DNA from: Kutzneria viridogrisea
Lineage (GTDB): Bacteria; Actinomycetota; Actinomycetes; Mycobacteriales; Pseudonocardiaceae
Direction of reading: 5' to 3'
Length of the DNA stretch: 64,000 nt
Assembly: GCA_014138725.1 (NCBI GenBank)
Contig: JACJID010000001.1
Location: 1,240,001 to 1,304,000, forward strand
Part shown: positions 1-64,000 of the stretch, piece after piece
Layout of the letters: every line of letters begins with the position of its first letter
Numbering within the stretch: the stretch's first letter is position 1
The notes under the pieces: generated by a model
Databases searched by the model: none
Told to the model about the DNA's origin: nothing
Seen by the model: only the letters and a program-made list of their open reading frames with translations
Made by a program: the position numbers and the translations under genes

Positions 1-838
1 TCCGGCCGCTGCGGTAGCGCTCGGCGATTCGGGCGCTGTCGCCGTACCTGGTCATCGAGGCGGCTTCGTCAATCGGTACCGGGCGGCCGAGAATGTGCGC
101 GACCCGGTCCCGTAGCTCGGCCAGGGTCGGCGGGGTGGTGGGTTGGACGTGGATGTCGACGAAGTCGATGGCGAGCACTCGGCTGTGCCCGTCGGTGGGG
201 TGCTTGGCGATGACCGTGACACCGCGCGGGGTACGGGTCCAGCCGGCCGGGGCCGCGTCCGGGTCGAGCAGCCGTACCTCACCCAGGATGGTCGAGACCG
301 TCGGCGGGCTGCCGGGGAAGTCGATGCCGGCCAGTTTGCGGACCGTGCTGTGCCCGCCGTCGCAGCCGACCAGGAACCGGGCGGTCAGCGTGTACCCGCC
401 GCAGGTCACCGTGACGCTGTCCTCGGTCTGGGACAAGTCGGTCACCTCGTGGCCGCGCCGGACGATCACACCCAGTTTGGCGGCCTCCTCGGCGAGGATC
501 CGTTCGGTCTCGGCCTGCGGGGTGAACAGCATCGTCGGCAGGCCGGTGTCCAGCACGCTGAAGTCCAGGCCGCCGACACCGGCGAAGTGCGGCTTCGGCA
601 CCGCGCGCCCGCTGGTCGCCGCCGTCGCGTCGACGAACCCGTCCAGCAGGCCACGGGCATGCAGCGTCTGGATGGTCCTGGCGTGCAGCCCCTGCGCCCG
701 CGACTGCGTTGTCGGCTCGGTGAGACGTTCCAGCACGACCACCGAAACCCCGTGCCGGCCCAGTTCGGCGGCGAGCATCAGCCCGACCGGCCCTGCGCCC
801 GCGATCATCACGTCGACCTCGATATCCACGTCCTCCAC
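1..838 (-). CDS. FAD-dependent aromatic monooxygenase (C-terminus beyond window)
   Basis: Probable class A flavoprotein hydroxylase of the PHBH/RdmE/PgaE type, which hydroxylates polyketide aromatics with NAD(P)H and O2. The minus frame is open to the window edge, so the C-terminus is missing. The N-terminal Rossmann motif reads MIAGAGPVGLMLAAELGRHG (GxGxxG), followed by the E/R region VVLERL. About 160 residues in lies FLVGCDGGHSTVRKLAGI, the DG motif of this family. The start is uncertain: GTG at 838, GTG at 829 or ATG at 808 are all in frame. It is divergent from the luciferase-like gene at 973. It fits tailoring of an aromatic polyketide core. Confidence 0.85.
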   Translation of the reverse strand, partial: MEDVDIEVDVMIAGAGPVGLMLAAELGRHGVSVVVLERLTEPTTQSRAQGLHARTIQTLHARGLLDGFVDATAATSGRAVPKPHFAGVGGLDFSVLDTGLPTMLFTPQAETERILAEEAAKLGVIVRRGHEVTDLSQTEDSVTVTCGGYTLTARFLVGCDGGHSTVRKLAGIDFPGSPPTVSTILGEVRLLDPDAAPAGWTRTPRGVTVIAKHPTDGHSRVLAIDFVDIHVQPTTPPTLAELRDRVAHILGRPVPIDEAASMTRYGDSARIAERYRSGR

Positions 839-972
839 CCTGGTCGACGCGGCTCTTCGGCGGCTCGAACCCCGGTCGACTTCAGTAGTGGTCGAGTGAT
901 TCCCGTGTGGCCGAGGGGATGCTGGCGGGTGCCCCCGGGCAACCGGTGCCCGGCGAACGAGACGAGTCCACA

Positions 973-1869
973 ATGGACGTTGCGACCGGTGTGTCCCTGC
1001 CCCTCGCCCAACCCGATACCCCGACCGTCCCGGCCGCGGCGGCGACCGTGGAGGCACTCGGCTTCGACTCGGTCTGGGTCGGCGACCACCTGGCCACCGG
1101 ACGACCACTCCTGGACAGCGTGGTGGCGCTGGCCACGGCCGCCGGCGCCACCACCCGCGTCGGCCTCGGCTTCGGTGTCCTCCAGGTCGCGCTCAGGCAT
1201 CCGGCCTGGCTGGCCAAGCAGGTGGCCTCGCTCCAGCACGTCTCCGGCGGACGGCTCCTGCTCGGTGTGGGCGCCGGCGGCGAAGTAGCCGAGGAATGGA
1301 CCGCGGCCGGAATACCCCGGCGTACCCGAGGGCAACGCACCGACCAGATCCTCGCGATGCTCCCGGACCTGCTTGCCGGAAAACCCACAACCCTGATCAC
1401 CGAGCCCGACGCGCCGATGGTGACGTTGGCTCCGGAGGTGCCAATGCCCCCGCTGTGGGTGGGAGGTGGGTCTCCTGCGGCACTACGTCGAGCCGCGCGT
1501 TACGGCGACGGCTGGCTGGCCAGCATGATCACGCCGGCTGATCTTCGGGCGCGTACCGCTGAACTGGCCGACCTGGCGGCGCGGATGGATCGGCCGACTC
1601 CGCGCGTGGGTGCGCTGGTGTTCCTGGGACCGGTGAACAGCGCCGGGAAGAACCCCGCGCGGAACAGGTTCGTGGCCCGGCTGGAGAGCCTGGGCAAGTC
1701 GCCGGAGACCGCGGCAAGGCTGGTGACCGCGGGACCGGTGGACGCGCTGGGGGAATTGCTCGCACAGTACGTGGAGGCCGGGGCGCGGCAGTTGGTGCTG
1801 TGCCCGGTTGGTGAGGACTGGACGGCGGCGTGTGCGGCCCTGGCGGAGGCAACCCGGCAGTTGGGCTGA
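973..1869 (+). CDS. LLM-class flavin-dependent oxidoreductase
   Basis: Luciferase-like (TIM-barrel) oxidoreductase of about 298 residues, using FMNH2 or F420. Family landmarks visible: LGFDSVWVGDHL near the N-terminus, RVGLGFGVLQVALRHP, the GGRLLLGVGAGG strand-loop, and PPLWVGGGSPAALRRAARYGDGWL. The frame is open back to 907, but ATG at 973 is preferred because the conserved barrel begins immediately after it; no strong Shine-Dalgarno is seen for either. It is transcribed away from the FAD monooxygenase and converges on the O-methyltransferase. Its substrate is unknown; in this context an oxidation or reduction of a polyketide intermediate is likely. Confidence 0.8.
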   Translation: MDVATGVSLPLAQPDTPTVPAAAATVEALGFDSVWVGDHLATGRPLLDSVVALATAAGATTRVGLGFGVLQVALRHPAWLAKQVASLQHVSGGRLLLGVGAGGEVAEEWTAAGIPRRTRGQRTDQILAMLPDLLAGKPTTLITEPDAPMVTLAPEVPMPPLWVGGGSPAALRRAARYGDGWLASMITPADLRARTAELADLAARMDRPTPRVGALVFLGPVNSAGKNPARNRFVARLESLGKSPETAARLVTAGPVDALGELLAQYVEAGARQLVLCPVGEDWTAACAALAEATRQLG

Positions 1870-1878
1870 GCCGGATCA

Positions 1879-1920
1879 CCAACGTCCGGCAGCGCCTGGG
1901 GACGCGCTGCCGGACGTTGG
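1879..1920. terminator. Bidirectional hairpin between convergent genes
   Basis: Perfect 17-bp inverted repeat (1879-1895 with 1904-1920) and an 8-nt loop, placed exactly between two convergent stop codons. It should end both the 973 and the 1924 transcripts. There is no U tract, as is common in high-GC actinomycetes. Confidence 0.85.
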
Positions 1921-1923
1921 CGA

Positions 1924-2979
1924 TCACCGACCTGCCGGCGTGAACTCCAGCAGGGTGTGCGGGTGGGCGATCGGGATCTCCGCGGTGTTGGTCAGGCCGG
2001 CTTGCTCCGCGAGGCCACGCAGTTCGTCCGCGGTACGCGCCCGCCCGTACTGGAAGGCGAGCATCCGCAGATCCATCACGGTCTTGGGAATCTCGCGGGC
2101 GGAGCCGTCGAACAACGATTCCACGACCACCACCCGGCCCTGTTCCCCGGCCGCCTCGGCCGTCCGGCGCAGCAGCGCGGTGGCGCGCTCGTCGTCCCAG
2201 TCGTGCAGCACACCGGAAAGCAGGTACACGTCCGCACCGGTCGGCAGTGGGTCGAAAAAGCTCTGCGCCACCGCCGTCGCCCGGTCGGTCACACCGGCCG
2301 CCGCGAACACCGCACGGGAGCCGCTGACCGGCCCCGGGCGGTCGACCAGCGTTCCGCGCAGCCCGGGGTTGGCCGCCAGAATGGCCGAGATCAGGGTGCC
2401 GTTTCCGCCACCCACATCGGCCACATGGGACAGCTGGTCCCAGGAGTACGCCGTCACCAACGTCCGTGTCTTCACCGCCGCGCCCGCGCTCATCTGCTCG
2501 TCGAACGTTGTTGACAGCGCCGGGTTCGCGTCCAGGTCATCCCAGAAGTCCTTGCCGTACAACCGGGGGTACGAGGGCGCGCCCGTCGCCACCACGTCCA
2601 TCAGGTGCACGATCGACAGGTCCGCGCGGCCGACCGCGCCGTTGATGTCGAGCCAGGAGCGGGCGTCGCCGGGCCCGGTGGCACGCAACCGGTCGCCCAG
2701 CTCGGTCAGGCCGAAGCGGCCCGTGCCGTCCTCGGTGCAGATGCCCACCGCGACCAGGTGGCGCAGCACCCGTGCCAACGCCTGGGCGTCGGTGCCGGTC
2801 TTCGTGGCCAGCGCGACCGCGGTGTCCACTCCGGTCACGATCAGGTCGGGCAGGCGCAGGGTCGCCGCTACTCGCAAGGTCATCGGCGTGACCAGGTCGG
2901 CCATCGCCTGCAGTCCGGAGAACCACGGTGCCGGGTCGTCCGGCCGACTCTCGGTCGCGGTGGCGGTTCGGACTCCCAT
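1924..2979 (-). CDS. SAM-dependent O-methyltransferase (DnrK/RdmB type)
   Basis: Small-molecule O-methyltransferase of 351 residues with the actinobacterial two-domain layout. A winged-helix dimerisation domain comes first (TPMTLRVAATLRLPDLI, VLRHLVAVGICTEDG). A Rossmann fold follows with the SAM motif HVADVGGGNGTL. VLHDWDDERATALLRR is the typical post-II segment of the DnrK/RdmB/acetylserotonin methyltransferase family. ATG at 2979 is chosen because AAGGA lies 7 nt upstream; an in-frame TTG at 3000 is the longer alternative. It probably methylates a phenolic or sugar hydroxyl. RdmB-type members hydroxylate rather than methylate, so the chemistry is not certain. Confidence 0.85.
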   Translation of the reverse strand: MGVRTATATESRPDDPAPWFSGLQAMADLVTPMTLRVAATLRLPDLIVTGVDTAVALATKTGTDAQALARVLRHLVAVGICTEDGTGRFGLTELGDRLRATGPGDARSWLDINGAVGRADLSIVHLMDVVATGAPSYPRLYGKDFWDDLDANPALSTTFDEQMSAGAAVKTRTLVTAYSWDQLSHVADVGGGNGTLISAILAANPGLRGTLVDRPGPVSGSRAVFAAAGVTDRATAVAQSFFDPLPTGADVYLLSGVLHDWDDERATALLRRTAEAAGEQGRVVVVESLFDGSAREIPKTVMDLRMLAFQYGRARTADELRGLAEQAGLTNTAEIPIAHPHTLLEFTPAGR

Positions 2980-3161
2980 CGGCGGTTCCTTTCCAGACAA
3001 GAAGAATTACCTCCGCCCGATCGTGTCCGTCCGACCTGGACATCGCCTCGATTCGAACTGGAACCGGCGCCCTCCAGGGGAGCTGAGGCGGGATTCGAGC
3101 GTTCCGCCGCATCGTTGCAGGCACGGTTTCCCACCATCGCTCAGTGGAGCTGGAGGATCAG

Positions 3162-4028
3162 GTGTCAGACAGGCCTCGACCGTTCCGGTTCGGCGTGCTA
3201 CTGGTCTCGGCGGACTCGCGCGCGGCATGGATGACCAAGTGCCGGCAGGCCGAACAACTCGGGTACGACGTGGTCAACGTGCCCGACCACCTCGGCATGA
3301 TCGCACCGCTGCCCTGCCTGCTGCTGGCCGCCGAGGCGACCGAGCGGGCCAGGATCGGCACGTTCGTGCTCAACACCGCCTTCCAGAACCCGGTCGCGCT
3401 GGCCAGGGACGTCACCGCGATCAACCGGTTCAGCGGCGGACGGGTGGAGCTGGGGCTCGGCGCCGGGTACGTGAAGGCGGAGTTCGAGACCGCCGGTGTG
3501 CCCTTCGGCCGGGTGTCCAGTCGCGTGGATCGGCTGGAGAAAACCGTTCTCACGCTGCGCGAGTACTGCGAGACCAATCAGGTCGACTGTCCTCGGTTGC
3601 TGCTCGGTGGCCACGGCGACAGGTTGCTGCGGCTGGCCGCGCAGCAGGCGGACGTCGTCGGCTTCCTCGGTGCGGAACCCGGTGCGCAGCCGGGAAGGAT
3701 GCGGATCGTGAGCCGGTCGGTGTTCGACGAACGGGTCGAGTTCGCTCGTACGGAGGCGAAGGCGCGCACCGACGAGGTCGAGTTCAACGTGCTGTCCAAA
3801 GCCACCGTCCTCACCAACGACCGCCACGCCGCCGCGGCCGATCTGCGGCACTACAACCCCGACCTGACGCCGGCGCAACTGCTTGAGGTGCCGACGTTGT
3901 TCGTCGGCACGCCCGCGGAGATCGCCGACCAGTTGCGGACCTATCGGGACGAACTCGGCCTGACCTACTTCACCGTCCTCGAGCCGGCGATGACGGACTT
4001 CGCCAAGGTCATCGAGGAGCTGCGCTGA
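3162..4028 (+). CDS. LLM-class F420-dependent oxidoreductase (TIGR03621-like)
   Basis: Luciferase-fold protein of 288 residues and the second LLM enzyme of the cluster. Landmarks: RFGVLLVSADSRAAWMTKCR, YDVVNVPDHLG, IGTFVLNTAFQNPVALARD, GGRVELGLGAGY, then LLLGGHGDRLLRLAAQQAD. The overall pattern matches the F420-dependent TIGR03621-type subfamily. GTG at 3162 is preferred over GTG at 3144 because GGAGG (3152-3156) sits at normal spacing before it. It is divergent from the O-methyltransferase; the ~180-bp spacer holds both promoters. It is not a close copy of the 973 enzyme, so it probably does a different step. Confidence 0.8.
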   Translation: MSDRPRPFRFGVLLVSADSRAAWMTKCRQAEQLGYDVVNVPDHLGMIAPLPCLLLAAEATERARIGTFVLNTAFQNPVALARDVTAINRFSGGRVELGLGAGYVKAEFETAGVPFGRVSSRVDRLEKTVLTLREYCETNQVDCPRLLLGGHGDRLLRLAAQQADVVGFLGAEPGAQPGRMRIVSRSVFDERVEFARTEAKARTDEVEFNVLSKATVLTNDRHAAAADLRHYNPDLTPAQLLEVPTLFVGTPAEIADQLRTYRDELGLTYFTVLEPAMTDFAKVIEELR

Positions 4029-4048
4029 CCGGGGAGCCCGGTCAGCGC
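4022..4048. terminator. Bidirectional hairpin overlapping the stop codon
   Basis: Perfect 12-bp inverted repeat (4022-4033 with 4037-4048) and 3-nt loop, beginning inside the last codons of the 3162 gene and lying before the convergent reductase stop. Confidence 0.8.
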
Positions 4049-4055
4049 GACACCG

Positions 4056-4808
4056 TCACGTCAACGGCGTGCCGGCCAGCCGGCCGCCGTCGGCGACGAA
4101 CTCCGCGCCCGTGCAGTACGAGGACTCCGCGCTGACCAGGAACAGCGCCAGGTCCGCGATCTCCCGTGCGGATCCGCTGCGGCGCAACGGGATCGCCCGG
4201 GTGAGCCGGTCATGGCGCAGGTGCGGCACGGAGGTGCTCATGGTCGTCTCGACCAACCCGGGGCAGACCGCGTTCAACCGGATCCCGACCGGCCCCAGTT
4301 CCATCGCCGCGGACCGGGTCATCCCGATCACGGCGAACTTCGTGGCGGCGTAGGCGGACATGCTCGGCATCCCGGACAGGCCGGCGATCGAGGCGACGTT
4401 CACGATGCTGCCGCCGCCGGCCTCGCGCATCGCCGGAATCGCGGCCCGGATGCCGAGGAACACGCCAACCTGATTGGTCTGGACCATATCCAGGTACTGG
4501 GCGAGTGTGGTGCGCTCAAGGGTGTTGTAGCCGGCGATGCCCGCGTTGTTCACCAACCCGTCGACCTTGCCGAACTCGGCTCGGGCCCGCGCGAACACCC
4601 GGCTCCAGTCCTCCTCGCTGCGTACGTCGTGATGGAGGAACCGGGCGGCGGGGCCGATCTTCGCGGCCACCGCCGCACCCTCGTCATCCAGGATGTCGGT
4701 CAGCACGACACGTGCCCCCTCGGCGGCGAACAACTCCGCCTCGGCGGCACCCTGACCGCGGGCGGCACCGGTGATGACGACCACCCGGCCGGCGAGCCGG
4801 GCCGTCAT
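4056..4808 (-). CDS. Short-chain dehydrogenase/reductase
   Basis: Classical SDR of 250 residues. Visible motifs are the cofactor loop VVITGAARGQGAAEA (TGxxxGxG), the NNAG motif (DGLVNNAGIAGYNT), the catalytic Ser in SIVNVASIAGLSG, and YAATK (Tyr and Lys). It most resembles 3-alpha/20-beta-hydroxysteroid-dehydrogenase-like reductases, so it should reduce a ketone on the polyketide or a late intermediate with NAD(P)H. Its ATG overlaps the stop of the upstream glycosyltransferase (ATGA at 4805-4808), so the two are translationally coupled. Confidence 0.88.
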   Translation of the reverse strand: MTARLAGRVVVITGAARGQGAAEAELFAAEGARVVLTDILDDEGAAVAAKIGPAARFLHHDVRSEEDWSRVFARARAEFGKVDGLVNNAGIAGYNTLERTTLAQYLDMVQTNQVGVFLGIRAAIPAMREAGGGSIVNVASIAGLSGMPSMSAYAATKFAVIGMTRSAAMELGPVGIRLNAVCPGLVETTMSTSVPHLRHDRLTRAIPLRRSGSAREIADLALFLVSAESSYCTGAEFVADGGRLAGTPLT

Positions 4809-5950
4809 CGTGCCAGCTCCACCAGCTGGTCCACGACCTCCGCCGGCGAGGGCTGCGCGGCGGCCTCCTCGGCGAGCTGCTTGGCCGCCAGCCGAGGGGC
4901 TTCGTCCTCGATGACGGTCCGTACCGCGTCCGTGATCGCGCCCTGATTGCGTTGCAGCGCGGCGGTGTCCAGTGCCACGCCGATGCCGAGGCCACGAATC
5001 CGTTGCGCACAGGCGTATTGGTCACCCCACTGCGGGGTCACCACGTGCGGCAGGCCGAACCGGGTCGTCGTGATGGTGCCGCCGGAACCGCCGTGGTGCA
5101 CGACGGCGTCACAGGTGCCGAGGAGGCTGGTGAGCGGCGCTTGGCCGGCCCCGACGATCAGGTCGCCGAACTCCTCGAGCAACGCCGAGTCGATCTTCTT
5201 CGCGGCCAGCACCACCTCAAGGTCCGCCAGCTCCGCGGCGGCGCGCAGGATGCGTTGCAACAACAGTTGGGCGCCACGGAATTCGGGTAGCGCGGTCCCC
5301 ATCGTCACGCACAACCGGCGCGGCGCCGTCCTACGCATCGCCCAGTCCGGCACCGGGCCGGCGCCGTTGTACGGCACGTACCGCAGGGGCAGACCCGTTG
5401 GTATCCCGGGGACCTGGAGGCTGGGCGGGCACACGTCGGTGGTGGCCACCGGCTGGGGCAGGTCGGCCACGTGCTCTGCCAGCAGTTCGTCGATGAGGGA
5501 ATCGATGACGTGGGTGACCGGGTCGATCCCCCACCGGTGCCGGACATACGGCACACCCAGGTGACCGGCCACGATCCGGCCGGCGATCTCCAGTGGATCG
5601 CTGATGACCAGGTCCGGGCGCCAGGTCCGGGCGAGGTCCAGCGACTCGGCGGTCGTCTTGAGGCCACGCTCGACCAGCATCGGCGCGGTGGAGCGCCAAC
5701 GCTCGTCGTCGGCCACGCCCCACACCTCCACCGGCAGCAGGCCGGTGGGCAGCAACGAACCCGCCAGCGCCATGGGATCGAACTCGGTGGCGAGCGGCAC
5801 GGTGTCCGCGCCGACGTTGTGCAGCACGTGTTCGAGGTTGGGCGGGCAGCAGGCGAGCACGTCGTGCCCGGCGAGCCGCAACGCCCAGATCAACGGCGTC
5901 ATGGGATACACATGGCTGGGAAGCGCGTGGGGATAGATGAGGACCCGCAT
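4805..5950 (-). CDS. Macrolide-type (GT1) glycosyltransferase
   Basis: GT-B fold transferase of 381 residues related to the EryCIII/DesVII/UrdGT2 group, transferring an NDP-activated (often deoxy) sugar to an aglycone or sugar. The N-terminus MRVLIYPHALPSHVYPMTPL has the GT1 acceptor-side His (SHVYP). The C-terminal donor site shows LLGTCDAVVHHGGSGGTITT and LPHVVTPQWGDQYACAQRI. The frame is open to 6049, but ATG at 5950 begins the conserved motif. It is similar in layout to the 16778 glycosyltransferase, so at least two sugars are expected. It is coupled to the downstream reductase. Confidence 0.9.
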   Translation of the reverse strand: MRVLIYPHALPSHVYPMTPLIWALRLAGHDVLACCPPNLEHVLHNVGADTVPLATEFDPMALAGSLLPTGLLPVEVWGVADDERWRSTAPMLVERGLKTTAESLDLARTWRPDLVISDPLEIAGRIVAGHLGVPYVRHRWGIDPVTHVIDSLIDELLAEHVADLPQPVATTDVCPPSLQVPGIPTGLPLRYVPYNGAGPVPDWAMRRTAPRRLCVTMGTALPEFRGAQLLLQRILRAAAELADLEVVLAAKKIDSALLEEFGDLIVGAGQAPLTSLLGTCDAVVHHGGSGGTITTTRFGLPHVVTPQWGDQYACAQRIRGLGIGVALDTAALQRNQGAITDAVRTVIEDEAPRLAAKQLAEEAAAQPSPAEVVDQLVELAR

Positions 5951-6048
5951 TCCACCAGGGTGTGTCGTCGGACTCGAACGAGGGTCGAGGACGGACCACT
6001 CCAGGGGTGTTCGAGACGCTCTCGACGCCGTACCCGGAGGCTGACCCA

Positions 6049-7086
6049 ATGCGGGTGGACAATCTCTGGGTCGCCTCGCTCGGGGTGTACCTGCCCGAGC
6101 GGATGAGCACGGACCGGGCGGTCGAACTCGGCCTGTACGACCCCGCCGACAAGATCGAGTCCGGGATGACCGGCGTGCTCATCGCCGGTGACCGGCCGCC
6201 GGTCCAGATGGCGTTGGACGCGGCCAGGCAGGCGGTGGACCGCTGGGGTGGATCGCCCTGCGCGATCGACCTGTTGGTGCACAGTGGAACGTTCGCGCAG
6301 GGGCCGCCGCTCTGGTCGCCGCCCGGCTACCTGCTCGGCCAGCTCGGCGGCGACGCGCACGCGTTCGTGCTCCAGGTCATGCAGGCGTGCAACGGCATGC
6401 TGGCCAGCATCGAGGTGGCCGCCGGGCAGCTGCTGGCCGGCACCGGCCGGGATACCGCCCTGATCACCGGGTCGGAGAACTGCGCGTCGGCACGGACCGA
6501 CCGGTGGCGGATGTCGCGGCCGGGGATGATCTGCGCGGACGCGGGCGCGGCCATGATGCTGAGCAACAGCGGTGGGTTCGCGCGGATCCGGGCGATCCAC
6601 TCGGCGACCGTGCCCGAGCTGGAGGGCCTGCACCGAGGGGACGAGCCGCTGATGCCCGTCCCCGGCCAGGACCTGGAGGTGGACCTGGCCAGAAGGGCGA
6701 GCGAGTTCGGCCGGAGCACGATGCCGGTGACCGATGCGACCGAGCTGATGATCGAACGTCAGCTGGCGGTGGTGAAACGCTGCCTCGCCGACGCCGGCCT
6801 GGCCGCCGAGGACCTGGCCAGGCTGATCTACGCCAACGTGGCCTGGTACATCACCGACCAGTGGGTGATGCGCCCGTTGGGTCTGTCGCTGGCCCGGTCG
6901 AGTTTCGAGTACGGCCGCGGCATCGGCCACGCCGGCCCGTGCGACCAGGTCATCTCGCTCGATCACCTGGTCCGCGCCGGCAAGCTCCGGCAGGGCGATC
7001 ACGTGCTGCTGCTCGGCGCGGCATCCGGTTACTGCATCACCGGCGTGGTGCTGACCATCACCGACACGCCCGCCTGGGCGGGCTGA
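6049..7086 (+). CDS. KASIII-like acyltransferase (CerJ/ChlB3/AviN type)
   Basis: Thiolase-fold protein of 345 residues. MQACNGMLASIEVA carries the nucleophilic Cys of KASIII enzymes. The C-terminal part reads RGIGHAGPCDQVISLDHL, where FabH has its GN.G(A)A loop; the GH..G..D pattern is the CerJ/ChlB3 style in which Asp replaces the catalytic Asn. Those enzymes move an acyl group from an ACP to a sugar or aglycone hydroxyl. ATG at 6049 is preferred because CGGAGG precedes it at good spacing (the frame is open from 5962). It lies 15 bp upstream of the PKS and is probably co-transcribed with it, so the PKS product is the likely donor. The expected catalytic His is not obvious (IYANVAWYITDQW). 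Confidence 0.8.
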   Translation: MRVDNLWVASLGVYLPERMSTDRAVELGLYDPADKIESGMTGVLIAGDRPPVQMALDAARQAVDRWGGSPCAIDLLVHSGTFAQGPPLWSPPGYLLGQLGGDAHAFVLQVMQACNGMLASIEVAAGQLLAGTGRDTALITGSENCASARTDRWRMSRPGMICADAGAAMMLSNSGGFARIRAIHSATVPELEGLHRGDEPLMPVPGQDLEVDLARRASEFGRSTMPVTDATELMIERQLAVVKRCLADAGLAAEDLARLIYANVAWYITDQWVMRPLGLSLARSSFEYGRGIGHAGPCDQVISLDHLVRAGKLRQGDHVLLLGAASGYCITGVVLTITDTPAWAG

Positions 7087-7101
7087 CCGAAAGAGACGAT
7101 C

Positions 7102-10100
7102 ATGCCCGGACATCCCACCAGACCGATCGCCATCATCGGCATGAGCTGCCGGCTGCCCGGCGCGAACGGCGTAGCCGAGCTGTGGTCCCTGCTGACCAAC
7201 GGTGTCGACGCGATCCGCGAGGTGCCGCCCAGCCGGTTCGACATCGACCGGCTGTGGGACCCCGATCCCGACGCGGTGAACAAGATCGCGACCCGCCGGT
7301 TGGGCACGGTTGACGAGGTCGACGGGTTCGACGCGGCGTTCTTCGGCATCGCGCCGCGCGAGGCAACAGGCATGGACCCGCAGCAGCGCCTGTTGCTGGA
7401 GGTCATGTGGGAGGCGCTGGAGGACGCCGCGATGCCGCCGGAGCGGCTGCCGGCGGGGCGTACCGGCGTGTTCACCGGCACGCTGGGCGGCAACTACTGG
7501 GAACTGCTGACCGCCGCGGGCAACTACGACGTCTATGCCATTGCCGGCAACTCGCGCGGCGGCCTGTCCGGCCGGCTGTCGCATGTGCTGGACCTCCGCG
7601 GGCCGAGCTTCACCGTGGACACCGCGTGCTCCTCCGGTCTGGTGGCGCTGCATCTGGCCTGTCAGAGCCTGCGCACCGAGGAGTCCGAGGTGGCCCTGGT
7701 CGGCGCGACCAACCTGGTGCTGAACGAGCACGAGAGCATCGCGTACTCACAGAGCCACATGCTGTCCCCTGACGGGCGGTGCAAGTTCAGTTCGGTGCAC
7801 GCCAACGGTTTCATCCGCAGCGAGGGCGTCGTCGCGCTGGTGATCAAACCCCTGGACGCCGCAGAGCGCGACGGCGACCCGATCCACGCGGTGATCCATG
7901 GCAGCGCGGTGACCAACGACGGCCGCAGCGGCGGCGCCATGGTCAGTCCTGGCGTGGCCGGGCAGGTGGCCGCGATCCGGGCCGCCTATGCCGGCGCGGG
8001 GGTGGAGCTGACCGATGTGGGGTACGTGGAGGCACACGGTACCGGCACTGCGGTCGGTGACCCGGTCGAGCTGACCGCGCTGGGCCAGGTGTTCGGTCCG
8101 GGCCGGGCGGCGGACAACCCGTTGCGGGTCGGCTCGATCAAGACCAACATCGGCCACACCGAGGCGACCGCCGGACTGGCCGGGCTGGTCAAAACCGTGC
8201 TCTGCCTGCGGCACCGGATGCTGCCGCCGAGCCTGTACGCGGAGGAGCCGAACCCCAAGATCGACTGGGCCAACCTCCCGATCCGGGTGCAGACCGAGTT
8301 GGCGCGGTGGCCGTCCGACGCGGAGGTGCTGTACGCCGGGGTGAACTCGTTCGGCATCCACGGCACCGACGCGCACGTGGTGCTCGGGTCGGCTCCCGTC
8401 CGGCCACGCCCCGAACCGGCGTACGCCCGGCCCGGCCTGTTGCCGCTCTCCGCGCGTTCCCCGCAAGCCCTGCGTGATCTGGCGCAGCGGTACCACGATT
8501 TTCTGGCGGAGGAGAACACGGACCTGACGGTCGCCGACCTGTGCCACACCGCGTCAACCGGCCGGGCCCACCACCAGTACCGGCTCGCGACGACCGGGGA
8601 CTCCCTGGCCGCCCTGCGGGAGCAACTGGGCGCGTTCCTCACCGACGAACCGGCGACCGGGCTGCACAGCGGCCAGTCCGGCGCCGCGCGCCTACAGGTG
8701 GTGTTCGTCTTCCCCGGCCAGGGTTCGCAGTGGATCGGCATGGCGCGTGAGTTGCGGGTTTCGTGTCCCACGTTCGCCGCGACACTCGCCGAGTGCTCGG
8801 CTGCGGTGCAGGCCGAAGCCGGTTGGTCGGTGCTGGACGTGGTGGCCGGTGACGGGCTGGAGACCGCGGGCATCGACGTGGTGCAGCCGACGCTGTGGGC
8901 GATCGAGGTGGCGCTGGCCGCGCAGTGGCGGTACTGGGGGGTTGTCCCGGATGTTGTCGTGGGACACAGCCTCGGCGAGATCGCGGCGGCGTGTGTCGCG
9001 GGCGCCCTGACCGTGGCGGAGGCCGCCACGGTGATCTGCCGCCGTAGCAGGCTGCTGACCAGGGTCGTCGGCAAGGGCGACATGATGTTGGTCGGGCTCG
9101 CCGTCGCCGACGCCGAGAAGGCCATCGGCGACCGCACCGACAAGGTCTCGGTCGCGGTCAGCAATGGGCCGACCGCGACCGTGCTGGCCGGTGACCCGGA
9201 GGCCCTCCGCGAGATCCTGGCCGAGCTGACCGAGCGGGAGGTGTACGGCAAGCAGCTCAAGATCCCGGTCGCCTCGCACAGCCCGCAGATGGATCCCCTG
9301 CGTATCAACCTATTGGAGGCGCTGCACGCCCTGGAGCCCGCCGTCGGCGAGGTGCCTGTCTTCTCCACGGTACGCGGCGAGATCGTCCCGGGTGACGAAC
9401 TCGGCCCCAAGTACTGGGCCGACAACCTGCGCGAGCCGGTGCGGTTCGCCGACGCGGTGACCGCGTTGCTCGCGAACGGCCCCACCGTCTTCGTCGAATG
9501 CAGCCCGCACCCGATCCTGACCGCCGCGGTGGAGGAGTGCGCGGAGGTGGCGGGCGCGACCGCGATCACCGTGGGCTCGACCAAGCGGAACGAACCGGAG
9601 CTGGCCACGATGCTGGCCGGCCTGGGGGCGGTGTACTGCGCCGGCAGCCCGGTCGACTGGCCGACACTGTCCACATCGGACGCGAGGCGGGTCGGCCTGG
9701 CCACGTATCCCTGGCAGCACCAACGGTTCTGGCTCACGCCGACGCAGGCCCCGACCTCGCGCCAGCATCCGCTGCTCGGCGCCGCGGTCGTGAACGGGCC
9801 GGACACCTACCGGTTCGAGGGCACGATCGCCCCCGCCGCCCTCGCGTACCTCGCGGAGCACCAGGTCGAGGGGATCGCGGTGCTGCCCGCCACCGGACAC
9901 ATGGAGATGGTGCACACCGCCGCGGTGACCGCGCTCGGCATCACGCCCATGCTCACCGACATCACCTTCCGCAGGGCCGTGTACCTCACCGGCGCGAACC
10001 CCACGATCCGGCTCGACCTCAACCGGGCGGGCGAGGGCTGGAAGTTCGAGGTGTCCAGCACGACCGACGGCAGTGCCTGGACGAAGAATGTGACCGGCAA

Positions 10101-13100
10101 GGTCGTCGCGGACCCCGGTGAGCCAGTATCCGTCCCACCGATGGATCAGGTGCGGGCGCGTTGCGTGGAACGTTGGGCCGGCGAGGAGTTCTATGCCCGG
10201 TACGCCTCGGTGGGCAACTACTGGCTGGGGTCGTTCCAGGGCATCGAGTCGCTGCACCTCGGTGATGGCGAAGCCGAGTCCACGGTTCGCATCCCGCCCG
10301 AGGTGACCCCCTTCCTCGGGCAGTACCTGTTCCACCCCGCGGTGCTCGACGCCGCCGCGCAGCTGAGCGCGGTGGTGTCCCGTGGCATGGACGAGGTCGC
10401 CCCGTTCTTCGCGGGCGGGATCGAGCGCGCCCGGTTCCTCGGCCGGCCACGGGATCCAATGTGGACGTACGCGCACAGCACCCCCGAGGCGGACGGGACC
10501 GTTCGCGTGGACATGGTGGTGACCGCAGAGGATGGTACTCCGCTGGCGGAACTGGGCGGCTTTCGACTGCGCTACCTGGACACCCTGCAGCGCTCGGCTC
10601 CCGCGCCGGACCCGGTGCCCGCCGGGCTGCACGAGTTGCGCTGGCGGGCGGTGCCGAACTCGACGAGCGGTCCGGCCCCGGTGCACCGCTGGCTGGTCGT
10701 GGATGACGGCTCCGGCCTGGCCGCCGGCCTGGCTGCCTCGCTTCCTGGCCAGGCCGACCTCATCGGCCGGGAGGATCTGCGCAGACGGCTCGCCGCCGAC
10801 CCGGCCATCCCGGCCGGCATCGTCTACTTCGGACATACGGGGCCAGGCCCGGACGCGACCGCGGTCACCCAGGCCGCGGCGGTCGCGACCACGTTGGCCA
10901 CCTCGGACACCCTGCCGCCGGTGCGGCTGTGGTTGGTGACCCGTGGCGCCATACGGGTCACCGACGCGGACCGGATGATCAACATCGGGCAGAGCGCGGT
11001 GTGGGGGCTCGGCCGCAGTCTCGCGCCGGAGCAGCCGGAGTGGCGGACCAGCCTGATCGACCTCGCCGCGACCACGGCCGCGGAGCAGTTGCCCGCGTTG
11101 CTGGCGGAGCTGACCGGAGGCGATGAGCCGCAGGTGGCGTTGCGTGCCGGAACCCGGTACGTCCCTCGGCTGATCCCGTTACAGTTGCCCGATCCTGTCA
11201 CGGACGAAGATCAAGCCCTGGGGTTGACGGCGCCAGGAAGCGGTTCGGTGTCGGACCTAGCACTGCGGGCGGTGCGTGAGCAGCCGCCCGCGCCGCACGA
11301 GGTCCAGATCGCGGTCAGCCACGCGTCGATCAGCTTCCGGGACGTGCTCGCCGTTACCGACCCGAGCCGGACCGGGACGGCCCAGTTGGGCTGCGACTGC
11401 GTCGGCACGATCACCGCGGTCGGCGGCGCGGTGCACGGCCTGCGGGTCGGTGACAAGGTGGTCGCCACCCCGGCGCACGGCGCCATGGCCACGAAGGTCA
11501 CCGTGGACGCGCACCTGGTGCACCCGATGCCGGCCGGAATGCTCCCGGAGGAGGCGGCGACGCTGCCGAGCGTGCTGCTCAGCGCGTACTACGGGTTGCA
11601 CGAGGTGGCCAGGCTGCGGCACGGCGAGCGGGTGCTGGTGCACACCGGTACCGGCGGTGTCGGCATGGCCGCCATCCAGGTGGCCAGGTGGCTCGGCGCG
11701 GAGATCTACGCGACCGCCGGCAGCGCGAGCAAATGCAGGCTGCTCACCATGTTCGGGGTCGAGCACGTGTTCGACTCGCGGACCACCGAGTTCGCCGAGA
11801 AGATCAAAGTGCTGACGAACGGCGACGGGGTCGACGTCATCCTCAACACCCTGTCCGGTAACGCGGTGAGCGCGAACCTGTCGGTGCTCGCGGACTCCGG
11901 CCGGTACGTGGACCTGACCAAGCACCGCCTCGAAGGCGAGCTGCCGGGCAACGCCTCGTACACCGTGGTGGACATCCTCCGGCTCGGCGACACCCAGCCG
12001 AAACGGGCCGGCCGCCTGCTGCGCGAGGTCTTCCGTCTGGTCCAAGCGGGTGTGTGCATTCCGTTGCCGCACAAGGTGTTCGACGTGGCCGACGCCGGTA
12101 GCGCGTTCGACACGGTGGCCCGAGCCGAGCACACCGGCAAGGTGGTCCTGTCGTTCACCGGCACCCGTCCCGGCCCAGCCCGGCGGGTGGGCACTGGACG
12201 GCTATCGGCTGACGCCGCCTATCTGGTCACCGGCGGCCTCGGCGGTCTCGGTCTGGCGGCGGCCCGCTGGCTGGCCGGCCGGGGCGCTCGCCACCTGGTG
12301 CTGTTCGGTCGTACTCCGCTGCGGCCCACCGACCAGGTCCGGATCAACGCGATCCAGGACCTGGAACGTGCCGGGGTCGCCGTCCACTACGAACCGGTTG
12401 ACGTGGCGGACGAGACAGCGGTGCGGGCGGCGCTCCAGCGGTTGCGTACCGATGGGGTGCCGGAGGTCCGCGGGGTGGTGCACACGGCCGGGGTGCTGGA
12501 CGTCCGGTCGGTGGGGGAGATGAACGACGCGGCGATGGCGAACTCGTTGGCGCCCAAACTGGCGGGTGGCTGGGTCCTGCACACCGTGTTCGCCGACACG
12601 CCGCTGGACTTCTTCGTGCTGTACTCCTCGGGCTCGGCGATCATCGGCTCGCCCATGATCGGCGGCTACGCGGCAGGGAACGCGGCGCTGGACGGACTGG
12701 CCTGGCATCGGCGGAGCATGGGGCTGCCGGCGCTGTCGGTCAACTGGGGTGCGTGGTCGGAGGCGGGAATGGCGGCGCGGTATGAGAAACAGCACGGCCG
12801 CTCGTTGCTGCCACTGGGTGCGTCCAGCTTCACACCCGAGGAAGGGCTGGCGGCACTGGGCGCGTTGCTGGACGCGGGCCTGACCCAGGCAACGCTCTAC
12901 CCGGCGGACTGGAACCGTTGGGCGGCGGCATATCCGGACCTGGCCCCGGACCCTGTGCTGCTCGACCTGCTGCCGCGGTCGACCGCCCCGGCCCGCGCCG
13001 CACACGTGGCCGGCCCGGCCGTACCGTCGAAGCCGGTCACGCCAGTTGCGTCACCTGAGTCGGTAGCCCCGGTCGTCGCTCCGCAACCGCAGGCCGACGC

Positions 13101-13350
13101 TATGAAGGCCCCTGATATGGAGGAGTTCCTGGTCGGCCGGATGGCTCGGGCGATGGGGTTGGCACCCGCCGAGTTGGACCTGCACCGACCGCTCAGCCTG
13201 CAGGGGCTGGATTCGTTGATGGCGACCGAGGTACGTACGCAGTTGCAGAAGACGCACGGCGTACTGATCCCGATCACCAGGATGCTCAGCGGGACCAGCC
13301 TGGCCGAGCTGGCCGCCGAGGCGACCGCGACCCACCAGAACGGGAGGTAG
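7102..13350 (+). CDS. Iterative highly reducing type I polyketide synthase
   Basis: Single-module PKS of 2,082 residues in the order KS-AT-DH-ER-KR-ACP, the mycocerosic-acid-synthase-like layout. KS (about 5-425) has DTACSSG with Cys near 175, plus VEAHGTGT and NIGHTEA. AT has GHSLGE near 620 and VASHSPQMD near 722; VASH resembles methylmalonyl/ethylmalonyl rather than malonyl (HAFH) domains. DH has HQVEGIAVLP near 919 and HPAVLDAAAQ near 1080. ER has VLVHTGTGGVGMAA near 1510. KR has VTGGLGGLG near 1709, LYSSGSA and YAAGNAALD. ACP has QGLDSLMA near 2034. All catalytic motifs are intact, so a saturated, probably branched acyl chain is expected. There is no thioesterase; the KASIII neighbour or the 19903 hydrolase could off-load the chain. 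Confidence 0.93.
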   Translation: MPGHPTRPIAIIGMSCRLPGANGVAELWSLLTNGVDAIREVPPSRFDIDRLWDPDPDAVNKIATRRLGTVDEVDGFDAAFFGIAPREATGMDPQQRLLLEVMWEALEDAAMPPERLPAGRTGVFTGTLGGNYWELLTAAGNYDVYAIAGNSRGGLSGRLSHVLDLRGPSFTVDTACSSGLVALHLACQSLRTEESEVALVGATNLVLNEHESIAYSQSHMLSPDGRCKFSSVHANGFIRSEGVVALVIKPLDAAERDGDPIHAVIHGSAVTNDGRSGGAMVSPGVAGQVAAIRAAYAGAGVELTDVGYVEAHGTGTAVGDPVELTALGQVFGPGRAADNPLRVGSIKTNIGHTEATAGLAGLVKTVLCLRHRMLPPSLYAEEPNPKIDWANLPIRVQTELARWPSDAEVLYAGVNSFGIHGTDAHVVLGSAPVRPRPEPAYARPGLLPLSARSPQALRDLAQRYHDFLAEENTDLTVADLCHTASTGRAHHQYRLATTGDSLAALREQLGAFLTDEPATGLHSGQSGAARLQVVFVFPGQGSQWIGMARELRVSCPTFAATLAECSAAVQAEAGWSVLDVVAGDGLETAGIDVVQPTLWAIEVALAAQWRYWGVVPDVVVGHSLGEIAAACVAGALTVAEAATVICRRSRLLTRVVGKGDMMLVGLAVADAEKAIGDRTDKVSVAVSNGPTATVLAGDPEALREILAELTEREVYGKQLKIPVASHSPQMDPLRINLLEALHALEPAVGEVPVFSTVRGEIVPGDELGPKYWADNLREPVRFADAVTALLANGPTVFVECSPHPILTAAVEECAEVAGATAITVGSTKRNEPELATMLAGLGAVYCAGSPVDWPTLSTSDARRVGLATYPWQHQRFWLTPTQAPTSRQHPLLGAAVVNGPDTYRFEGTIAPAALAYLAEHQVEGIAVLPATGHMEMVHTAAVTALGITPMLTDITFRRAVYLTGANPTIRLDLNRAGEGWKFEVSSTTDGSAWTKNVTGKVVADPGEPVSVPPMDQVRARCVERWAGEEFYARYASVGNYWLGSFQGIESLHLGDGEAESTVRIPPEVTPFLGQYLFHPAVLDAAAQLSAVVSRGMDEVAPFFAGGIERARFLGRPRDPMWTYAHSTPEADGTVRVDMVVTAEDGTPLAELGGFRLRYLDTLQRSAPAPDPVPAGLHELRWRAVPNSTSGPAPVHRWLVVDDGSGLAAGLAASLPGQADLIGREDLRRRLAADPAIPAGIVYFGHTGPGPDATAVTQAAAVATTLATSDTLPPVRLWLVTRGAIRVTDADRMINIGQSAVWGLGRSLAPEQPEWRTSLIDLAATTAAEQLPALLAELTGGDEPQVALRAGTRYVPRLIPLQLPDPVTDEDQALGLTAPGSGSVSDLALRAVREQPPAPHEVQIAVSHASISFRDVLAVTDPSRTGTAQLGCDCVGTITAVGGAVHGLRVGDKVVATPAHGAMATKVTVDAHLVHPMPAGMLPEEAATLPSVLLSAYYGLHEVARLRHGERVLVHTGTGGVGMAAIQVARWLGAEIYATAGSASKCRLLTMFGVEHVFDSRTTEFAEKIKVLTNGDGVDVILNTLSGNAVSANLSVLADSGRYVDLTKHRLEGELPGNASYTVVDILRLGDTQPKRAGRLLREVFRLVQAGVCIPLPHKVFDVADAGSAFDTVARAEHTGKVVLSFTGTRPGPARRVGTGRLSADAAYLVTGGLGGLGLAAARWLAGRGARHLVLFGRTPLRPTDQVRINAIQDLERAGVAVHYEPVDVADETAVRAALQRLRTDGVPEVRGVVHTAGVLDVRSVGEMNDAAMANSLAPKLAGGWVLHTVFADTPLDFFVLYSSGSAIIGSPMIGGYAAGNAALDGLAWHRRSMGLPALSVNWGAWSEAGMAARYEKQHGRSLLPLGASSFTPEEGLAALGALLDAGLTQATLYPADWNRWAAAYPDLAPDPVLLDLLPRSTAPARAAHVAGPAVPSKPVTPVASPESVAPVVAPQPQADAMKAPDMEEFLVGRMARAMGLAPAELDLHRPLSLQGLDSLMATEVRTQLQKTHGVLIPITRMLSGTSLAELAAEATATHQNGR

Positions 13351-13370
13351 TGGCTCGCCCGGCGAATCGT

Positions 13371-13423
13371 GTCATGAATGTGCCGTTCGGGACGCTGGAC
13401 GTCCCGAACGGCACATTCATGAC
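13371..13423. repeat. 53-bp perfect palindromic repeat acting as convergent terminator
   Basis: Perfect 24-bp inverted repeat (13371-13394 with 13400-13423) around a 5-nt loop. It lies 20 bp after the PKS stop and just before the convergent aromatase/cyclase stop. It begins GTCATGAATGTGCCGTTCGG and is clearly related to the palindromes at 46782-47159, so it is one copy of a dispersed repeat family that here occupies a terminator position. Confidence 0.9.
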
Positions 13424-13433
13424 ATCACCAGGA

Positions 13434-14381
13434 TCATTCCGCGCGGCGTTCCGCGTAGTCCTTGGTGAACACGAGGTTGGCCATGCTGTTCGCGCTGAGC
13501 ACCTTGCGCAGGTAGCGGCGGGCGTCCGCGACCGTGGTGCCTTCGCCGAGGACGTGCAGTCGGTCCCGGCGGATCGTCGCGGCGTGCCGGGTCTGGGCGA
13601 TCACGCCTTCCGGCGTCTCGGTGAAACTCCAGTGCCCGGTGTGCGCGGCGAGCAGCGGGGGCGTCTTCAGCTGCTTGTACACGATCTTCCGGTACGGCAG
13701 GCAGATCCGGACCGACCGCATCTGGTGGGTGCTGCCGTCCGCGCTCTTCGTGCCCATGTCGAAGAACTGGAAGTTCGGCACGTCCTCGGTCATCTCGAGG
13801 GAGGTCACGTGCGGGAACCGGTCGGGCCACTTGTCCGCCTCGTACAGCACGGCGTAGCAGTCCTCCACGGAGCCGGCGATGAACAGCTCGTCGGCGAAGG
13901 AGATGACCAGCTCCGCCAGCTCTTCCCGGCGTTGCGCGGTGTCCTTGATGACCGCGAACTGGACACCGCTGTTGCGTTCCAGGTCGGCCTTGGCGCGCTC
14001 GGCCACGGCCGGGTCCTCCTCGGCGAGGGTGTACTCGTGCTTTGACGAGACCACAGTGGAGCCCGGCCCGGTGGCGGTCACCTGCCAGGTGCCGCCCAAC
14101 CGGGCCAACGGGCCCACCGCGCCTTCCTGGGTGAACGTGATCCGGCCGGCGTCCTGGTCCAGCTCCCGGCGGGCGATCCAGTGCCGGATGGCCTCCTGCG
14201 GGGTGACCGCCCAGTACTCGACCCGGTCGCTGGTCTCCGTTCGCTCCAGGTACTCGGTGTGCACCATGGAGGGGAAGAACTGGGGCCACTTCTCGACCTC
14301 CGCCAGCACGGCGAAGACGGCATCGGCCGGGGCGGCCACCGTGCACTCGGCACTGGCCACGTGTGTCTGGTTCTCGGGCAC
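13434..14381 (-). CDS. Didomain aromatase/cyclase (SRPBCC/START fold)
   Basis: Two tandem polyketide-cyclase domains in 315 residues. The first is about residues 10-150 (AECTVAAPADAVFAVLAEVE, WPQFFPSMVHTEYLERTE). The second is about 165-310 (FIAGSVEDCYAVLYEADKWP, FPHVTSLEMTEDVPNFQFFD). This is the ActVII/GrisC-type didomain used for first-ring cyclisation and aromatisation of reduced type II polyketides. GTG at 14381 is chosen because AAAGGA lies 6 nt upstream; the frame continues to 14426. Its presence is the strongest sign that the scaffold is aromatic and made by a type II PKS encoded outside this window. Confidence 0.88.
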   Translation of the reverse strand: MPENQTHVASAECTVAAPADAVFAVLAEVEKWPQFFPSMVHTEYLERTETSDRVEYWAVTPQEAIRHWIARRELDQDAGRITFTQEGAVGPLARLGGTWQVTATGPGSTVVSSKHEYTLAEEDPAVAERAKADLERNSGVQFAVIKDTAQRREELAELVISFADELFIAGSVEDCYAVLYEADKWPDRFPHVTSLEMTEDVPNFQFFDMGTKSADGSTHQMRSVRICLPYRKIVYKQLKTPPLLAAHTGHWSFTETPEGVIAQTRHAATIRRDRLHVLGEGTTVADARRYLRKVLSANSMANLVFTKDYAERRAE

Positions 14382-14460
14382 GACACGTCCTTTCTGCACT
14401 CCGAAAAGCGTCGTCCCCGCTACCATCCCGACACCGACTCGAGCGGTTCTCGAATGCCCG

Positions 14461-16050
14461 TCAGGCCTTCGGTTTCCGGCTCTTGCCGACCGGCTCCAGG
14501 AACGGCCGCATCAGCTCCGGCGTGGCCGCCAGGGTGATCCGCAGCGCCTCCGACCGGCCGACGTCCGGGATCCGGTACGACTGCCGCCCGCCCGAGGTGG
14601 TGGCCACCACGGTCACTAGCCGCACCCGCCGCTGGAACACCGACTGGCGTAGCCGCCAACCGATCACCGCGGGAGTGGTGAGCATGAACCGCCGGCGCAC
14701 CAGCGATCCGTACCGACTGATCAGGTAACCGCCGGCCACGGTATGGCCGAGGTTGTGCCATCGGTCGGCGGCCAGCAGCGCGGTGACCGGGTACAACGCC
14801 AGGGCCACCTGCCACCAAAGTGCGGGTAGTCCCGCCAACCACCACAGCAGCGCCAGCAGACCGACCACGATCGTGCTGAACCAGAACGCGCGCGTGAACC
14901 GGCGGTTGCGGGCCTTACGGTCGTGCCGGGCCAGCGGCACGACCATCGGCGCGTTGTCGCCGAGGATCGAGCCGGCGACCTCTTTGGCCACCTCGCGAGG
15001 CGCGGGCGGCAGCAGCAGCGAACCGCCACGGGCCGAGCCCTGGCCGACCCGTAGGCCGGTGGTGATAGCGATCAGCCGGGCGCCGCCCATCGTCCGCAAC
15101 GGCAGCGGTTCGCTGTACTCCACGCCGCGCAGCCGCTTTTCCTCGATGGTGATGGCCCTGGTGCTGACCAGGCCACGGAACAGGTGCAGCACACCGCCGG
15201 GTTCCCGGGACAGCCGGTAGCCGCCGAACAGGAGCACGTAGCCGACCGTGGACAGCACGGCCATCACCAGCAGGGCCGCGGCCACGACCTCGAGCACGGC
15301 CAGCCAGACCGGCGCGTTGCTGATCTGTTCGGCCAGGGCCCGCAACCATCCGAGGCTGCCCCGCCCCAGGTCGGCCTCGTGCAGCGCCTGGGCGATCGCG
15401 GCCACCCCGGCCAGGCCGAGGATCAGCCCGGACAGCGTGAACGGACCGAACCGCAGCCACCAGTTCCGGCCCATCCGGGCCAGTTCGACGCCGGCGGTCC
15501 GGTCCAGGACCGCCTGGCCGAGCAGGCTCAGGCGCAGCGCCTCCGCGTCCCGTTTGGACAGTGCCTCCAGGTGGATCTCGCCGCCCCGCTTGCGGTCCGA
15601 CTGACCGGTGCCGATGGCGACCTTCTTCAGGAAGAACACCCGGTGGCTCAGGTTCGCGTGCATGTCGACGCTGCGGATCCGGTCCCGGGCGATCGAGATG
15701 AAGCTGCGGTTGAACACGCCCCGGCGAACCTGGAACTGGTCCGGCGTCACCCGGTAGTGGGTGGCGGTCCACCGCAGGATCGCGGCGATGATCACCAATG
15801 CGGTGACGCTGAGGCCGAAGATCGTCCATCCGGAGAAGATGCCGCCGAGCAGGGCCACACCGATCAGCACCGGCAGGCCCTTGGTCACCTCCGACACGAA
15901 GTGCATCACCAGGGTGCGCCAGTGCAGCCGCAGCCACGGGGTCTGGTCACCGGCGAGTTCAGCCTGCGCCTCCGACAGCGGGCGCTTGTCGATGGCGTCA
16001 TCCGCCGGCTTGGTGTCCGTATCCGAACCGGACTGGTCGACCTGGCTCAC
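14461..16050 (-). CDS. PH-domain membrane protein (YdbT-like)
   Basis: 529-residue polytopic membrane protein with repeated bacterial PH (bPH_2) domains between hydrophobic segments. Membrane segments are near LIGVALLGGIFSGWTIFGLS, LSGLILGLAGVAAIA, VLEVVAAALLVMAVLSTVGY and TIVVGLLALLWWLAGLPALW. PH-like strands include HYRVTPDQFQVRRGVFNRSF and the C-terminal RRRFMLTTPAVIGWRLRQSV. The GTG start at 16050 has GGAGG upstream and overlaps the stop of the YdbS-like gene. In Bacillus the ydbST pair gives resistance to a membrane-active bacteriocin. Whether this pair protects against the cluster product or is housekeeping is open. Confidence 0.75.
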   Translation of the reverse strand: MSQVDQSGSDTDTKPADDAIDKRPLSEAQAELAGDQTPWLRLHWRTLVMHFVSEVTKGLPVLIGVALLGGIFSGWTIFGLSVTALVIIAAILRWTATHYRVTPDQFQVRRGVFNRSFISIARDRIRSVDMHANLSHRVFFLKKVAIGTGQSDRKRGGEIHLEALSKRDAEALRLSLLGQAVLDRTAGVELARMGRNWWLRFGPFTLSGLILGLAGVAAIAQALHEADLGRGSLGWLRALAEQISNAPVWLAVLEVVAAALLVMAVLSTVGYVLLFGGYRLSREPGGVLHLFRGLVSTRAITIEEKRLRGVEYSEPLPLRTMGGARLIAITTGLRVGQGSARGGSLLLPPAPREVAKEVAGSILGDNAPMVVPLARHDRKARNRRFTRAFWFSTIVVGLLALLWWLAGLPALWWQVALALYPVTALLAADRWHNLGHTVAGGYLISRYGSLVRRRFMLTTPAVIGWRLRQSVFQRRVRLVTVVATTSGGRQSYRIPDVGRSEALRITLAATPELMRPFLEPVGKSRKPKA

Positions 16051-16601
16051 GTCGCGTCCTCCCTGGCCGCGCGGGCGGCTCGGGTGAGCCGGTCCACCAA
16101 CGGTTCGGCGACCTCCTGGTCCAGCCCTTCGATGTGGATGGCGCCATTGGCCGAGGCGGTGGTCACCGCCACGGTCGCCAGGCCCATCATCCGTTCGAAC
16201 GGGCCGCGGTGGCTGTCCACGGTCTGCACCCGGGACAGCGGCGCGATCCGCCACTCCTGGCTGAGCCAGCCGGACTTGGTGTAGACGGCGTCCTCGGTCA
16301 CCTCCCAGTGGTGCACGCGGTAACGCCACCGTGGCTCGATGAGGAACTCGGCGACGGCGAGGACCACGCTGCCGACGAAGAACCACATGTGCAGTTCACC
16401 GAAGCTGCTGGTGTTCAGCCACCAGACGAGCTGGCCGGCCAGGAGGATGGTCCAGACCATCGCGATCCGGGCCGACCACCACCGGATCGCCTTGCGGCTG
16501 ACCCGGTGCGCCGGCTCACGCAGTCGGAGCAGGCCCACCTCGTCGATATCGGGATTCGGAACGTCCACTGCCGTCGACCGCGGCGATTCCGTGGGAGACA
16601 T
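16047..16601 (-). CDS. PH-domain membrane protein (YdbS-like)
   Basis: 184-residue protein with two hydrophobic segments (ARIAMVWTILLAGQLVWWL and MWFFVGSVVLAVAEFLI) followed by a bPH_2 domain (YRVHHWEVTEDAVYTKSGWL, IAPLSRVQTVDSHRGPFERM). ATG at 16601 is preferred over the in-frame 16676. It overlaps the YdbT-like gene (GTGA at 16047-16050), the usual arrangement of this pair, which probably forms one membrane complex. The pair is flanked by cluster genes on both sides. Confidence 0.75.
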   Translation of the reverse strand: MSPTESPRSTAVDVPNPDIDEVGLLRLREPAHRVSRKAIRWWSARIAMVWTILLAGQLVWWLNTSSFGELHMWFFVGSVVLAVAEFLIEPRWRYRVHHWEVTEDAVYTKSGWLSQEWRIAPLSRVQTVDSHRGPFERMMGLATVAVTTASANGAIHIEGLDQEVAEPLVDRLTRAARAAREDAT

Positions 16602-16777
16602 ACCGTAATTCTGGCACAGCGGCCAGGGCCGCCCCAGAGTCAAATGCCAGTGCTCTGCCGGGACAAATGTCCTCACTCAAGCAATGCTCGATCCCGTCGG
16701 CAACGGCCGTCGCGAGGATGGTCGGGCAGAACTGTCATGTTCGCACTGTCATGTTCGCGAAGGGAAGGGCTTTTCGA

Positions 16778-17947
16778 ATGCGCGTACTGATGTCCGCCTG
16801 CCCGCTGCGCAGCCACTTCTACCCGATGATCCCACTGGCATGGGCGTTGCGGGTGGCCGGGCACGAGGTGCTCGTGGTCGCCCCGCCCAACGCCACCAAG
16901 CTGTTGCACGAAGCCGGAATCAGCACGATCGCGCTCACCGACGACTTCGACCCGCTCGCCGAGGTACGCGCGGCGTTGCCACCCCAGATGCTCCCGGTCG
17001 CCGGCACCCGGGAGTGGAACAACACGTTCTGGAGCATGGGCATCAAGGCCGCGGTGACACGCGCCGAGCAGATCGTCGAGGAGTACTTCGCCCTGGCCAA
17101 GGGCTGGGGCGCCGAGTTGGTCATCGCCGACCCGCTGGAACTCGCCAGCCGGGTGACTGCGGCGGCGCTCGGCATCCCGTTCATCCGGCACCGCTGGGCG
17201 GTAGACCCGTTGACCGGCCCGTTCGAGACGCGGATCGGCGAGCTGCTGGCGCCGACCTACCGTCGGTACGGGGTGGCCGAACTGCCGGAACCGGCGGTGG
17301 TGGTGGACATGTCGCCGCCCGGGATGCAACTGCCGGAGGCCCCGCCAGGGCAACCGGTGCGGTTCATGTCCTACAGCGGCACCGCCAGCCTGCCCCGCTG
17401 GGTGGTCGAGCCGACCCGGCCGCGCCGGATCTGCGTCACCGTGGGCTCCTCCGGGATGTTCGGTGGCCCGGCCAGCCTGCTGCACCGGGTCCTGCGAGCA
17501 CTGGACGACCTGTCGGATACCGAGATCGTGGTAACCGAGTCCACTGTGGACAAAGAGCTGGCCGACGCGCTCGGCGACCGGCTGCGGCTGACCGGGGTGC
17601 TGCCGCTGGACCTGTTCCTCGGGACGTGCACGGCGATCGTGCACCACAGCGGGAGCGGCACCGCCTACACCGCGGCGACGCTGGGTGTCCCGCAGTTGGC
17701 GATGCCGCAGATGAACGACAACTTCCAGGTGGCCGACCGGCTGCGTGCCAGCGGGATCGGGGTGACGTTGACGACCAGGTCGACCCAGCAGACCCCGGCG
17801 ATCCGCGACGGGCTGCGGAAGGTGCTCACCGACGAGGGAATCCGGGCCGCGGTCGACCGGATGGCCGCCTCGGCCGCGGCGATGCCGACACCGGACCAGT
17901 TCGTGGCCGACCTGCCGAGGCTGCTGTCAGCCGGCCGAAACGGTTGA
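16778..17947 (+). CDS. Macrolide-type (GT1) glycosyltransferase
   Basis: Second GT-B glycosyltransferase of the cluster, 389 residues. The N-terminus MRVLMSACPLRSHFYPMIPL matches the 4805-5950 enzyme in register. The donor-side motif is FLGTCTAIVHHSGSGTAYTA followed by GVPQLAMPQMNDNFQVADRL. The usual HHGG is HHSG here, which is tolerated in the family. ATG at 16778 is chosen because a purine-rich GAAGGGAAGGG precedes it; the frame is open to 16667. The last 21 bp overlap the tail of the convergent epimerase gene. Confidence 0.88.
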   Translation: MRVLMSACPLRSHFYPMIPLAWALRVAGHEVLVVAPPNATKLLHEAGISTIALTDDFDPLAEVRAALPPQMLPVAGTREWNNTFWSMGIKAAVTRAEQIVEEYFALAKGWGAELVIADPLELASRVTAAALGIPFIRHRWAVDPLTGPFETRIGELLAPTYRRYGVAELPEPAVVVDMSPPGMQLPEAPPGQPVRFMSYSGTASLPRWVVEPTRPRRICVTVGSSGMFGGPASLLHRVLRALDDLSDTEIVVTESTVDKELADALGDRLRLTGVLPLDLFLGTCTAIVHHSGSGTAYTAATLGVPQLAMPQMNDNFQVADRLRASGIGVTLTTRSTQQTPAIRDGLRKVLTDEGIRAAVDRMAASAAAMPTPDQFVADLPRLLSAGRNG

Positions 17948-18970
17948 GCCGGCGGCGGATTCGGCCAGCCAGGTGTCCGCCAGGCCCGCACGCAGACCGA
18001 CCGTCGGCTGCCAGCCGAGCAGCCGGCGGGCCTTGGTCACGTCCGCCCAGAAGTCGCCCGGCTCGACCCGTCGCCGCCGCGGCGGCCAGTCAACGCTGTG
18101 CACACAGGTCGGGCCCACCACCTCGACGACGGTGTCGGCCATCGTCCGCAGGGTTACCGGCCGGGCACCGCCGATGTTGAACACCTCACCGCGCGCCGCG
18201 TCCGAGGTCGCCGCCGCGGCCATCGCGGCGGTGACGTCCCGGACGTGCACGAAGTCGAGGATCTGTCGACCGCCGCCGTAGAGCGGAATCGGCTCGCCCC
18301 GATCGGCGAGGTCGAGGAATATCCCGACGATCCCGAAGGGTCGTTGCGCGAGTCGTTGCCACGGACCGTACGGGTGGGCGACCCGCAGCCGGCACGTGTC
18401 GAGCGACTGTGCCGCGTGGAACGTGCGGGCCAGGTTGTCCTCAAAGGTCTTGCAGTTGGCGTACCAGCTGATCGGCGCCAGCGGGTGGTGTTCGGGGACC
18501 GGCAGCTGGCAGGCGATGCCGTACTGCAGCCGGGATCCGACGAACACCGCCCGCGCGGTGCTGTTCTGGGCGCGCATGACCTCGAGCAGGGTCATGGTTG
18601 GCCCGAGGTAGCCGCGCAGCGCCCGGTCGAGGTCCTTCGGCGTCTCGCTCACCTCGGTTCCGCCGGTCAGCACGTAGACGACCTCGGCGTCCCGCACCAG
18701 CGAGTCGATCAGGTCCCGGTCGGTCGCGTCCCCCTGCACCAGCACGACACCCGGCGGGACCATGGCCAGCCGGGCCACGGCCACGGGGGAGCCGAGGTCC
18801 CGGACCAGCCCGGTCACCCGCCACCCGCGACCGTGCAGGTCGGTGGCGAGGTGCGAGCCGAGAAACCCCGCTGCCCCAAGGATCAGCGCTCGGCGGGGAG
18901 CACTGGAAACGCGCGAGTCCGCCATGCCACACCCCGATGGTCCGCCGTTGGTACGTTCGTGCCGCGACAC
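17927..18970 (-). CDS. NAD-dependent epimerase/dehydratase (sugar nucleotide)
   Basis: Extended SDR of up to 347 residues. Motifs are ALILGAAGFLGSHLATDLHG (GxxGxxG), Y-A-N-C-K as the YxxxK active site, and DFVHVRDVTAAM. It probably acts as a 4-ketoreductase or epimerase in NDP-deoxysugar formation for the two glycosyltransferases. An alternative start is ATG at 18925, just before the Rossmann strand. It lies downstream of the PF04199 cyclase on the same strand with about 10 bp between them. No other NDP-sugar genes are present in the window, so the pathway must be completed elsewhere. Confidence 0.8.
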   Translation of the reverse strand: MSRHERTNGGPSGCGMADSRVSSAPRRALILGAAGFLGSHLATDLHGRGWRVTGLVRDLGSPVAVARLAMVPPGVVLVQGDATDRDLIDSLVRDAEVVYVLTGGTEVSETPKDLDRALRGYLGPTMTLLEVMRAQNSTARAVFVGSRLQYGIACQLPVPEHHPLAPISWYANCKTFEDNLARTFHAAQSLDTCRLRVAHPYGPWQRLAQRPFGIVGIFLDLADRGEPIPLYGGGRQILDFVHVRDVTAAMAAAATSDAARGEVFNIGGARPVTLRTMADTVVEVVGPTCVHSVDWPPRRRRVEPGDFWADVTKARRLLGWQPTVGLRAGLADTWLAESAAGSTVSAG

Positions 18971-18980
18971 CTGCCGCAGA

Positions 18981-19757
18981 TCAGTCGTTGACGAGCGCCA
19001 CCACGCGGGTCCAGCCGGCCCCCGCGCGGGCGATCTTCACCGGGAAGCAGCACACGGTGAACCCGGTGGCGCCGGGCAGCGCGTCCAGATTGCTCAGTCG
19101 CTCGATCTGGCAGTACTCCCGCTCGCGGCCCACCATGTGCGATGGGAACAGCGCCGACTGGTCGCCCTCGGTGCGGAACCGGGTGATCATGTCACCGAGC
19201 GGCGGGTCCAGGCTGGCCGCGTCGGTGCCGATCACCCGGACGCCGTGGTCCAGCAGCAGTTCGGTCGCGGACCGGTCCAGGCCGACGTACTCGGAGAACG
19301 CCATCGGGGTGTCGGCCCACTGAGCGGCGCGGCTGCGCAGCAGCACGATGTCCTGCGGCTGCGGGGTGTATCCGATCCGGGCGATCTCCTTCTCCAGGTA
19401 CGCGGCGTCGGCCACGGCACCGTCCACGTTCTGCAGGTCGAGCAGCACACCCGGTCGGTAGAACCAGTCCAGCGGCACCTCGGCGATGGTCCGCGCGCGG
19501 CCGTAGGTGATGGTGGCGGCCGAGCCGTAGTGCGCGGGCGCGTCGATGTGCGTACCGGTGTGGGTGTTCAACGTGAGGTTGTCCATCACGAGCAGTTCGC
19601 CGCCGGGCAACTCGTTCGGTTCCAGGGCGAGCCCGAACTGGGCCATCTCGGTGCAGAACTCCTTGGCGTTGTCCGCCGCGCTCTGGATCTCATGCGTGAT
19701 CTGGTTTGGATCCCAGGCGTCGGCATCGATGGCTACCGACAGGTCGATGAGCTGCAT
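18981..19757 (-). CDS. Cyclase-family protein (PF04199, kynurenine-formamidase-like)
   Basis: 258-residue metal-dependent protein with the signature NTHTGTHIDAPAH (HxGTHxDxPxH). Further landmarks are MQLIDLSVAIDADAWDPNQI at the N-terminus and VRVIGTDAASLDPPLGD in the middle. GGAGG lies about 7 nt before the ATG. Members in type II PKS clusters are annotated as cyclases, while others hydrolyse amides or lactones. It may help close a later ring or open a lactone; its exact role is not readable from sequence. Confidence 0.8.
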   Translation of the reverse strand: MQLIDLSVAIDADAWDPNQITHEIQSAADNAKEFCTEMAQFGLALEPNELPGGELLVMDNLTLNTHTGTHIDAPAHYGSAATITYGRARTIAEVPLDWFYRPGVLLDLQNVDGAVADAAYLEKEIARIGYTPQPQDIVLLRSRAAQWADTPMAFSEYVGLDRSATELLLDHGVRVIGTDAASLDPPLGDMITRFRTEGDQSALFPSHMVGREREYCQIERLSNLDALPGATGFTVCCFPVKIARAGAGWTRVVALVND

Positions 19758-19902
19758 GCCCGTTCCTCCAAGGCAGTAGGACGTGGGAGATGACTGGCCC
19801 GACGTCCGTCGATTCTGCGCGCGGGTGCTCGAACGGCGCTTGAGGCGTGCGTGAAGTGGATCTCGCTCCCGCCAGGAAAGGGGACAACGTTGCGAGCCAG
19901 GC

Positions 19903-20679
19903 TCAGGGTTCGTCGAGGAACGCGCTGATCGCCCGCATCGACCGGGGATCGATCAGCGCGGTCATGTGCCCTCGGCCGGCGAGCATGACCATGCGCGCGT
20001 TCGGGATCCCGTTCGCCGTGGCCTCGACCAACTCCGGCGGAATCACCGGGTCACGGGAGCCGCCCACGAGCAGAGTGGGCGCGCTGATCTCGCCGAGCCG
20101 GTCGGTCACGTCCCAGGTCTGAAGCGCTTCGATGACCGCGGTCTCACCCTGGGCGCGCGGTGCACCCCGCCCCATCCGGTACATGCCCGCCAGAAGCAGG
20201 CGCAACGGTCCATGCGCGACAAGGCCGCTGCTGACCCACGCCGCGGAGCGCCCCTCCCGCTCCAGTTCTACACCGCGCAGCAGGTCCCGCCGCCCCCGGT
20301 CGCTGGCTCGGCTGGCAGCGACGCCGATCACCAGGCGATGCACCACCTCCGGATGGTCCATGGCCATCTGCAACGACGTGACGCCACCACCCGAGATGCC
20401 CAGTACATCGACCGGCCGGCCGAACCGTTCGTGTAGCGCGATGGCGTACCAGCCGGCCAGTTCGGCGATGGTCGTGCCGGTCGGGACGACCAGCGGCCGG
20501 TTGATCATGTGAACGGTCCGGTTCGACCCCATCGCGACCGACCGGGCCGACCGCTCCATCTCCTTGGGCACAGCCACGGACAGGTCCGCACCCGAACCAA
20601 GCCCGGGCAGGAACACCAGCGGCGGCCCGTCGCCCGCGATCACCACGGACAACCCGTTGTTCAACCGTTCGCCACGCAT
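19903..20679 (-). CDS. Alpha/beta hydrolase
   Basis: 258-residue alpha/beta hydrolase with the nucleophile elbow VLGISGGGVTSL (GxSxG), the acid in LLVGGSRDPVIPP and the His in MLAGRGHMTALI. PLVFLPGLGSG gives the oxyanion region. ATG at 20679 is preferred over the open frame to 20784 because GGAGGG precedes it. It could be an esterase, a methylesterase (RdmC-like) or an editing hydrolase that releases the PKS-bound chain. It is divergent from the carbamoyltransferase. Confidence 0.8.
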   Translation of the reverse strand: MRGERLNNGLSVVIAGDGPPLVFLPGLGSGADLSVAVPKEMERSARSVAMGSNRTVHMINRPLVVPTGTTIAELAGWYAIALHERFGRPVDVLGISGGGVTSLQMAMDHPEVVHRLVIGVAASRASDRGRRDLLRGVELEREGRSAAWVSSGLVAHGPLRLLLAGMYRMGRGAPRAQGETAVIEALQTWDVTDRLGEISAPTLLVGGSRDPVIPPELVEATANGIPNARMVMLAGRGHMTALIDPRSMRAISAFLDEP

Positions 20680-20813
20680 CTCAAGCCCTCCGAACTCCAC
20701 TCGCCTGCCACTGCCCTCGATCTTGGCAGGGTTCGCCGCGTTCCGCTGGTTCTCGACCCGATCCCCATCCGCCGCGCGGAGCATGGTGCGGCACGAGCCA
20801 CTGGAGGAGCGTC

Positions 20814-22586
20814 ATGATCGTACTGGGCTACAACGGTTTCTCCCGCGTGACCGAACTGCTCGGGAAGATCGTGGGCCATGGGACGGAGGGGATTGACCGG
20901 CACCAGTTCCTCGGCCACGACGCCGGCGCGGCGGTTTTCGTGGACGGGGTGTTGGTCGCCGCGGTCGAGGAGGAGCGGCTGAACCGGAGGAGGAAGACAA
21001 CCGCCTTCCCGATCAACGCGATCACGTGGTGCCTGCGCGAGGCCGGGCTGACCTACACCGAGGTCGACCGGTTCGCCTTCAGCTGGTGCTTCACCAACGA
21101 CTTCGCCGACCGGGCCATCAGCGGCATCGCCTCGGCGTATCTGCCGGCCGAGCAGAAGATCAAGGCCATCGCCGACTTCGGGGACCTGTATACCGGGGCG
21201 TTGAGCCGGACGGCGCTGATCGAGGACTTCGCCCGGAACACCGGGTTCACCCCACCGAGCGGCAAGTACGTGGTTGTCCCGCACCATCGCGCGCATCTGG
21301 CCTGCGGTCGGGCTTTGGCCGGATTCGGCGACACCGCCTTCTACGTCAGCGACGGCCAGGCCGAGGAGCACAGCGCGATCGCCGGCGAGATCCGCGGCGG
21401 CAGGGTCCGGGTCCTCGACCAGTTCACCGTCGGCGGGGCCCACTCGATCGGGCTGCTGTTCGCCGAGATCACCCGCTACCTTGGCTTCGTCCCCAACAAC
21501 GACGAGTACAAGGTGATGGGTCTGGCCGGATTCGGCACGCCGCCTGAGCACAACCCGCTCCTGGACAAGGTCGTCGCCTTGGCGCAGGGCGGCCGTTATT
21601 CGCTGGCACCCGCGAACGGGGACCGGCCGGGCCGGTATGAGGCGTTGCTCGACGCGACCTTTGACGGCGACCGGGTGTCCCGGGGCGATTTCGACTTCCA
21701 GGTCAGGGTGGCCGCGGCGGCCCAGGACATGATCGAACGTGTGACCGCGCACCAGCTCACGGCGTTGAGCGAGGTCACCGGCCTGCGTTCGCTCATCTTC
21801 GAAGGCGGCCTCGCGCTGAACTGCGTGAACAACACCAAGCTGCTCGAGGACCTGCCGTTCGACCGGGTCGAGGTCAGCTTCGGCGCGAGCGACCCTGGCG
21901 TGTCCATCGGCGCCGCCGCGCACGTCGCGGACGCGTCGATCGCGGACGTGTCTCCCTACCTCGGCCCGGAGTACGAGGCCGAGGCCATCCGCGCGGCCCT
22001 CGACGAGCACGCCACCGCCGTGACGTGGCGCGAGCTACCGTTCGACCAACTCGTGGCCGAGACGGCTGCACTGCTGACGGACAAGAACGTCATCGGCTGG
22101 TTCCAGGGCCGTGCCGAGTACGGCCCGAGGGCGCTGGGCAACCGCAGCATCCTCGCGAACCCGTCCTTCCCGGACATGAAGGACGTCATCAACAATCGGG
22201 TCAAGCACCGCGAGCCGTTCCGCCCGTTCGCCCCTGTCGTGCTTGAGGAAGACGCGCCGCGCGTGTTCGACCTGGGGAAGAAGACGCGGTCGCCGTACAT
22301 GACCTTCGTGTTCCCGGTCCGGCCCGAATTCCGGGACAAGATCGTGGCGGCCACCCACGTGGACGGCACATCCCGGATCCAGACGATCACCGACGAGGGC
22401 AACCCCCGGCTGGCCGCGCTGCTGCGTGACTTCACCGCCCGCACCTCGGTTCCGTGCCTGGTGAACACCTCCTTCAACGTCGCGGGCGAACCGATCGTCT
22501 GCTCACCCGCCGACGCCGTGGCCTGCTTCCTCGGCACGGACATCGACCACCTGGTGATCGGCGACTTCCTCGTGTCGAAACGCTGA
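20814..22586 (+). CDS. O-carbamoyltransferase (NodU/CmcH/TobZ family)
   Basis: 590-residue carbamoyltransferase that makes carbamoyl-AMP from carbamoyl phosphate and ATP and transfers the carbamoyl group to a hydroxyl, usually on a sugar. The N-terminal Kae1-like domain shows FLGHDAGAAVFVDGVLVAAV, EEERLNRRRKT and VVVPHHRAHLACG (metal-binding His residues). The C-terminal YrdC-like part shows GWFQGRAEYGPRALGNRSIL and NTSFNVAGEPIVCSPADAV. GGAGG lies 8 nt before ATG 20814. The family length is normal. It implies a carbamate on the final glycoside. Confidence 0.92.
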   Translation: MIVLGYNGFSRVTELLGKIVGHGTEGIDRHQFLGHDAGAAVFVDGVLVAAVEEERLNRRRKTTAFPINAITWCLREAGLTYTEVDRFAFSWCFTNDFADRAISGIASAYLPAEQKIKAIADFGDLYTGALSRTALIEDFARNTGFTPPSGKYVVVPHHRAHLACGRALAGFGDTAFYVSDGQAEEHSAIAGEIRGGRVRVLDQFTVGGAHSIGLLFAEITRYLGFVPNNDEYKVMGLAGFGTPPEHNPLLDKVVALAQGGRYSLAPANGDRPGRYEALLDATFDGDRVSRGDFDFQVRVAAAAQDMIERVTAHQLTALSEVTGLRSLIFEGGLALNCVNNTKLLEDLPFDRVEVSFGASDPGVSIGAAAHVADASIADVSPYLGPEYEAEAIRAALDEHATAVTWRELPFDQLVAETAALLTDKNVIGWFQGRAEYGPRALGNRSILANPSFPDMKDVINNRVKHREPFRPFAPVVLEEDAPRVFDLGKKTRSPYMTFVFPVRPEFRDKIVAATHVDGTSRIQTITDEGNPRLAALLRDFTARTSVPCLVNTSFNVAGEPIVCSPADAVACFLGTDIDHLVIGDFLVSKR

Positions 22587-22615
22587 AACGGCGTGTCCTG
22601 AAGGGGCCGTTTCAG
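22583..22615 (+). terminator. Hairpin after the carbamoyltransferase
   Basis: 10-bp inverted repeat (22583-22592 with 22606-22615) overlapping the stop codon, with a 13-nt loop. It marks the apparent right end of the biosynthetic genes. Confidence 0.65.
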
Positions 22616-22734
22616 ACGTGCAATGGGTCTGGCTCGCGGGAACACCGACCCGACGACGGGAGTGTTCCCGATCGCTGGGCTCGGCGCCGCGCAGTGTGGT
22701 CCATTGACCAGGGGCACCACCTGGTGGGTGTTGG

Positions 22735-22977
22735 TCAGTGTCGGAGGGGGAGCCAGGGTGGTGGGGTGAATCTCGGTCGCCCATCCAGGATGGCGACTGT
22801 CCACTCACCGGCGTGGATCATGCGATGGTGCAGGCGGCACAGCAGCACGAGATTGTGGAGCGCGGTCTTGCCCAGTCTTGACCACGCGCGCACGTGGTGC
22901 GCGTCGCACCACCGGGCCGGTCGCCCGCAGCCCGGAAACGTGCACCCTGTGCGTGCCGAAAACTGCGTCCACGCAGG
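22735..22977 (-). pseudogene. Truncated HNH endonuclease (DUF222/HNH) C-terminus
   Basis: The minus frame gives TGCTFPGCGRPARWCDAHHV, then RAWSRLGKTALHNLVLLCRL and HHRMIHAGEWTV, ending in a stop at 22735. This is the C-terminal HNH module of the abundant actinobacterial DUF222-HNH proteins, with both zinc Cys pairs and the DAHH core. Everything upstream of the HNH module (several hundred residues in intact members) is missing, replaced by transposase sequence from about 22978. The break is probably due to IS insertion and later deletion. Confidence 0.8.
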
Positions 22978-23694
22978 TCAAGCGGCATGTCGATACTCGT
23001 GGATGACTCCGCCGAGACGGTCCAGTCGGCGTACGGTGAGGTGTTCGATCTGGTCGGGCTCAAGGGGCAGGGGTCGGGCTCGCAAGGGTGTCGCGGCGGC
23101 GAGTGAGCGGTGGGTTCGGTGCTGGTTGTAGTGCCGCTCGTACCCGCGAAGCGCGTGCCGTAGGTGGGTGTGGTTCCAGATCAGCGTGCGGTCCAGGAGT
23201 TCAGCGCGGAGTGTCTTGACCCAGCGTTCGGTGATCGTGTTCATGCGGGGCATCCGGACACCGGTCAGCACCGTGGCGATCCCTGCGGCGTTGAGGATCT
23301 CATCGATCAGCGCGGGGTATTTGGCGTCGTGGTCGCGGATGAGGAACCTGACCCGTGCGAGGCTGCCGGCATCCTCGAGATCCATGAGCAGGTTGCGGAT
23401 CGCCTGCGTCACCCAGGTGTGGGTGGGGTGTGCGGTGGTGCCGAGAATACGAACACGCCGGCCAGCGTGGTGAAGGGCGGCGAGGATGTACTGGCGCTGC
23501 CCGGTCAGGGTGACGGTCTCGATGAAGTCCATGGCCAAGATCGCGTTGGCCTGGGACCGGATGAAGGACGCCCACGTGATGGTTGCCCGGTGCGGGGCCG
23601 GGTCAATGCCACCGGTCTTGAGGATCTCCCACACAGTGGATGGGGCAATCGTGATGGCCAGGAGGGCGAGTTCGCCGTGGATGCGTCGATAGCC
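22978..23694 (-). pseudogene. IS transposase fragment A (C-terminal integrase core)
   Basis: DDE integrase-core (rve) domain with acidic residues in MDFIETV, RDHDAKY and TERWVKTLRAE. The reading frame runs without stop up to 23694 (GYRRIHGELALLAITIAPST) and is cut off exactly where the terminal repeat of the intact IS begins. The N-terminal helix-turn-helix part is absent. It is a different transposase from fragment C at 24887-25420: both contain the RIxGEL...ST homologous stretch, so they cannot be two halves of one gene. Confidence 0.85.
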
Positions 23695-23722
23695 TGTGGG
23701 GCTCGAAAAGTCGTCGCTGCAG
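23695..23722 (+). repeat. IS left terminal inverted repeat
   Basis: Begins TGTGGGGCTCG and pairs imperfectly with 24859-24886. It ends two bases before the transposase stop codon. Confidence 0.8.
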
Positions 23723-23723
23723 C

Positions 23724-25426
<1,703 letters not shown>

Positions 25427-25572
25427 TCAAATGCGGCATATCAGCCGGCCAAGGCTACTGACCGGATTCTCGACCAGGACAGGCAACCTGTCACCACACC
25501 GAGCCCACGCCGGCGTCTCGGCGATGCATGCGCGGTCAACCCGTTATCGCAAGCCCTCACACAGCAGTCTCA

Positions 25573-26685
25573 CTATCGAACTTGACGCTCGACGGTCTCG
25601 ATAATTCGACCCCACAGCTTCTGAAAAAATTCTTCTTTAGATATGACCTGATCAGATCCCCCGACGTTCGAGAGTAGCGACAGGTTGAACACCTTCACAG
25701 CCGAACACTGCGCTTCTAGGTTGTAGACCGCCTCTAGCCAGGCGTTGTAACCGCTGCCGCCGTTGAAGCTGAACGTCAGTTGGTCACCACGGCCCAGCCC
25801 CCTTCCAAACATAATGTCGAGCGCGTAGACAGTCCTTCCCAAGCGTTCAACGCGCAGCGTAATCCGCTCATCCGTTCGCCGCACCGATGTCGGAAAACCC
25901 GATTTGGCGAGCTGGTCGCCAGCATCTCGAAGACTGGTCGCCAGGTACTCGTAGACGTTCTGAAGCTCCTGGAACTTACTGAAGGTCTCGGGCTGCACCT
26001 TGGGCAGCCGAACCTGCAGGGCTTCTTTCACTGCCTGCCCGGCGTCGTACGGCTCCTGTCCCGATCGGCGCTGCGCACGTTGCTCCTTCAACAAATCAGC
26101 CCTGTCGGCCGGTACGCCGAAAGCCGGACCATCCTTCCGGGGTCCGCTGCCGGGCTGGTACCGGGGCAGGTCGGGCCGGATCTTCTTTTCAGCCTGCACA
26201 TGCAACGGTTCGGCGAGCAACCGGCGCAGCAACGTCTCGACACCGGCCAGATCGATGCTGGTGACTTTGAACCACGCGACACGGTGCAGTTCGTTCGGGA
26301 TGAGCGCGTCCGACTCCCCTGGCAGCAGCACGATCACGGCCTTGCGCTGAAACTCCTGCTGATCGCGGTCGAAGATGCCTTTCAGCGCGTCCATCTCCCG
26401 AACCGCACCGGCGCCCTCGTCCGGCCGGTTCTCTCCCTTCCAACGCTCCCAGAAGGCCTTGCTGCTGATCATCAGGACGGTGCCGGCCGCCTCGACGGCA
26501 CGCGGACCGTACTCCGTCCAGTTCATCCCGGCATCTGTGTAGTGGAACAGGTCTGCGTCGACGTGGACGTAGTTCCCGAGCAGGTGCGCGAAGTCGTACA
26601 CCATCGTCTTCCACGCCTTCGTCTGTTCGGCGGACGCCCGGTAGTCGGCGTGCGCCCACGTGATAAACACCGGCAGCTGGTCCAT
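25573..26685 (-). CDS. SEFIR-domain protein
   Basis: 370-residue protein. The N-terminal SEFIR (TIR-related) domain spans about residues 1-160: LPVFITWAHADYRASAEQTK, VYDFAHLLGNYVHVDADLFH, GPRAVEAAGTVLMISSKAFW, and a later FQRKAVIVLLPG strand. The rest is a region of unknown fold containing YDAGQAVKEAL and a beta-rich end (RITLRVERLGRTVYALDIMF, QLTFSFNGG). ATG at 26685 is chosen because AGGAAG precedes it and the SEFIR strand starts at once. It lies 10 bp after the stop of the large STAND gene, so it is co-transcribed with it. SEFIR domains work as homotypic adaptors or effectors in conflict systems; here it is probably the partner of the STAND and TIR proteins. Confidence 0.78.
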   Translation of the reverse strand: MDQLPVFITWAHADYRASAEQTKAWKTMVYDFAHLLGNYVHVDADLFHYTDAGMNWTEYGPRAVEAAGTVLMISSKAFWERWKGENRPDEGAGAVREMDALKGIFDRDQQEFQRKAVIVLLPGESDALIPNELHRVAWFKVTSIDLAGVETLLRRLLAEPLHVQAEKKIRPDLPRYQPGSGPRKDGPAFGVPADRADLLKEQRAQRRSGQEPYDAGQAVKEALQVRLPKVQPETFSKFQELQNVYEYLATSLRDAGDQLAKSGFPTSVRRTDERITLRVERLGRTVYALDIMFGRGLGRGDQLTFSFNGGSGYNAWLEAVYNLEAQCSAVKVFNLSLLSNVGGSDQVISKEEFFQKLWGRIIETVERQVR

Positions 26686-26695
26686 GTCTCGCTTC

Positions 26696-29600
26696 CTACG
26701 TCCAAAGTGGATCAGTGAGCACCGTTCGCAACTGCTCGGTGTCACCGACGGCAACGGCCGCGGTCGCCTTCCGCAGCAGGGTCCACGGGTGATATCGGCC
26801 GTACAGCGCCGCGCTTCCCGACGCGGCTTCCCGAAGGGAGATCTCCGCGTCCGGCAGCTTCGCGAGAGCAGCCAGCCTGCCCGCGTTGGCCTGCCAGCAG
26901 AGCCGTTCGCCCGCGTCCAGATCTACGACTTCGTCTGCGAGCAGGTGTGTGAGTCTGCCCGCCTCCCAGCCAGGTCGTGCCGGATCCACAGGTGGCTGGC
27001 CATGCCTCGCCAGATCAGCGTCGAAACCGCCGGCCTCCACGCCGCTCAAGGAATCGAGGCTGTCGAGCAGCGGCCGAATCGCGCTGGCCCGCAACGGCCG
27101 GCCTGTAATGTTGGAGCGCAGGAGCGCCTGCCGTGCGCGGGCGAGCAAGGTGGTCGGGTGTGCGGCGCCGACGGCGGCTTCGCGCACGCGCACGGCGCGC
27201 GCCGCCGCGCGAACGTCGTTCTCGTCCGATTCATCGCTACCAGCCAGTGCCCACGCTGTGTGGAAGTCCAGTGCGAGAGCGGCGTGCACGCCTCGATCTC
27301 CGAAGGTCGCCGCGAGCTCCTGGGCCAGTTTTCGAGCTGTGGCAGGCGGAAGAGCGGCCACACCCGTGAGCCACGCCGACTGCACTCGGCGCAGGGGAAT
27401 CCACACCGACTCCGTCCCGTCGTCGTTCGCCGGGGTGAGTCGGAGGTCGGCGAGCACCGCGTCGTTGGCGGCCGTGAACTCGCCGCGGAAGACCTGCAGA
27501 TCGGTGAGCATCATTCGGCGGATCATCGTCTCGCGGTCGTCCTCGCCGAGCCGGTCCGCTGCGGTTTTCCAGCTGCCGTGCACCAGCTCGAACCCTTCAC
27601 CGGTGAAGCCCAGGTCGTAGGCGACCAATCCCAGGTTGCACTGCTGGATCAGGACGCTGCTGTGCTGAGGCGAGTGCCGGTCCAGGAGGAAGTCGAGCCC
27701 GCGACGGAGGCGTTCATGCGCGGCGCGAAGAAGCCAGGTGAGGTGCTCCGTTCTGGCGACGTTGTTCCCGATACTGTGTTGGACGCTGGGATCGGAGTGA
27801 TCGAGCGAGGTCTCCAGGGCACGAGTGAACTCGGTCCTCGCGTCGACGTAGTGTCCGTTCTCCATGAGCACGAGTGCCCGGTCGCTGACGAGCTCGGTGT
27901 ACTTGCCGTCGTTCTCTCCGTCCGGAAAGGACAGTTGCAACCGCAGCCCGGCGTCGAAGATCCGCAACGCCTCCTGGCGCCGCGGGCCCAGCGACACCAG
28001 GAAACCGAGATTGTCGAGGATCTCGACGCGCACGCGCTCACGCCATGGGACCTCGTCCGCAGTTGCGGGAGCGGGGCCTGGCGCTCGTCGCGGCATGATC
28101 TCCAGAGCGCGGCGGCCGTACGCCTCGGCAGCGGGTAGATCCACGTCGGAGATCAGGATCGAGTTCTCGTTGAGCCAGCGCGCCACCGACTGACTGCGCA
28201 GCCCGCGGACGACCTGGCCCAGCTCCGCGGCGGGCACGATCTCCGCCGGGTCGAGGTCGGTAAACGTGTCTGATACATCGCCGGACCAGTCACGTACCGC
28301 AGCGGCCGCCGCCTTATCGCCGTGCAGGGCGATTCCGAGCAGACGCGCCCGATACGCACCGCGTGCGTTTCCGCGCTCGTGGAGGTAGGCGGCGGGAAGC
28401 CACAGCGCGCGATTCGCGTACCGCTGTGCGCGATCCGCGGAGAGCAGGCGCGGATCGCGTTCGCGTTCACGCTGGACGATCCGGGACGCCGCGACCGCGG
28501 CACCGCTCAGCCCCAGTACGCGGGACCACTGGGTCGTGTCGTCGACGTCAAGTTCGCGGATCAGGTCGCCCGCCGCCGCGCCGACTCCCAGCGCGGCGTG
28601 CCCGACGTCGAACTCGGGATCGTCTCTGACCAGTTCGGCGAGCAGCGGGTGCACGAGCAGCGTTTCCTCGTCGGCACCTGTGCGAACCAGACCCTGGGCA
28701 CGCAGTTCGGTGACGGCGGCGTCACGTCGCGCCGTGTCCCTGCACAACAGGGTGACCTCGTCATCGGGATCTTCGCGGAGCCCGGCGAGGAGTTCGGCGG
28801 GCACCGCGCCTTTGCCCGCGCACGAAAGAATCTGCAACACGGCCAGCGCGTCGGCACGGCGTTCTCGCAGCAATTCGATACGCACCTGCCAGGCCGAATG
28901 CAGCGCGGAAACCCTCTCGTGATGACGTTCCAACCACCCACGCAGAGAGATCCCGTCCACGACGGCGGCAGCGGCCTGTTCCAGTGCGAACGGATGGCCG
29001 CTCACTCTCTCTGCAACGGCGCGTGCCAGATCTTCATCCTCTGCACCGGTGCGCGCCAGCAGGTAGTCGACGGACTCACCAACGGTCAGCGGATCCAGCT
29101 CCACGACGTGGGCGGCCGACCTCCAGCGCGCCGACTGAGAGGTGACGAGCACGTGCAGCCCCGGCCTCGACGGCAGCGACGTGGCGAACAGCGCGGGCTC
29201 AGGGGCGTCGTCCACCACGATCAGGGCTGGGCCGCGCTCAACCAGCGCGTCGAAGACGTGCGCGGGGTCATCCTCCGTCATGCCGAGCCGTTCGGCGAGC
29301 AGTGCGACGGACGTCCGCCACGCGGTGGCGTCGTCGGCGGTGAGCCAGCCGACGACGCGGTAGTTCTCCTCCAGCAGGTGGCACAGCCGGACGGCCAGCG
29401 CGGACTTGCCCATGCCCGATGTGGCGACGATCGCCGCGCGTACCGCACCGTGGGTGTCGGCGAAGCGCGCTACTAGGCCTTCCACCACGGATCGTCGCGT
29501 CACGTTCTCGGCGGGACTGCCCAGCTGTGGCACTACGAACACGCGCTCGACCTGGCGTGTCTCCTCGCGGGCCACGGCGGAGAGGTCGGCGGGGCGAGGC

Positions 29601-30226
29601 CACTCCCGAACGATCTCGTCGGCCAGCCGGCTGACCTGGGCGGTCTGGTCCGGCTGACCCGGCCGGACCCTAAGGTAATCCTCGAATTCTACCGGCCGCG
29701 GAATCCACATGCGGCGGAACTTCGTATGCAGAAGGCGACGCTGGTGATCAGTGGAAGCGTTACCGTTGAGAACACTGAGAACTCGCTGCGCTGACAATCT
29801 TCGATCCGCACGCAATATAGCGCCGACGAATTCATCGACCGTTTCCGTGGTACGTGCCGTACGCACCAACAAACGCAGTGCTTTGATCATGGAGCTAGGC
29901 GCGTCCGAAGGCCCTTCGCCCACCACGACCAGCACGGTCGCCACGTCCAGCGGCGCGGATTCCATCAGCTCGGCGAGCGCGTCGTCATCCACTTCCGCAG
30001 GAAGGATGCGCACGTCGAGCCGGCGAGGACCCGGTTTGCCGCCGGCGACATCGATGCGGACCGACGTGCCTGCGCCCGCCGGTTCGACACACAGCCGGGC
30101 CACCGACCCGGCGAGGCCAAGGACCGGGTGGCCCGTGACGAGGCTGGTGAGCGCCGTGCGCACAACGCCCAACGCGGGTCCTGGCAGCTGACCGTGCTTG
30201 GCTTTCGCGCCTTTCATCGAGGTCAA
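26696..30226 (-). CDS. Large STAND NTPase with C-terminal repeats and unclassified N-terminal domain
   Basis: 1,176-residue protein. Residues 1-230 form a domain I do not recognise (LPGPALGVVRTALTSLVTGH at the start, KFRRMWIPRPVEFEDYLRVR near its end). An NB-ARC-type NTPase follows with P-loop IVATSGMGKSALAVR near 268 and Walker B PALIVVDDA near 335, then a winged-helix region (LLVHPLLAELVRDDPEFDVG). The long alpha-helical C-terminus looks TPR-like (QEALRIFDAGLRLQLSFPDG, YVDARTEFTRALETSLDHSD). TTG at 30226 has GAAAGGG at proper spacing and overlaps the upstream stop (TTGA); ATG at 30217 is the alternative. The layout is that of a regulated switch in which repeats sense a trigger. Confidence 0.75.
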   Translation of the reverse strand: MTSMKGAKAKHGQLPGPALGVVRTALTSLVTGHPVLGLAGSVARLCVEPAGAGTSVRIDVAGGKPGPRRLDVRILPAEVDDDALAELMESAPLDVATVLVVVGEGPSDAPSSMIKALRLLVRTARTTETVDEFVGAILRADRRLSAQRVLSVLNGNASTDHQRRLLHTKFRRMWIPRPVEFEDYLRVRPGQPDQTAQVSRLADEIVREWPRPADLSAVAREETRQVERVFVVPQLGSPAENVTRRSVVEGLVARFADTHGAVRAAIVATSGMGKSALAVRLCHLLEENYRVVGWLTADDATAWRTSVALLAERLGMTEDDPAHVFDALVERGPALIVVDDAPEPALFATSLPSRPGLHVLVTSQSARWRSAAHVVELDPLTVGESVDYLLARTGAEDEDLARAVAERVSGHPFALEQAAAAVVDGISLRGWLERHHERVSALHSAWQVRIELLRERRADALAVLQILSCAGKGAVPAELLAGLREDPDDEVTLLCRDTARRDAAVTELRAQGLVRTGADEETLLVHPLLAELVRDDPEFDVGHAALGVGAAAGDLIRELDVDDTTQWSRVLGLSGAAVAASRIVQRERERDPRLLSADRAQRYANRALWLPAAYLHERGNARGAYRARLLGIALHGDKAAAAAVRDWSGDVSDTFTDLDPAEIVPAAELGQVVRGLRSQSVARWLNENSILISDVDLPAAEAYGRRALEIMPRRAPGPAPATADEVPWRERVRVEILDNLGFLVSLGPRRQEALRIFDAGLRLQLSFPDGENDGKYTELVSDRALVLMENGHYVDARTEFTRALETSLDHSDPSVQHSIGNNVARTEHLTWLLRAAHERLRRGLDFLLDRHSPQHSSVLIQQCNLGLVAYDLGFTGEGFELVHGSWKTAADRLGEDDRETMIRRMMLTDLQVFRGEFTAANDAVLADLRLTPANDDGTESVWIPLRRVQSAWLTGVAALPPATARKLAQELAATFGDRGVHAALALDFHTAWALAGSDESDENDVRAAARAVRVREAAVGAAHPTTLLARARQALLRSNITGRPLRASAIRPLLDSLDSLSGVEAGGFDADLARHGQPPVDPARPGWEAGRLTHLLADEVVDLDAGERLCWQANAGRLAALAKLPDAEISLREAASGSAALYGRYHPWTLLRKATAAVAVGDTEQLRTVLTDPLWT

Positions 30227-32331
30227 TCTAACCCTTTCACCGAGCCTTCCCCGGACAATCGTACCCGCACACGATCCGCATCGCCCATTCGGTGCTGGGA
30301 GAGGAAGAGATCGTACGCCACGCGCAGCATTTGGTGTGCTTTCTCCGCGTCTCCCTGGTGTGCGAGGACGTCGGCCAGATGCTCGGTGTACTCGGCTTCA
30401 GCGAAGACATTTCCGAGCTGCTTCGCCTGTCGTACGGCTGCCGTAAAGTGCTCCGCGGCCTGATCCATGCGGCCGTCCCGGCGAGCGATGTGTCCCAACG
30501 CATCCAAGGTGCTTACCTGGCCGCTCACGTTGCCGTGCGCGCTGTGGAGCGCCAAGGCTCGTTCGCAGCAATCACGGGCAAGAACGAAGTTCTCAAGCTG
30601 TGCGTGCTGCCAGCCCTGCGCGTTAAGGGCGTGCGCCTCGCCGACAGGATTGCTCTCCGCCCTGTACAACTCCATCGCGGAAATGGCGTGCTGCAACGCT
30701 TGTTCGTGCTCACCCCGCAGTGACAGGACCCGTTGCAAATCGTGGTGGGTGTGCGCCTGCCCCATCACGAACCTGGCTTCTTCTTCGAGGCTCAACGCCT
30801 GCGTGAGGCGTCGCTCGGCCTCCTCAAGATCACCCGCGCGGGTGCAGGCGCGTCCGAGTTGACGCAACGACGACGCGCGCAACCGCACGGAGCCGATCGC
30901 CATGGCCGCCTCCAGTCCGAGGCGCGACGACGCCACATTCTCCGCTAGCAGACCGAGCCGGTACTGGTAGGTGTCCAGCCCGTGGGCTATGTGCCACACC
31001 GCCTCGTACCACTTGTGGTTGGCCGCGACCCGGTGCACGACGGCAATCAACGCGTGCTCCGCACCGAACCACGCGACCGCCGCAGGTTCGTCGGTCAGGC
31101 GTAAAGGGTGGCAACCGTCCGGCAGAGCAGGCACTTCGAAAGCGTGCCGGTGCGGATACAGCAGGATGTCAGCGGTCCTGACGGTGTGTGCGTAGAACGC
31201 CACCAGCCGCTGCAGCGCCGACACCGACTCCGCCCAGGGCTGCAGTTCGGCTGCGTGCAGGCGCACCAGGTCATGCATCTGGAACCTGTGGGGAACGTGT
31301 TGGCGAACCAGATTCGCCGCCTCCAGCGAGCGGAGCGTTGCGGCCGCCTCGTGAGGAGGCACCGCCCACAGGCACGCCGCCGCACCGACGCTGATCTCGC
31401 CCAACGGCGCGACGCCGAGCAGTCCGAACGCTCGTCGCAGCCGGTCGTTCAGCGACGCGGACGACCAGGACAGCACCGCCCGCAGGCTCGCGGATTCATC
31501 GTCGGCGTCGAACGCGCTCAGTCTCGTCGTCTCGTCGTCCAGTTCGTCGGCGAGAACCGACATCGGGAATTCGGGGTGCGCCGCAACTCTGGCCGAGGCG
31601 ATCGCCAGCGCGAGCGGTAGCCCACCGCACCTATGCACGATCGCCGACACAGCTTCGGACTCCCTTTCGGCGGCACGGGCCGGCAACAACCGGCTGAGCA
31701 GCGCCGAGGCGTCAGACTCATCCATCGCCTCAAGCCGCACGATGTGGGCTCCCTGGACACGCAACGAGGACAGCCGCATTCTCGTCGTCACCAGCACCGC
31801 GCACGACGGCGTTCCAGGCAACAGCGGCGCTACCTGATCAGTGTCCCTCGCGTTGTCCAGAACGATCATCATTTGCCGGTCCGCCACCGCGCTGCGAAAG
31901 AGCGCGGCCGCAGCGTCCGGATCTGCGGGGACCGCGGCGGGCTCGACTCCGAGCGCAGTGAGGAACCCGCGCAACACCGTGGCAGGCCTGGCTGGAGCGA
32001 CTTGCGGGTCGAAACCCCTGAGGTTGGCGAAGAGTTGTCCGTCCGGGAACCGGTCGGCGTGGTGATGCGCCCAGTGCAGCACCAGCGTCGTCTTGCCGAC
32101 TCCTCCTGCGCCCTCGATGACGACCAGGGGCGGTCGTCTCTCCTCCAACGCAGCCGACAGTTCACCGAGCTCACGCTCACGGGCCACGTGCCAGCGCGGC
32201 ACCATTGGCAGCTGTCTCGGCGTTCTGAGCGGCTGCGCACCGGTCACGTGCAGACCTCCGTGCACGATGCCCGCCTGAATCGCCACGCCGACCTGGTCCG
32301 ACCGAACCAGGTTGCGTATGTCGTCGGACAT
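30223..32331 (-). CDS. NB-ARC/TPR STAND protein (AfsR-like without DNA-binding domain)
   Basis: 702 residues. A short N-terminal segment (VGVAIQAGIVHGGLHVTG) resembles the effector-associated tags on many actinobacterial STAND proteins. NB-ARC follows with P-loop IEGAGGVGKTTLVLHW (about 72-87), MMIVLDNARD (Walker B) and CGGLPLALAIASARV (GLPL motif). TPRs occupy about 480-690 (LRQLGRACTRAGDLEEAERR, HHDLQRVLSLRGEHEQALQH). There is no SARP DNA-binding domain, so it is not a pathway activator of the AfsR type. It overlaps the next gene by 4 bp. A hairpin precedes it, separating it from the HNH-TIR gene. Confidence 0.85.
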   Translation of the reverse strand: MSDDIRNLVRSDQVGVAIQAGIVHGGLHVTGAQPLRTPRQLPMVPRWHVARERELGELSAALEERRPPLVVIEGAGGVGKTTLVLHWAHHHADRFPDGQLFANLRGFDPQVAPARPATVLRGFLTALGVEPAAVPADPDAAAALFRSAVADRQMMIVLDNARDTDQVAPLLPGTPSCAVLVTTRMRLSSLRVQGAHIVRLEAMDESDASALLSRLLPARAAERESEAVSAIVHRCGGLPLALAIASARVAAHPEFPMSVLADELDDETTRLSAFDADDESASLRAVLSWSSASLNDRLRRAFGLLGVAPLGEISVGAAACLWAVPPHEAAATLRSLEAANLVRQHVPHRFQMHDLVRLHAAELQPWAESVSALQRLVAFYAHTVRTADILLYPHRHAFEVPALPDGCHPLRLTDEPAAVAWFGAEHALIAVVHRVAANHKWYEAVWHIAHGLDTYQYRLGLLAENVASSRLGLEAAMAIGSVRLRASSLRQLGRACTRAGDLEEAERRLTQALSLEEEARFVMGQAHTHHDLQRVLSLRGEHEQALQHAISAMELYRAESNPVGEAHALNAQGWQHAQLENFVLARDCCERALALHSAHGNVSGQVSTLDALGHIARRDGRMDQAAEHFTAAVRQAKQLGNVFAEAEYTEHLADVLAHQGDAEKAHQMLRVAYDLFLSQHRMGDADRVRVRLSGEGSVKGLD

Positions 32332-32375
32332 GCTTCTCCAGACAAGTGGCCGTGACCGCGCCTGTCGAACTCCAT

Positions 32376-32399
32376 CGTCGCGCCGGGTCCGGCGCGACG
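32376..32399 (-). terminator. Hairpin between the HNH-TIR gene and the STAND gene
   Basis: 11-bp perfect inverted repeat (32376-32386 with 32389-32399) inside the 94-bp gap. It could end or attenuate the HNH-TIR transcript before the NB-ARC gene. Confidence 0.55.
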
Positions 32400-32425
32400 C
32401 TTCGGCCTTTCAGGTCCTGTTCACC

Positions 32426-33574
32426 TCACATGGCTAGTCGACGTGCCTCCGTGACCACCTCATGGATCTCGCTGGCCATTTTCTGGACACTCGCCTTCAC
32501 TGTGTCCAGCGCCACAACACCAGCCAGCGAGGGGTTGTAGGCGCGGGCCTCCTCCTCGGTTATTCCATGCCAAATCGGCAACACGACCTGGTCGCCAACG
32601 ACACTGCGGTTGAGAGCTCCAGTGATCTCGTACTTTCCCCATCCCGATTCAAAGAAGGCACGAGACAGGATGACTATGCTGAAAGCGCTACGGTTGATAG
32701 CCTCGGCGAGTTTGAAAGCCAAGTTATCGCCGACTCTCAGCACGAACTTGTCAAACCATGTGCGCAGCCCCAGATCGCGCAACGCCCCCGCAAGTGACGC
32801 GGCCACGTCGCCGTCTTCATGAGCGTAGGAGATAAATACGTCCCATTCCTTCTCCACGAGATTGCCATCGAGGTGGTTCTCCGCCGCCACCGAGGGAATG
32901 AGGGATCGCAATGGATTTCCGGCTCCACCTACGCTCCCCGCCGGCAGCACGTCAAGGTTCGGGAGCGACTCGACGACCGATCGGTCGTCCAGCAGCAGGC
33001 GCGCGAGGTAAGGCAGGCGTGGATCGTGTGGCAGCTCTTCAACCAGCTTCCACGTCTCGAACAGGTCGCCAGGATCGAGCCTGGTCGGCAGAGGCCGTTG
33101 CGGGTTGCGTACGGAAACTTCGGGGTCGGTGGCGAACCAGATCCGGTTCAGCTGCACGGGCTCCGCGCCTTCGTTCGCGACCTTGAGGAAGTAGTACGCG
33201 CGGCCACCGTAATCGAAGAACGCGATGTGAGTCAGGAATGTGACAACGGCACCCGTCCCGTCAGAGCCCGTCTGGACGATCATTTTCTCGTGCCTAGCTT
33301 TGAGGTCACTCAGTAGCTCAGCGGTGAAACTGCTCCTGTTCCCGCCGATCGTCTTGAGGTCTTCTCTGCACAGCAGTATGCGGTTCTCGTGGCTTTCGAA
33401 GTAATCCAGTGGTACGACAAGGCCATCTTCTCCGCTCGCGAGCCGCGGGCGGATCGAGTATTCATGACCGGCGTCGGGATGCCCTGGCACTTGTAGCACC
33501 TTGCGTCTGCAGACCGCACATCTACCGCCAGCGCGCCGCCACAGCTCGACGCGGTCGACCTCCCTCGCCGTCAT
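32426..33574 (-). CDS. HNH-like / TIR fusion protein
   Basis: 382 residues in three parts. Residues 10-80 look like an HNH/zinc module: C19-x2-C22, H37-E38, then SHENRILLCRED with N64 and C69; the last zinc ligand of a classical HNH is changed. Residues 97-205 are beta-rich and unclassified (VTFLTHIAFFDYGGRAYYFL). Residues 241-375 are a TIR domain: EWDVFISYAHEDGDVAASLA, RTWFDKFVLRVGDNL, FSIVILSRAFFES and W312-x3-E316, which matches the catalytic Glu position of NAD-cleaving TIRs. It heads the minus-strand immune-type locus. A plausible role is an effector that degrades NAD+ and/or DNA. The combination is unusual and the activity is inferred only from motifs. Confidence 0.78.
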   Translation of the reverse strand: MTAREVDRVELWRRAGGRCAVCRRKVLQVPGHPDAGHEYSIRPRLASGEDGLVVPLDYFESHENRILLCREDLKTIGGNRSSFTAELLSDLKARHEKMIVQTGSDGTGAVVTFLTHIAFFDYGGRAYYFLKVANEGAEPVQLNRIWFATDPEVSVRNPQRPLPTRLDPGDLFETWKLVEELPHDPRLPYLARLLLDDRSVVESLPNLDVLPAGSVGGAGNPLRSLIPSVAAENHLDGNLVEKEWDVFISYAHEDGDVAASLAGALRDLGLRTWFDKFVLRVGDNLAFKLAEAINRSAFSIVILSRAFFESGWGKYEITGALNRSVVGDQVVLPIWHGITEEEARAYNPSLAGVVALDTVKASVQKMASEIHEVVTEARRLAM

Positions 33575-33628
33575 ACCGCACTACGTCGACCATCGGCAAA
33601 GTTCCGTTACACCATCCACCGAAGCGCG

Positions 33629-33865
33629 ATGACAACTTTGGACAGTGGCGCGTCCGTGACCGAGCATTCATGGTCACCCAACGGCATCTGGCTCGCAACG
33701 GTCTCGGACGACAGCATGCTGCGGATTCACCAGTTGCCCGAGGCGCGGTGCCTCGCCGAGCTCCGACTGGACAGCGACCTGGTTGACTGTGCTTGGCTGG
33801 ACAACGACCGCTTGGTCGTCGTCGGCGGGCAGGCCGTCTACTGGTTTCGATGGCTACCGTCTTGA
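33629..33865 (+). pseudogene. WD40 repeat remnant
   Basis: 78-residue frame with two recognisable WD40-like blades (HSWSPNGIWLATVSDDSMLR and CAWLDNDRLVVVGGQAVYWF), the typical last blades of an NB-ARC-WD40 or kinase-WD40 protein. Nothing upstream encodes the rest of a propeller. It is divergent from the HNH-TIR gene with only 54 bp between. It is probably the tail of a deleted gene, or a very small stand-alone protein. Confidence 0.6.
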
Positions 33866-34657
33866 CCGCTCGTCTGCGACAAAATTCGCGGGGCCCGCGT
33901 CGCAGCCAACCAGTTTGAGGCCCGCCGTCGATAGGCGGTGGGAGCTGGGGAGCACGGCGGGGAGCAGATGGGGAGCAAACATGTGCGTTGAACGGTCCCC
34001 AACTGCGCACAACGACTCTGAACGGATCCGCGCCGACCTGCGGAAGTGCGTTTCCGCAGGTCGGCGCACTACGTCGTCCTTGGTTCACACCGAAGAGGTC
34101 ACAGGTTCGGTGGCGTTGCTGTTTGCGCTGGTCACACTGCTGGTGGCGATCATGGCTGGATTCGCGCGGTGCCGGGGGAGTGGGCGGTGGTGGTGGCGGG
34201 CTTGCTTCGTCGACGGCTCGTTAGGGGCTGCAGGGTGTTCCGATGTCGCGCAGTCCTGGGTTCGCCGGAGGTGGGGGTGGGGCGTCCTGTGTGGATCAGG
34301 TCGCTGGTGATGGTTGTCTTCAGCAGGCGTGGTGATGCGGCAGGAGACCGGTGCGGGTGTCTGTGTCCCGGTAATGGCGTGAACGTCGCCGTGTGGTCCT
34401 GTGGGTCCTGGTTTCGACGTCAACGGTTGTGTGGTGACCGGAACCGGTGCGTGGTCCTGGCCGGTTGAGGTCGGTCGATGGTGTTTGGCGTCGGTTGGGG
34501 AGTTCACCCGGTCGGGATGGGGGTCCGCGCGGCAATAACGGTGTTGTGGATCTTGGCTGGAGGAGGTCGCTCCTGTTTCGCTCCAGCCTCGGGCTTGTTG
34601 ATCTCCGTTGCGACCACAGTGGACGGTCGCCGCAAGATCATCGCCGGGTACGACAAA
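33866..34657. other. Non-coding stretch between the WD40 remnant and the tRNA terminator
   Basis: About 790 bp without a gene I can support. It holds three GGGGAGCA-type repeats (33946-33979), a perfect hairpin (34030-34067), and a minus-strand open frame (34085-34507) rich in Pro, His and Thr that shows no domain and looks spurious. Confidence 0.5.
34030..34067. repeat. Perfect 16-bp inverted repeat
   Basis: Arms 34030-34045 and 34052-34067 (GCGCCGACCTGCGGAA and its complement) with a 6-nt loop. It is not next to a gene end, and could be a stand-alone palindromic repeat or a relic of a mobile element end. Confidence 0.7.
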
Positions 34658-34697
34658 GGCCCGCCGACCTGGGCTGATGCCCAGAGCCGACGGGCCC
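34658..34697 (-). terminator. Terminator of the tRNA-Pro gene
   Basis: GC-rich imperfect stem-loop on the minus strand just beyond the 3' end of the tRNA, followed by CTTTGTC, a short U-rich tail. Confidence 0.65.
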
Positions 34698-34708
34698 CGT
34701 CTCGACCG

Positions 34709-34782
<74 letters not shown>

Positions 34783-34884
34783 GTCGTTCTCGCACTCGCT
34801 GTTCTCTGAGTGCTCGCATAGCTTAGCGCATGCCGGAGGGTGCTCGTGACAGGGGGGTACCTCTAGTTGATCACCGAGGTCAGC

Positions 34885-34919
34885 GGGGGTTTGGGGGTGG
34901 TTTTGGGGGTTGGTGGGGG
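34885..34919 (+). other. G-quadruplex-type sequence
   Basis: Four runs of five G with loops of 3, 7 and 5 nt (34885-34889, 34893-34897, 34905-34909, 34915-34919), fitting the canonical G4 pattern. It lies about 100 bp upstream of the tRNA-Pro gene and 145 bp upstream of the hydroxylase gene. Confidence 0.6.
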
Positions 34920-35063
34920 CGTGGGTGTGGCGCGGCACACTTTTCTGGGGATCAAACTGGGTTTGGTCACAGAGATGGGGCGACACGACTACGCGCGGTT
35001 GACCCCGAGTGAGCGGCTCCCTAGCGTGACGGCGGTCACAGCCCCTGGAGAAACGGGAGTCAG

Positions 35064-37292
35064 ATGGCCAGCCCACCCCAGAGCGAGCCGACCAGGATCG
35101 GTCGTCGCGGGTTCCTGACGTTCCTGGTGGCGGCACCGGTGTTGACGGTGGCCGCGGACCTGGCGACCGAGGCGGTGGCTCCGGGTACGGCGAACGCGGT
35201 GGTGCCGACGTTGCCGGCCCCGGCCGACCTGACCGATCTGGGCGACATCCTGATCCTGGCGGGCACGCCGACGGCGAACATGCTGGTGCTCCAGGTGGAG
35301 CGGGACAACAGGGTGCACCTCCAACTGCCGAGGGCGGAGGTGGGGCAGGGGCTGACCACGGCCACGGCGATGCTGGTGGCCGAGGAACTGGACGTGCCGC
35401 TGGACCAGGTGGTGGTGACCCTGAGCGACGCGCGCACGGAGTTGCTGTTCAACCAGCTCACGGGCGGCTCCAACTCGATCCGGTCCCTGTACACGCCGGT
35501 GCGCACGGCGGCGGCGACGGCGCGGGCACGCGTGGTGGCGGCGGCCAGCGAGCGGTTCGGGGTGCCGGCGGCGAAGCTGGTGACCAGGGGCGGTGCGGTG
35601 CACACGGCGGACGGGCGCAGCGCGGGCTACGGGGAGCTGACGGCGGCCGCGGCGCGGTCGACGCTGGCGATCGGCGAGGTGCGGTTGAAGCCGGAGGCCC
35701 AGCACAACGTGGTGGGCACCCCGACGTCCAGGGTGGACGCCCGCGCGATGGTGACGGGCCAGCAGCGCTACACCCTGGATCTGGACGTGCCGGGTGCGAT
35801 GCCGACGATGGTCCGCAGGCCGCCGACGATCAACGGCACGGTGCGGGCGATCACCAACGAGGCGGCGGTGCGCGCGATGCCGGGGGTGCTGGCGCTGGCG
35901 GTGGTGCCGACCGGCGTGGCGGTCACGGCGGAGACGTTCGGGCAGGCGCTGGACGCGAAGAACGCGTTGCAGGTGACCTGGAACGGCGGCACGGTCGACA
36001 ACCTGTCCGATGTGGACATCCGCAAACAGTTGCACGCCGCGGCGCTGCCCTTCGTGGTGCCGCCGCTGCTGACCCAGTACGTGGACGCGGAGTTCGACTT
36101 CGCCTTCGTCAGCCACGCGCCGATGGAGACCAACTCGGCGATCGCCGACGTGCGCGGGGACAGTGCGGAGATCTGGGCCGGGTTGAAGTCGCCGATCGTG
36201 GCCAAGCAGACCATCGCGCAGGCGATCGGCCTGCCGGTGGACAAGGTCACGGTGCACGTGGTGCAGGGCGGCGGGTCCTTCGGGCGCAGGCTGTTCTTCG
36301 ACGCGGCACTGGAGGCGGCGCAGATCTCCAAGGCCATGAAGCGGCCGGTGAAGCTGATGTGGAGCCGCATCGACGACATGCGGCACGGCAGGGCGCGCGC
36401 GGCCAGCCACCACAAGATCAGGGCGACCTTCGCGCTGGGCCAGGTGCTCACCTTCGAACACCGGGTGGCCAGCGTGGAGACCGACTTCCGGCACGGGCTC
36501 GGTGAGATCCTCACCGCGACGGCGGCGCACCTGCCGGTGGCGGGCAACCTGAGCTTCGCGCAGACCGTTTTCCTGACCACGGTCAAGTCCCCGTACAACT
36601 TCGGGGTCACCACGCAGCTGCTCAACGAGGTACCGCTGCAGATGCACACCGGCAGCTTCCGCTCGGTGTACTCGGCGAACACCCGGGGCGCCGAGGAGAT
36701 GGTCGTGGACCTGCTCGCGGCGAAGCTGGGCAAGGACCCGGTGGCCTTCCGCCGCGAGTTCCTCAAGACCGACCGGCAGCGCGCGGTGCTGGACAAGGTC
36801 GCCTCGGCGGGCAACTGGGGCAGGGCCATGCCCAAGGGCTTCGCGCAGGGCGTGGCCGTGCACGACGAGTACAAGTCCTGCACGGCCTGCCTGGTGGAGA
36901 TCGACGCGCGCGATCCCAAGGCGCCCAGGGTGGTCAAGGCGGTGATCGCCGCGGACGTGGGGCGGCCGATCAACCCGCGCGGGCTCCAGGCCCAGCTGCT
37001 GGGCGGCCTGACCGACGCGATCTCCACGACCCTGCGCGCGGGCCTGCACATCGACAAGGGCCTGCCGCTGGAGGGCAGCTACTCGCAGTTCCACTACGCC
37101 AGGCAGAAGGACACCCCGACCGACGTGCAGATCTTCGTGATGCCCGCGAACGGGGAGCCCGGCGGCGCCGGTGAGCTCGGGCTGCCCGCGGCGGTCGGCG
37201 CGATCGCCAACGCCTACACCTGCGCGACCGGCACCAGGCCGACCAGCTTCCCGATCAACTTCCCGGTCGACTTCGACCCGTTCCCCCGCTGA
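35064..37292 (+). CDS. Molybdenum hydroxylase large subunit (isoquinoline 1-oxidoreductase beta type)
   Basis: 742-residue molybdopterin-binding subunit of the xanthine-oxidase family, IorB/aldehyde-dehydrogenase type, which hydroxylates N-heterocycles or oxidises aldehydes with water. A twin-arginine signal (RIGRRGFLTFLVAAPVLTVA, about 11-30) indicates export with the folded cofactor. Cofactor-region motifs are LPRAEVGQGLTTATAMLVAE, QLTGGSNSIRSLYT, VVQGGGSFGRRLFFDAALEA and GGAGELGLPAAVGAIANAY; Glu in GAGELG is the catalytic base. It is followed after 8 bp by its iron-sulfur subunit. No XdhC-type maturase is present nearby. Confidence 0.9.
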   Translation: MASPPQSEPTRIGRRGFLTFLVAAPVLTVAADLATEAVAPGTANAVVPTLPAPADLTDLGDILILAGTPTANMLVLQVERDNRVHLQLPRAEVGQGLTTATAMLVAEELDVPLDQVVVTLSDARTELLFNQLTGGSNSIRSLYTPVRTAAATARARVVAAASERFGVPAAKLVTRGGAVHTADGRSAGYGELTAAAARSTLAIGEVRLKPEAQHNVVGTPTSRVDARAMVTGQQRYTLDLDVPGAMPTMVRRPPTINGTVRAITNEAAVRAMPGVLALAVVPTGVAVTAETFGQALDAKNALQVTWNGGTVDNLSDVDIRKQLHAAALPFVVPPLLTQYVDAEFDFAFVSHAPMETNSAIADVRGDSAEIWAGLKSPIVAKQTIAQAIGLPVDKVTVHVVQGGGSFGRRLFFDAALEAAQISKAMKRPVKLMWSRIDDMRHGRARAASHHKIRATFALGQVLTFEHRVASVETDFRHGLGEILTATAAHLPVAGNLSFAQTVFLTTVKSPYNFGVTTQLLNEVPLQMHTGSFRSVYSANTRGAEEMVVDLLAAKLGKDPVAFRREFLKTDRQRAVLDKVASAGNWGRAMPKGFAQGVAVHDEYKSCTACLVEIDARDPKAPRVVKAVIAADVGRPINPRGLQAQLLGGLTDAISTTLRAGLHIDKGLPLEGSYSQFHYARQKDTPTDVQIFVMPANGEPGGAGELGLPAAVGAIANAYTCATGTRPTSFPINFPVDFDPFPR

Positions 37293-37300
37293 GGAGTGCC

Positions 37301-37756
37301 GTGCCGAACTACACCTTCTCCGTCAACGGCAAGACGGTGACCGTGGACGCGCCCGCCGATCTGCCGTTGCTGTGGGCGCTGCGGGACAAGCTGGGCGTCA
37401 AGGGCCCCAAGTACGGCTGTGGCATCGACGTCTGCAAGGCGTGCACCAGCCACCTGGACGGGGAGAAGATCAACCCCTGCGTGGTGCCGGTATCCGAGGC
37501 CGAGGGCCGCGAGGTCACGACGATCGAGGGCCTTGCCCAGGGCGACAAGCTGCACCCGGTGCAGGAGGCGTGGCTGGAGCAGGACGTGGCCCAGTGCGGC
37601 TACTGCCAGCCGGGCCAGATCATGGCGGCGGTGGCCCTGCTGAAGAAGACGAGGAACCCGACCGACGCCGAGATCGACGAGATCGAGAACGTGTGCCGGT
37701 GCGGGACCTACTTCCGGATCAGGGAGGCGATTCGCAGCGCGGCCGCGAAGATGTAG
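37301..37756 (+). CDS. (2Fe-2S) small subunit of the molybdenum hydroxylase (IorA type)
   Basis: 151 residues with a plant-type [2Fe-2S] cluster (C40, C45, C48 and C60, in KYGCGIDVCKACTSHLDG) and a second all-helical cluster site (QCGYCQPGQIM and CRCGTYFRI). It passes electrons from the molybdenum site, probably to an external cytochrome acceptor as in other IorA/IorB enzymes that lack a flavin subunit. It has no signal peptide and is presumably exported with the Tat-tagged large subunit. Confidence 0.93.
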   Translation: MPNYTFSVNGKTVTVDAPADLPLLWALRDKLGVKGPKYGCGIDVCKACTSHLDGEKINPCVVPVSEAEGREVTTIEGLAQGDKLHPVQEAWLEQDVAQCGYCQPGQIMAAVALLKKTRNPTDAEIDEIENVCRCGTYFRIREAIRSAAAKM

Positions 37757-37794
37757 ATTGCTGCGTCCGGGGCCTGGACAAGGAGGTCGGCGTC

Positions 37795-38997
37795 ATGCAC
37801 TTCGTTCACCCGGACCCAGTGGTGGCCGACCTGGCCGCGCGGGTCGAGCCGCAGCTGCCCGAACTGGTGAAGTCGACCTTCGAGCAGATCGTCGAGGAGA
37901 TGGCGGTCTACGGCCGCGCCGAGTTCGTCTCGCACGAGGAGCTGCGCGCCTCGGTCACGGCCAACCTGCACTCCGCGATGCGCACGCTCAAGGGCGAGGG
38001 CTCGCCCGACCTGTCCCAGGCCGCGGCCACCGGGCGGGCCCGCGCGCTCAAGGGCGCTCCGCTGCCGGAGTTGTTGCGCGCCTACCGGATCGGGCTGACC
38101 GAGGTGTGGTACCGGTTCGTGGACCTGGCCGTGGACCGGGACGCGCTGGTGGCCGCGACCACCGCGATCTGGGCGCTGATCGACGACTACGCGGAGGTGC
38201 TCACCACCTCGTACCGGGACACCACCGCCGAGGTCCTGCTCGCCCAGCAGACCCGGCGCTCGGCGCTGGTGGAGGCGCTGTTCGCCGGGGGAGCGGCGAT
38301 CGAGGGCACGCTGTGGGACATCGCCAGGGTGCTGGAGCTGTCCCTGGACGGCACCTACGTGGTGGTGGCGGCGGAGACCCCGGGCCTGGGGCGGGAAGCC
38401 TTACCCCAGGCCGAGTCCCGGCTGCGCGAGCACCACCACGCCTCGGCCTGGCGGCTCACCCCAGACCTCCAGGTCGGCGTGGTGTCCCTGCGCGGGCCGC
38501 AGGCGGCGAGCACGATCGTGGGGCTGTTGCGGGAGAACGTGATCGGACGGGTCGGCGTCAGCCCGGTCTACTCTGGACTGGGCAACACCGCGCGCGCCCT
38601 GCACCTGGCGCGGGTCGCGCTGTCCAGCATGAGCCCGGGCAGCACGGGCATGGTGCAGTTCAACGAGTCCCCGCTCGCGGGACTGGTGGCCAGCGCGCCG
38701 GAGGCCTCGGTGCAACTGGCGCACGACGTGCTGCGGCCGATCCTCCAGTTGCCGGGGGAGGAGCGCAACGTGCTGCTGCTGACCCTGCGCGCCTGGTTCG
38801 AGTGCCAGGGCTCCACCCGGCTCACTGGTGAGCGGATGTTCTGTCACCCCAACACGATCCGGCACCGCCTCAAGCGGATCACCGACGAGTTGGGGCGTTC
38901 GCTGACCGATCCGGCCGACATCGCCGAGCTGGGCACGGCGCTGCGGGCGCTGTCGCTGTTCGGGGACAGCACCCGCAGTCCCGCCCCGCTCAGGTGA
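37795..38997 (+). CDS. PucR/CdaR-family transcriptional regulator
   Basis: 400 residues. A helical sensor-like N-terminus (VSHEELRASVTANLHSAMRT) and a GGDEF-like middle region are followed by a C-terminal PucR helix-turn-helix (HPNTIRHRLKRITDELGRSL). ATG at 37795 has GGAGG at proper spacing. The gene starts 38 bp after the hydroxylase small subunit and probably controls that operon. Its 3' end overlaps the convergent glucanase stop by 8 bp. Confidence 0.85.
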   Translation: MHFVHPDPVVADLAARVEPQLPELVKSTFEQIVEEMAVYGRAEFVSHEELRASVTANLHSAMRTLKGEGSPDLSQAAATGRARALKGAPLPELLRAYRIGLTEVWYRFVDLAVDRDALVAATTAIWALIDDYAEVLTTSYRDTTAEVLLAQQTRRSALVEALFAGGAAIEGTLWDIARVLELSLDGTYVVVAAETPGLGREALPQAESRLREHHHASAWRLTPDLQVGVVSLRGPQAASTIVGLLRENVIGRVGVSPVYSGLGNTARALHLARVALSSMSPGSTGMVQFNESPLAGLVASAPEASVQLAHDVLRPILQLPGEERNVLLLTLRAWFECQGSTRLTGERMFCHPNTIRHRLKRITDELGRSLTDPADIAELGTALRALSLFGDSTRSPAPLR

Positions 38998-40174
38998 GCC
39001 CGGCGGTGATCGTCAGGGTGCCGGGTTCACCGGACTGCACCTTGCCCTCGAAGTCGACCCCGTCGGGGTGCACGTCGTCGTAGGGGAAGGCGTAACCCTT
39101 GCCGTCGGGCAGGGTGGCGTGCAGGATCCGCGCGTAGTGGTTGGTGGCGGCCTGCTGGTAGAACCGGGACGGGTCCTCGTTGGTGGGCTGCACCGGGTTG
39201 TCCAGCAGGGTCGTCCGGTTGAACGCGGCGGCCAGCCGCGCGCTGAGGTTGCCCATCTCGTCGTTGGCGGTGGTGAACGGCGGCTGGCTACAGCTGAACA
39301 CCGCGGGCGTGGAGGGCTTGGCGAAGCTGCCGACCCCGGGGAAGCTCAGCGTGTCCCCGGAGACCCGACCGCGTGCCTGGCCCCAGGTGAACTGCGTGTC
39401 GATCACCAGGTCGGTGCCCGCGTACTTCTGCCACACCTGGTTGATGTAGTCGTCCAGGTACCCGTTGAACAGCCCGGGATTGGTGGAGATCGCCTGGTTC
39501 GGGCTCAGCGCGCGCAGCGGCTTGCCGTCCGGTCCGTCGACCACGAGCTTGGCCCAGTCCCCGCCCTGCTCGCGCAGCGCGGAGCACACCTTGTCCAGCC
39601 CGCCCTGCGGCAGCCCGGGCACGGTCTGCGTGCCCTGCGGGGTGCTCAGCGAGAGCGCGATCGGCAGGGACACGAAGTCCACGAAGCTGATGTTGCCGTA
39701 CAGCTGGCTGGCGTCGAAGGTCAGCTCGCAGAAGCCCCAGCTGGTGTTGATGTTCGGATCGCTCGGGTTGGACACCGAGGGCATGGCGATGCCGGGGCCG
39801 GGGTTGACCAGGAAGGTCAGCGGCTTGCCCACGGAGAACCAGACGCGCCCGCCGACGATGCGCGGCACCGTGATCGTGCGGGGTCCCGCCCCGCTGGCGT
39901 TGAGCACGATGGCGCAGTCGGCGCCCAGCGGGGTGCCGGGGGAGGGCGGTGACGGCGGGTGGTAGACGGTGCTGCCGTCTGCCTGCAGGAACATCCACGC
40001 GTTGCCCGCGTTGGGGTCCTGCCCGGTGACGTAGCAGTAGACGGTGTTGTTCCCGGTGTTGTTGACCAGCGCGACGTCCAGTGTGGACCCGGTGGCGGCG
40101 AGGGCTCGTGCACCGAAGGTGGTGGCGAGCGCGGTTGCGGCAGTGGCACCCAGGAAGGCCCTGCGAGAGATCAT
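38990..40174 (-). CDS. Secreted endo-beta-1,3-glucanase (GH64)
   Basis: 394 residues with a Tat-type leader (MISRRAFLGATAATALATTF) and a GH64 laminaripentaose-producing glucanase body: LDVALVNNTGNNTVYCYVTG, GGRVWFSVGKPLTFLVNPG, WGFCELTFDASQLYGNISFV and YQQAATNHYARILHATLPDG. The ATG at 40174 is preceded by GGGGA; upstream frame to 40669 is not used. A CebR-like operator lies 42-55 bp upstream. It degrades fungal or plant beta-1,3-glucan outside the cell. Confidence 0.88.
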   Translation of the reverse strand: MISRRAFLGATAATALATTFGARALAATGSTLDVALVNNTGNNTVYCYVTGQDPNAGNAWMFLQADGSTVYHPPSPPSPGTPLGADCAIVLNASGAGPRTITVPRIVGGRVWFSVGKPLTFLVNPGPGIAMPSVSNPSDPNINTSWGFCELTFDASQLYGNISFVDFVSLPIALSLSTPQGTQTVPGLPQGGLDKVCSALREQGGDWAKLVVDGPDGKPLRALSPNQAISTNPGLFNGYLDDYINQVWQKYAGTDLVIDTQFTWGQARGRVSGDTLSFPGVGSFAKPSTPAVFSCSQPPFTTANDEMGNLSARLAAAFNRTTLLDNPVQPTNEDPSRFYQQAATNHYARILHATLPDGKGYAFPYDDVHPDGVDFEGKVQSGEPGTLTITAGLT

Positions 40175-40215
40175 TCGGTCCCCTTCGACGGCGGCGTCTG
40201 TTCGGGATCCATCCA

Positions 40216-40229
40216 TGAGAGCGCTCACA
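40216..40229 (-). promoter_or_regulatory. CebR/LacI-family operator upstream of the glucanase
   Basis: TGAGAGCGCTCACA fits the streptomycete CebR box TGGGAGCGCTCCCA at 12 of 14 positions, with a perfect GAGCGCTC core. It sits in the 118-bp spacer between the glucanase and the permease. Confidence 0.65.
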
Positions 40230-40292
40230 ACTGGTCTGGACAACAGGCCGAACGGAGTAGTCGCACTGCTCCTGTCGGTGACAGGATGAGGC

Positions 40293-41660
40293 GTGCCCGA
40301 GATCGAGAGCAGATCCATCGACCCGATCCCCGCGGCCGAGCGGCACGGGCATGCGCGCAGCCTGTTCGCCCTGTGGTTCGCGGCCAACATGCAGATCACC
40401 TCGGCGGTGACCGGGGCGCTGACCGTGCTGGTCGGCCTGCACCCGGTGTGGGCACTGGCCGCGGTGCTGCTGGGCAACGCGCTCGGCGGGGTGCCGATGG
40501 CGCTGCACGCGGCGCAGGGCCCCAAGCTCGGCGTGCCGCAGATGATCCAGAGCCGCGCGCAGTTCGGCGTGTACGGGGCGGTGCTGCCGCTGGTGCTGGT
40601 CGTGCTGATGTACCTGGGCTTCTTCGCCAGCGGAACGGTGCTGGGCGGGCAGGCCCTGTCCGGCATCACCAGCCTGCCCGTCGACCTGTCGATCGTGCTC
40701 TACGCGGGGCTGACCGCGCTGGCGGCGATCCTCGGCTACCGGCTGATCCACCGGTTCGGCTGGCTGGCCTCGGTCCTGTCGGTGCTGGTCTTCGTGTACC
40801 TGTCGATCAGGCTGGTCGCCGGGCACGACCTCGGCGCGCTGCTGTCCGGGGCGCGGTTCGACCTGCCGCCGTTCCTTCTCGCCCTGTCGCTGACCGCTTC
40901 CTGGCAGTTGACCTTCGGCCCGTACGTGGCCGACACCTCCCGGTACCTGCCCGAGTCCACCTCGGTGCGGGCCACGTTCTGGTGGACCTACGGCGGAACG
41001 GTGCTCGGCGCGGCGTGGGCCATGTCCTTCGGCGCGCTGGCCTTCGCCCTGGCGGGCAGGGCGTTCAAGGGGCACGAGGTGGACTACGTGGTGGGGCTGG
41101 GCGGAGCGGGCCTGGTGATCCCGCTGCTGGTCGCGGTGGCGCTGGGCAAGTTCACGGTCAACGTGCTCAACGTCTACGGCGGCTACATGTCGGTGGCCAC
41201 CACGCTGACGGCCTTCACCCGCCGCGCCGCACTGTCCACAGTGGGCAGAATCGGCTACGTGCTGGTCTTCGCCGTGCTCGGTGCGGCGCTCGCGGTGCTC
41301 GGGCGCGGGGACTTCCTGCGCAACTTCGTGCTGTTCCTGGAGTTCCTGCTGTACTTCCTGACCCCGTGGTCGGCGATCAACCTGGTGGACTTCTACCTGG
41401 TGCGCCACGAGCGCTACGAGTTGGCCGCGCTGTACGACCCGGCGGGCCGCTACGGCCGGTGGAATCCGCGCGCCCTGCTGGTCTACGCGTTCGGCGTGCT
41501 GGTGCAGATCCCGTTCGCCAACGTGGACGGGGTGTTCACCGGCTGGCTCGCCCCGCTGCTGGGTGGTGCGGACATCGCGTGGCTGCTGGGTTTGCTGGTG
41601 CCCGCGGTGCTGTACCGGCTGCTATGCCTTCGCCCACAGGTCGGCGCGCCCGCGTTGTAG
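40293..41660 (+). CDS. NCS1-family nucleobase (purine/cytosine) permease
   Basis: 455-residue transporter with about 12 hydrophobic segments. Hallmarks are FALWFAANMQITSAVTGALT, HAAQGPKLGVPQMIQSRAQF, TASWQLTFGPYVADTSRYLP and TPWSAINLVDFYLVRHERYE. The GTG start at 40293 follows the divergent promoter region. NCS1 members import cytosine, purines, hydantoins or vitamins with Na+ or H+. It might feed an N-heterocycle to the nearby molybdenum hydroxylase, but that is a guess from position. Its last 39 bp overlap the convergent ROK gene. Confidence 0.88.
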   Translation: MPEIESRSIDPIPAAERHGHARSLFALWFAANMQITSAVTGALTVLVGLHPVWALAAVLLGNALGGVPMALHAAQGPKLGVPQMIQSRAQFGVYGAVLPLVLVVLMYLGFFASGTVLGGQALSGITSLPVDLSIVLYAGLTALAAILGYRLIHRFGWLASVLSVLVFVYLSIRLVAGHDLGALLSGARFDLPPFLLALSLTASWQLTFGPYVADTSRYLPESTSVRATFWWTYGGTVLGAAWAMSFGALAFALAGRAFKGHEVDYVVGLGGAGLVIPLLVAVALGKFTVNVLNVYGGYMSVATTLTAFTRRAALSTVGRIGYVLVFAVLGAALAVLGRGDFLRNFVLFLEFLLYFLTPWSAINLVDFYLVRHERYELAALYDPAGRYGRWNPRALLVYAFGVLVQIPFANVDGVFTGWLAPLLGGADIAWLLGLLVPAVLYRLLCLRPQVGAPAL

Positions 41661-42662
41661 CGCCTGCTCCAGCGCACCGCGCACGGCGGCGCTCTCGCCC
41701 AGCGCGCCGAACTCGATCTTCGGCGGGACCGGGGCCAGTTCCGCCACCGTGGCACGCACCGGGTCGAGCAGGTCCGGGTCCAGGCCCAGCGGGCCGCCGA
41801 GCAGCACCAGTTCGGGGTCGACCAGGGCGCACACCGAGGCGATGGCGCGGCCGATCACGGCGCCCCGTGCCGCCGTGTTCGGCGAGCCCAGCACCGCGAG
41901 GGTGAAGCCCTGTCGCAGGCCGGAGTCCAGTGGCAGGTAGCCGATCTCGCCCGCGACCCCGTGCGATCCGCGTACCAGTTGGTCACCGATCACCAGGCCC
42001 ATGCCCATGCCCGCGCCGATGTGCACGTAGGCGAAGCTGTGCACGTCCCTGCCCGCGCCGTGCCAGCGCTCGGCGATCGCCGCCAGGTTGACGTCGTTGT
42101 CCACCAGCAGGGGAGCCTCGAACAGGCCGTCGAGCACCTCCTGCGGGCGGAACAGCCCCTGCGGGTACGGGGTGTCCGGCAGTTCCACCACCGACTCGGT
42201 GGCCGGGTCCACCGGGTTGGCCACCGACACGCCCACCGCGAGCAGCCTGCGGTGTTCGGCCATGCCGCGGTCGATGGCCCGCGTCACCAGCCCGCGCAGC
42301 TGGCATGGCGGGTCCGTGGGGGCGTGCCACTCGTCCAGGAACGGCACGCCGAACAGGTCGGCGGCGCGGACCCGGATCTCGGTGGAGTTGAGGTCCACCG
42401 CCACGGCGAACCCGGCGTCGGCGGCGACCTGGTAGTAGGTGCCGACCCGGCCCTGCCGCCCGGTCTGCGTGCCCGCGGTCAGCAGCAGACCGGCGTCCTC
42501 CAGCCTGCGCACCGCCTCGGACACGGTGGTCTTGGAGATGCCGGTGCACTGGGCGATCTCGGCGCGGGTGATCGGGGCCTGGCCGAACACGGTGTCCAGC
42601 ACGATCTGGTCGGTCAACTCGCGCAGCAGGGTCATGCTGGGCAGGGCTTTGCGGTTGACCAT
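41622..42662 (-). CDS. ROK-family transcriptional regulator
   Basis: 346 residues: an N-terminal winged helix (APITRAEIAQCTGISKTTVS, EAVRRLEDAGLL) and a ROK sugar-kinase-like sensor (GFAVAVDLNSTEIRVRAADL, APLLVDNDVNLAAIAERWHG, YVHIGAGMGMGLVIG). The cysteine-rich zinc motif of ROK kinases is absent, as in many ROK repressors. It is divergent from the DUF1479 gene, and the perfect dyad at 42686-42706 between them is its likely operator, giving autoregulation and control of the DUF1479-GTPase operon. Confidence 0.88.
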   Translation of the reverse strand: MVNRKALPSMTLLRELTDQIVLDTVFGQAPITRAEIAQCTGISKTTVSEAVRRLEDAGLLLTAGTQTGRQGRVGTYYQVAADAGFAVAVDLNSTEIRVRAADLFGVPFLDEWHAPTDPPCQLRGLVTRAIDRGMAEHRRLLAVGVSVANPVDPATESVVELPDTPYPQGLFRPQEVLDGLFEAPLLVDNDVNLAAIAERWHGAGRDVHSFAYVHIGAGMGMGLVIGDQLVRGSHGVAGEIGYLPLDSGLRQGFTLAVLGSPNTAARGAVIGRAIASVCALVDPELVLLGGPLGLDPDLLDPVRATVAELAPVPPKIEFGALGESAAVRGALEQALQRGRADLWAKA

Positions 42663-42685
42663 GGGTGTACCGTACCGGCACGGGT

Positions 42686-42706
42686 TTAGTCAGGACACCT
42701 GACTAA
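42686..42706. promoter_or_regulatory. Operator between the ROK regulator and DUF1479
   Basis: Perfect 9-bp inverted repeat TTAGTCAGG-ACA-CCTGACTAA placed 24 bp from the regulator start and 23 bp from the DUF1479 start. Confidence 0.75.
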
Positions 42707-42728
42707 CTAAAACCGGGAGGACGTGTCG

Positions 42729-43934
42729 ATGACGACGGCGATCCAGGCCCCGGCCGAGCTCGGGGCCGCCATCCGCGCGGTCAAGGCCGAGCTGAGGGCG
42801 GGCATCGGGGACGTGGCCGGGGTGTTCGCCCAGGTCGAGGAGCACATGCGGGCCGAGGCGGAGCAGATCGCCGCCGAGCGTGCGGGCGGTGCGGACGTGC
42901 TGCCGGTGCTGCGCTTCGAGGACATCCTGGCGGGCACCGTCAGCGAGCGGGCCAGGGCGGAGATCCACCGGCGCGGGTGTGCCGTCGTGCGCCAGACCTT
43001 CCCGCGCGAGCTGGCCGAGGACTGGGACCAGGAGCTGGCCGAGTACCTGGAGCGCAACCAGTTCCTGGCCAACTACCGCGGCGCCGCCGACCAGTTCTTC
43101 GGCACGCTCAGCTCCAGCAGGCCGCAGATCTACCCGATCTACTGGTCCCGGCCGCAGGTGCGCGCCAGGCACGACCCGCGCATGGCCGTCACCAGGCGCT
43201 TCCTGAACTCCCTGTGGAAGCACGGGGACTGGTTCGACCCCGACCGCGACAGCGGCTACGCCGACCGGATCCGCCGCCGCCAGCCGGGGGACTCCTCCTT
43301 CGGGCTGTCCCCGCACATCGACTCCGGCTCGGTGGAGCGCTGGCTGGACCCGGCCTACCGCGCGGTGTTCCGGCATCTCTACGCCGGGGACTGGCGCAGC
43401 TACGACCCCTGGGACGCCGCGCACCGCACGCAGGTCCGCGAGTACGAGTCCACCCAGATGTGCAGCGTGTTCCGCAGCTTCCAGGGCTGGACCGCGCTGA
43501 CCGAGATGCGGCCCACCGACGGGGTGCTGCACGTGGTGCCGATCGCCAGCGCGGCCCTGTACCTGATGCTGCGCCCGCTGCTGGACGACGTGCCCGAGGA
43601 GGAACTGTGCGGGGCTCAGGTCGGCCGCGCGCTGCCGATCACCGACCAGTGGCACCCCGCGCTGTCCCAGGCGCACACCCCGATCCCGGCGATGCTGCCC
43701 GGGGACACGGTGTGGTGGCACCCGGACCTGATCCATTCGGTCGGTGACGTCGCGGGCATGCGGCGCTGGGGCAACGTCATGTACATCGCCGCGGTGCCGG
43801 GCTGCCCGGCCAACGACGAGTACGCGCGGCGCGAGCACGAGGCGTTCCTGCGCGGGGGCAGCCCGCCCGACTTCGCCGCCGAGGACTACGAGGTGGACTA
43901 CGTGGGCCGGGGCACGGTCGAGGACCTCGACTAG
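42729..43934 (+). CDS. DUF1479 protein (YbiU/Gig2-like, putative Fe(II)-dependent dioxygenase fold)
   Basis: 401 residues matching DUF1479 along its whole length: VLRFEDILAGTVSERARAEI, RRGCAVVRQTFPRELAEDWD, SPHIDSGSVERWLDPAYR and MLPGDTVWWHPDLIHSVGDV. HxD (HID) plus the distal His (DLIH) look like the metal triad of Fe(II)/2-oxoglutarate enzymes. ATG at 42729 is preferred over GTG at 42723 because GGGAGG lies 8 nt before it. It is followed after 34 bp by a COG0523 metal-chaperone GTPase. The substrate is unknown. Confidence 0.85.
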   Translation: MTTAIQAPAELGAAIRAVKAELRAGIGDVAGVFAQVEEHMRAEAEQIAAERAGGADVLPVLRFEDILAGTVSERARAEIHRRGCAVVRQTFPRELAEDWDQELAEYLERNQFLANYRGAADQFFGTLSSSRPQIYPIYWSRPQVRARHDPRMAVTRRFLNSLWKHGDWFDPDRDSGYADRIRRRQPGDSSFGLSPHIDSGSVERWLDPAYRAVFRHLYAGDWRSYDPWDAAHRTQVREYESTQMCSVFRSFQGWTALTEMRPTDGVLHVVPIASAALYLMLRPLLDDVPEEELCGAQVGRALPITDQWHPALSQAHTPIPAMLPGDTVWWHPDLIHSVGDVAGMRRWGNVMYIAAVPGCPANDEYARREHEAFLRGGSPPDFAAEDYEVDYVGRGTVEDLD

Positions 43935-43968
43935 GATCACGGCCAGCCGTCGAGTCGGAGGTTGGGCA

Positions 43969-44967
43969 GTGCCGAGTCAGATCCCGGTCATCCTCGTCGC
44001 CGGTTTCCTGGGTTCGGGCAAGACGACCCTGCTCAACCACCTGCTCACCAACCGCTCCGGCACCCGGGTCGGCGTGGTGGTCAACGACTTCGGCTCGGTG
44101 AACATCGACGCCCTGCTGGTGGCCGGTCAGGTGGACTCGATGGTGTCGTTGAGCAACGGCTGCATGTGCTGCGTGGCCGACGCCAGTGAGCTGGACGACA
44201 TGCTGGGCAGGCTGGCCGAGCCCTCGGCGCGCATCGACGTGATCGTGGTGGAGGCCAGCGGACTTGCCGAGCCGCAGTCGGTGATCCGCATGGTGCTGGC
44301 CAGTTCGCACGAGCGGGTGCGCTACGGCGGGCTGGTCCAGCTCGTGGACGGAGCCGAGTTCGAGTCCACTTTGGATACACACCCGGAGCTCGCCAAGCAC
44401 CTGCGCTACGCGGACCTGGTGGTGCTCAACAAGGAGGACCGGCTCGACGAGGAGGAGCGCGAGGTGGTGCTGGCGCTGGTGGAGCAGTTGGCTCCCGGCA
44501 CACCGGTGATCACCACCGCGCACGGCAGGATCGACCCCGGGCTGCTGTTCGACGCCAAGCCGGAGGACACCACGGTGGCCCGCCAGCTGTCCTTCGAGGA
44601 ACTGCTGCGGCACGACCACCATCTGCACAGCGCCTACCAGGGCGTGACCTTCCGGTCCCCGCACCCGTTCGACCCCGCGCTGCTGATGGCCTTCCTCGAC
44701 GACCGCCCGGCCGGGCTGTACCGCGCCAAGGGTTTTGTGCACTTCGCACACCCCGAGCACCGGCAGAAGTTCACGGTGCACGCCGTGGGCAACTACCTCA
44801 GCTTCGAGCGGGGACGTTGGCGGGCGGGCGAAGCGCGCGAGACCCAGCTCGTGCTGATCGGTACCGGCCTGGACGAGGCCGCGATCACCGAGCGGCTCAC
44901 CGCCTGCCTGGACCCCAGCGGGGACGCCGATCCCGCCGCGATCTTCCGCGTGCTACGGCACTGCTGA
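43969..44967 (+). CDS. COG0523 (CobW/ZNG-type) GTP-dependent metallochaperone
   Basis: 332 residues of the G3E GTPase family: P-loop LVAGFLGSGKTTLLNHLL, the metal-binding NGCMCCVADA (CxCC), VVEASGLAEPQSVI and NKED. The C-terminal CobW_C domain ends with FVHFAHPEHRQKFTVHAVGN. The GTG start at 43969 has GGAGG about 10 nt upstream. Family members deliver Zn, Co or Fe to client enzymes; the adjacent DUF1479 protein is the obvious candidate client. Confidence 0.88.
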   Translation: MPSQIPVILVAGFLGSGKTTLLNHLLTNRSGTRVGVVVNDFGSVNIDALLVAGQVDSMVSLSNGCMCCVADASELDDMLGRLAEPSARIDVIVVEASGLAEPQSVIRMVLASSHERVRYGGLVQLVDGAEFESTLDTHPELAKHLRYADLVVLNKEDRLDEEEREVVLALVEQLAPGTPVITTAHGRIDPGLLFDAKPEDTTVARQLSFEELLRHDHHLHSAYQGVTFRSPHPFDPALLMAFLDDRPAGLYRAKGFVHFAHPEHRQKFTVHAVGNYLSFERGRWRAGEARETQLVLIGTGLDEAAITERLTACLDPSGDADPAAIFRVLRHC

Positions 44968-45010
44968 CTTTCGGGCAACGAATCGCGGATTGTCACGCCG
45001 CGGGCACGGT

Positions 45011-45031
45011 TGTCCGGAGCGGCTCCGGACA
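45011..45031. promoter_or_regulatory. Palindromic operator before the ATP-grasp gene
   Basis: 10-bp perfect inverted repeat (TGTCCGGAGC-G-GCTCCGGACA) ending 9 bp before the GTG start of the ATP-grasp gene; the position suggests a repressor site or a 5' leader hairpin. Confidence 0.6.
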
Positions 45032-45040
45032 TACTGCTTC

Positions 45041-46390
45041 GTGAAGAAAATCCTGTACCTCTACGTCAAGGGTGGCGCTCCGCTGGAGCACGTGTTCCCG
45101 CGCATCGCAGGCTGCGGCGAACTGCACGTGCTGGCGCTGACCCCGCTGCCCACCGCGGCGCAGGACGAGTGGCGGCCCAGCTGCACGAACATCGTGGACC
45201 TGCACACCGACGCGCGCGGTGCGACCCTGGTCGACCTGGTCGTCGAGCACGCCCGCGAGCTGGGCGCCGACGCGGTGATCACTATGTCGGAGTTCGCGGT
45301 CCTGCTGGTGGCGCACGTGGCCGAGCGGCTCGGCCTGCCCGGTGGCGGCCCCGGGTTGATCAACGCCAGGGACAAGCGGCTCATGCGGGAGACCTGGGAC
45401 CGGGCCGGGGTGCCGATCCCGCGCTTCCGCCGGGTCGACTCCGAGGCCGATCTGGCCGCGGCCATGACCGAGCTGACCCCGCCGCTGCTGCTCAAGCCCG
45501 CCTGGGGCGCGGGCTCGGTCGCGCAGCTCGTACTGCGCACCCCCGAGGACGTCGCGCCCGCCTGGCGGCAGGTCGCCGAGGCGCTGGCCCTGGGCAGCGA
45601 CGCGGGCATGAACGAGCTGTACGCCCCGGACACCGACCGGGACCTGCTCGTGGAGGAGATCCTCAGCGGCAGCACGGAGGGCTGGTACACCGAACCCGGT
45701 TACGGGGACTACGTCAGCGTCGAGGGCATCGTGGCCGACGGCGTTTACCACCCGCTCTGCATCACCAGCAAGCTGCCGACCATCCCGCCGTTCACCGAGG
45801 TGGCCAGCACCATGCCCAGCACGCTGCCCGAGCCGGTGCAGCGGCAGATCGAGGAGATCTCCCGCCGAGCCGTGGACGCGCTGGGGCTGCACACCTGCGG
45901 CACGCACACCGAGCTCAAGCTGGGTCCGGACGGGTGGGCCGCGGTGATCGAGACCGGGGCGCGGTTCGCCGGGCTGATGGTCGTCAAGCAGATCGAGGAG
46001 GTCTTCGGCATCGACCCGATCGCCATGCTGGTGCGGCAACTGCTTGGCGAGCCGGTCGACTACCCGCAGGCCATGCTGGTGCGGGGCAAGCGCGCCGCAG
46101 CCTCGCTGGCCACGATCCCCGCCAACGCCAAGGGCACGCCCTGGCGCGGCACCCCGCGCTGGCGGCCCTCCGCCGTGAACTGGTCGGAGCTGCTGTCCGA
46201 GGGCACCACCGCCGACCAGGTCAAGGCGTTCGCCGTGCCCGAGGGCAGCCCCGTGCCCAGGTACGACCCCTCCGGCGGCTCGCGCAACTGGCTGGGCGTG
46301 TTCCTGGTGACCGCCAACGACGCGGAGACCCTGCGCCAGGACTGCACCGCGATCCTCGACGGGCTGGAGGCCGCGCTGCCCGCGGAGTGA
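45041..46390 (+). CDS. ATP-grasp domain carboxylate-amine ligase
   Basis: 449 residues. An N-terminal Rossmann-like domain (VKKILYLYVKGGAPLEHVFP) is followed by an ATP-grasp fold (LINARDKRLMRETWDRAGVP, PPLLLKPAWGAGSVAQLVL, DLLVEEILSGSTEGWY, GTHTELKLGPDGWAAVIETG) with the conserved Lys and Glu nucleotide and Mg contacts. It looks like the dipeptide/amino-acid ligases seen alone or in peptide-metabolite clusters. The GTG at 45041 is preceded by the operator. No partner enzyme is adjacent, so its substrate is unknown. Confidence 0.8.
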   Translation: MKKILYLYVKGGAPLEHVFPRIAGCGELHVLALTPLPTAAQDEWRPSCTNIVDLHTDARGATLVDLVVEHARELGADAVITMSEFAVLLVAHVAERLGLPGGGPGLINARDKRLMRETWDRAGVPIPRFRRVDSEADLAAAMTELTPPLLLKPAWGAGSVAQLVLRTPEDVAPAWRQVAEALALGSDAGMNELYAPDTDRDLLVEEILSGSTEGWYTEPGYGDYVSVEGIVADGVYHPLCITSKLPTIPPFTEVASTMPSTLPEPVQRQIEEISRRAVDALGLHTCGTHTELKLGPDGWAAVIETGARFAGLMVVKQIEEVFGIDPIAMLVRQLLGEPVDYPQAMLVRGKRAAASLATIPANAKGTPWRGTPRWRPSAVNWSELLSEGTTADQVKAFAVPEGSPVPRYDPSGGSRNWLGVFLVTANDAETLRQDCTAILDGLEAALPAE

Positions 46391-46696
46391 TCAGTCGGCC
46401 TGCTGGGGACCCGAGCTGGTCACGACCTCGAACTCCAGCAGGCTGGAGCCGGTGCCCACCGGGCGCCCACCGCCGTGCGAGCCCATCGCCTCGGCGGCCC
46501 AGGCCTGGTAGTCCTGCTCGGTCTCCCAGCGGGTGTACACGAAGTAGCGGCTGTCCCCGGCCACCGGCCGCAGCAGCTCGAAGCCCAGGAAGCCCTTCGC
46601 CTTGTCCACGGCCCCGGCCCTGGCCGCGAACCGGCGCTCCATCTCCGCACCCGCGTCCCCGGGCACCTCAACCGCGTTGATCTTCACCACTGCCAT
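46391..46696 (-). CDS. mhuD: Haem-degrading monooxygenase (MhuD-like)
   Basis: 101 residues of the ABM ferredoxin-like fold, closely resembling mycobacterial MhuD: VVKINAVEVPGDAGAEMERR with Asn7, then W66 and H74, the haem-ruffling and ligand residues of that enzyme. MhuD splits haem to mycobilin with release of iron. The gene is monocistronic, convergent with the ATP-grasp gene, whose stop codon it directly abuts. Confidence 0.85.
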   Translation of the reverse strand: MAVVKINAVEVPGDAGAEMERRFAARAGAVDKAKGFLGFELLRPVAGDSRYFVYTRWETEQDYQAWAAEAMGSHGGGRPVGTGSSLLEFEVVTSSGPQQAD

Positions 46697-46781
46697 GCCG
46701 CCAGCCTAGGCGCTGTGCGGTGATGCTGGCGCGCGGCCCGGGGCGGGTGTGTGTGGGGGCGGCGGCCCAGGCTCCGTGTGC

Positions 46782-46829
46782 CGCGAAGGTGGCTTTCACT
46801 GCGCTGAGCGCAGCGAACGGCACTTTCGC
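46782..46829. repeat. Palindromic repeat, degenerate copy
   Basis: Imperfect 23-bp inverted repeat beginning GCGAAGGTGGCTTTCACT and ending GAACGGCACTTTCGC. The right arm carries the family core GAACGGCAC. Confidence 0.65.
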
Positions 46830-46846
46830 ACCACGGCCCGGCAGCG

Positions 46847-46927
46847 TCATGAAGGTGCCCTTTGAGACGTTAGGTGTCTCGAACGGCACCTTGGGGGCGT
46901 TCAGTGCCATGAATGGCACCTTCATGA
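46847..46927. repeat. Palindromic repeat, composite copy
   Basis: Begins GTCATGAAGGTGCC and ends with its exact complement GGCACCTTCATGAC. Inside lies a second GAACGGCACC arm and a GCCATGAATGGCACC segment, so two repeat copies appear nested or fused. Confidence 0.75.
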
Positions 46928-46987
46928 CGTTGTGGGGCGCTATGGCTTCAGTGACGATCGAATCTAGTGGGGCGTAGGTCGTTCCTG

Positions 46988-47040
46988 TCACGAAGGTGCC
47001 GTTGGGGGCGTTCAACGTCGTAAAGGGCACCTTCGTGGTG
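46988..47040. repeat. Palindromic repeat copy
   Basis: 53-bp copy beginning GTCACGAAGGTGCCGTT and ending AAGGGCACCTTCGTGGTG, the same length as the perfect copy at 13371. Confidence 0.75.
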
Positions 47041-47105
47041 TCTGGGGTGCGGCTGAGCGGGGGCCGTGTGTGGCGGTACCGGACGGCGCGCGGCCCGGGG
47101 CGGGT

Positions 47106-47159
47106 GTCACGAAGGTGCCGTTCAGGACGTTAGGTGTCGCAAGGGGCACCTTCATGGCG
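47106..47159. repeat. Palindromic repeat copy
   Basis: 54-bp copy beginning GTCACGAAGGTGCCGTTC and ending AAGGGGCACCTTCATGGCG. The internal GGACGTTAGGTGTCGC resembles the GAGACGTTAGGTGTCTC centre of the 46847 copy. Confidence 0.75.
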
Positions 47160-47172
47160 CATCGCCGGGGCG

Positions 47173-47757
47173 TCAGGGGGTGGCGGCGGCGGGGAGTTGG
47201 CCGGGGTCGCCGGCGGGCCAGGTGAGGGGGTCGGGGCCCAGGGCGTCGAGTTCGGCGACCTGGATCGCCGACCACGGGGACACCGAGGCGGGGTCGGCCA
47301 GCGCGGAGTCGGCGTACTGCCGCCACGGGACCCAGGCGGCCTCGTGCACCTCCGACGGGTCGGGGTCGGGCTCGGCCTCATCCTCGGCGATCGCGCGGTA
47401 GACCGGGCACAGTTCGTTCTCCACGGTGCCGTCGGCCATGACGGCCCGGTACCGGAAGGTGGGCAGCACGAGGTCGAGGCCCTGCACCGTCAGTCTGAGC
47501 TCCTGACCAAGCCGCCGGGTGATGGCGTCGCGCATGGACTCGCCGGGGCCGGGGTGGCCGCAGCAGGTGTTGGTCAGGACTCCTGGCCAGGTCAGTTTGG
47601 TCAGCGCGCGGCGAGTGGTCAGCAACCGGCCCCGCCGGTCGAAGACGTAACAGGAGAAGGCCAGGTGCAGCGGTGTGTCCGCGTGGTGCACCTCGCTCTT
47701 GGGCAGCTCACCGGCTGCGGATCCGTCCGGGGCGCACAACACGACCAGCTCAGCCAC
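47173..47757 (-). CDS. idi: Isopentenyl-diphosphate delta-isomerase, type 1
   Basis: Nudix-fold IPP isomerase of 194 residues, converting IPP to DMAPP. Motifs are ELPKSEVHHADTPLHLAFSC, the catalytic-Cys segment TNTCCGHPGPGESMRDAITR, and the metal site NELCPVYRA. GTG at 47757 gives the usual length; the frame continues to 47826. The nearest genes show no isoprenoid pathway, so it is probably a housekeeping gene. It is preceded downstream by the palindrome-rich spacer. Confidence 0.9.
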   Translation of the reverse strand: MAELVVLCAPDGSAAGELPKSEVHHADTPLHLAFSCYVFDRRGRLLTTRRALTKLTWPGVLTNTCCGHPGPGESMRDAITRRLGQELRLTVQGLDLVLPTFRYRAVMADGTVENELCPVYRAIAEDEAEPDPDPSEVHEAAWVPWRQYADSALADPASVSPWSAIQVAELDALGPDPLTWPAGDPGQLPAAATP

Positions 47758-47891
47758 CTCGCCACAGTACCGGGTGATCGTCGCAATGGGCTCGGGGCCG
47801 CGCTCCTGAACGGAGTACCCGTGCAACGGGCGGCTTCGAGTTGGTCAGCTCTCCTGACTTGCCTGCGTGCAGGGCCCGGACGATCGGCTAG

Positions 47892-48110
47892 CTAGTCCTC
47901 GGATGCGTCCGGGATCCAGCGCAACACGTCACCGGGCTGGCACTCCAGCACCCGGCAGATGGCGTCCAGCGTGCTGAACCGGACGGCCTTGGCACGGCCG
48001 TTCTTGAGCACGGCGATGTTGGCGACGGTGATGCCGACGGCCTCGGCGAACTCGCCCACCGACATCTTCCGCTGGGCGAGCAGCACGTCCAGGTCGACCA
48101 CGATCGGCAT
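47892..48110 (-). CDS. Small XRE-family helix-turn-helix regulator
   Basis: 72 residues consisting of one Cro/CI helix-turn-helix (MSVGEFAEAVGITVANIAVL, KNGRAKAVRFSTLDAICRVL). Its ATG overlaps the stop of the DUF2975 membrane protein (48110-48112), a pairing seen throughout bacteria. It most likely represses its own operon at the palindrome at 48590-48617. Confidence 0.88.
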   Translation of the reverse strand: MPIVVDLDVLLAQRKMSVGEFAEAVGITVANIAVLKNGRAKAVRFSTLDAICRVLECQPGDVLRWIPDASED

Positions 48111-48589
48111 CACACCACCTCTGCCAGTTCGCCCTCCAGGGCGGTGGCCTTGCGCAACAGGCCGCGCATCACCAGCATCGCCAGCACGAGGGCGAACCCG
48201 CCGAAGGTCAGCCCGGCCACGCCGAGGATCTGGGCGGGCGGCCCCGGCTGCGTGCTGAACAGCATGTGCACGCCGAAGCCGGAGGTCAGCGCGATCGCCG
48301 CGACGGTCGCGCCGATCACCACGTCCACCCAGCGGAAGGCCCGCTCGCTGAACAGCCGGTCGGCGTGGGCCATGGACAGCAGCGCCCACACCGCGACCAG
48401 CGCGATCTGCACGCACAGCACGCCGATGATCCCGACCGCCGTGTAGGCGGCCACCCGGTCCGCCAGTTCCGGGTACAGCTCGGCTTCGTCGGCGACGGCG
48501 TTGGGGATGACCACCACCTGCCCGAAGACGGAGACGAGCAGGGCGAAGGCGATGCAGCAACGCAGGATGTGAATGGCAATGCGGTTCAC
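48110..48589 (-). CDS. DUF2975 membrane protein
   Basis: 159 residues with four hydrophobic helices (CCIAFALLVSVFGQVVVIPN, AVGIIGVLCVQIALVAVWAL, VVIGATVAAIALTSGFGVHM, GGFALVLAMLVMRGLL), the DUF2975 pattern. GTG at 48589 begins at the family N-terminus. It is translationally coupled to the XRE regulator and may transmit a membrane signal to it; the function is not known. Confidence 0.8.
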   Translation of the reverse strand: MNRIAIHILRCCIAFALLVSVFGQVVVIPNAVADEAELYPELADRVAAYTAVGIIGVLCVQIALVAVWALLSMAHADRLFSERAFRWVDVVIGATVAAIALTSGFGVHMLFSTQPGPPAQILGVAGLTFGGFALVLAMLVMRGLLRKATALEGELAEVV

Positions 48590-48617
48590 GCTATCGAGTT
48601 TCGATCGATAGCTATCG
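48590..48617. promoter_or_regulatory. Operator at the start of the DUF2975-XRE operon
   Basis: Overlapping dyads: GCTATCGA-7 nt-TCGATAGC (48590-48612) and the perfect palindrome CGATAGCTATCG (48606-48617). They lie immediately before the GTG start, fitting autorepression by the XRE protein. Confidence 0.65.
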
Positions 48618-48725
48618 TTTGTCAATAGGTCGGGTTCGGTGCGGGCTTGCGGTGGAGAACGTCGGTTCTCTAGGCTGGTCACAATCGGAGAATGGACGTT
48701 CTCCACCGTGTGCTGGAGGTAGCCG

Positions 48726-49184
48726 GTGTCCGCACGACCGCCGTTCCCGCCCTTCGACGAGCAGTCCGCGCTGATCAAGGTGCAGGCCGCCGAGGACGCG
48801 TGGAACACCTGCGACCCGGAGCGGGTCTCGCTCGCGTACACCGAGGACTCGGTGTGGCGCAACCGGGACCAGTGGGTCACCGGCCGCGCGCAGATCGTGG
48901 AGTTCCTGCGCGCCAAGTGGGACCGCGAGCAGGACTACGCGCTGCGCAAGGAGTTGTGGGGCTTCCGCGGCAACCGGATCGGGGTGCGCTTCCAGTACGA
49001 GTGCCGGGACGCCGAGGGGCGGCACTGGCGCAGTTACGGCAACGAGCTGTGGGAGTTCGACGAGCACGGCCTGATGCGCAGGCGCGAGGCGAGCATCAAC
49101 GACGTGGAGATCACCGCGGAGCAGCGCCGGATCCACGGGCCCCGCCCGGAGTCCGAGCGGGGCCTGGCCCTGCCGATCAGGTGA
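48726..49184 (+). CDS. DUF1348 (NTF2/SnoaL-like) protein
   Basis: 152 residues of the DUF1348 family, an NTF2-like cone fold: [60 protein letters not shown] and [20 protein letters not shown]. The family is strongly conserved but has no assigned reaction. The GTG start at 48726 follows GGAGGT. It is divergent from the DUF2975 gene and its stop overlaps the convergent FAD monooxygenase by 8 bp. Confidence 0.85.
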
Positions 49185-50241
49185 GCTGCGGCACGAACGT
49201 GGGCAGCGCCGCCAGTGAGGCGGCGACCGCGGCGAAGCCGTACTCGCGCATGTGCGCCTCGTAGTCGCCGATGCCCGCGCGGCCCGAGTCGATCAGCTTG
49301 CGGCGCAACAGGTTCGCGTCCCGCAGCGCCGTGTTGCCCCCGCTGCCGCCGGAGGGCGACATGGCGTGGATCGCGTCGCCGAGCAGCGTCACCGGCCCGG
49401 GCCGCCACGCGGGCACCGGTTCGGCGGAGCGGATCGAGATCAGCGAGCTGGTGGTCTGCTCGGCGATCACCGCCCGCAGCTCCGGGTGCCAGTCGGCGGT
49501 CAGCGCCGCCGCGTCGATCGTCGGCTGGCCACTGGGCACCATCAGCACCCAGCGCAGGTAGTCGGCGGTCGCGGGTAGTTGCGCGGCGAGTTGGTCAGGG
49601 CGCCTGCGGAACGCCATCTTGCCCAGCATCAAGGTGGCGTTCGGCCCGATCACCACCTTGCCCGCGCCCGGCACCAGCCTCGCGAACCGGTCGGTCAGTT
49701 CCGTGCGGCCGAGCAGGCAGCGGACCCCGGTGTCGGTGATCACGGCGTGCGGCAGCAGCTGGCGGCGCACCGCGGACCCGATGCCGTCCGCGCCGACCAG
49801 CACGTCGGCCACCGTGCTCGTGCCGTCGGCGAACTCGGCGCGCACCGTGCCGTCCGGCAGTTCCTCGTACCTGGTGAACTGCTTGCCGAAGCGCAGGTCG
49901 GCGTCCAGGCCGGTGAGCAGCACGTGCCGCAGCACCCGGCGGTCGGCCACCGTGCCCCCGGCCACCCAGCCCAGGTCGGAGGTCTGCCGCAGCTGTTCGT
50001 CGGTGACCGGTCGCGCCCCGATCTGGTCCCCGCAGGTCGATTCGACCAGCTCGTACAGCCGCGGCGGCAGGCAGTCCGCCAGTGCCTGTAGCCCGTGCTG
50101 GTTCAGCCCGATCCGGTAGCCCTGGTACCGATCGTCCACCGCGGCGTCCCGCTCGCAGACCGTCACCGCCACGCCCGCGCTGCGCAGGCCCTGGGCCAGG
50201 CACAGCCCGCCGATGCCCGATCCGATGATGACAACGTGCAT
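49177..50241 (-). CDS. FAD-dependent monooxygenase
   Basis: 354-residue flavoprotein: [20 protein letters not shown] at the N-terminus, the DG motif [20 protein letters not shown] near residue 150, and [20 protein letters not shown] (GD motif) near 285. It resembles the tetracycline- and rifampicin-modifying/aromatic hydroxylase group. The promoter region holds a doubled dyad operator directly upstream, so it is probably induced by a small molecule through a TetR repressor encoded elsewhere. It could be a detoxifying enzyme. Confidence 0.87.
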
Positions 50242-50255
50242 GTCGACCCCCCTGA

Positions 50256-50291
50256 TTGAACAGTGTTCAAGCTAGCTTGAACACTGTTCAA
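50256..50291. promoter_or_regulatory. Doubled TetR-type operator before the FAD monooxygenase
   Basis: A 36-bp palindrome with 17-bp arms (50256-50272 and 50275-50291) and a 2-nt centre. Each arm contains its own dyad, TTGAACAGTGTTCAA and TTGAACACTGTTCAA. It ends 14 bp before the monooxygenase ATG, between that gene and the stop of the MaoC gene. Confidence 0.8.
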
Positions 50292-50294
50292 GGG

Positions 50295-51107
50295 TCAACC
50301 CTCAGCCGCTCCGGTCAGCACGACACGGTCGTCAACGGAGGTCGAGAACCGCACGCCGGACTCGGTGGGCCACAGCGCGGTGCGCAGGGTGTCGCCGGGC
50401 AGGACGACCCCGGCGAAACGGGCTTGGAACCGGCGCAGGCCGGGCAGAATGCTGTCCACAATGGACTTGCACACCATGCCGTACGTGCACAGGCCGTGCA
50501 GGATCGGCGCGGGAAACCCTGCTGTCGCGGCGAATTCGGGGTCGACGTGCAGCGGGTTGCGGTCACCGCACAGGCGGTAGAGCAGGGCCTGCTGGGGCAG
50601 GGTCGGCGTGACGAGCACGTGCTCGGGGTTGCCGGTTGGCGGCGCTGTGGGAGCGGAGGTGCCGCGCGGACCACCGAAGCCGCCCTCGCCGCGCACGAAG
50701 ATGCTGGAGCGGGTGGTGAACAGCGGATCACCGGCGAGGTCGGTGGTCTCGTGCTCGGTGATGATCACTGCGGCGGAGCCCTTGTCCTGCACCTCGGCGA
50801 TCCGGCCGGTTGAGCGGGCCTGACCGGTGACCGGGATCGGGCGGTGCACGAGCAGTTCCTGGGCGCCGTGCAGGGCAGCGGCCAGGTCCACCTCGATGCC
50901 GGGGAACCGCACGCGCGGGGGTTCGGTCGCGTGCAGGGTCGGTGCCACGAGGGCGAAGGTGGGCAGCACGCACAGATCGCGCTCGTAGGTGTAGCGGAGT
51001 TCGGTGGCGCCGAGGGCGAGGTGGTAGAGCAGCACGTCGGATGCGGTCCAGGCGAACTCGGTGCTGGGCAGGGCGGCGCCGACGGCGGTGTTCGGGTCAA
51101 TGGGCAT
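50295..51107 (-). CDS. MaoC-like enoyl-CoA hydratase (Rv3538/ChsH3-type)
   Basis: 270-residue double-hotdog hydratase. The N-terminal half is divergent (FAWTASDVLLYHLALGATEL). The C-terminal half carries the hydratase-2 motif YRLCGDRNPLHVDPEFAATA followed by GFPAPILHGLCTYGMVCKSI, with catalytic Asp/Asn and His. It hydrates an enoyl-CoA in steroid side-chain degradation. The start overlaps the end of kstD by 11 bp, the same gene pairing as Rv3537-Rv3538 in Mycobacterium tuberculosis. Confidence 0.85.
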   Translation of the reverse strand: MPIDPNTAVGAALPSTEFAWTASDVLLYHLALGATELRYTYERDLCVLPTFALVAPTLHATEPPRVRFPGIEVDLAAALHGAQELLVHRPIPVTGQARSTGRIAEVQDKGSAAVIITEHETTDLAGDPLFTTRSSIFVRGEGGFGGPRGTSAPTAPPTGNPEHVLVTPTLPQQALLYRLCGDRNPLHVDPEFAATAGFPAPILHGLCTYGMVCKSIVDSILPGLRRFQARFAGVVLPGDTLRTALWPTESGVRFSTSVDDRVVLTGAAEG

Positions 51108-52722
51108 GCTGGGACTCCTTGGCGGCGACGATGGCCAGCGCGGCGAGGTAGCCGAAGGTCATCGCGGGGCCGATGGTGGCACCGGGCCCGGCGTAGGTGT
51201 GGCCCATGACCGAGGCGCTGGCGTTGCCCGCCGCGTACAGCCCAGGGATGGGCGAGCCGTCCGCGCGCAGCACGCGGGCCTGGGCGTCGGTGCGCAGTCC
51301 GCCCTTGGTGCCGAGATCACCCGGCACGATCCGCACCGCGTAGTAAGGGGCCCTGACCAACTCGGCCAGCGAGGGGTTCGGCCGGTTGCGGGGGTCCCCG
51401 TAGTACCGGTCGTAGGCGCTCTCGCCGCGGCCGAACTGCTCGTCGCGGCCGGTCCGCGCGTATCCGTTGAAGCGGCTCACGGTCCGTGCCAGCGCCTCGG
51501 GCGGCACCTGGATCGCCGTGGCCAGTTCGGTGATCGACTCGGCGCGGACCACGGCACCGGCCTTGTACCAACGGCCGGGGAAGGGGCGGCGCGGCGGCAG
51601 CCCGGCGAACACGTATCGGTCCCGGTAGCGCTGGTCGGCGATCAGCCAGCAGGGCAGGCTGCCGGTGTCGTACATCGCGTGCACGGCGTCCACGTACGGC
51701 GCGGCCTCGTTGACGAACCGCTCGCCCGCGGAGTTGACCAGCAGGCAGCCGGGCAGGGTGCGCTCGGACAGGCAGAAGTACGGGCCGCCCGTGAGCGGGA
51801 TCGACGGGCCCCACCACGCGTCGTCCATCAGGTCGAGGGCGCCGCCGATGCTTTGCCCGGCAAGGATTCCGTCACCGGTGTTCTCCACCGCGCCGACCGT
51901 CCACCGTGCACCGTGCTGGTGCAGCTCGCGGAGTTCGGTGTTGCGCTCGAAGCCGCCGCTGGCGAGCACCACGCCGTACCGGGCGTGCAGCGCCCCGTCT
52001 TTGGTCAGGACCCCGGACACTCGGTCGCCCTCGGTGAGCAGGCCGGTGAGCGGGGTGTCGAGCCGTACCGGCACTCCCGCGCTGGTCAGCCCGACGCGCA
52101 GCCCGGCCGCCAGCGCCTGACCCATCGTCAGCAGGTGGCCCCGGCCGAGCAGGCCGCGCAGCCCGACCCGGGCGGCGGTGAGCAGCCCACGGGGGTGTCG
52201 CGCGATCAACGTCAGCCACTTGTAGTCGGTGGTGAGGATCGGCATCGACTTGGGCGCCGCCACGTAGGGCTTGTTCAGGTGGGCCAGTTCCGCGCCGAGC
52301 AGGCGGCTGTCGAAGGGACGCGGCTCCACCGATCGCCCGCCCGCGCGCCCACCGGGTTGTTCGGGGTAGTAGTCGCAGTAGCCCTTGACCCAGCGGAACT
52401 CCAGCGGGGTGTTGGCCAGCACGAAGTCCAGCATCGCCGGGCCGTGGTCCAGCAGCGCGCGCTGCCTGTCGGCGGGGGAGTCCGCGCCGACGATCGCGGC
52501 CAGGTAGGCGCGGGCCTGCTCGGCGGTGTCGTCCAGCCCGGCGCGGCGCAGCACGGAGTTGCCCGGCACCCACACGGCCCCGCCGGAGCGCGCCGTGGAC
52601 CCGCCGAAGCACGGTCCCTTCTCCAGCACGAGCACGCGCAGCCCGTGCCGGGCGGCGGTCAGTGCCGCGGTCATGCCCGCCGCCCCGCTGCCGACGACCA
52701 GTACGTCGTGTTCCTCCGACAT
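51097..52722 (-). CDS. kstD: 3-ketosteroid delta1-dehydrogenase
   Basis: 541-residue flavoprotein that introduces the C1-C2 double bond in ring A of 3-ketosteroids. FAD motif DVLVVGSGAAGMTAALTAAR at the N-terminus, FGGSTARSGGAVWVPGN, and the C-terminal HTYAGPGATIGPAMTFGYLA, which holds the catalytic Tyr and Gly of KstD active sites. It is divergent from the flavoprotein-hsaEGF operon; the spacer carries a KstR box. It is coupled to the MaoC gene. Confidence 0.9.
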   Translation of the reverse strand: MSEEHDVLVVGSGAAGMTAALTAARHGLRVLVLEKGPCFGGSTARSGGAVWVPGNSVLRRAGLDDTAEQARAYLAAIVGADSPADRQRALLDHGPAMLDFVLANTPLEFRWVKGYCDYYPEQPGGRAGGRSVEPRPFDSRLLGAELAHLNKPYVAAPKSMPILTTDYKWLTLIARHPRGLLTAARVGLRGLLGRGHLLTMGQALAAGLRVGLTSAGVPVRLDTPLTGLLTEGDRVSGVLTKDGALHARYGVVLASGGFERNTELRELHQHGARWTVGAVENTGDGILAGQSIGGALDLMDDAWWGPSIPLTGGPYFCLSERTLPGCLLVNSAGERFVNEAAPYVDAVHAMYDTGSLPCWLIADQRYRDRYVFAGLPPRRPFPGRWYKAGAVVRAESITELATAIQVPPEALARTVSRFNGYARTGRDEQFGRGESAYDRYYGDPRNRPNPSLAELVRAPYYAVRIVPGDLGTKGGLRTDAQARVLRADGSPIPGLYAAGNASASVMGHTYAGPGATIGPAMTFGYLAALAIVAAKESQHAH

Positions 52723-52779
52723 GTAGAACAGGTTATAGACAACCTCGCGCAGAACGCTATGGTTAGGGACAAGTCAAAC

Positions 52780-52793
52780 TGGAACGTGTTTCA
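52780..52793. promoter_or_regulatory. KstR operator
   Basis: TGGAACGTGTTTCA fits the KstR consensus TnnAACnnGTTnnA at every fixed position. It lies 14 bp upstream of the flavoprotein gene and 58 bp from the divergent kstD start, so one TetR-family KstR repressor probably controls both operons. Confidence 0.85.
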
Positions 52794-52807
52794 GTCTGGA
52801 GGTGGCT

Positions 52808-54196
52808 GTGCGGGCGGAGGTCCTGGTGGTCGGCTCCGGTGCCGCGGGGGCCTGCGCCGCGATCGAGGCGGCCCGCTCCGGGGCCCGGGTGCTGCTGGTG
52901 GACCGCTTCCACGGCGGCGGCGCGACCGCCCTGTCCGGCGGCGTGGTCTACGCGGGCGGCGGCACCCGGCAGCAGCGCGAGGCCGGGGTCGAGGACAGCC
53001 CGCAGGCGATGCTGGACTACCTGCGGCACGAGGTCGGCGACGCGGTGACGGAGCGGACCCTGCAACGGTTCTGCGAGACCAGTGCCGACCAGTTGCGTTG
53101 GCTGGAGGACCTCGGCGTGCCGTTCGAGGGCAGCCTGTGCCCGTACAAGACCTCGTACCCGACCAACCGGCACTACCTGTACTACTCCGGCAGCGAGACC
53201 GCCCACCCGCGACCGGCTCCGCGCGGGCACCGCACCAAGGGGCGCGGCACCTCCGGCAAGCTGCTCTACGCCAAGCTGGCGCAAGCCGTTGCGGCCCAGG
53301 GGGTACGGCTCATGCCGCAGACCACGGCGCAACGGCTGCTGGTGCGGGATGGCCGGGTCGTCGGCGCCGAGTGCCGCAGCCTGGCGCAAGCCCCGCGCGG
53401 AATTCGCTGGCTGCACAAGGTGTTGGCGCGGTGGGCCGCCAAGCCGGGGATCTACGTGCCCGCGCTGCGGCGGCTGCTCGCCCGGCGTATCGCTACCGTC
53501 GAACGGCGCTACGGCAAGCCGGTGACGATCCACGCCCGCAGCGTTGTGCTGGCAGCGGGCGGGTTCGTGTTGAACCGGGCCATGATGCGCGAGCACGCGC
53601 CCGCGTACCGGGGCGGCCTGCCGCTGGGCACGCTGGGCGACGACGGCAGCGGCGTCGAACTCGGCGTGCGGGCCGGTGCCGCCACGGCACACCTCGACCG
53701 GGTCTCGGCCTGGCGGTTCATCAGCCCGCCCAGCGCCCTGTTGGAGGGCAGGCTGGTGGACGAGCACGGACGGTCCGTCTGCGAGCCGACCCGCTACGGG
53801 GCCGCCATCGGCCACGCCATGATCACCCAGCACCGGGGCCGCGCCTGGCTGGTGCTCGACAAGGGTGCCCGGCTCAGGGCGTGGCGGCAGTTGCGCGCGC
53901 AAACCCTGTGGTTCCAACGCATCCAGGCGATCCACCTGCTGCTGCAACCGGGCCGCATCGACCTGTCGATCCGGCCCAGCGCGGCCTACCCGTGCCCGGT
54001 GCTCACCCTGGGTGGGCTGGTCGTGGACGAGGACACCGGCCAGGTCCGGCGCGCGGACGGCAGCGGGATCCCCGGCCTGTACGCGGCGGGCCGCACCGCG
54101 GTGGGCGTGTGCTCGAACTCCTATGTCAGCGGCCTGTCCTTGGCCGACTGCGTGTTCTCCGGACGACGTGCCGGGAGGTCCAGTGCTCACCGATGA
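52808..54196 (+). CDS. KstD-like FAD protein, possible 3-ketosteroid delta4-(5alpha)-dehydrogenase
   Basis: 462-residue flavoprotein of the fumarate reductase/KstD superfamily: RAEVLVVGSGAAGACAAIEA, GGGATALSGGVVYAGGG, and C-terminal GIPGLYAAGRTAVGVCSNSY then VSGLSLADCVFSGRRAGR. It is shorter than kstD and its C-terminal active-site segment differs (SYVSGLSL), as in the Kst4D/TesI branch that oxidises 5alpha-steroids to delta4. GTG at 52808 is preferred over 52802 because CTGGAGG then has correct spacing. It overlaps hsaE by 14 bp and is absent from this point of the mycobacterial locus. Confidence 0.8.
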   Translation: MRAEVLVVGSGAAGACAAIEAARSGARVLLVDRFHGGGATALSGGVVYAGGGTRQQREAGVEDSPQAMLDYLRHEVGDAVTERTLQRFCETSADQLRWLEDLGVPFEGSLCPYKTSYPTNRHYLYYSGSETAHPRPAPRGHRTKGRGTSGKLLYAKLAQAVAAQGVRLMPQTTAQRLLVRDGRVVGAECRSLAQAPRGIRWLHKVLARWAAKPGIYVPALRRLLARRIATVERRYGKPVTIHARSVVLAAGGFVLNRAMMREHAPAYRGGLPLGTLGDDGSGVELGVRAGAATAHLDRVSAWRFISPPSALLEGRLVDEHGRSVCEPTRYGAAIGHAMITQHRGRAWLVLDKGARLRAWRQLRAQTLWFQRIQAIHLLLQPGRIDLSIRPSAAYPCPVLTLGGLVVDEDTGQVRRADGSGIPGLYAAGRTAVGVCSNSYVSGLSLADCVFSGRRAGRSSAHR

Positions 54197-54971
54197 CCAG
54201 CGCGCCAAGGCCGCCGACCTGCTCGCCGCCGCCGAACGCGACCGGGCGCCGATCCCGCCGCTGACCGAGTCCTTCCCCGGCGTGGACGTGGTGGACGCCT
54301 ACCAGATCCAACTGCTCAACATCGGCCGCAGGGCCCGCCGGGTGCTCGGTCACAAGGTGGGCCTGTCCTCGCTGGCGATGCAGCGCATGATGGGCGTGCA
54401 CGAACCGGACTACGGGCATCTGCTGGATGACATGCTGCTCACCGAGCAGGAGTCTGTCCACAGTGGTCGTTACTGCTACCCGAGGGTGGAGGTGGAGGTC
54501 GGCTTCGTGCTCGGCGCCGACCTGCCCGGACGCGACTGCACCGAGCAGGACGTGCTCGCGGGGACCCGTGCGCTGGCCCCGGCCATCGAGCTGATCGACA
54601 GCCGGATCACCGACTGGCGCATCGGGTTGGCCGACACCATCGCCGACAACGCCTCCTCCGCGGGCTTCGTGCTCGGCGCGGCCAGGGTGCCACCCGGGGC
54701 GCTGGACCCGCGCACGATCGAGGCGAGCCTGCTGCGCAACGGGGAAGTGGTGGAACGCGGCCGGTCCGATGCCGTGCTGGGCAACCCGGTGACGGCCGTG
54801 GCCTGGCTGGCGCGCAAGGTCGCCGAGTTCGGGGTGCGCCTGCGCGCCGGGCACGTCGTGCTGCCCGGTTCCTGCACCCGTGCCGTGGACGTGCGGCCCG
54901 GGGACGCCTTCCACGCCGAGTTCTCCGGGCTCGGCAGCGTGTCGCTGAACTTCCTGGGAGGACCGCAGTGA
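54183..54971 (+). CDS. hsaE: 2-hydroxypenta-2,4-dienoate hydratase
   Basis: 262 residues of the 2-keto-4-pentenoate hydratase/FAH-like family: [37 protein letters not shown] (metal-binding acidic residues) and [20 protein letters not shown]. It hydrates the 2-hydroxydienoate formed by meta-cleavage of the steroid A ring (HsaC/HsaD steps) to 4-hydroxy-2-oxo acid. The GTG start at 54183 has GGGAGG at proper spacing. Its stop overlaps the GTG of hsaG. Confidence 0.9.
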
Positions 54972-55828
54972 AAGCCACCGCCGCGATCGTCGGCTCCGGC
55001 AACATCGGCACCGACCTACTGCACAAGCTGTTGCGCGGCAACGAGATCGAGCCACGCTGGATGGTCGGCGTCGACCCGGCAAGCGAGGGGCTCGCCCGCG
55101 CCGCCTCGCTCGGGCTGGCCACCACCGCGCAGGGCGTGGACTGGTTGCTGGACCGGCCCGAGCTGCCCGACCTGGTGTTCGAGGCGACCTCGGCGGCCGT
55201 GCACGCGGCCAACGCCCCGCGCTACCGCGAGGCCGGGATCCGCGTCGTGGACCTGACCCCGGCCGCGATCGGGCCGTACGTTGTGCCGCAGGTCAACCTC
55301 GCCGAGCACCTGGACGCGCCGAACGTCAACCTGATCACCTGCGGCGGGCAGGCCACGATCCCGATCGTGCACGCCGTGGCACGGGCCGTGCCGGTGGCGT
55401 ACGCGGAGATCGTGGCCACCGTGTCCTCGCGCTCGGCCGGGCCGGGCACCCGCGCCAACATCGACGAGTTCACCCGCACCACCAGCCGCGGCATCGAGGC
55501 GGTCGGCGGCGCGGGCCGGGGCAAGGCGATCATCGTGCTGAACCCGGCAGAGCCGCCGATGGTCATGCGGGACACCGTGTTCTGCGCGATCCCCGAGGAC
55601 GCCGACACCGAACTGGTGGCGGTGTCGATCACCGACATGGTGGCCGCGGTGGCCAGGTACGTGCCCGGCTACCGGCTGCTCGGCCCGCCGCAGTTCGACG
55701 AAGGGCGGGTCGGGGTGTACCTGGAGGTCACCGGGGCGGGCGACTTCCTGCCGCCCTACGCGGGCAACCTCGACATCATGACCGCCGCCGCGGCACGGGT
55801 CGGCGCGGAACTGACCGCGACACTGTAA
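54968..55828 (+). CDS. hsaG: Acylating acetaldehyde/propionaldehyde dehydrogenase
   Basis: 286 residues. Rossmann start [20 protein letters not shown], catalytic Cys in [20 protein letters not shown], and [20 protein letters not shown]. It oxidises the aldehyde released by HsaF to the acyl-CoA within a channelled complex. The GTGA overlap with hsaE and 10-bp gap to hsaF indicate one operon. The length is near 300, typical of the family. Confidence 0.93.
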
Positions 55829-55838
55829 GGGGCGCAGC

Positions 55839-56849
55839 ATGTTCGTGCGGATCACCGACACCTCCCTGCGCGACGGCTCGCACGCCAAGCGCCACCAGTT
55901 CACCGTCGAGGAGGTCGCCGCGGTCGTGGCCGCCCTGGACGGGGCGGGCGTGCCCGTGATCGAGGTCGCGCACGGGGACGGGCTCGGCGGCTCCTCCTTC
56001 GCCTACGGGTTCAGCCACACCCCGGAACAGGAGCTGATCAGGACCGCGGTGGCCACCGCACGGCGGGCCCGCATCGCGTTCCTGATGCTGCCCGGAGTGG
56101 GCGTCAAGGAGGACATCACCGTGGCCGCGGGCAACGGCGCGCAGGTCTGCCGGATCGCCACGCACTGCACCGAGGCCGACATCTCCGCGCAGCACTTCGG
56201 GCTGGCCCGCGAACTCGGGCTGGAGACGGTCGGCTTCCTGATGATGGCCCACTCCCAGCCGCCCGAGGTGCTGGCCGCCCAGGCGCGGATCATGGCCGAC
56301 GCGGGCTGCCAGTGCGTGTACGTGGTCGACTCCGCGGGCGCGCTCGTGCTGGACCAGGTGTCCGACCGCGTGGCGGCACTGGTGGCCGAACTCGGTGCGG
56401 ACGCGCAGGTCGGCTTCCACGGGCACGAGAACCTGGGACTGGGCGTGGCCAACTCGGTGCTGGCCGTGCGCGCGGGCGCCGCGCAGGTCGACGGCAGCGC
56501 GCGGCGGTTCGGCGCGGGCGCGGGCAACACGCCGGTGGAGGCGTTCGTCGGGGTGTGCGACAAGCTCGGTATCCAGACCGGAGTGGACTTCTTCGCGGTG
56601 GTGGACGCCGCGGAGGACGTGGTGCTGCCCACCATGCCCGAGGAGTGCCGCCTGGACCGGATGGCGCTGATCATGGGCTACGCCGGGGTGTACTCCAGCT
56701 TCCTCAAACACGCCTACCGGGTCGCCCAGCGCTACCAGGTGTCCGGGGCGGAGATCCTGGTCCGCGCCGGGGCGCGCAAGCTGGTCGGCGGCCAGGAGGA
56801 CCAGTTGGTGGACATCGCCCTGGAGATCGCGGCGGGCACCGCGTTGTAG
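55839..56849 (+). CDS. hsaF: 4-hydroxy-2-oxovalerate aldolase
   Basis: 336 residues of the DmpG/HsaF metal-dependent aldolases: [20 protein letters not shown] (metal and substrate Asp/Arg), [19 protein letters not shown], and the metal-binding [20 protein letters not shown]. It splits 4-hydroxy-2-oxoacids into pyruvate and an aldehyde that is passed to HsaG. It is the last recognisable catabolic gene of the operon; the next gene follows after 9 bp. Confidence 0.93.
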
Positions 56850-56858
56850 ATTTTTCCG

Positions 56859-57767
56859 GTGAGGATCGGTGTTTTCCTGCCCACCGTCGGACGGGGTCCC
56901 GGCGGCCAGCCCGGTGACGTGGCCGCCTGCGCGCGGCACGCCGAGCAGGCCGGGATCGACTCGGTGTGGGCCGGGGACCAGATCGTGGTCGGCTCGAACT
57001 CGCCCATGCTGGACGCGATGGTGACGCTGACCACGGCGGCCGCGGTCACCACCCGGTTGAAGGTCGGCTTCGGCGTGCTGATCCTGCCGCTGCGCCCGGT
57101 GGCCGCCGTGGCCAAGCAGATCGCCACCCTGCAACGGATCTCCGGGGACCGGCTGTTGCTCGGCGTGGGCTCCGGCGGCACCCCGCACGGGGTGTCCTCC
57201 TGGCAGGCGGTCGGGGTGCCACAGGGGGAGCGAGGCCGCCTCACCGACGCGGCCCTGGCCGTGCTGCCCGGCCTGGTGCGCGGGCAGCCGACCCGGCTGG
57301 CGCACCTGCCCGGCACGCCCACCGTCACCCTCGCGCCGGGCGCCACCATGCCGCCGGTGATCGTCGGCGGCACCGGCCGGGTGGCGATCCGCCGCACCCT
57401 GCAGTTCGGGGACGGCTGGTTCCCGTCCATGACCACCCCGGAGTCGGTGGCCGGGGTGGCCGCCATCCTGCGCGAGGGCGCCGCCGAACGCGGTCGGCCC
57501 GCCCCCGGCATCACCACCGGGGTCGTCGCCTCGCTCGGCCCCGGCGCGCCCAGCACCCAGGCCGTGGTGAACAGCCTGGCCCGCGGCTACAACCTGCCGC
57601 AGGACAAGGCGGCCTCGATCCCGGTCACCGGCGGGCCCGCCGAGGCCGCCGAACGCATGGCGGCGCACTTCGCGGTGGGCGCGGAGGAACTGGTCGTCAG
57701 CTTCGCGGGCAGCGACTGGTTCGACCAGATCGACCGCCTCGCCGAGGCCCGGCGTTTGCTCGGTTAG
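56859..57767 (+). CDS. LLM-class flavin-dependent oxidoreductase
   Basis: 302-residue luciferase-like protein: MRIGVFLPTVGRGPGGQPGD, GIDSVWAGDQIVVGSNSPML, LKVGFGVLILPLRPVAAVAK, ISGDRLLLGVGSGGTPHGVS and TMPPVIVGGTGRVAIRRTLQ. It lies 9 bp after hsaF with no promoter room, so it may be part of the steroid operon, although no clear ribosome-binding site precedes the GTG. Its architecture is the same subfamily as the 973-1869 gene in the biosynthetic cluster. Substrate unknown. Confidence 0.82.
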   Translation: MRIGVFLPTVGRGPGGQPGDVAACARHAEQAGIDSVWAGDQIVVGSNSPMLDAMVTLTTAAAVTTRLKVGFGVLILPLRPVAAVAKQIATLQRISGDRLLLGVGSGGTPHGVSSWQAVGVPQGERGRLTDAALAVLPGLVRGQPTRLAHLPGTPTVTLAPGATMPPVIVGGTGRVAIRRTLQFGDGWFPSMTTPESVAGVAAILREGAAERGRPAPGITTGVVASLGPGAPSTQAVVNSLARGYNLPQDKAASIPVTGGPAEAAERMAAHFAVGAEELVVSFAGSDWFDQIDRLAEARRLLG

Positions 57768-58537
57768 GGAATCTCCCACGGGGCCTTCGGCAGCACGCTG
57801 CCCGTCTCCAGCAGGGACTTCAGGTTGGACAGCACGGCGCCCCACCCGCTGGTGATGCCGCGCAGTTCGTCCTCGTCGGCGAGGTCCTCGTGGGTCACCG
57901 TCAACCGCACCACGCCCTCGTGCGCGGCGATGTCGAAGGTCACCCGCGAGGTGCGCTCCGGCACCTCGTCGCCCGGCGGCGCCCAGCTGGTCACCAGCTT
58001 GCGCGGGGGCTCGCTGACCAGCACCTCGCCCACCACGTCGGGGATTCCCGTGCCGTCCGTGCGCTGGTGTTCCCACCGCGAGCCGACCTGCCAGTCCGAC
58101 ACGTTGTGGTGGCCCCAGTACTGGCCGGTCAGCTCGGCATCGGTCAGCGCCTGCCAGACCTTCTCCGGGGTGCTCTCGATGTAGGTCACGTACACGTAGT
58201 TGGGCCGGTCACCCATGTCCTGTCCCTCCGCTCGTCGTTTCACGGCGCTGAGCACCCGCAGGCGCGGCCGTTCGAACTTGTCGATCCACCGCTCCTGGAT
58301 CTCGTGCAGCGGCACTGGGTTGAGGTAGTGCAGCTTCTCCCGGCCGCGCCGCACCGTGCTGATCAAGTTCGCCTGCTCCAGCAGGCCGAGGTGCTGCGTG
58401 GCCGACTGCCTGGTCATGCCGAGGTGTTCGCACAGCTCGCCCAGGGTCTGCCCGTTCTGCTCGTGCAGCCGGTCCAGCAGGTACCGCCTGGTCTGGTCCG
58501 CCAGGGCCTTGAACACCAAGTCCAGCTCAGATCGCAC
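57764..58537 (-). CDS. ArsR regulator fused to an SRPBCC (AHSA1) domain
   Basis: 257 residues. Residues 1-100 are an ArsR-type winged helix (LVFKALADQTRRYLLDRLHE, LGMTRQSATQHLGLLEQANL). Residues 110-255 are an AHSA1/SRPBCC ligand-binding domain (VYVTYIESTPEKVWQALTDA, DPxP-like VVGEVLVSEPPRKLVTSWAP). Such pairs are usually two adjacent genes; here they are one polypeptide, so the hydrophobic pocket may act as the sensor for the DNA-binding part. Its stop overlaps the convergent LLM gene by 4 bp. Confidence 0.85.
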   Translation of the reverse strand: MRSELDLVFKALADQTRRYLLDRLHEQNGQTLGELCEHLGMTRQSATQHLGLLEQANLISTVRRGREKLHYLNPVPLHEIQERWIDKFERPRLRVLSAVKRRAEGQDMGDRPNYVYVTYIESTPEKVWQALTDAELTGQYWGHHNVSDWQVGSRWEHQRTDGTGIPDVVGEVLVSEPPRKLVTSWAPPGDEVPERTSRVTFDIAAHEGVVRLTVTHEDLADEDELRGITSGWGAVLSNLKSLLETGSVLPKAPWEIP

Positions 58538-58616
58538 ACCCTAAGTTAGGCAGGCAAATGCCTGCATGTCAAGTCTGGACGAGCGAAGACCGCCGAGTTC
58601 GCACACGATGGGAGCC

Positions 58617-59903
58617 ATGTCGCGTGCACTGCTCGCAGCCGTCGTGCCGTTCGTGCTGCTCACCGCCGCCGTGCCCAGCGTGGCCGCCCCGCTGCCCGGC
58701 GGACTGGGCCCGTGCGCCGGACCGGCCTGCCCCGGCACGTTCCCGCCGGTCAACAACGGGCCGTTCACCGGGCGTGACGAAGCGATCAACGTGTTCGTCG
58801 GCGGCACCTTCGCCGTGCGCGGCGGTGCCGCCGAGGCGGAGGGCAAGGTCGTGGTCGGCGGCGGGTTCGACCTGGCCAAGGACCCCGGCGGATCCGCCGT
58901 CTACAACATCGGCATCGTCGGCGTCGGCTCCCGCGTGCCCCCACCCGAGGGCTCCGACTTCCTGACCACCGGCGGATCCGTCACGGTCGCCACCGGACAG
59001 CGGCTGCTCGCCGACGGGGGAGTGGTCCGCCACGCCGGTCCGGCCACGGGCACCATCACCGGCAAGTCCGTGCAGGACAGCGCCGCGTTCGCCGGGTTCG
59101 CCCCGCTGACGGCCCAGCTCCAGGCGGCCAGCACCTGTTACGCCACCAGCGCGGCCACCGGTACCGCGGTGAACCAGGGCCACCAGACCCTGTTCACCGG
59201 CGACGGGCACTCCGCGCTACAGGTCTTCACCGTGGACTTCGACCTGGTCGGCAGCGGCGGCGGTCAGCAGGGCATCGCCTTCACGGGCATCCCGGCCGGC
59301 GCCACCGTGCTGGTCAACCTGACCGGTGACGCCCGGAAGATCGTCACCTACACAGGTGGTCTTGACGATACCGATCCGGTCAACGCGTTGCGGCCGAGGC
59401 TGCTGTGGAACTTCCCGACCGCCACCTCGGTGACGATCGGCGGCCTGTCCCAGTTCCAGGGCAGCATCCTGGTCGGCAACCCAGGCAGCACGACGACCGT
59501 CACCTCGCCGGGCACGGCCGGGCGGCTGTTCACCACCGGCTCGCTCACCCACGGCGGATCCACCAACAAGGGGCAGGAATTGCACGCCTACCCGTTCACC
59601 GGTGACCTGCCGACCTGCGCGAGCCCGCCCACGACCACCACCACGACCACGCCGCCCACGACGACTCCTACTTCGACTCCTACTTCGACTCCGACGACTT
59701 CGGGCACGTCGGACAGCACGTCGACCACGCCGAGCTTGCCACTGACGACAACGACGAACGTGGCCCCGCCGGTGGACAGCGACTCCTCGTCGGGGCTCGC
59801 CAGCACCGGCGCCGACGTCGGCTGGCTGACCCTGATCGGCGCCCTGTTCGTGATCGGTGGGGCACTCGTCACCGTGCTGGTCCGCCGCCGCAGGCAGCAC
59901 TGA
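58617..59903 (+). CDS. Choice-of-anchor A surface protein with sortase signal
   Basis: 428 residues: a Sec signal ([20 protein letters not shown]), a choice-of-anchor-A beta-domain ([60 protein letters not shown]) and a Thr/Pro/Ser linker at about 340-390. The end has LASTG followed by a membrane helix ([20 protein letters not shown]) and RRRRQH. LASTG fits the LAxTG motif of class E sortases, so it should be covalently attached to the cell wall. ATG 58617 is chosen over upstream frames because the signal peptide begins there. Function on the surface is unknown. Confidence 0.85.
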
Positions 59904-60144
59904 GCGGGGTTCGTGGTCGGCTGGGCGGGATTCGCGGTCCGGTGTGTGGGACTCGGGTTCGGCTGAGCGGGGTTCGGGCTTGGCTGGGCGGGACTCGTGG
60001 TCCGGTGGGCGGGGTTCGTCGCCGGGTCAACGGGACTCGCGATGCTCTGGCGGGACTCGCGCTCCCGTGAGCGGGATTCGTGCACCGGTGAGCGGGACTC
60101 GCGCTCCCGTGGGCGGGACTCGCGGCCCCGTGGGCGGGACTCGC
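59902..60144. repeat. 21-bp degenerate tandem repeat array
   Basis: About 12 tandem units of 20-21 bp with the core GGCGGGACTCGCG fill the space between the surface-protein stop and the BPL_N gene stop. Early units are degenerate (GGGGTTCG, GGATTCG) and later ones are closer to GCGGGACTCGCGCTCCCGT. Frames through it give 7-residue peptide repeats because 21 is a multiple of 3; I do not regard them as genes. Confidence 0.8.
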
Positions 60145-60148
60145 CGGG

Positions 60149-60934
60149 TCAAGGCGCCAGCGTGGTCTGGATCAGGTCGTAGCCGAGGTCGGGGCGTATG
60201 CCGTCGGGGTTGGCCAAGCCCGAGGTGTACCAGCTCTTGTCGGCCTCCGGGTGCGGCCCGACCAGTCCGATCCGGCCCGCCCCGCACCCGGCCACCACGG
60301 CCGCCGGCTCACCGTTGTCGTAGGTGGCCAGCACGGTCGCGGCGGCCCCGGCGTCCAGCTTGAACACGGGCCCGTCCTGGAAGAACATGTGCCGCCTCGC
60401 CCCGCGCCAGGTCACGCTGACCACCGCGTCGTCGGTGTCGCGCACACTGGCGTGCCGGGTGCTGATGTACTGGCTGGTGTTGCCCGGCAGCAGGCCGAAA
60501 CCCGGTGTCGCGGCGGCGAGGTAGGCCCCCAGGCAGAAGCCCAGGTAGTGCCCGCCCGCCTTGACCCAGCCCCGGATGTCCTCGGCGTGCTCGCGCATCC
60601 TGTGCCACGCGGACTCGACGCTGCCACCGCCGGGTTGGGCGTACACCTTCGCGGTGGCCAGGCTGGCCGCCGACAGCCGCACGTCCTCCTTCGGCCCGCA
60701 GTAGACGGCGCGGAACGGGGTCGGGCAGTTCTCCAGCAGGGTGGCCACCGACTCCGAGCAGCCGGAGCAGGACGCGGGCCCGCGGTAGACCAGCGCCACC
60801 GGCCGGACCGCGGGCGGGGCGGGCGGCTGCCCTCCGCACGCGGCCAGCCCGGCGAGCAGGCCCACGCCGCCCGCGGCGATCAGGAAGTCGCGCCGCGAGC
60901 GCCCCGCACCCCGGCAACCCCGGCAGTCGGCCAT
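60149..60934 (-). CDS. Exported lipoprotein with BPL_N (class I amidotransferase-like) domain
   Basis: 261 residues. The leader has a twin-Arg (RSRRDFLIAAGGVGLLAG) and a lipobox ending LAACGG, so it is probably a Tat lipoprotein. The body is the BPL_N fold: VALVYRGPASCSGCSESVAT, AKVYAQPGGGSVESAWHRMR, HYLGFCLGAYLAAATPGFGL with a nucleophile-elbow Cys, and GRIGLVGPHPEADKSWYT. GGAGG precedes the ATG at 60934. It is a paralogue of the 62094 protein (cytoplasmic form). The reaction is not known. Confidence 0.82.
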   Translation of the reverse strand: MADCRGCRGAGRSRRDFLIAAGGVGLLAGLAACGGQPPAPPAVRPVALVYRGPASCSGCSESVATLLENCPTPFRAVYCGPKEDVRLSAASLATAKVYAQPGGGSVESAWHRMREHAEDIRGWVKAGGHYLGFCLGAYLAAATPGFGLLPGNTSQYISTRHASVRDTDDAVVSVTWRGARRHMFFQDGPVFKLDAGAAATVLATYDNGEPAAVVAGCGAGRIGLVGPHPEADKSWYTSGLANPDGIRPDLGYDLIQTTLAP

Positions 60935-62097
60935 CTCGTCAACCTCCTTCTCGCCAGGTTGGCCACCGCGGTGACCAGCGACTCCAACGGCCCACGCCCG
61001 GCGGTGGCCCGCCAGGCCAGACCGATCAGCAGCGCGACGAGCACCTGAAGGGCGTACCCGGTGCCCGGGTCGTAGACGTCGTAGTCGGAGTTGATGAACA
61101 TGATGTGCGCCGTGTACAGGGTGAGCGTCATGCTGCCCGCCGCGGCCAGCGGGGTCTGCACCGCCCACACCACGCGGCGCGCTACAGGCCAGGTGAGGCG
61201 GGTCAGCAGCAGCATCGCGCCCAGCAGACCGGCCGCCGCGCCCGCCGTACCGGCCAGGTCCAGCGGGGTGCTCGTGTGCGGCGCGTTCACCGCGAGCCAC
61301 CACCACGAGCCCGGCGGCGTGGTGCCGTCCCCGCCCAGGGTGAGCAGCTCGTTCGTCTCGGGCACGGTGAGCGGGCTGTCCGGCTGCGCGATCCAGATGT
61401 GCGACAGGCCGCCCATCGGGTTCAGCAGCCACCAGGACGTGACGGCGGCCCCGACCGCGACCACGGCGCCGGAGACCAGCAGCCCCGCCGCGACGCCCAC
61501 CTTGGACAGGGTCAGGCGGCCGATGACCAGGCCCGTGCACAGGTAGGCCAGCCACGGGAAGGCCGGGTACTCGCCGGTGATCGTCAGTTCGGACAGCAAC
61601 GCCACGGGGTGGTGCAGCAGGTAGCCCAGGGTGGGGTTGGCCAGGCTCGGCTTGGGCAGGTCGGGCAGCCACAGGTGGGTCAGCACCGGGGCACCGGCCG
61701 TCACCGCCACGCCGAGGATCGCCACCAGCCAGGTCGGCAGGAACACCAGTGGCACGGCGAGCAGGAACAGCACGGCGTAGTACGGCAGGATCACCGCCCC
61801 CAGCTTGGCATCGGTGTAGCCCAGCAGCAGACCGATCGCACCGATGGCCAGCGCGCGGGCCACCAGGGCCGCCGCCGTGCCCAGTGCCGCCGGGCGGCGG
61901 ACCCGTGCCCGCCCGGTCATGAACGCGATGCCGACCCCGGCCAGCACGGCGAACGTGGCGGCCGCCCGGCCGCCGAAGACCGCGAACGCCAACGTCGGGC
62001 TGCCGTCCGGGTTCGACTCGTTCAGCGAGTGCACGGCCATCATGCCCAGCAGCGCCACGCCCCTGGCGGCGTCCACGCCGACCAGCCGCTTGTTCAC
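60880..62097 (-). CDS. Multi-pass membrane protein, DUF418/DUF1624 acyltransferase-like
   Basis: 405 residues with about 10 membrane helices. The N-terminus VNKRLVGVDAARGVALLGMM is the signature of the DUF1624/DUF418 group, related to acyltransferase-3 and heparan-glucosaminide N-acetyltransferase proteins. HSLNESNPDGSP carries the conserved first-loop His. GTG at 62097 overlaps the stop of the upstream BPL_N gene (GTGA). Its own 3' end runs 55 bp into the next gene. It probably moves an acyl or similar group across the membrane. Confidence 0.78.
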   Translation of the reverse strand: MNKRLVGVDAARGVALLGMMAVHSLNESNPDGSPTLAFAVFGGRAAATFAVLAGVGIAFMTGRARVRRPAALGTAAALVARALAIGAIGLLLGYTDAKLGAVILPYYAVLFLLAVPLVFLPTWLVAILGVAVTAGAPVLTHLWLPDLPKPSLANPTLGYLLHHPVALLSELTITGEYPAFPWLAYLCTGLVIGRLTLSKVGVAAGLLVSGAVVAVGAAVTSWWLLNPMGGLSHIWIAQPDSPLTVPETNELLTLGGDGTTPPGSWWWLAVNAPHTSTPLDLAGTAGAAAGLLGAMLLLTRLTWPVARRVVWAVQTPLAAAGSMTLTLYTAHIMFINSDYDVYDPGTGYALQVLVALLIGLAWRATAGRGPLESLVTAVANLARRRLTRWPTAGVAGVRGARGATS

Positions 62098-62750
62098 GGC
62101 GCCATCACCGCGTCCACCAGGTCGTGCCCGAGGTCCACACCGAGCCGGTCGGGGGTGTCCAGGCCGATGTCGGTGAACCAGTCCTCGGTGGCCTCCGGGT
62201 GCGGGCCGACCACGCCGACCCGCCCCTGCCCGAACGGGGTCACCAGCGCGGCCACCGTCTTGTTGCGGTAGGTGGCCAGCACGGTGCCCGGCGCGCCCCG
62301 CTCCAGCAGGAAGTGCGGGCCGTCCTGGAAGAACAGCACCCGCTTGTGACCCCGCCAGCGCACCTGGACCAGCGTGCTCTCGTCGGTGTCCAGACTTGCC
62401 TTGCGGGAGGCGATGTACTGGTCGGTGTCGCCGGGCAGCAGGCCGAAACCCGGTGTGGCGCCTGCCAAGTAGCCGCCGAGGCAGAAGCCCAGGTACCTGC
62501 CGCCCGCCCGGACGAACTCGCGGATCGCGCCCCGCTGCTTGCGCAGGTGCGGGTAGGCGTCCTCGAGTTCGCCGCCGCCGGGCTGGGCGTAGACCGTGGC
62601 GGACCCGAGCGTCTCCGGGGTCAGCTTCAGCTTCTCCTTGGGCCCGGTGTACCGGACCTCGAAGTCCCAGCTGCTGCTCGCCAGCAACTCGGCGACCGCC
62701 TCGGGGCAGCCCGGCAGCGAGGCCGGTCCGCGGTAGACCAGCGCCCTCAT
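62094..62750 (-). CDS. BPL_N-domain protein (class I amidotransferase-like)
   Basis: 218 residues, no signal peptide: MRALVYRGPASLPGCPEAVA, ATVYAQPGGGELEDAYPHLR, YLGFCLGGYLAGATPGFGLL and GRVGVVGPHPEATEDWFTDI. It is plainly homologous to the exported 60149 protein. ATG at 62750 overlaps the stop of the upstream NRPS-terminal-domain gene (ATGA). The catalytic Cys lies in GFCLGGY. The N-terminal domain of biotin-protein ligases gives the family name, but no biotin chemistry is implied. Confidence 0.82.
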   Translation of the reverse strand: MRALVYRGPASLPGCPEAVAELLASSSWDFEVRYTGPKEKLKLTPETLGSATVYAQPGGGELEDAYPHLRKQRGAIREFVRAGGRYLGFCLGGYLAGATPGFGLLPGDTDQYIASRKASLDTDESTLVQVRWRGHKRVLFFQDGPHFLLERGAPGTVLATYRNKTVAALVTPFGQGRVGVVGPHPEATEDWFTDIGLDTPDRLGVDLGHDLVDAVMAP

Positions 62751-64000
62751 CGCGCACCCGCCCGCACCAGGCCGCGGTCGCGGATCACCCGCCACAACCG
62801 TGGACGGCGTGCCCCGGGCCGCACGGGGACCGACTCCTCGTCCTCCAGCACGCCCTGGGCCGGGATGCCCCGCCAGCGCGAGCCGGAGGGCAGGTGCTCG
62901 CCCTTCATCAGCAGGGACAGCGAACCCAGCGAGACCCCGGCGCCGACCACGGCGTCGTAGAGCACGATCGCCCTGGTGCCGACCGTGGCCCCGGCCTCGA
63001 CGGTCACCTGCGACATCTTCATCACGCGGTCCTCGAACAGGTGTGTCTGCAAGGAGACCTGTGTGCCGACCACCGCGTCATCGCCGATCCGGACCAAGTC
63101 GAACTCCGTGAGGTAGGTGGTGCCGATCCAGGTGCGGCGGCCGATGCTGGCCCCGAACCACCGCAGCACCGGCGGCAGGAAAGGGGTGCCCACGAGCATG
63201 CCGACCCCGGCGGGCACCGCGGCGGCCTCGAACATGCCGGTGACGAACTCCGAGCGGCGCACGAACGGGCTCCACAGCGGCTCGACCCTGGGCCGGTACG
63301 CGCCGATGAGGTTGCGCTTGATCGCCGCGCAGTAGGCGATCACCGCCAGGCCCGCCGCGATCGCCACGAACGGCGAGACCAGCGCGGGCACCGGCAGGTC
63401 GCGGCCCTGGGCCAGGCCGGACAGGGCCAGCAGGTACAGGTAGAAGCTGACGCCGAGCACCGAGGCGGGCAGGGTGGCGCGGAAGAACTCCACGGCCAAC
63501 CGGTGCAGCACCACCTTCAGCGGGGGCTGGAAGGTCTCCGCCTCGGAGAAGGAACCGCTGTCCTGCCGCTGCGGCAGGTGCATCGCGGGCGACCCGAGCC
63601 AGGAGGTGCCCCCGGGCACACCCGCGGGCGGCGGCACGGTGCTCACGCCGACCAGGGAGCCGTCGCCGAGTTCGGTGCCCGCGGGCACGAACGCGGCGTT
63701 GCCGACGAAGGCGCGCTGGCCCACGCTGGTGGGCAGCAGGGTGAACCGGCCGTTGGCGAAGGTCGCCGCGCCGATGCTTGCCATGTCGGCCACGAAGCTC
63801 TCGTCCCCCAGGGTGAGCAGGTCCGGGTCGAGGTGCGCGGCCGTGGAGACCTCCGCGCGCTTGCCGACCGTCGCCCCCAGCAAACGCAGCCACGGCACGG
63901 TGTAGAGCGTGGCGTACAGCGAGTTGGTGAACATCAGGCTGAACTCCAGCAGCTTGTCCGCCACCCACTTGCGCATGCCCAGGCCCGAACGCATCGGGTG
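62747..64000 (-). CDS. C-terminal region of a Pls/PosA-type NRPS-like protein (5' end beyond window)
   Basis: The frame is open to the right window edge. The visible 417 residues match the NRPS terminal domain of unknown function (TIGR02353). A left-handed beta-helix of hexapeptides (VGKRAEVSTAAHLDPDLLTL, GDESFVADMASIGAATFANG, VGQRAFVGNAAFVPAGTELG) is followed by membrane helices (LGVSFYLYLLALSGLAQG, FVAIAAGLAVIAYCAAI) and a second beta-helix (IGRRTWIGTTYLTEFDLVRI, VEAGATVGTRAIVLYDAVVG). In epsilon-poly-lysine-synthetase-like enzymes this follows adenylation and carrier domains, which should lie to the right. A short stand-alone form starting at 63994 is possible but less likely. Confidence 0.75.
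   Translation of the reverse strand, partial: HPMRSGLGMRKWVADKLLEFSLMFTNSLYATLYTVPWLRLLGATVGKRAEVSTAAHLDPDLLTLGDESFVADMASIGAATFANGRFTLLPTSVGQRAFVGNAAFVPAGTELGDGSLVGVSTVPPPAGVPGGTSWLGSPAMHLPQRQDSGSFSEAETFQPPLKVVLHRLAVEFFRATLPASVLGVSFYLYLLALSGLAQGRDLPVPALVSPFVAIAAGLAVIAYCAAIKRNLIGAYRPRVEPLWSPFVRRSEFVTGMFEAAAVPAGVGMLVGTPFLPPVLRWFGASIGRRTWIGTTYLTEFDLVRIGDDAVVGTQVSLQTHLFEDRVMKMSQVTVEAGATVGTRAIVLYDAVVGAGVSLGSLSLLMKGEHLPSGSRWRGIPAQGVLEDEESVPVRPGARRPRLWRVIRDRGLVRAGAR

Follow-up and report, generated by a model that had tools for sequence, protein, structure and literature searches.

Do four adjacent minus-strand genes in Kutzneria viridogrisea form an immune-type system, and do all four of them belong to it? 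The first-pass annotation of the window, i.e., the whole stretch of 64,000 nucleotides that was analyzed, proposed an undescribed four-gene locus of this kind. Reading of the ORFs showed that P0004, P0003, P0002, and P0001 are all uninterrupted and lie on the minus strand at the coordinates below, and the TIR, NB-ARC and TPR, STAND, and SEFIR domains assigned to them were found. The features referred to in the text are as follows.

23724..25420, minus strand: left edge of the shared block, with IS3-type transposase remnants
25101..34100, no strand assigned: block common to the window and Kutzneria buriramensis, 98.3% identical
25573..26685, minus strand: P0001, SEFIR protein, 370 amino acid residues from the ATG at 26685; the ORF opens at a TTG at 26754 (393 residues)
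26696..30217, minus strand: P0002, STAND NTPase with an FxsT-like NB-ARC domain (residues ~244–540), a weak TPR-like C-terminal region, and an orphan domain at residues 1–240
30223..32331, minus strand: P0003, AfsR-like NB-ARC-TPR protein
32332..32425, minus strand: intergenic region with a GC-rich hairpin (10-bp stem) between the apparent accessory gene and the three-gene core
32426..33574, minus strand: P0004, HNH-like-TIR protein with a degenerate HNH domain (residues ~1–105), a middle region, and an AbTIR-class TIR domain (residues ~240–375)
34708..34782, minus strand: tRNA-Pro(GGG), an apparent integration hotspot

The last three genes had been described as coupled by a 4-bp overlap and a 10-bp gap. 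The 10-bp gap between P0002 and P0001 stands when counted from the conserved ATG at 26685, which is most likely the start codon of P0001. The overlap does not, as it depends on a TTG at 30226 that is absent from the Umezawaea orthologue of P0002; the ATG at 30217, located 5 bp past the stop codon of P0003, is conserved in all three orthologues. About 95 bp lie between P0004 and P0003, and here a 99-nt stretch folds with a z score of −1.9, a value matched by 6 of 200 shuffled sequences.

A pattern scan of 84,980 species genomes for P0002, which picks up close relatives only, yielded two loci, in K. buriramensis (L002) and Umezawaea endophytica (L003), and only three genomes, that of the window included, were found to contain the three-gene core, a small number that speaks against the immune reading. 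Among 200 genomes of the family, with three candidates scored per genome, full-length P0002 was present only in the genome of the window and in the same two genomes (G109 and G089); it was found in none of five other sampled genomes of the genus. The co-occurrence of the families in order elsewhere, on which the first-pass annotation had made its proposal depend, was thus observed: K. buriramensis has all four, and U. endophytica has P0003, P0002, and P0001. L002 carries the four genes in the same order and is 98.3% identical to window positions 25101–34100 over 9.0 kb; outside this block, its 16.3 kb matched only a 175-bp IS piece (24927–25101, 92%) and a 124-bp stretch (37498–37621, 75%). 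In L003, the three core genes are intact and in the same order, with 92.2% identity to window positions 25523–32464, and the tRNA-Pro region is matched at 80%. The rpoB genes of K. buriramensis and Umezawaea are 89.4% and 87.2% identical to that of the window's genome, respectively. Since these values are exceeded by the operon identities of 98.3% and 92.2%, the block has moved horizontally. Its GC content is 0.66, compared with 0.70–0.72 in the flanks, and operon DNA gave no match in plasmids. The dN/dS ratios calculated by the Nei-Gojobori method were 0.19–0.27 in six of seven gene comparisons, and that of P0001 against K. buriramensis was 0.54, a value based on 7 synonymous and 12 nonsynonymous changes. 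On this sequence evidence, the gene set is more than a chance neighborhood.

The last dozen or so codons of the HNH-TIR gene, with its stop codon, persist upstream of the core in Umezawaea, and the remainder is gone. Because these codons remain, Umezawaea probably once had the HNH-TIR gene; the dN/dS ratios of its core do not reveal whether the selection acted before or after the loss. One explanation of the locus is that all four genes form an obligate four-part cascade, in which the TIR and SEFIR products act together. The complete set in K. buriramensis, the purifying selection on P0004 (dN/dS of 0.27), and the probable earlier presence of the fourth gene in Umezawaea, as deduced from its remains, are consistent with such a cascade. 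However, Umezawaea has three intact genes with dN/dS ratios near 0.2 without HNH-TIR, and the gap of about 95 bp with its stable hairpin sets HNH-TIR apart, so that we consider an obligate cascade unlikely. Because Umezawaea keeps the core and only the end of this gene, and because the hairpin gap intervenes, HNH-TIR looks accessory to the three-gene core rather than part of one four-gene unit. Of the immune-type locus originally proposed, a mobile, tRNA-linked combination of STAND and TIR/SEFIR proteins that recurs elsewhere is retained, but not the four genes as a single unit.

The locus had also been placed, as islands are, between an IS scar and a tRNA gene. This description was accurate, because IS3-type remnants lie at the left of the horizontally moved block and tRNA-Pro(GGG) lies alongside it. 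L003, whose 17 kb contain no intact tRNA gene, has 47 nt copied from the 3′ half of tRNA-Pro(GGG) some 640 bp upstream of P0003. Genomes of the same genus contain further copies of the tRNA-Pro 3′ half (cf. window positions 34697–34752) about 25–400 kb away from the intact gene. In two of these genomes, G019 and G126, one such copy has IS fragments resembling those of the window no more than 0.4 kb away. These sequences suggest that, within the genus, tRNA-Pro(GGG) is a hotspot of integration. Pfam detected no site-specific integrase in 16 flanking ORFs, the sole integrase-type domain being that of the IS3-type transposase. Molybdopterin-dehydrogenase genes adjoin the block in both Kutzneria genomes (L002, 2525–5667; window, 35064–37292) with no detected DNA similarity, possibly by coincidence. 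On the plus strand at 33598–33865, the window also encodes a WD40-like C-terminal tail (HSWSPNGIWLATVSDDSMLRIHQ; family assigned by eye), probably what is left of a further STAND-WD40 gene that converges with the operon.

In P0004, the TIR domain matched Pfam TIR_2 (2.2e-19) and, at 1.4e-28, the chain of the NADase AbTIR; matches to further bacterial TIR structures were close to 1e-28. Its glutamate, which we take to be catalytic, is aligned in the alignment to 4lzp. The HNH region (residues 4–104) matched the PADLOC endonuclease-effector and SAVED_HNH models (2.4e-8 and 3.3e-8, respectively), and none of the Pfam HNH models responded at E 0.1. At what are presumably the catalytic positions of the HNH motif, three of three family relatives have H-N-H, whereas P0004 and its K. 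buriramensis orthologue have S-N-L; in P0004, the following Asp is lost and the zinc-type cysteines are kept. Because both catalytic histidines are missing, the domain is probably a dead nuclease. The HNH-TIR fusion of the first-pass annotation is present as a pair of domains but probably without a working nuclease, and P0004 would represent a pseudo-nuclease maintained under selection inside a TIR protein. No relatives of P0004 were found in viral contigs.

P0001 consists of a SEFIR domain (residues ~24–220) and a C-terminal domain (residues ~230–393, numbered in the 393-residue frame). The SEFIR domain matched the PADLOC bSEFIR model over residues 24–215 (3.8e-7) and Pfam SEFIR at 0.0086, under the cut-off. 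The match covered positions 35–203 of the 412 in the bSEFIR model with 28 bits and did not extend to full length. The C-terminus belongs to a family other than that of the bSEFIR model; it is common to TIR-like proteins, which were 271–365 residues long among the matches listed, and it also matched the C-terminal end of a single ThsB1 model from PADLOC (E 1.8e-4). To the SEFIR domain of P0001 we aligned domains from 20 loci, two of which are P0001 orthologues; L028 and L069 encode an identical protein. Locus L096, the 21st, had no match and was left out. A candidate catalytic Glu was present in all 21 rows, 20 of them distinct. In P0001 it is Glu120 of the 393-residue frame, or Glu97 counted from the ATG, within GAGAVRE. 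It corresponds in position to the catalytic Glu of TIR NADases and may be functionally equivalent to it; the P0001 SEFIR and P0004 TIR domains both retain the Glu that an NADase should have. In a search of 396 genomes of the phylum at E 1e-6, in which about four candidates per genome were scored and sensitivity was low, P0001 matched only in its own genome; no relatives were found in phages.

Of the two STAND proteins, P0002, with 1,176 residues, matched NCBIfam FxSxx_TPR at 8.4e-44 with 150 bits, below the cut-off of 300. P0003 scored 301 bits on AfsR, under the curated cut-off of 1430, and Pfam reported no SARP DNA-binding domain in it. AfsR-type proteins often regulate secondary metabolism, which counts against an immune reading. 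P0003 has a standard P-loop and a motif that we take to be MHD-like; the P-loop of P0002 opens with Ala in all three orthologues, where the 20 further homologues in the alignment have Gly, and both P-loops fit [AG]xxxxGK[ST]. The first-pass annotation had called the N-terminal domain of P0002 unclassified, and we likewise detected no relative beyond the orthologues in the genomes searched. Among 200 genomes of the family, residues 1–240 were related only to the three orthologues, that of the window included. Among 377 genomes of the order, nine weak and incoherent matches were obtained at 0.0025–0.0076; of six re-tested, one scored again, over 43 residues of a 129-residue frame, and two of the weak matches are RNase E/G-like in our reading. 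A relationship of this domain to the P0001 profile A3 was discarded (0.2% probability), as was a BASS amyloid motif shared by the P0003 N-terminus with P0001, P0002, or P0004, for which 69, 297, and 227 of 300 shuffled sequences, respectively, scored equally high.

That the parts work together is indicated mainly by the fusion of related SEFIR, TIR, and HNH domains to STAND or other P-loop NTPases elsewhere. A P-loop pattern occurred in the same ORF in 12 of 16 SEFIR-bearing proteins related to P0001, a count that is not a frequency because long ORFs or the proximity of a STAND match had mostly guided the choice of these 16; L047, among the 12, is not a STAND protein but a UvrD-type helicase. 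SEFIR was joined to a P0002-like STAND region in L058–L060 and to a P0003-like NB-ARC-TPR region in L064 and L068. Pfam analysis of 10 SEFIR proteins identified SEFIR with NB-ARC and TPR in L058, L064, and L068, with NACHT in L066, with AAA_22 in L061, and with EAD2 in L095; SEFIR was alone in L062, and L048 was unmatched. A P0004-like TIR domain was joined to a P0002-like STAND region in L111. Among HNH relatives, that in L097 was fused to NB-ARC-TPR and that in L098 to a protein with a P-loop recognized by eye, and the one in L074 was a 189-residue ORF. With these SEFIR, TIR, and HNH fusions, every effector type of the present locus occurs elsewhere attached to a STAND-type protein, as though TIR-superfamily and HNH-like modules were swapped around one kind of STAND scaffold.

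The C-terminal domain of P0001 was matched in 21 rows, and the surroundings of 8 of these loci were analyzed. An NB-ARC-TPR ORF was found 1.5–2.1 kb away in seven of the eight; of 20 control stretches of equal length, half of them from the same genomes, 2 contained such an ORF at any position. The seven loci, with their similar spacing, may be one conserved chromosomal locus and hence are not independent. The eighth (L050) was without an NB-ARC-TPR neighbor, and an in-frame stop codon interrupts its gene.

It is also conceivable that unrelated one-gene TIR and SEFIR-type systems came to lie beside stray STAND genes in a tRNA-linked accumulation of discarded defense genes. The island does hold a WD40-like tail without the rest of its gene and IS scraps, and the hairpin sets P0004 apart. 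Nevertheless, P0003, P0002, and P0001 are tightly packed and occur together in three genomes, and SEFIR-STAND fusions exist elsewhere; such an accidental assembly appears quite improbable.

The gene set had been put forward as a candidate undescribed system. The PADLOC protein models, applied alone without the system rules, gave matches at the level of single domains only. No description of the set was found among the matches listed in one open-licence library, outside of which lie most subscription papers, including the primary paper on antiphage SEFIR, reportedly that of Millman and colleagues in 2022. The closest comparisons are as follows. SEFIR is listed under NAD+ depletion with an abortive phenotype in one source (PMC12322248) and under NAD+ depletion in another (PMC12926258). 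Like bSEFIR, for which the NAD+ depletion is listed there (PMC12322248), P0001 has a SEFIR domain with conserved core residues; unlike bSEFIR, it has another C-terminal domain and adjoins two separate STAND genes. The single-protein TIR/SEFIR-STAND (NLR-like) systems, including the TIR-AP-ATPases of FxSxx-type systems (PMC7159879), share the NTPase class and effector superfamily with the present locus. In the latter, by contrast, two STAND genes are present, and the effector, which has a C-terminal domain of its own, is encoded apart from them. The best reading is that the locus belongs to the TIR/SEFIR-STAND kind and differs from these relatives in its separate effector protein and two STAND proteins.

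A similarity to Thoeris is that the C-terminal domain of P0001 and the TIR domain of P0004 match ThsB1 models (other models of that family in the case of P0004, the best at 4.6e-24); a difference is that no ThsA-like SLOG, Sir2, or macro domain was found in flanking ORFs (16 by Pfam and 10 by PADLOC). The best PADLOC match of P0004 was candidate PDC-S66 (2.2e-42), to which it is similar in the TIR part only (model positions 142–280 of 282); the N-terminal half of the model was unmatched, and P0004 has its HNH-like part there. The two-gene nSTAND2 operons (PMC8195603) resemble the locus as mobile operons with two STAND proteins, but they belong to another STAND family, and in them an inactive STAND protein is joined to a GT4 or HEPN effector, whereas both P-loops of the present locus fit the consensus.

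In FxSxx-type systems, a TIR-AP-ATPase is encoded by a gene of its own next to the peptide genes (Kaur et al. 2020, PMC7159879). Membership of the FxSxx-COOH system was rejected for P0002 on its FxsT score of 150 bits against the cut-off of 300, and no radical-SAM domain occurred in the 16 flanking ORFs scanned. Three short ORFs ending in FxSxx in the 64 kb were rejected as peptide candidates and look like chance. One of the three, a 41-codon antisense ORF in the P0004–P0003 gap (window 32312–32437, plus strand), ends in F-T-S-H-G, probably by chance. A further alternative, likewise unlikely, is that the STAND pair regulates secondary metabolism or peptide production (AfsR-like or FxSxx-type) rather than immunity: the 301 bits of P0003 on AfsR, the 150 bits of P0002 on the FxSxx TPR family, and the TIR-AP-ATPase genes near peptide genes (PMC7159879) point that way, but both scores fall under their cut-offs, SARP, radical-SAM, and credible peptide candidates are missing from P0003, the 16 flanking ORFs, and the short ORFs, respectively, and the locus is a horizontally transferred block next to a tRNA gene.

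We therefore propose, with moderate confidence, that the three-gene core may be a STAND-gated, NAD-consuming immune module, most likely directed against phages, to which HNH-TIR would be optional. One or both of the TPR-STAND proteins would sense an invasion cue and oligomerize upon nucleotide exchange. The resulting assembly would recruit the SEFIR protein, probably via the C-terminal domain of P0001 or the orphan N-terminal domain of P0002, and the clustered SEFIR domains would cleave NAD+, so that the infected cell stops growing. HNH-TIR could serve as an optional second effector, NAD-cleaving or signal-making, with its HNH part as a structural module. If the proposal is correct, the locus would be an NLR-like immune module with sensor and effector as separate proteins and two cooperating STAND switches, in which the sensor–helper question of eukaryotic NLRs could be tested in a small bacterial operon. 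A more elaborate version, which we regard as possible though somewhat unlikely, is a paired-NLR system in which the two STAND proteins divide the roles of sensor and helper, the orphan N-terminal domain of the helper being a new adaptor that docks the detached SEFIR effector via its C-terminal domain, and the dead-HNH-TIR protein being an interchangeable amplifier. Such a system would parallel the sensor–helper NLR pairs of plants.

Several of the P0001-related proteins have further features. In two of them (L063, 4458–8051; L065, 4920–8285), a SEFIR-CHAT(caspase-like)-AAA arrangement places two candidate effector domains on each NTPase. The SEFIR part of P0001 also occurs on five Rhodococcus plasmids, three of which were inspected. 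On a conjugative one, the domain, 40% identical to that of P0001, lies in the protein annotated as a UvrD-type helicase (L047, 5953–8541). On another (L048, 5932–8856), a SEFIR-like region lies in a 974-residue ORF that has a P-loop and matched nothing in Pfam, and this plasmid carries a Shedu-domain gene as well.
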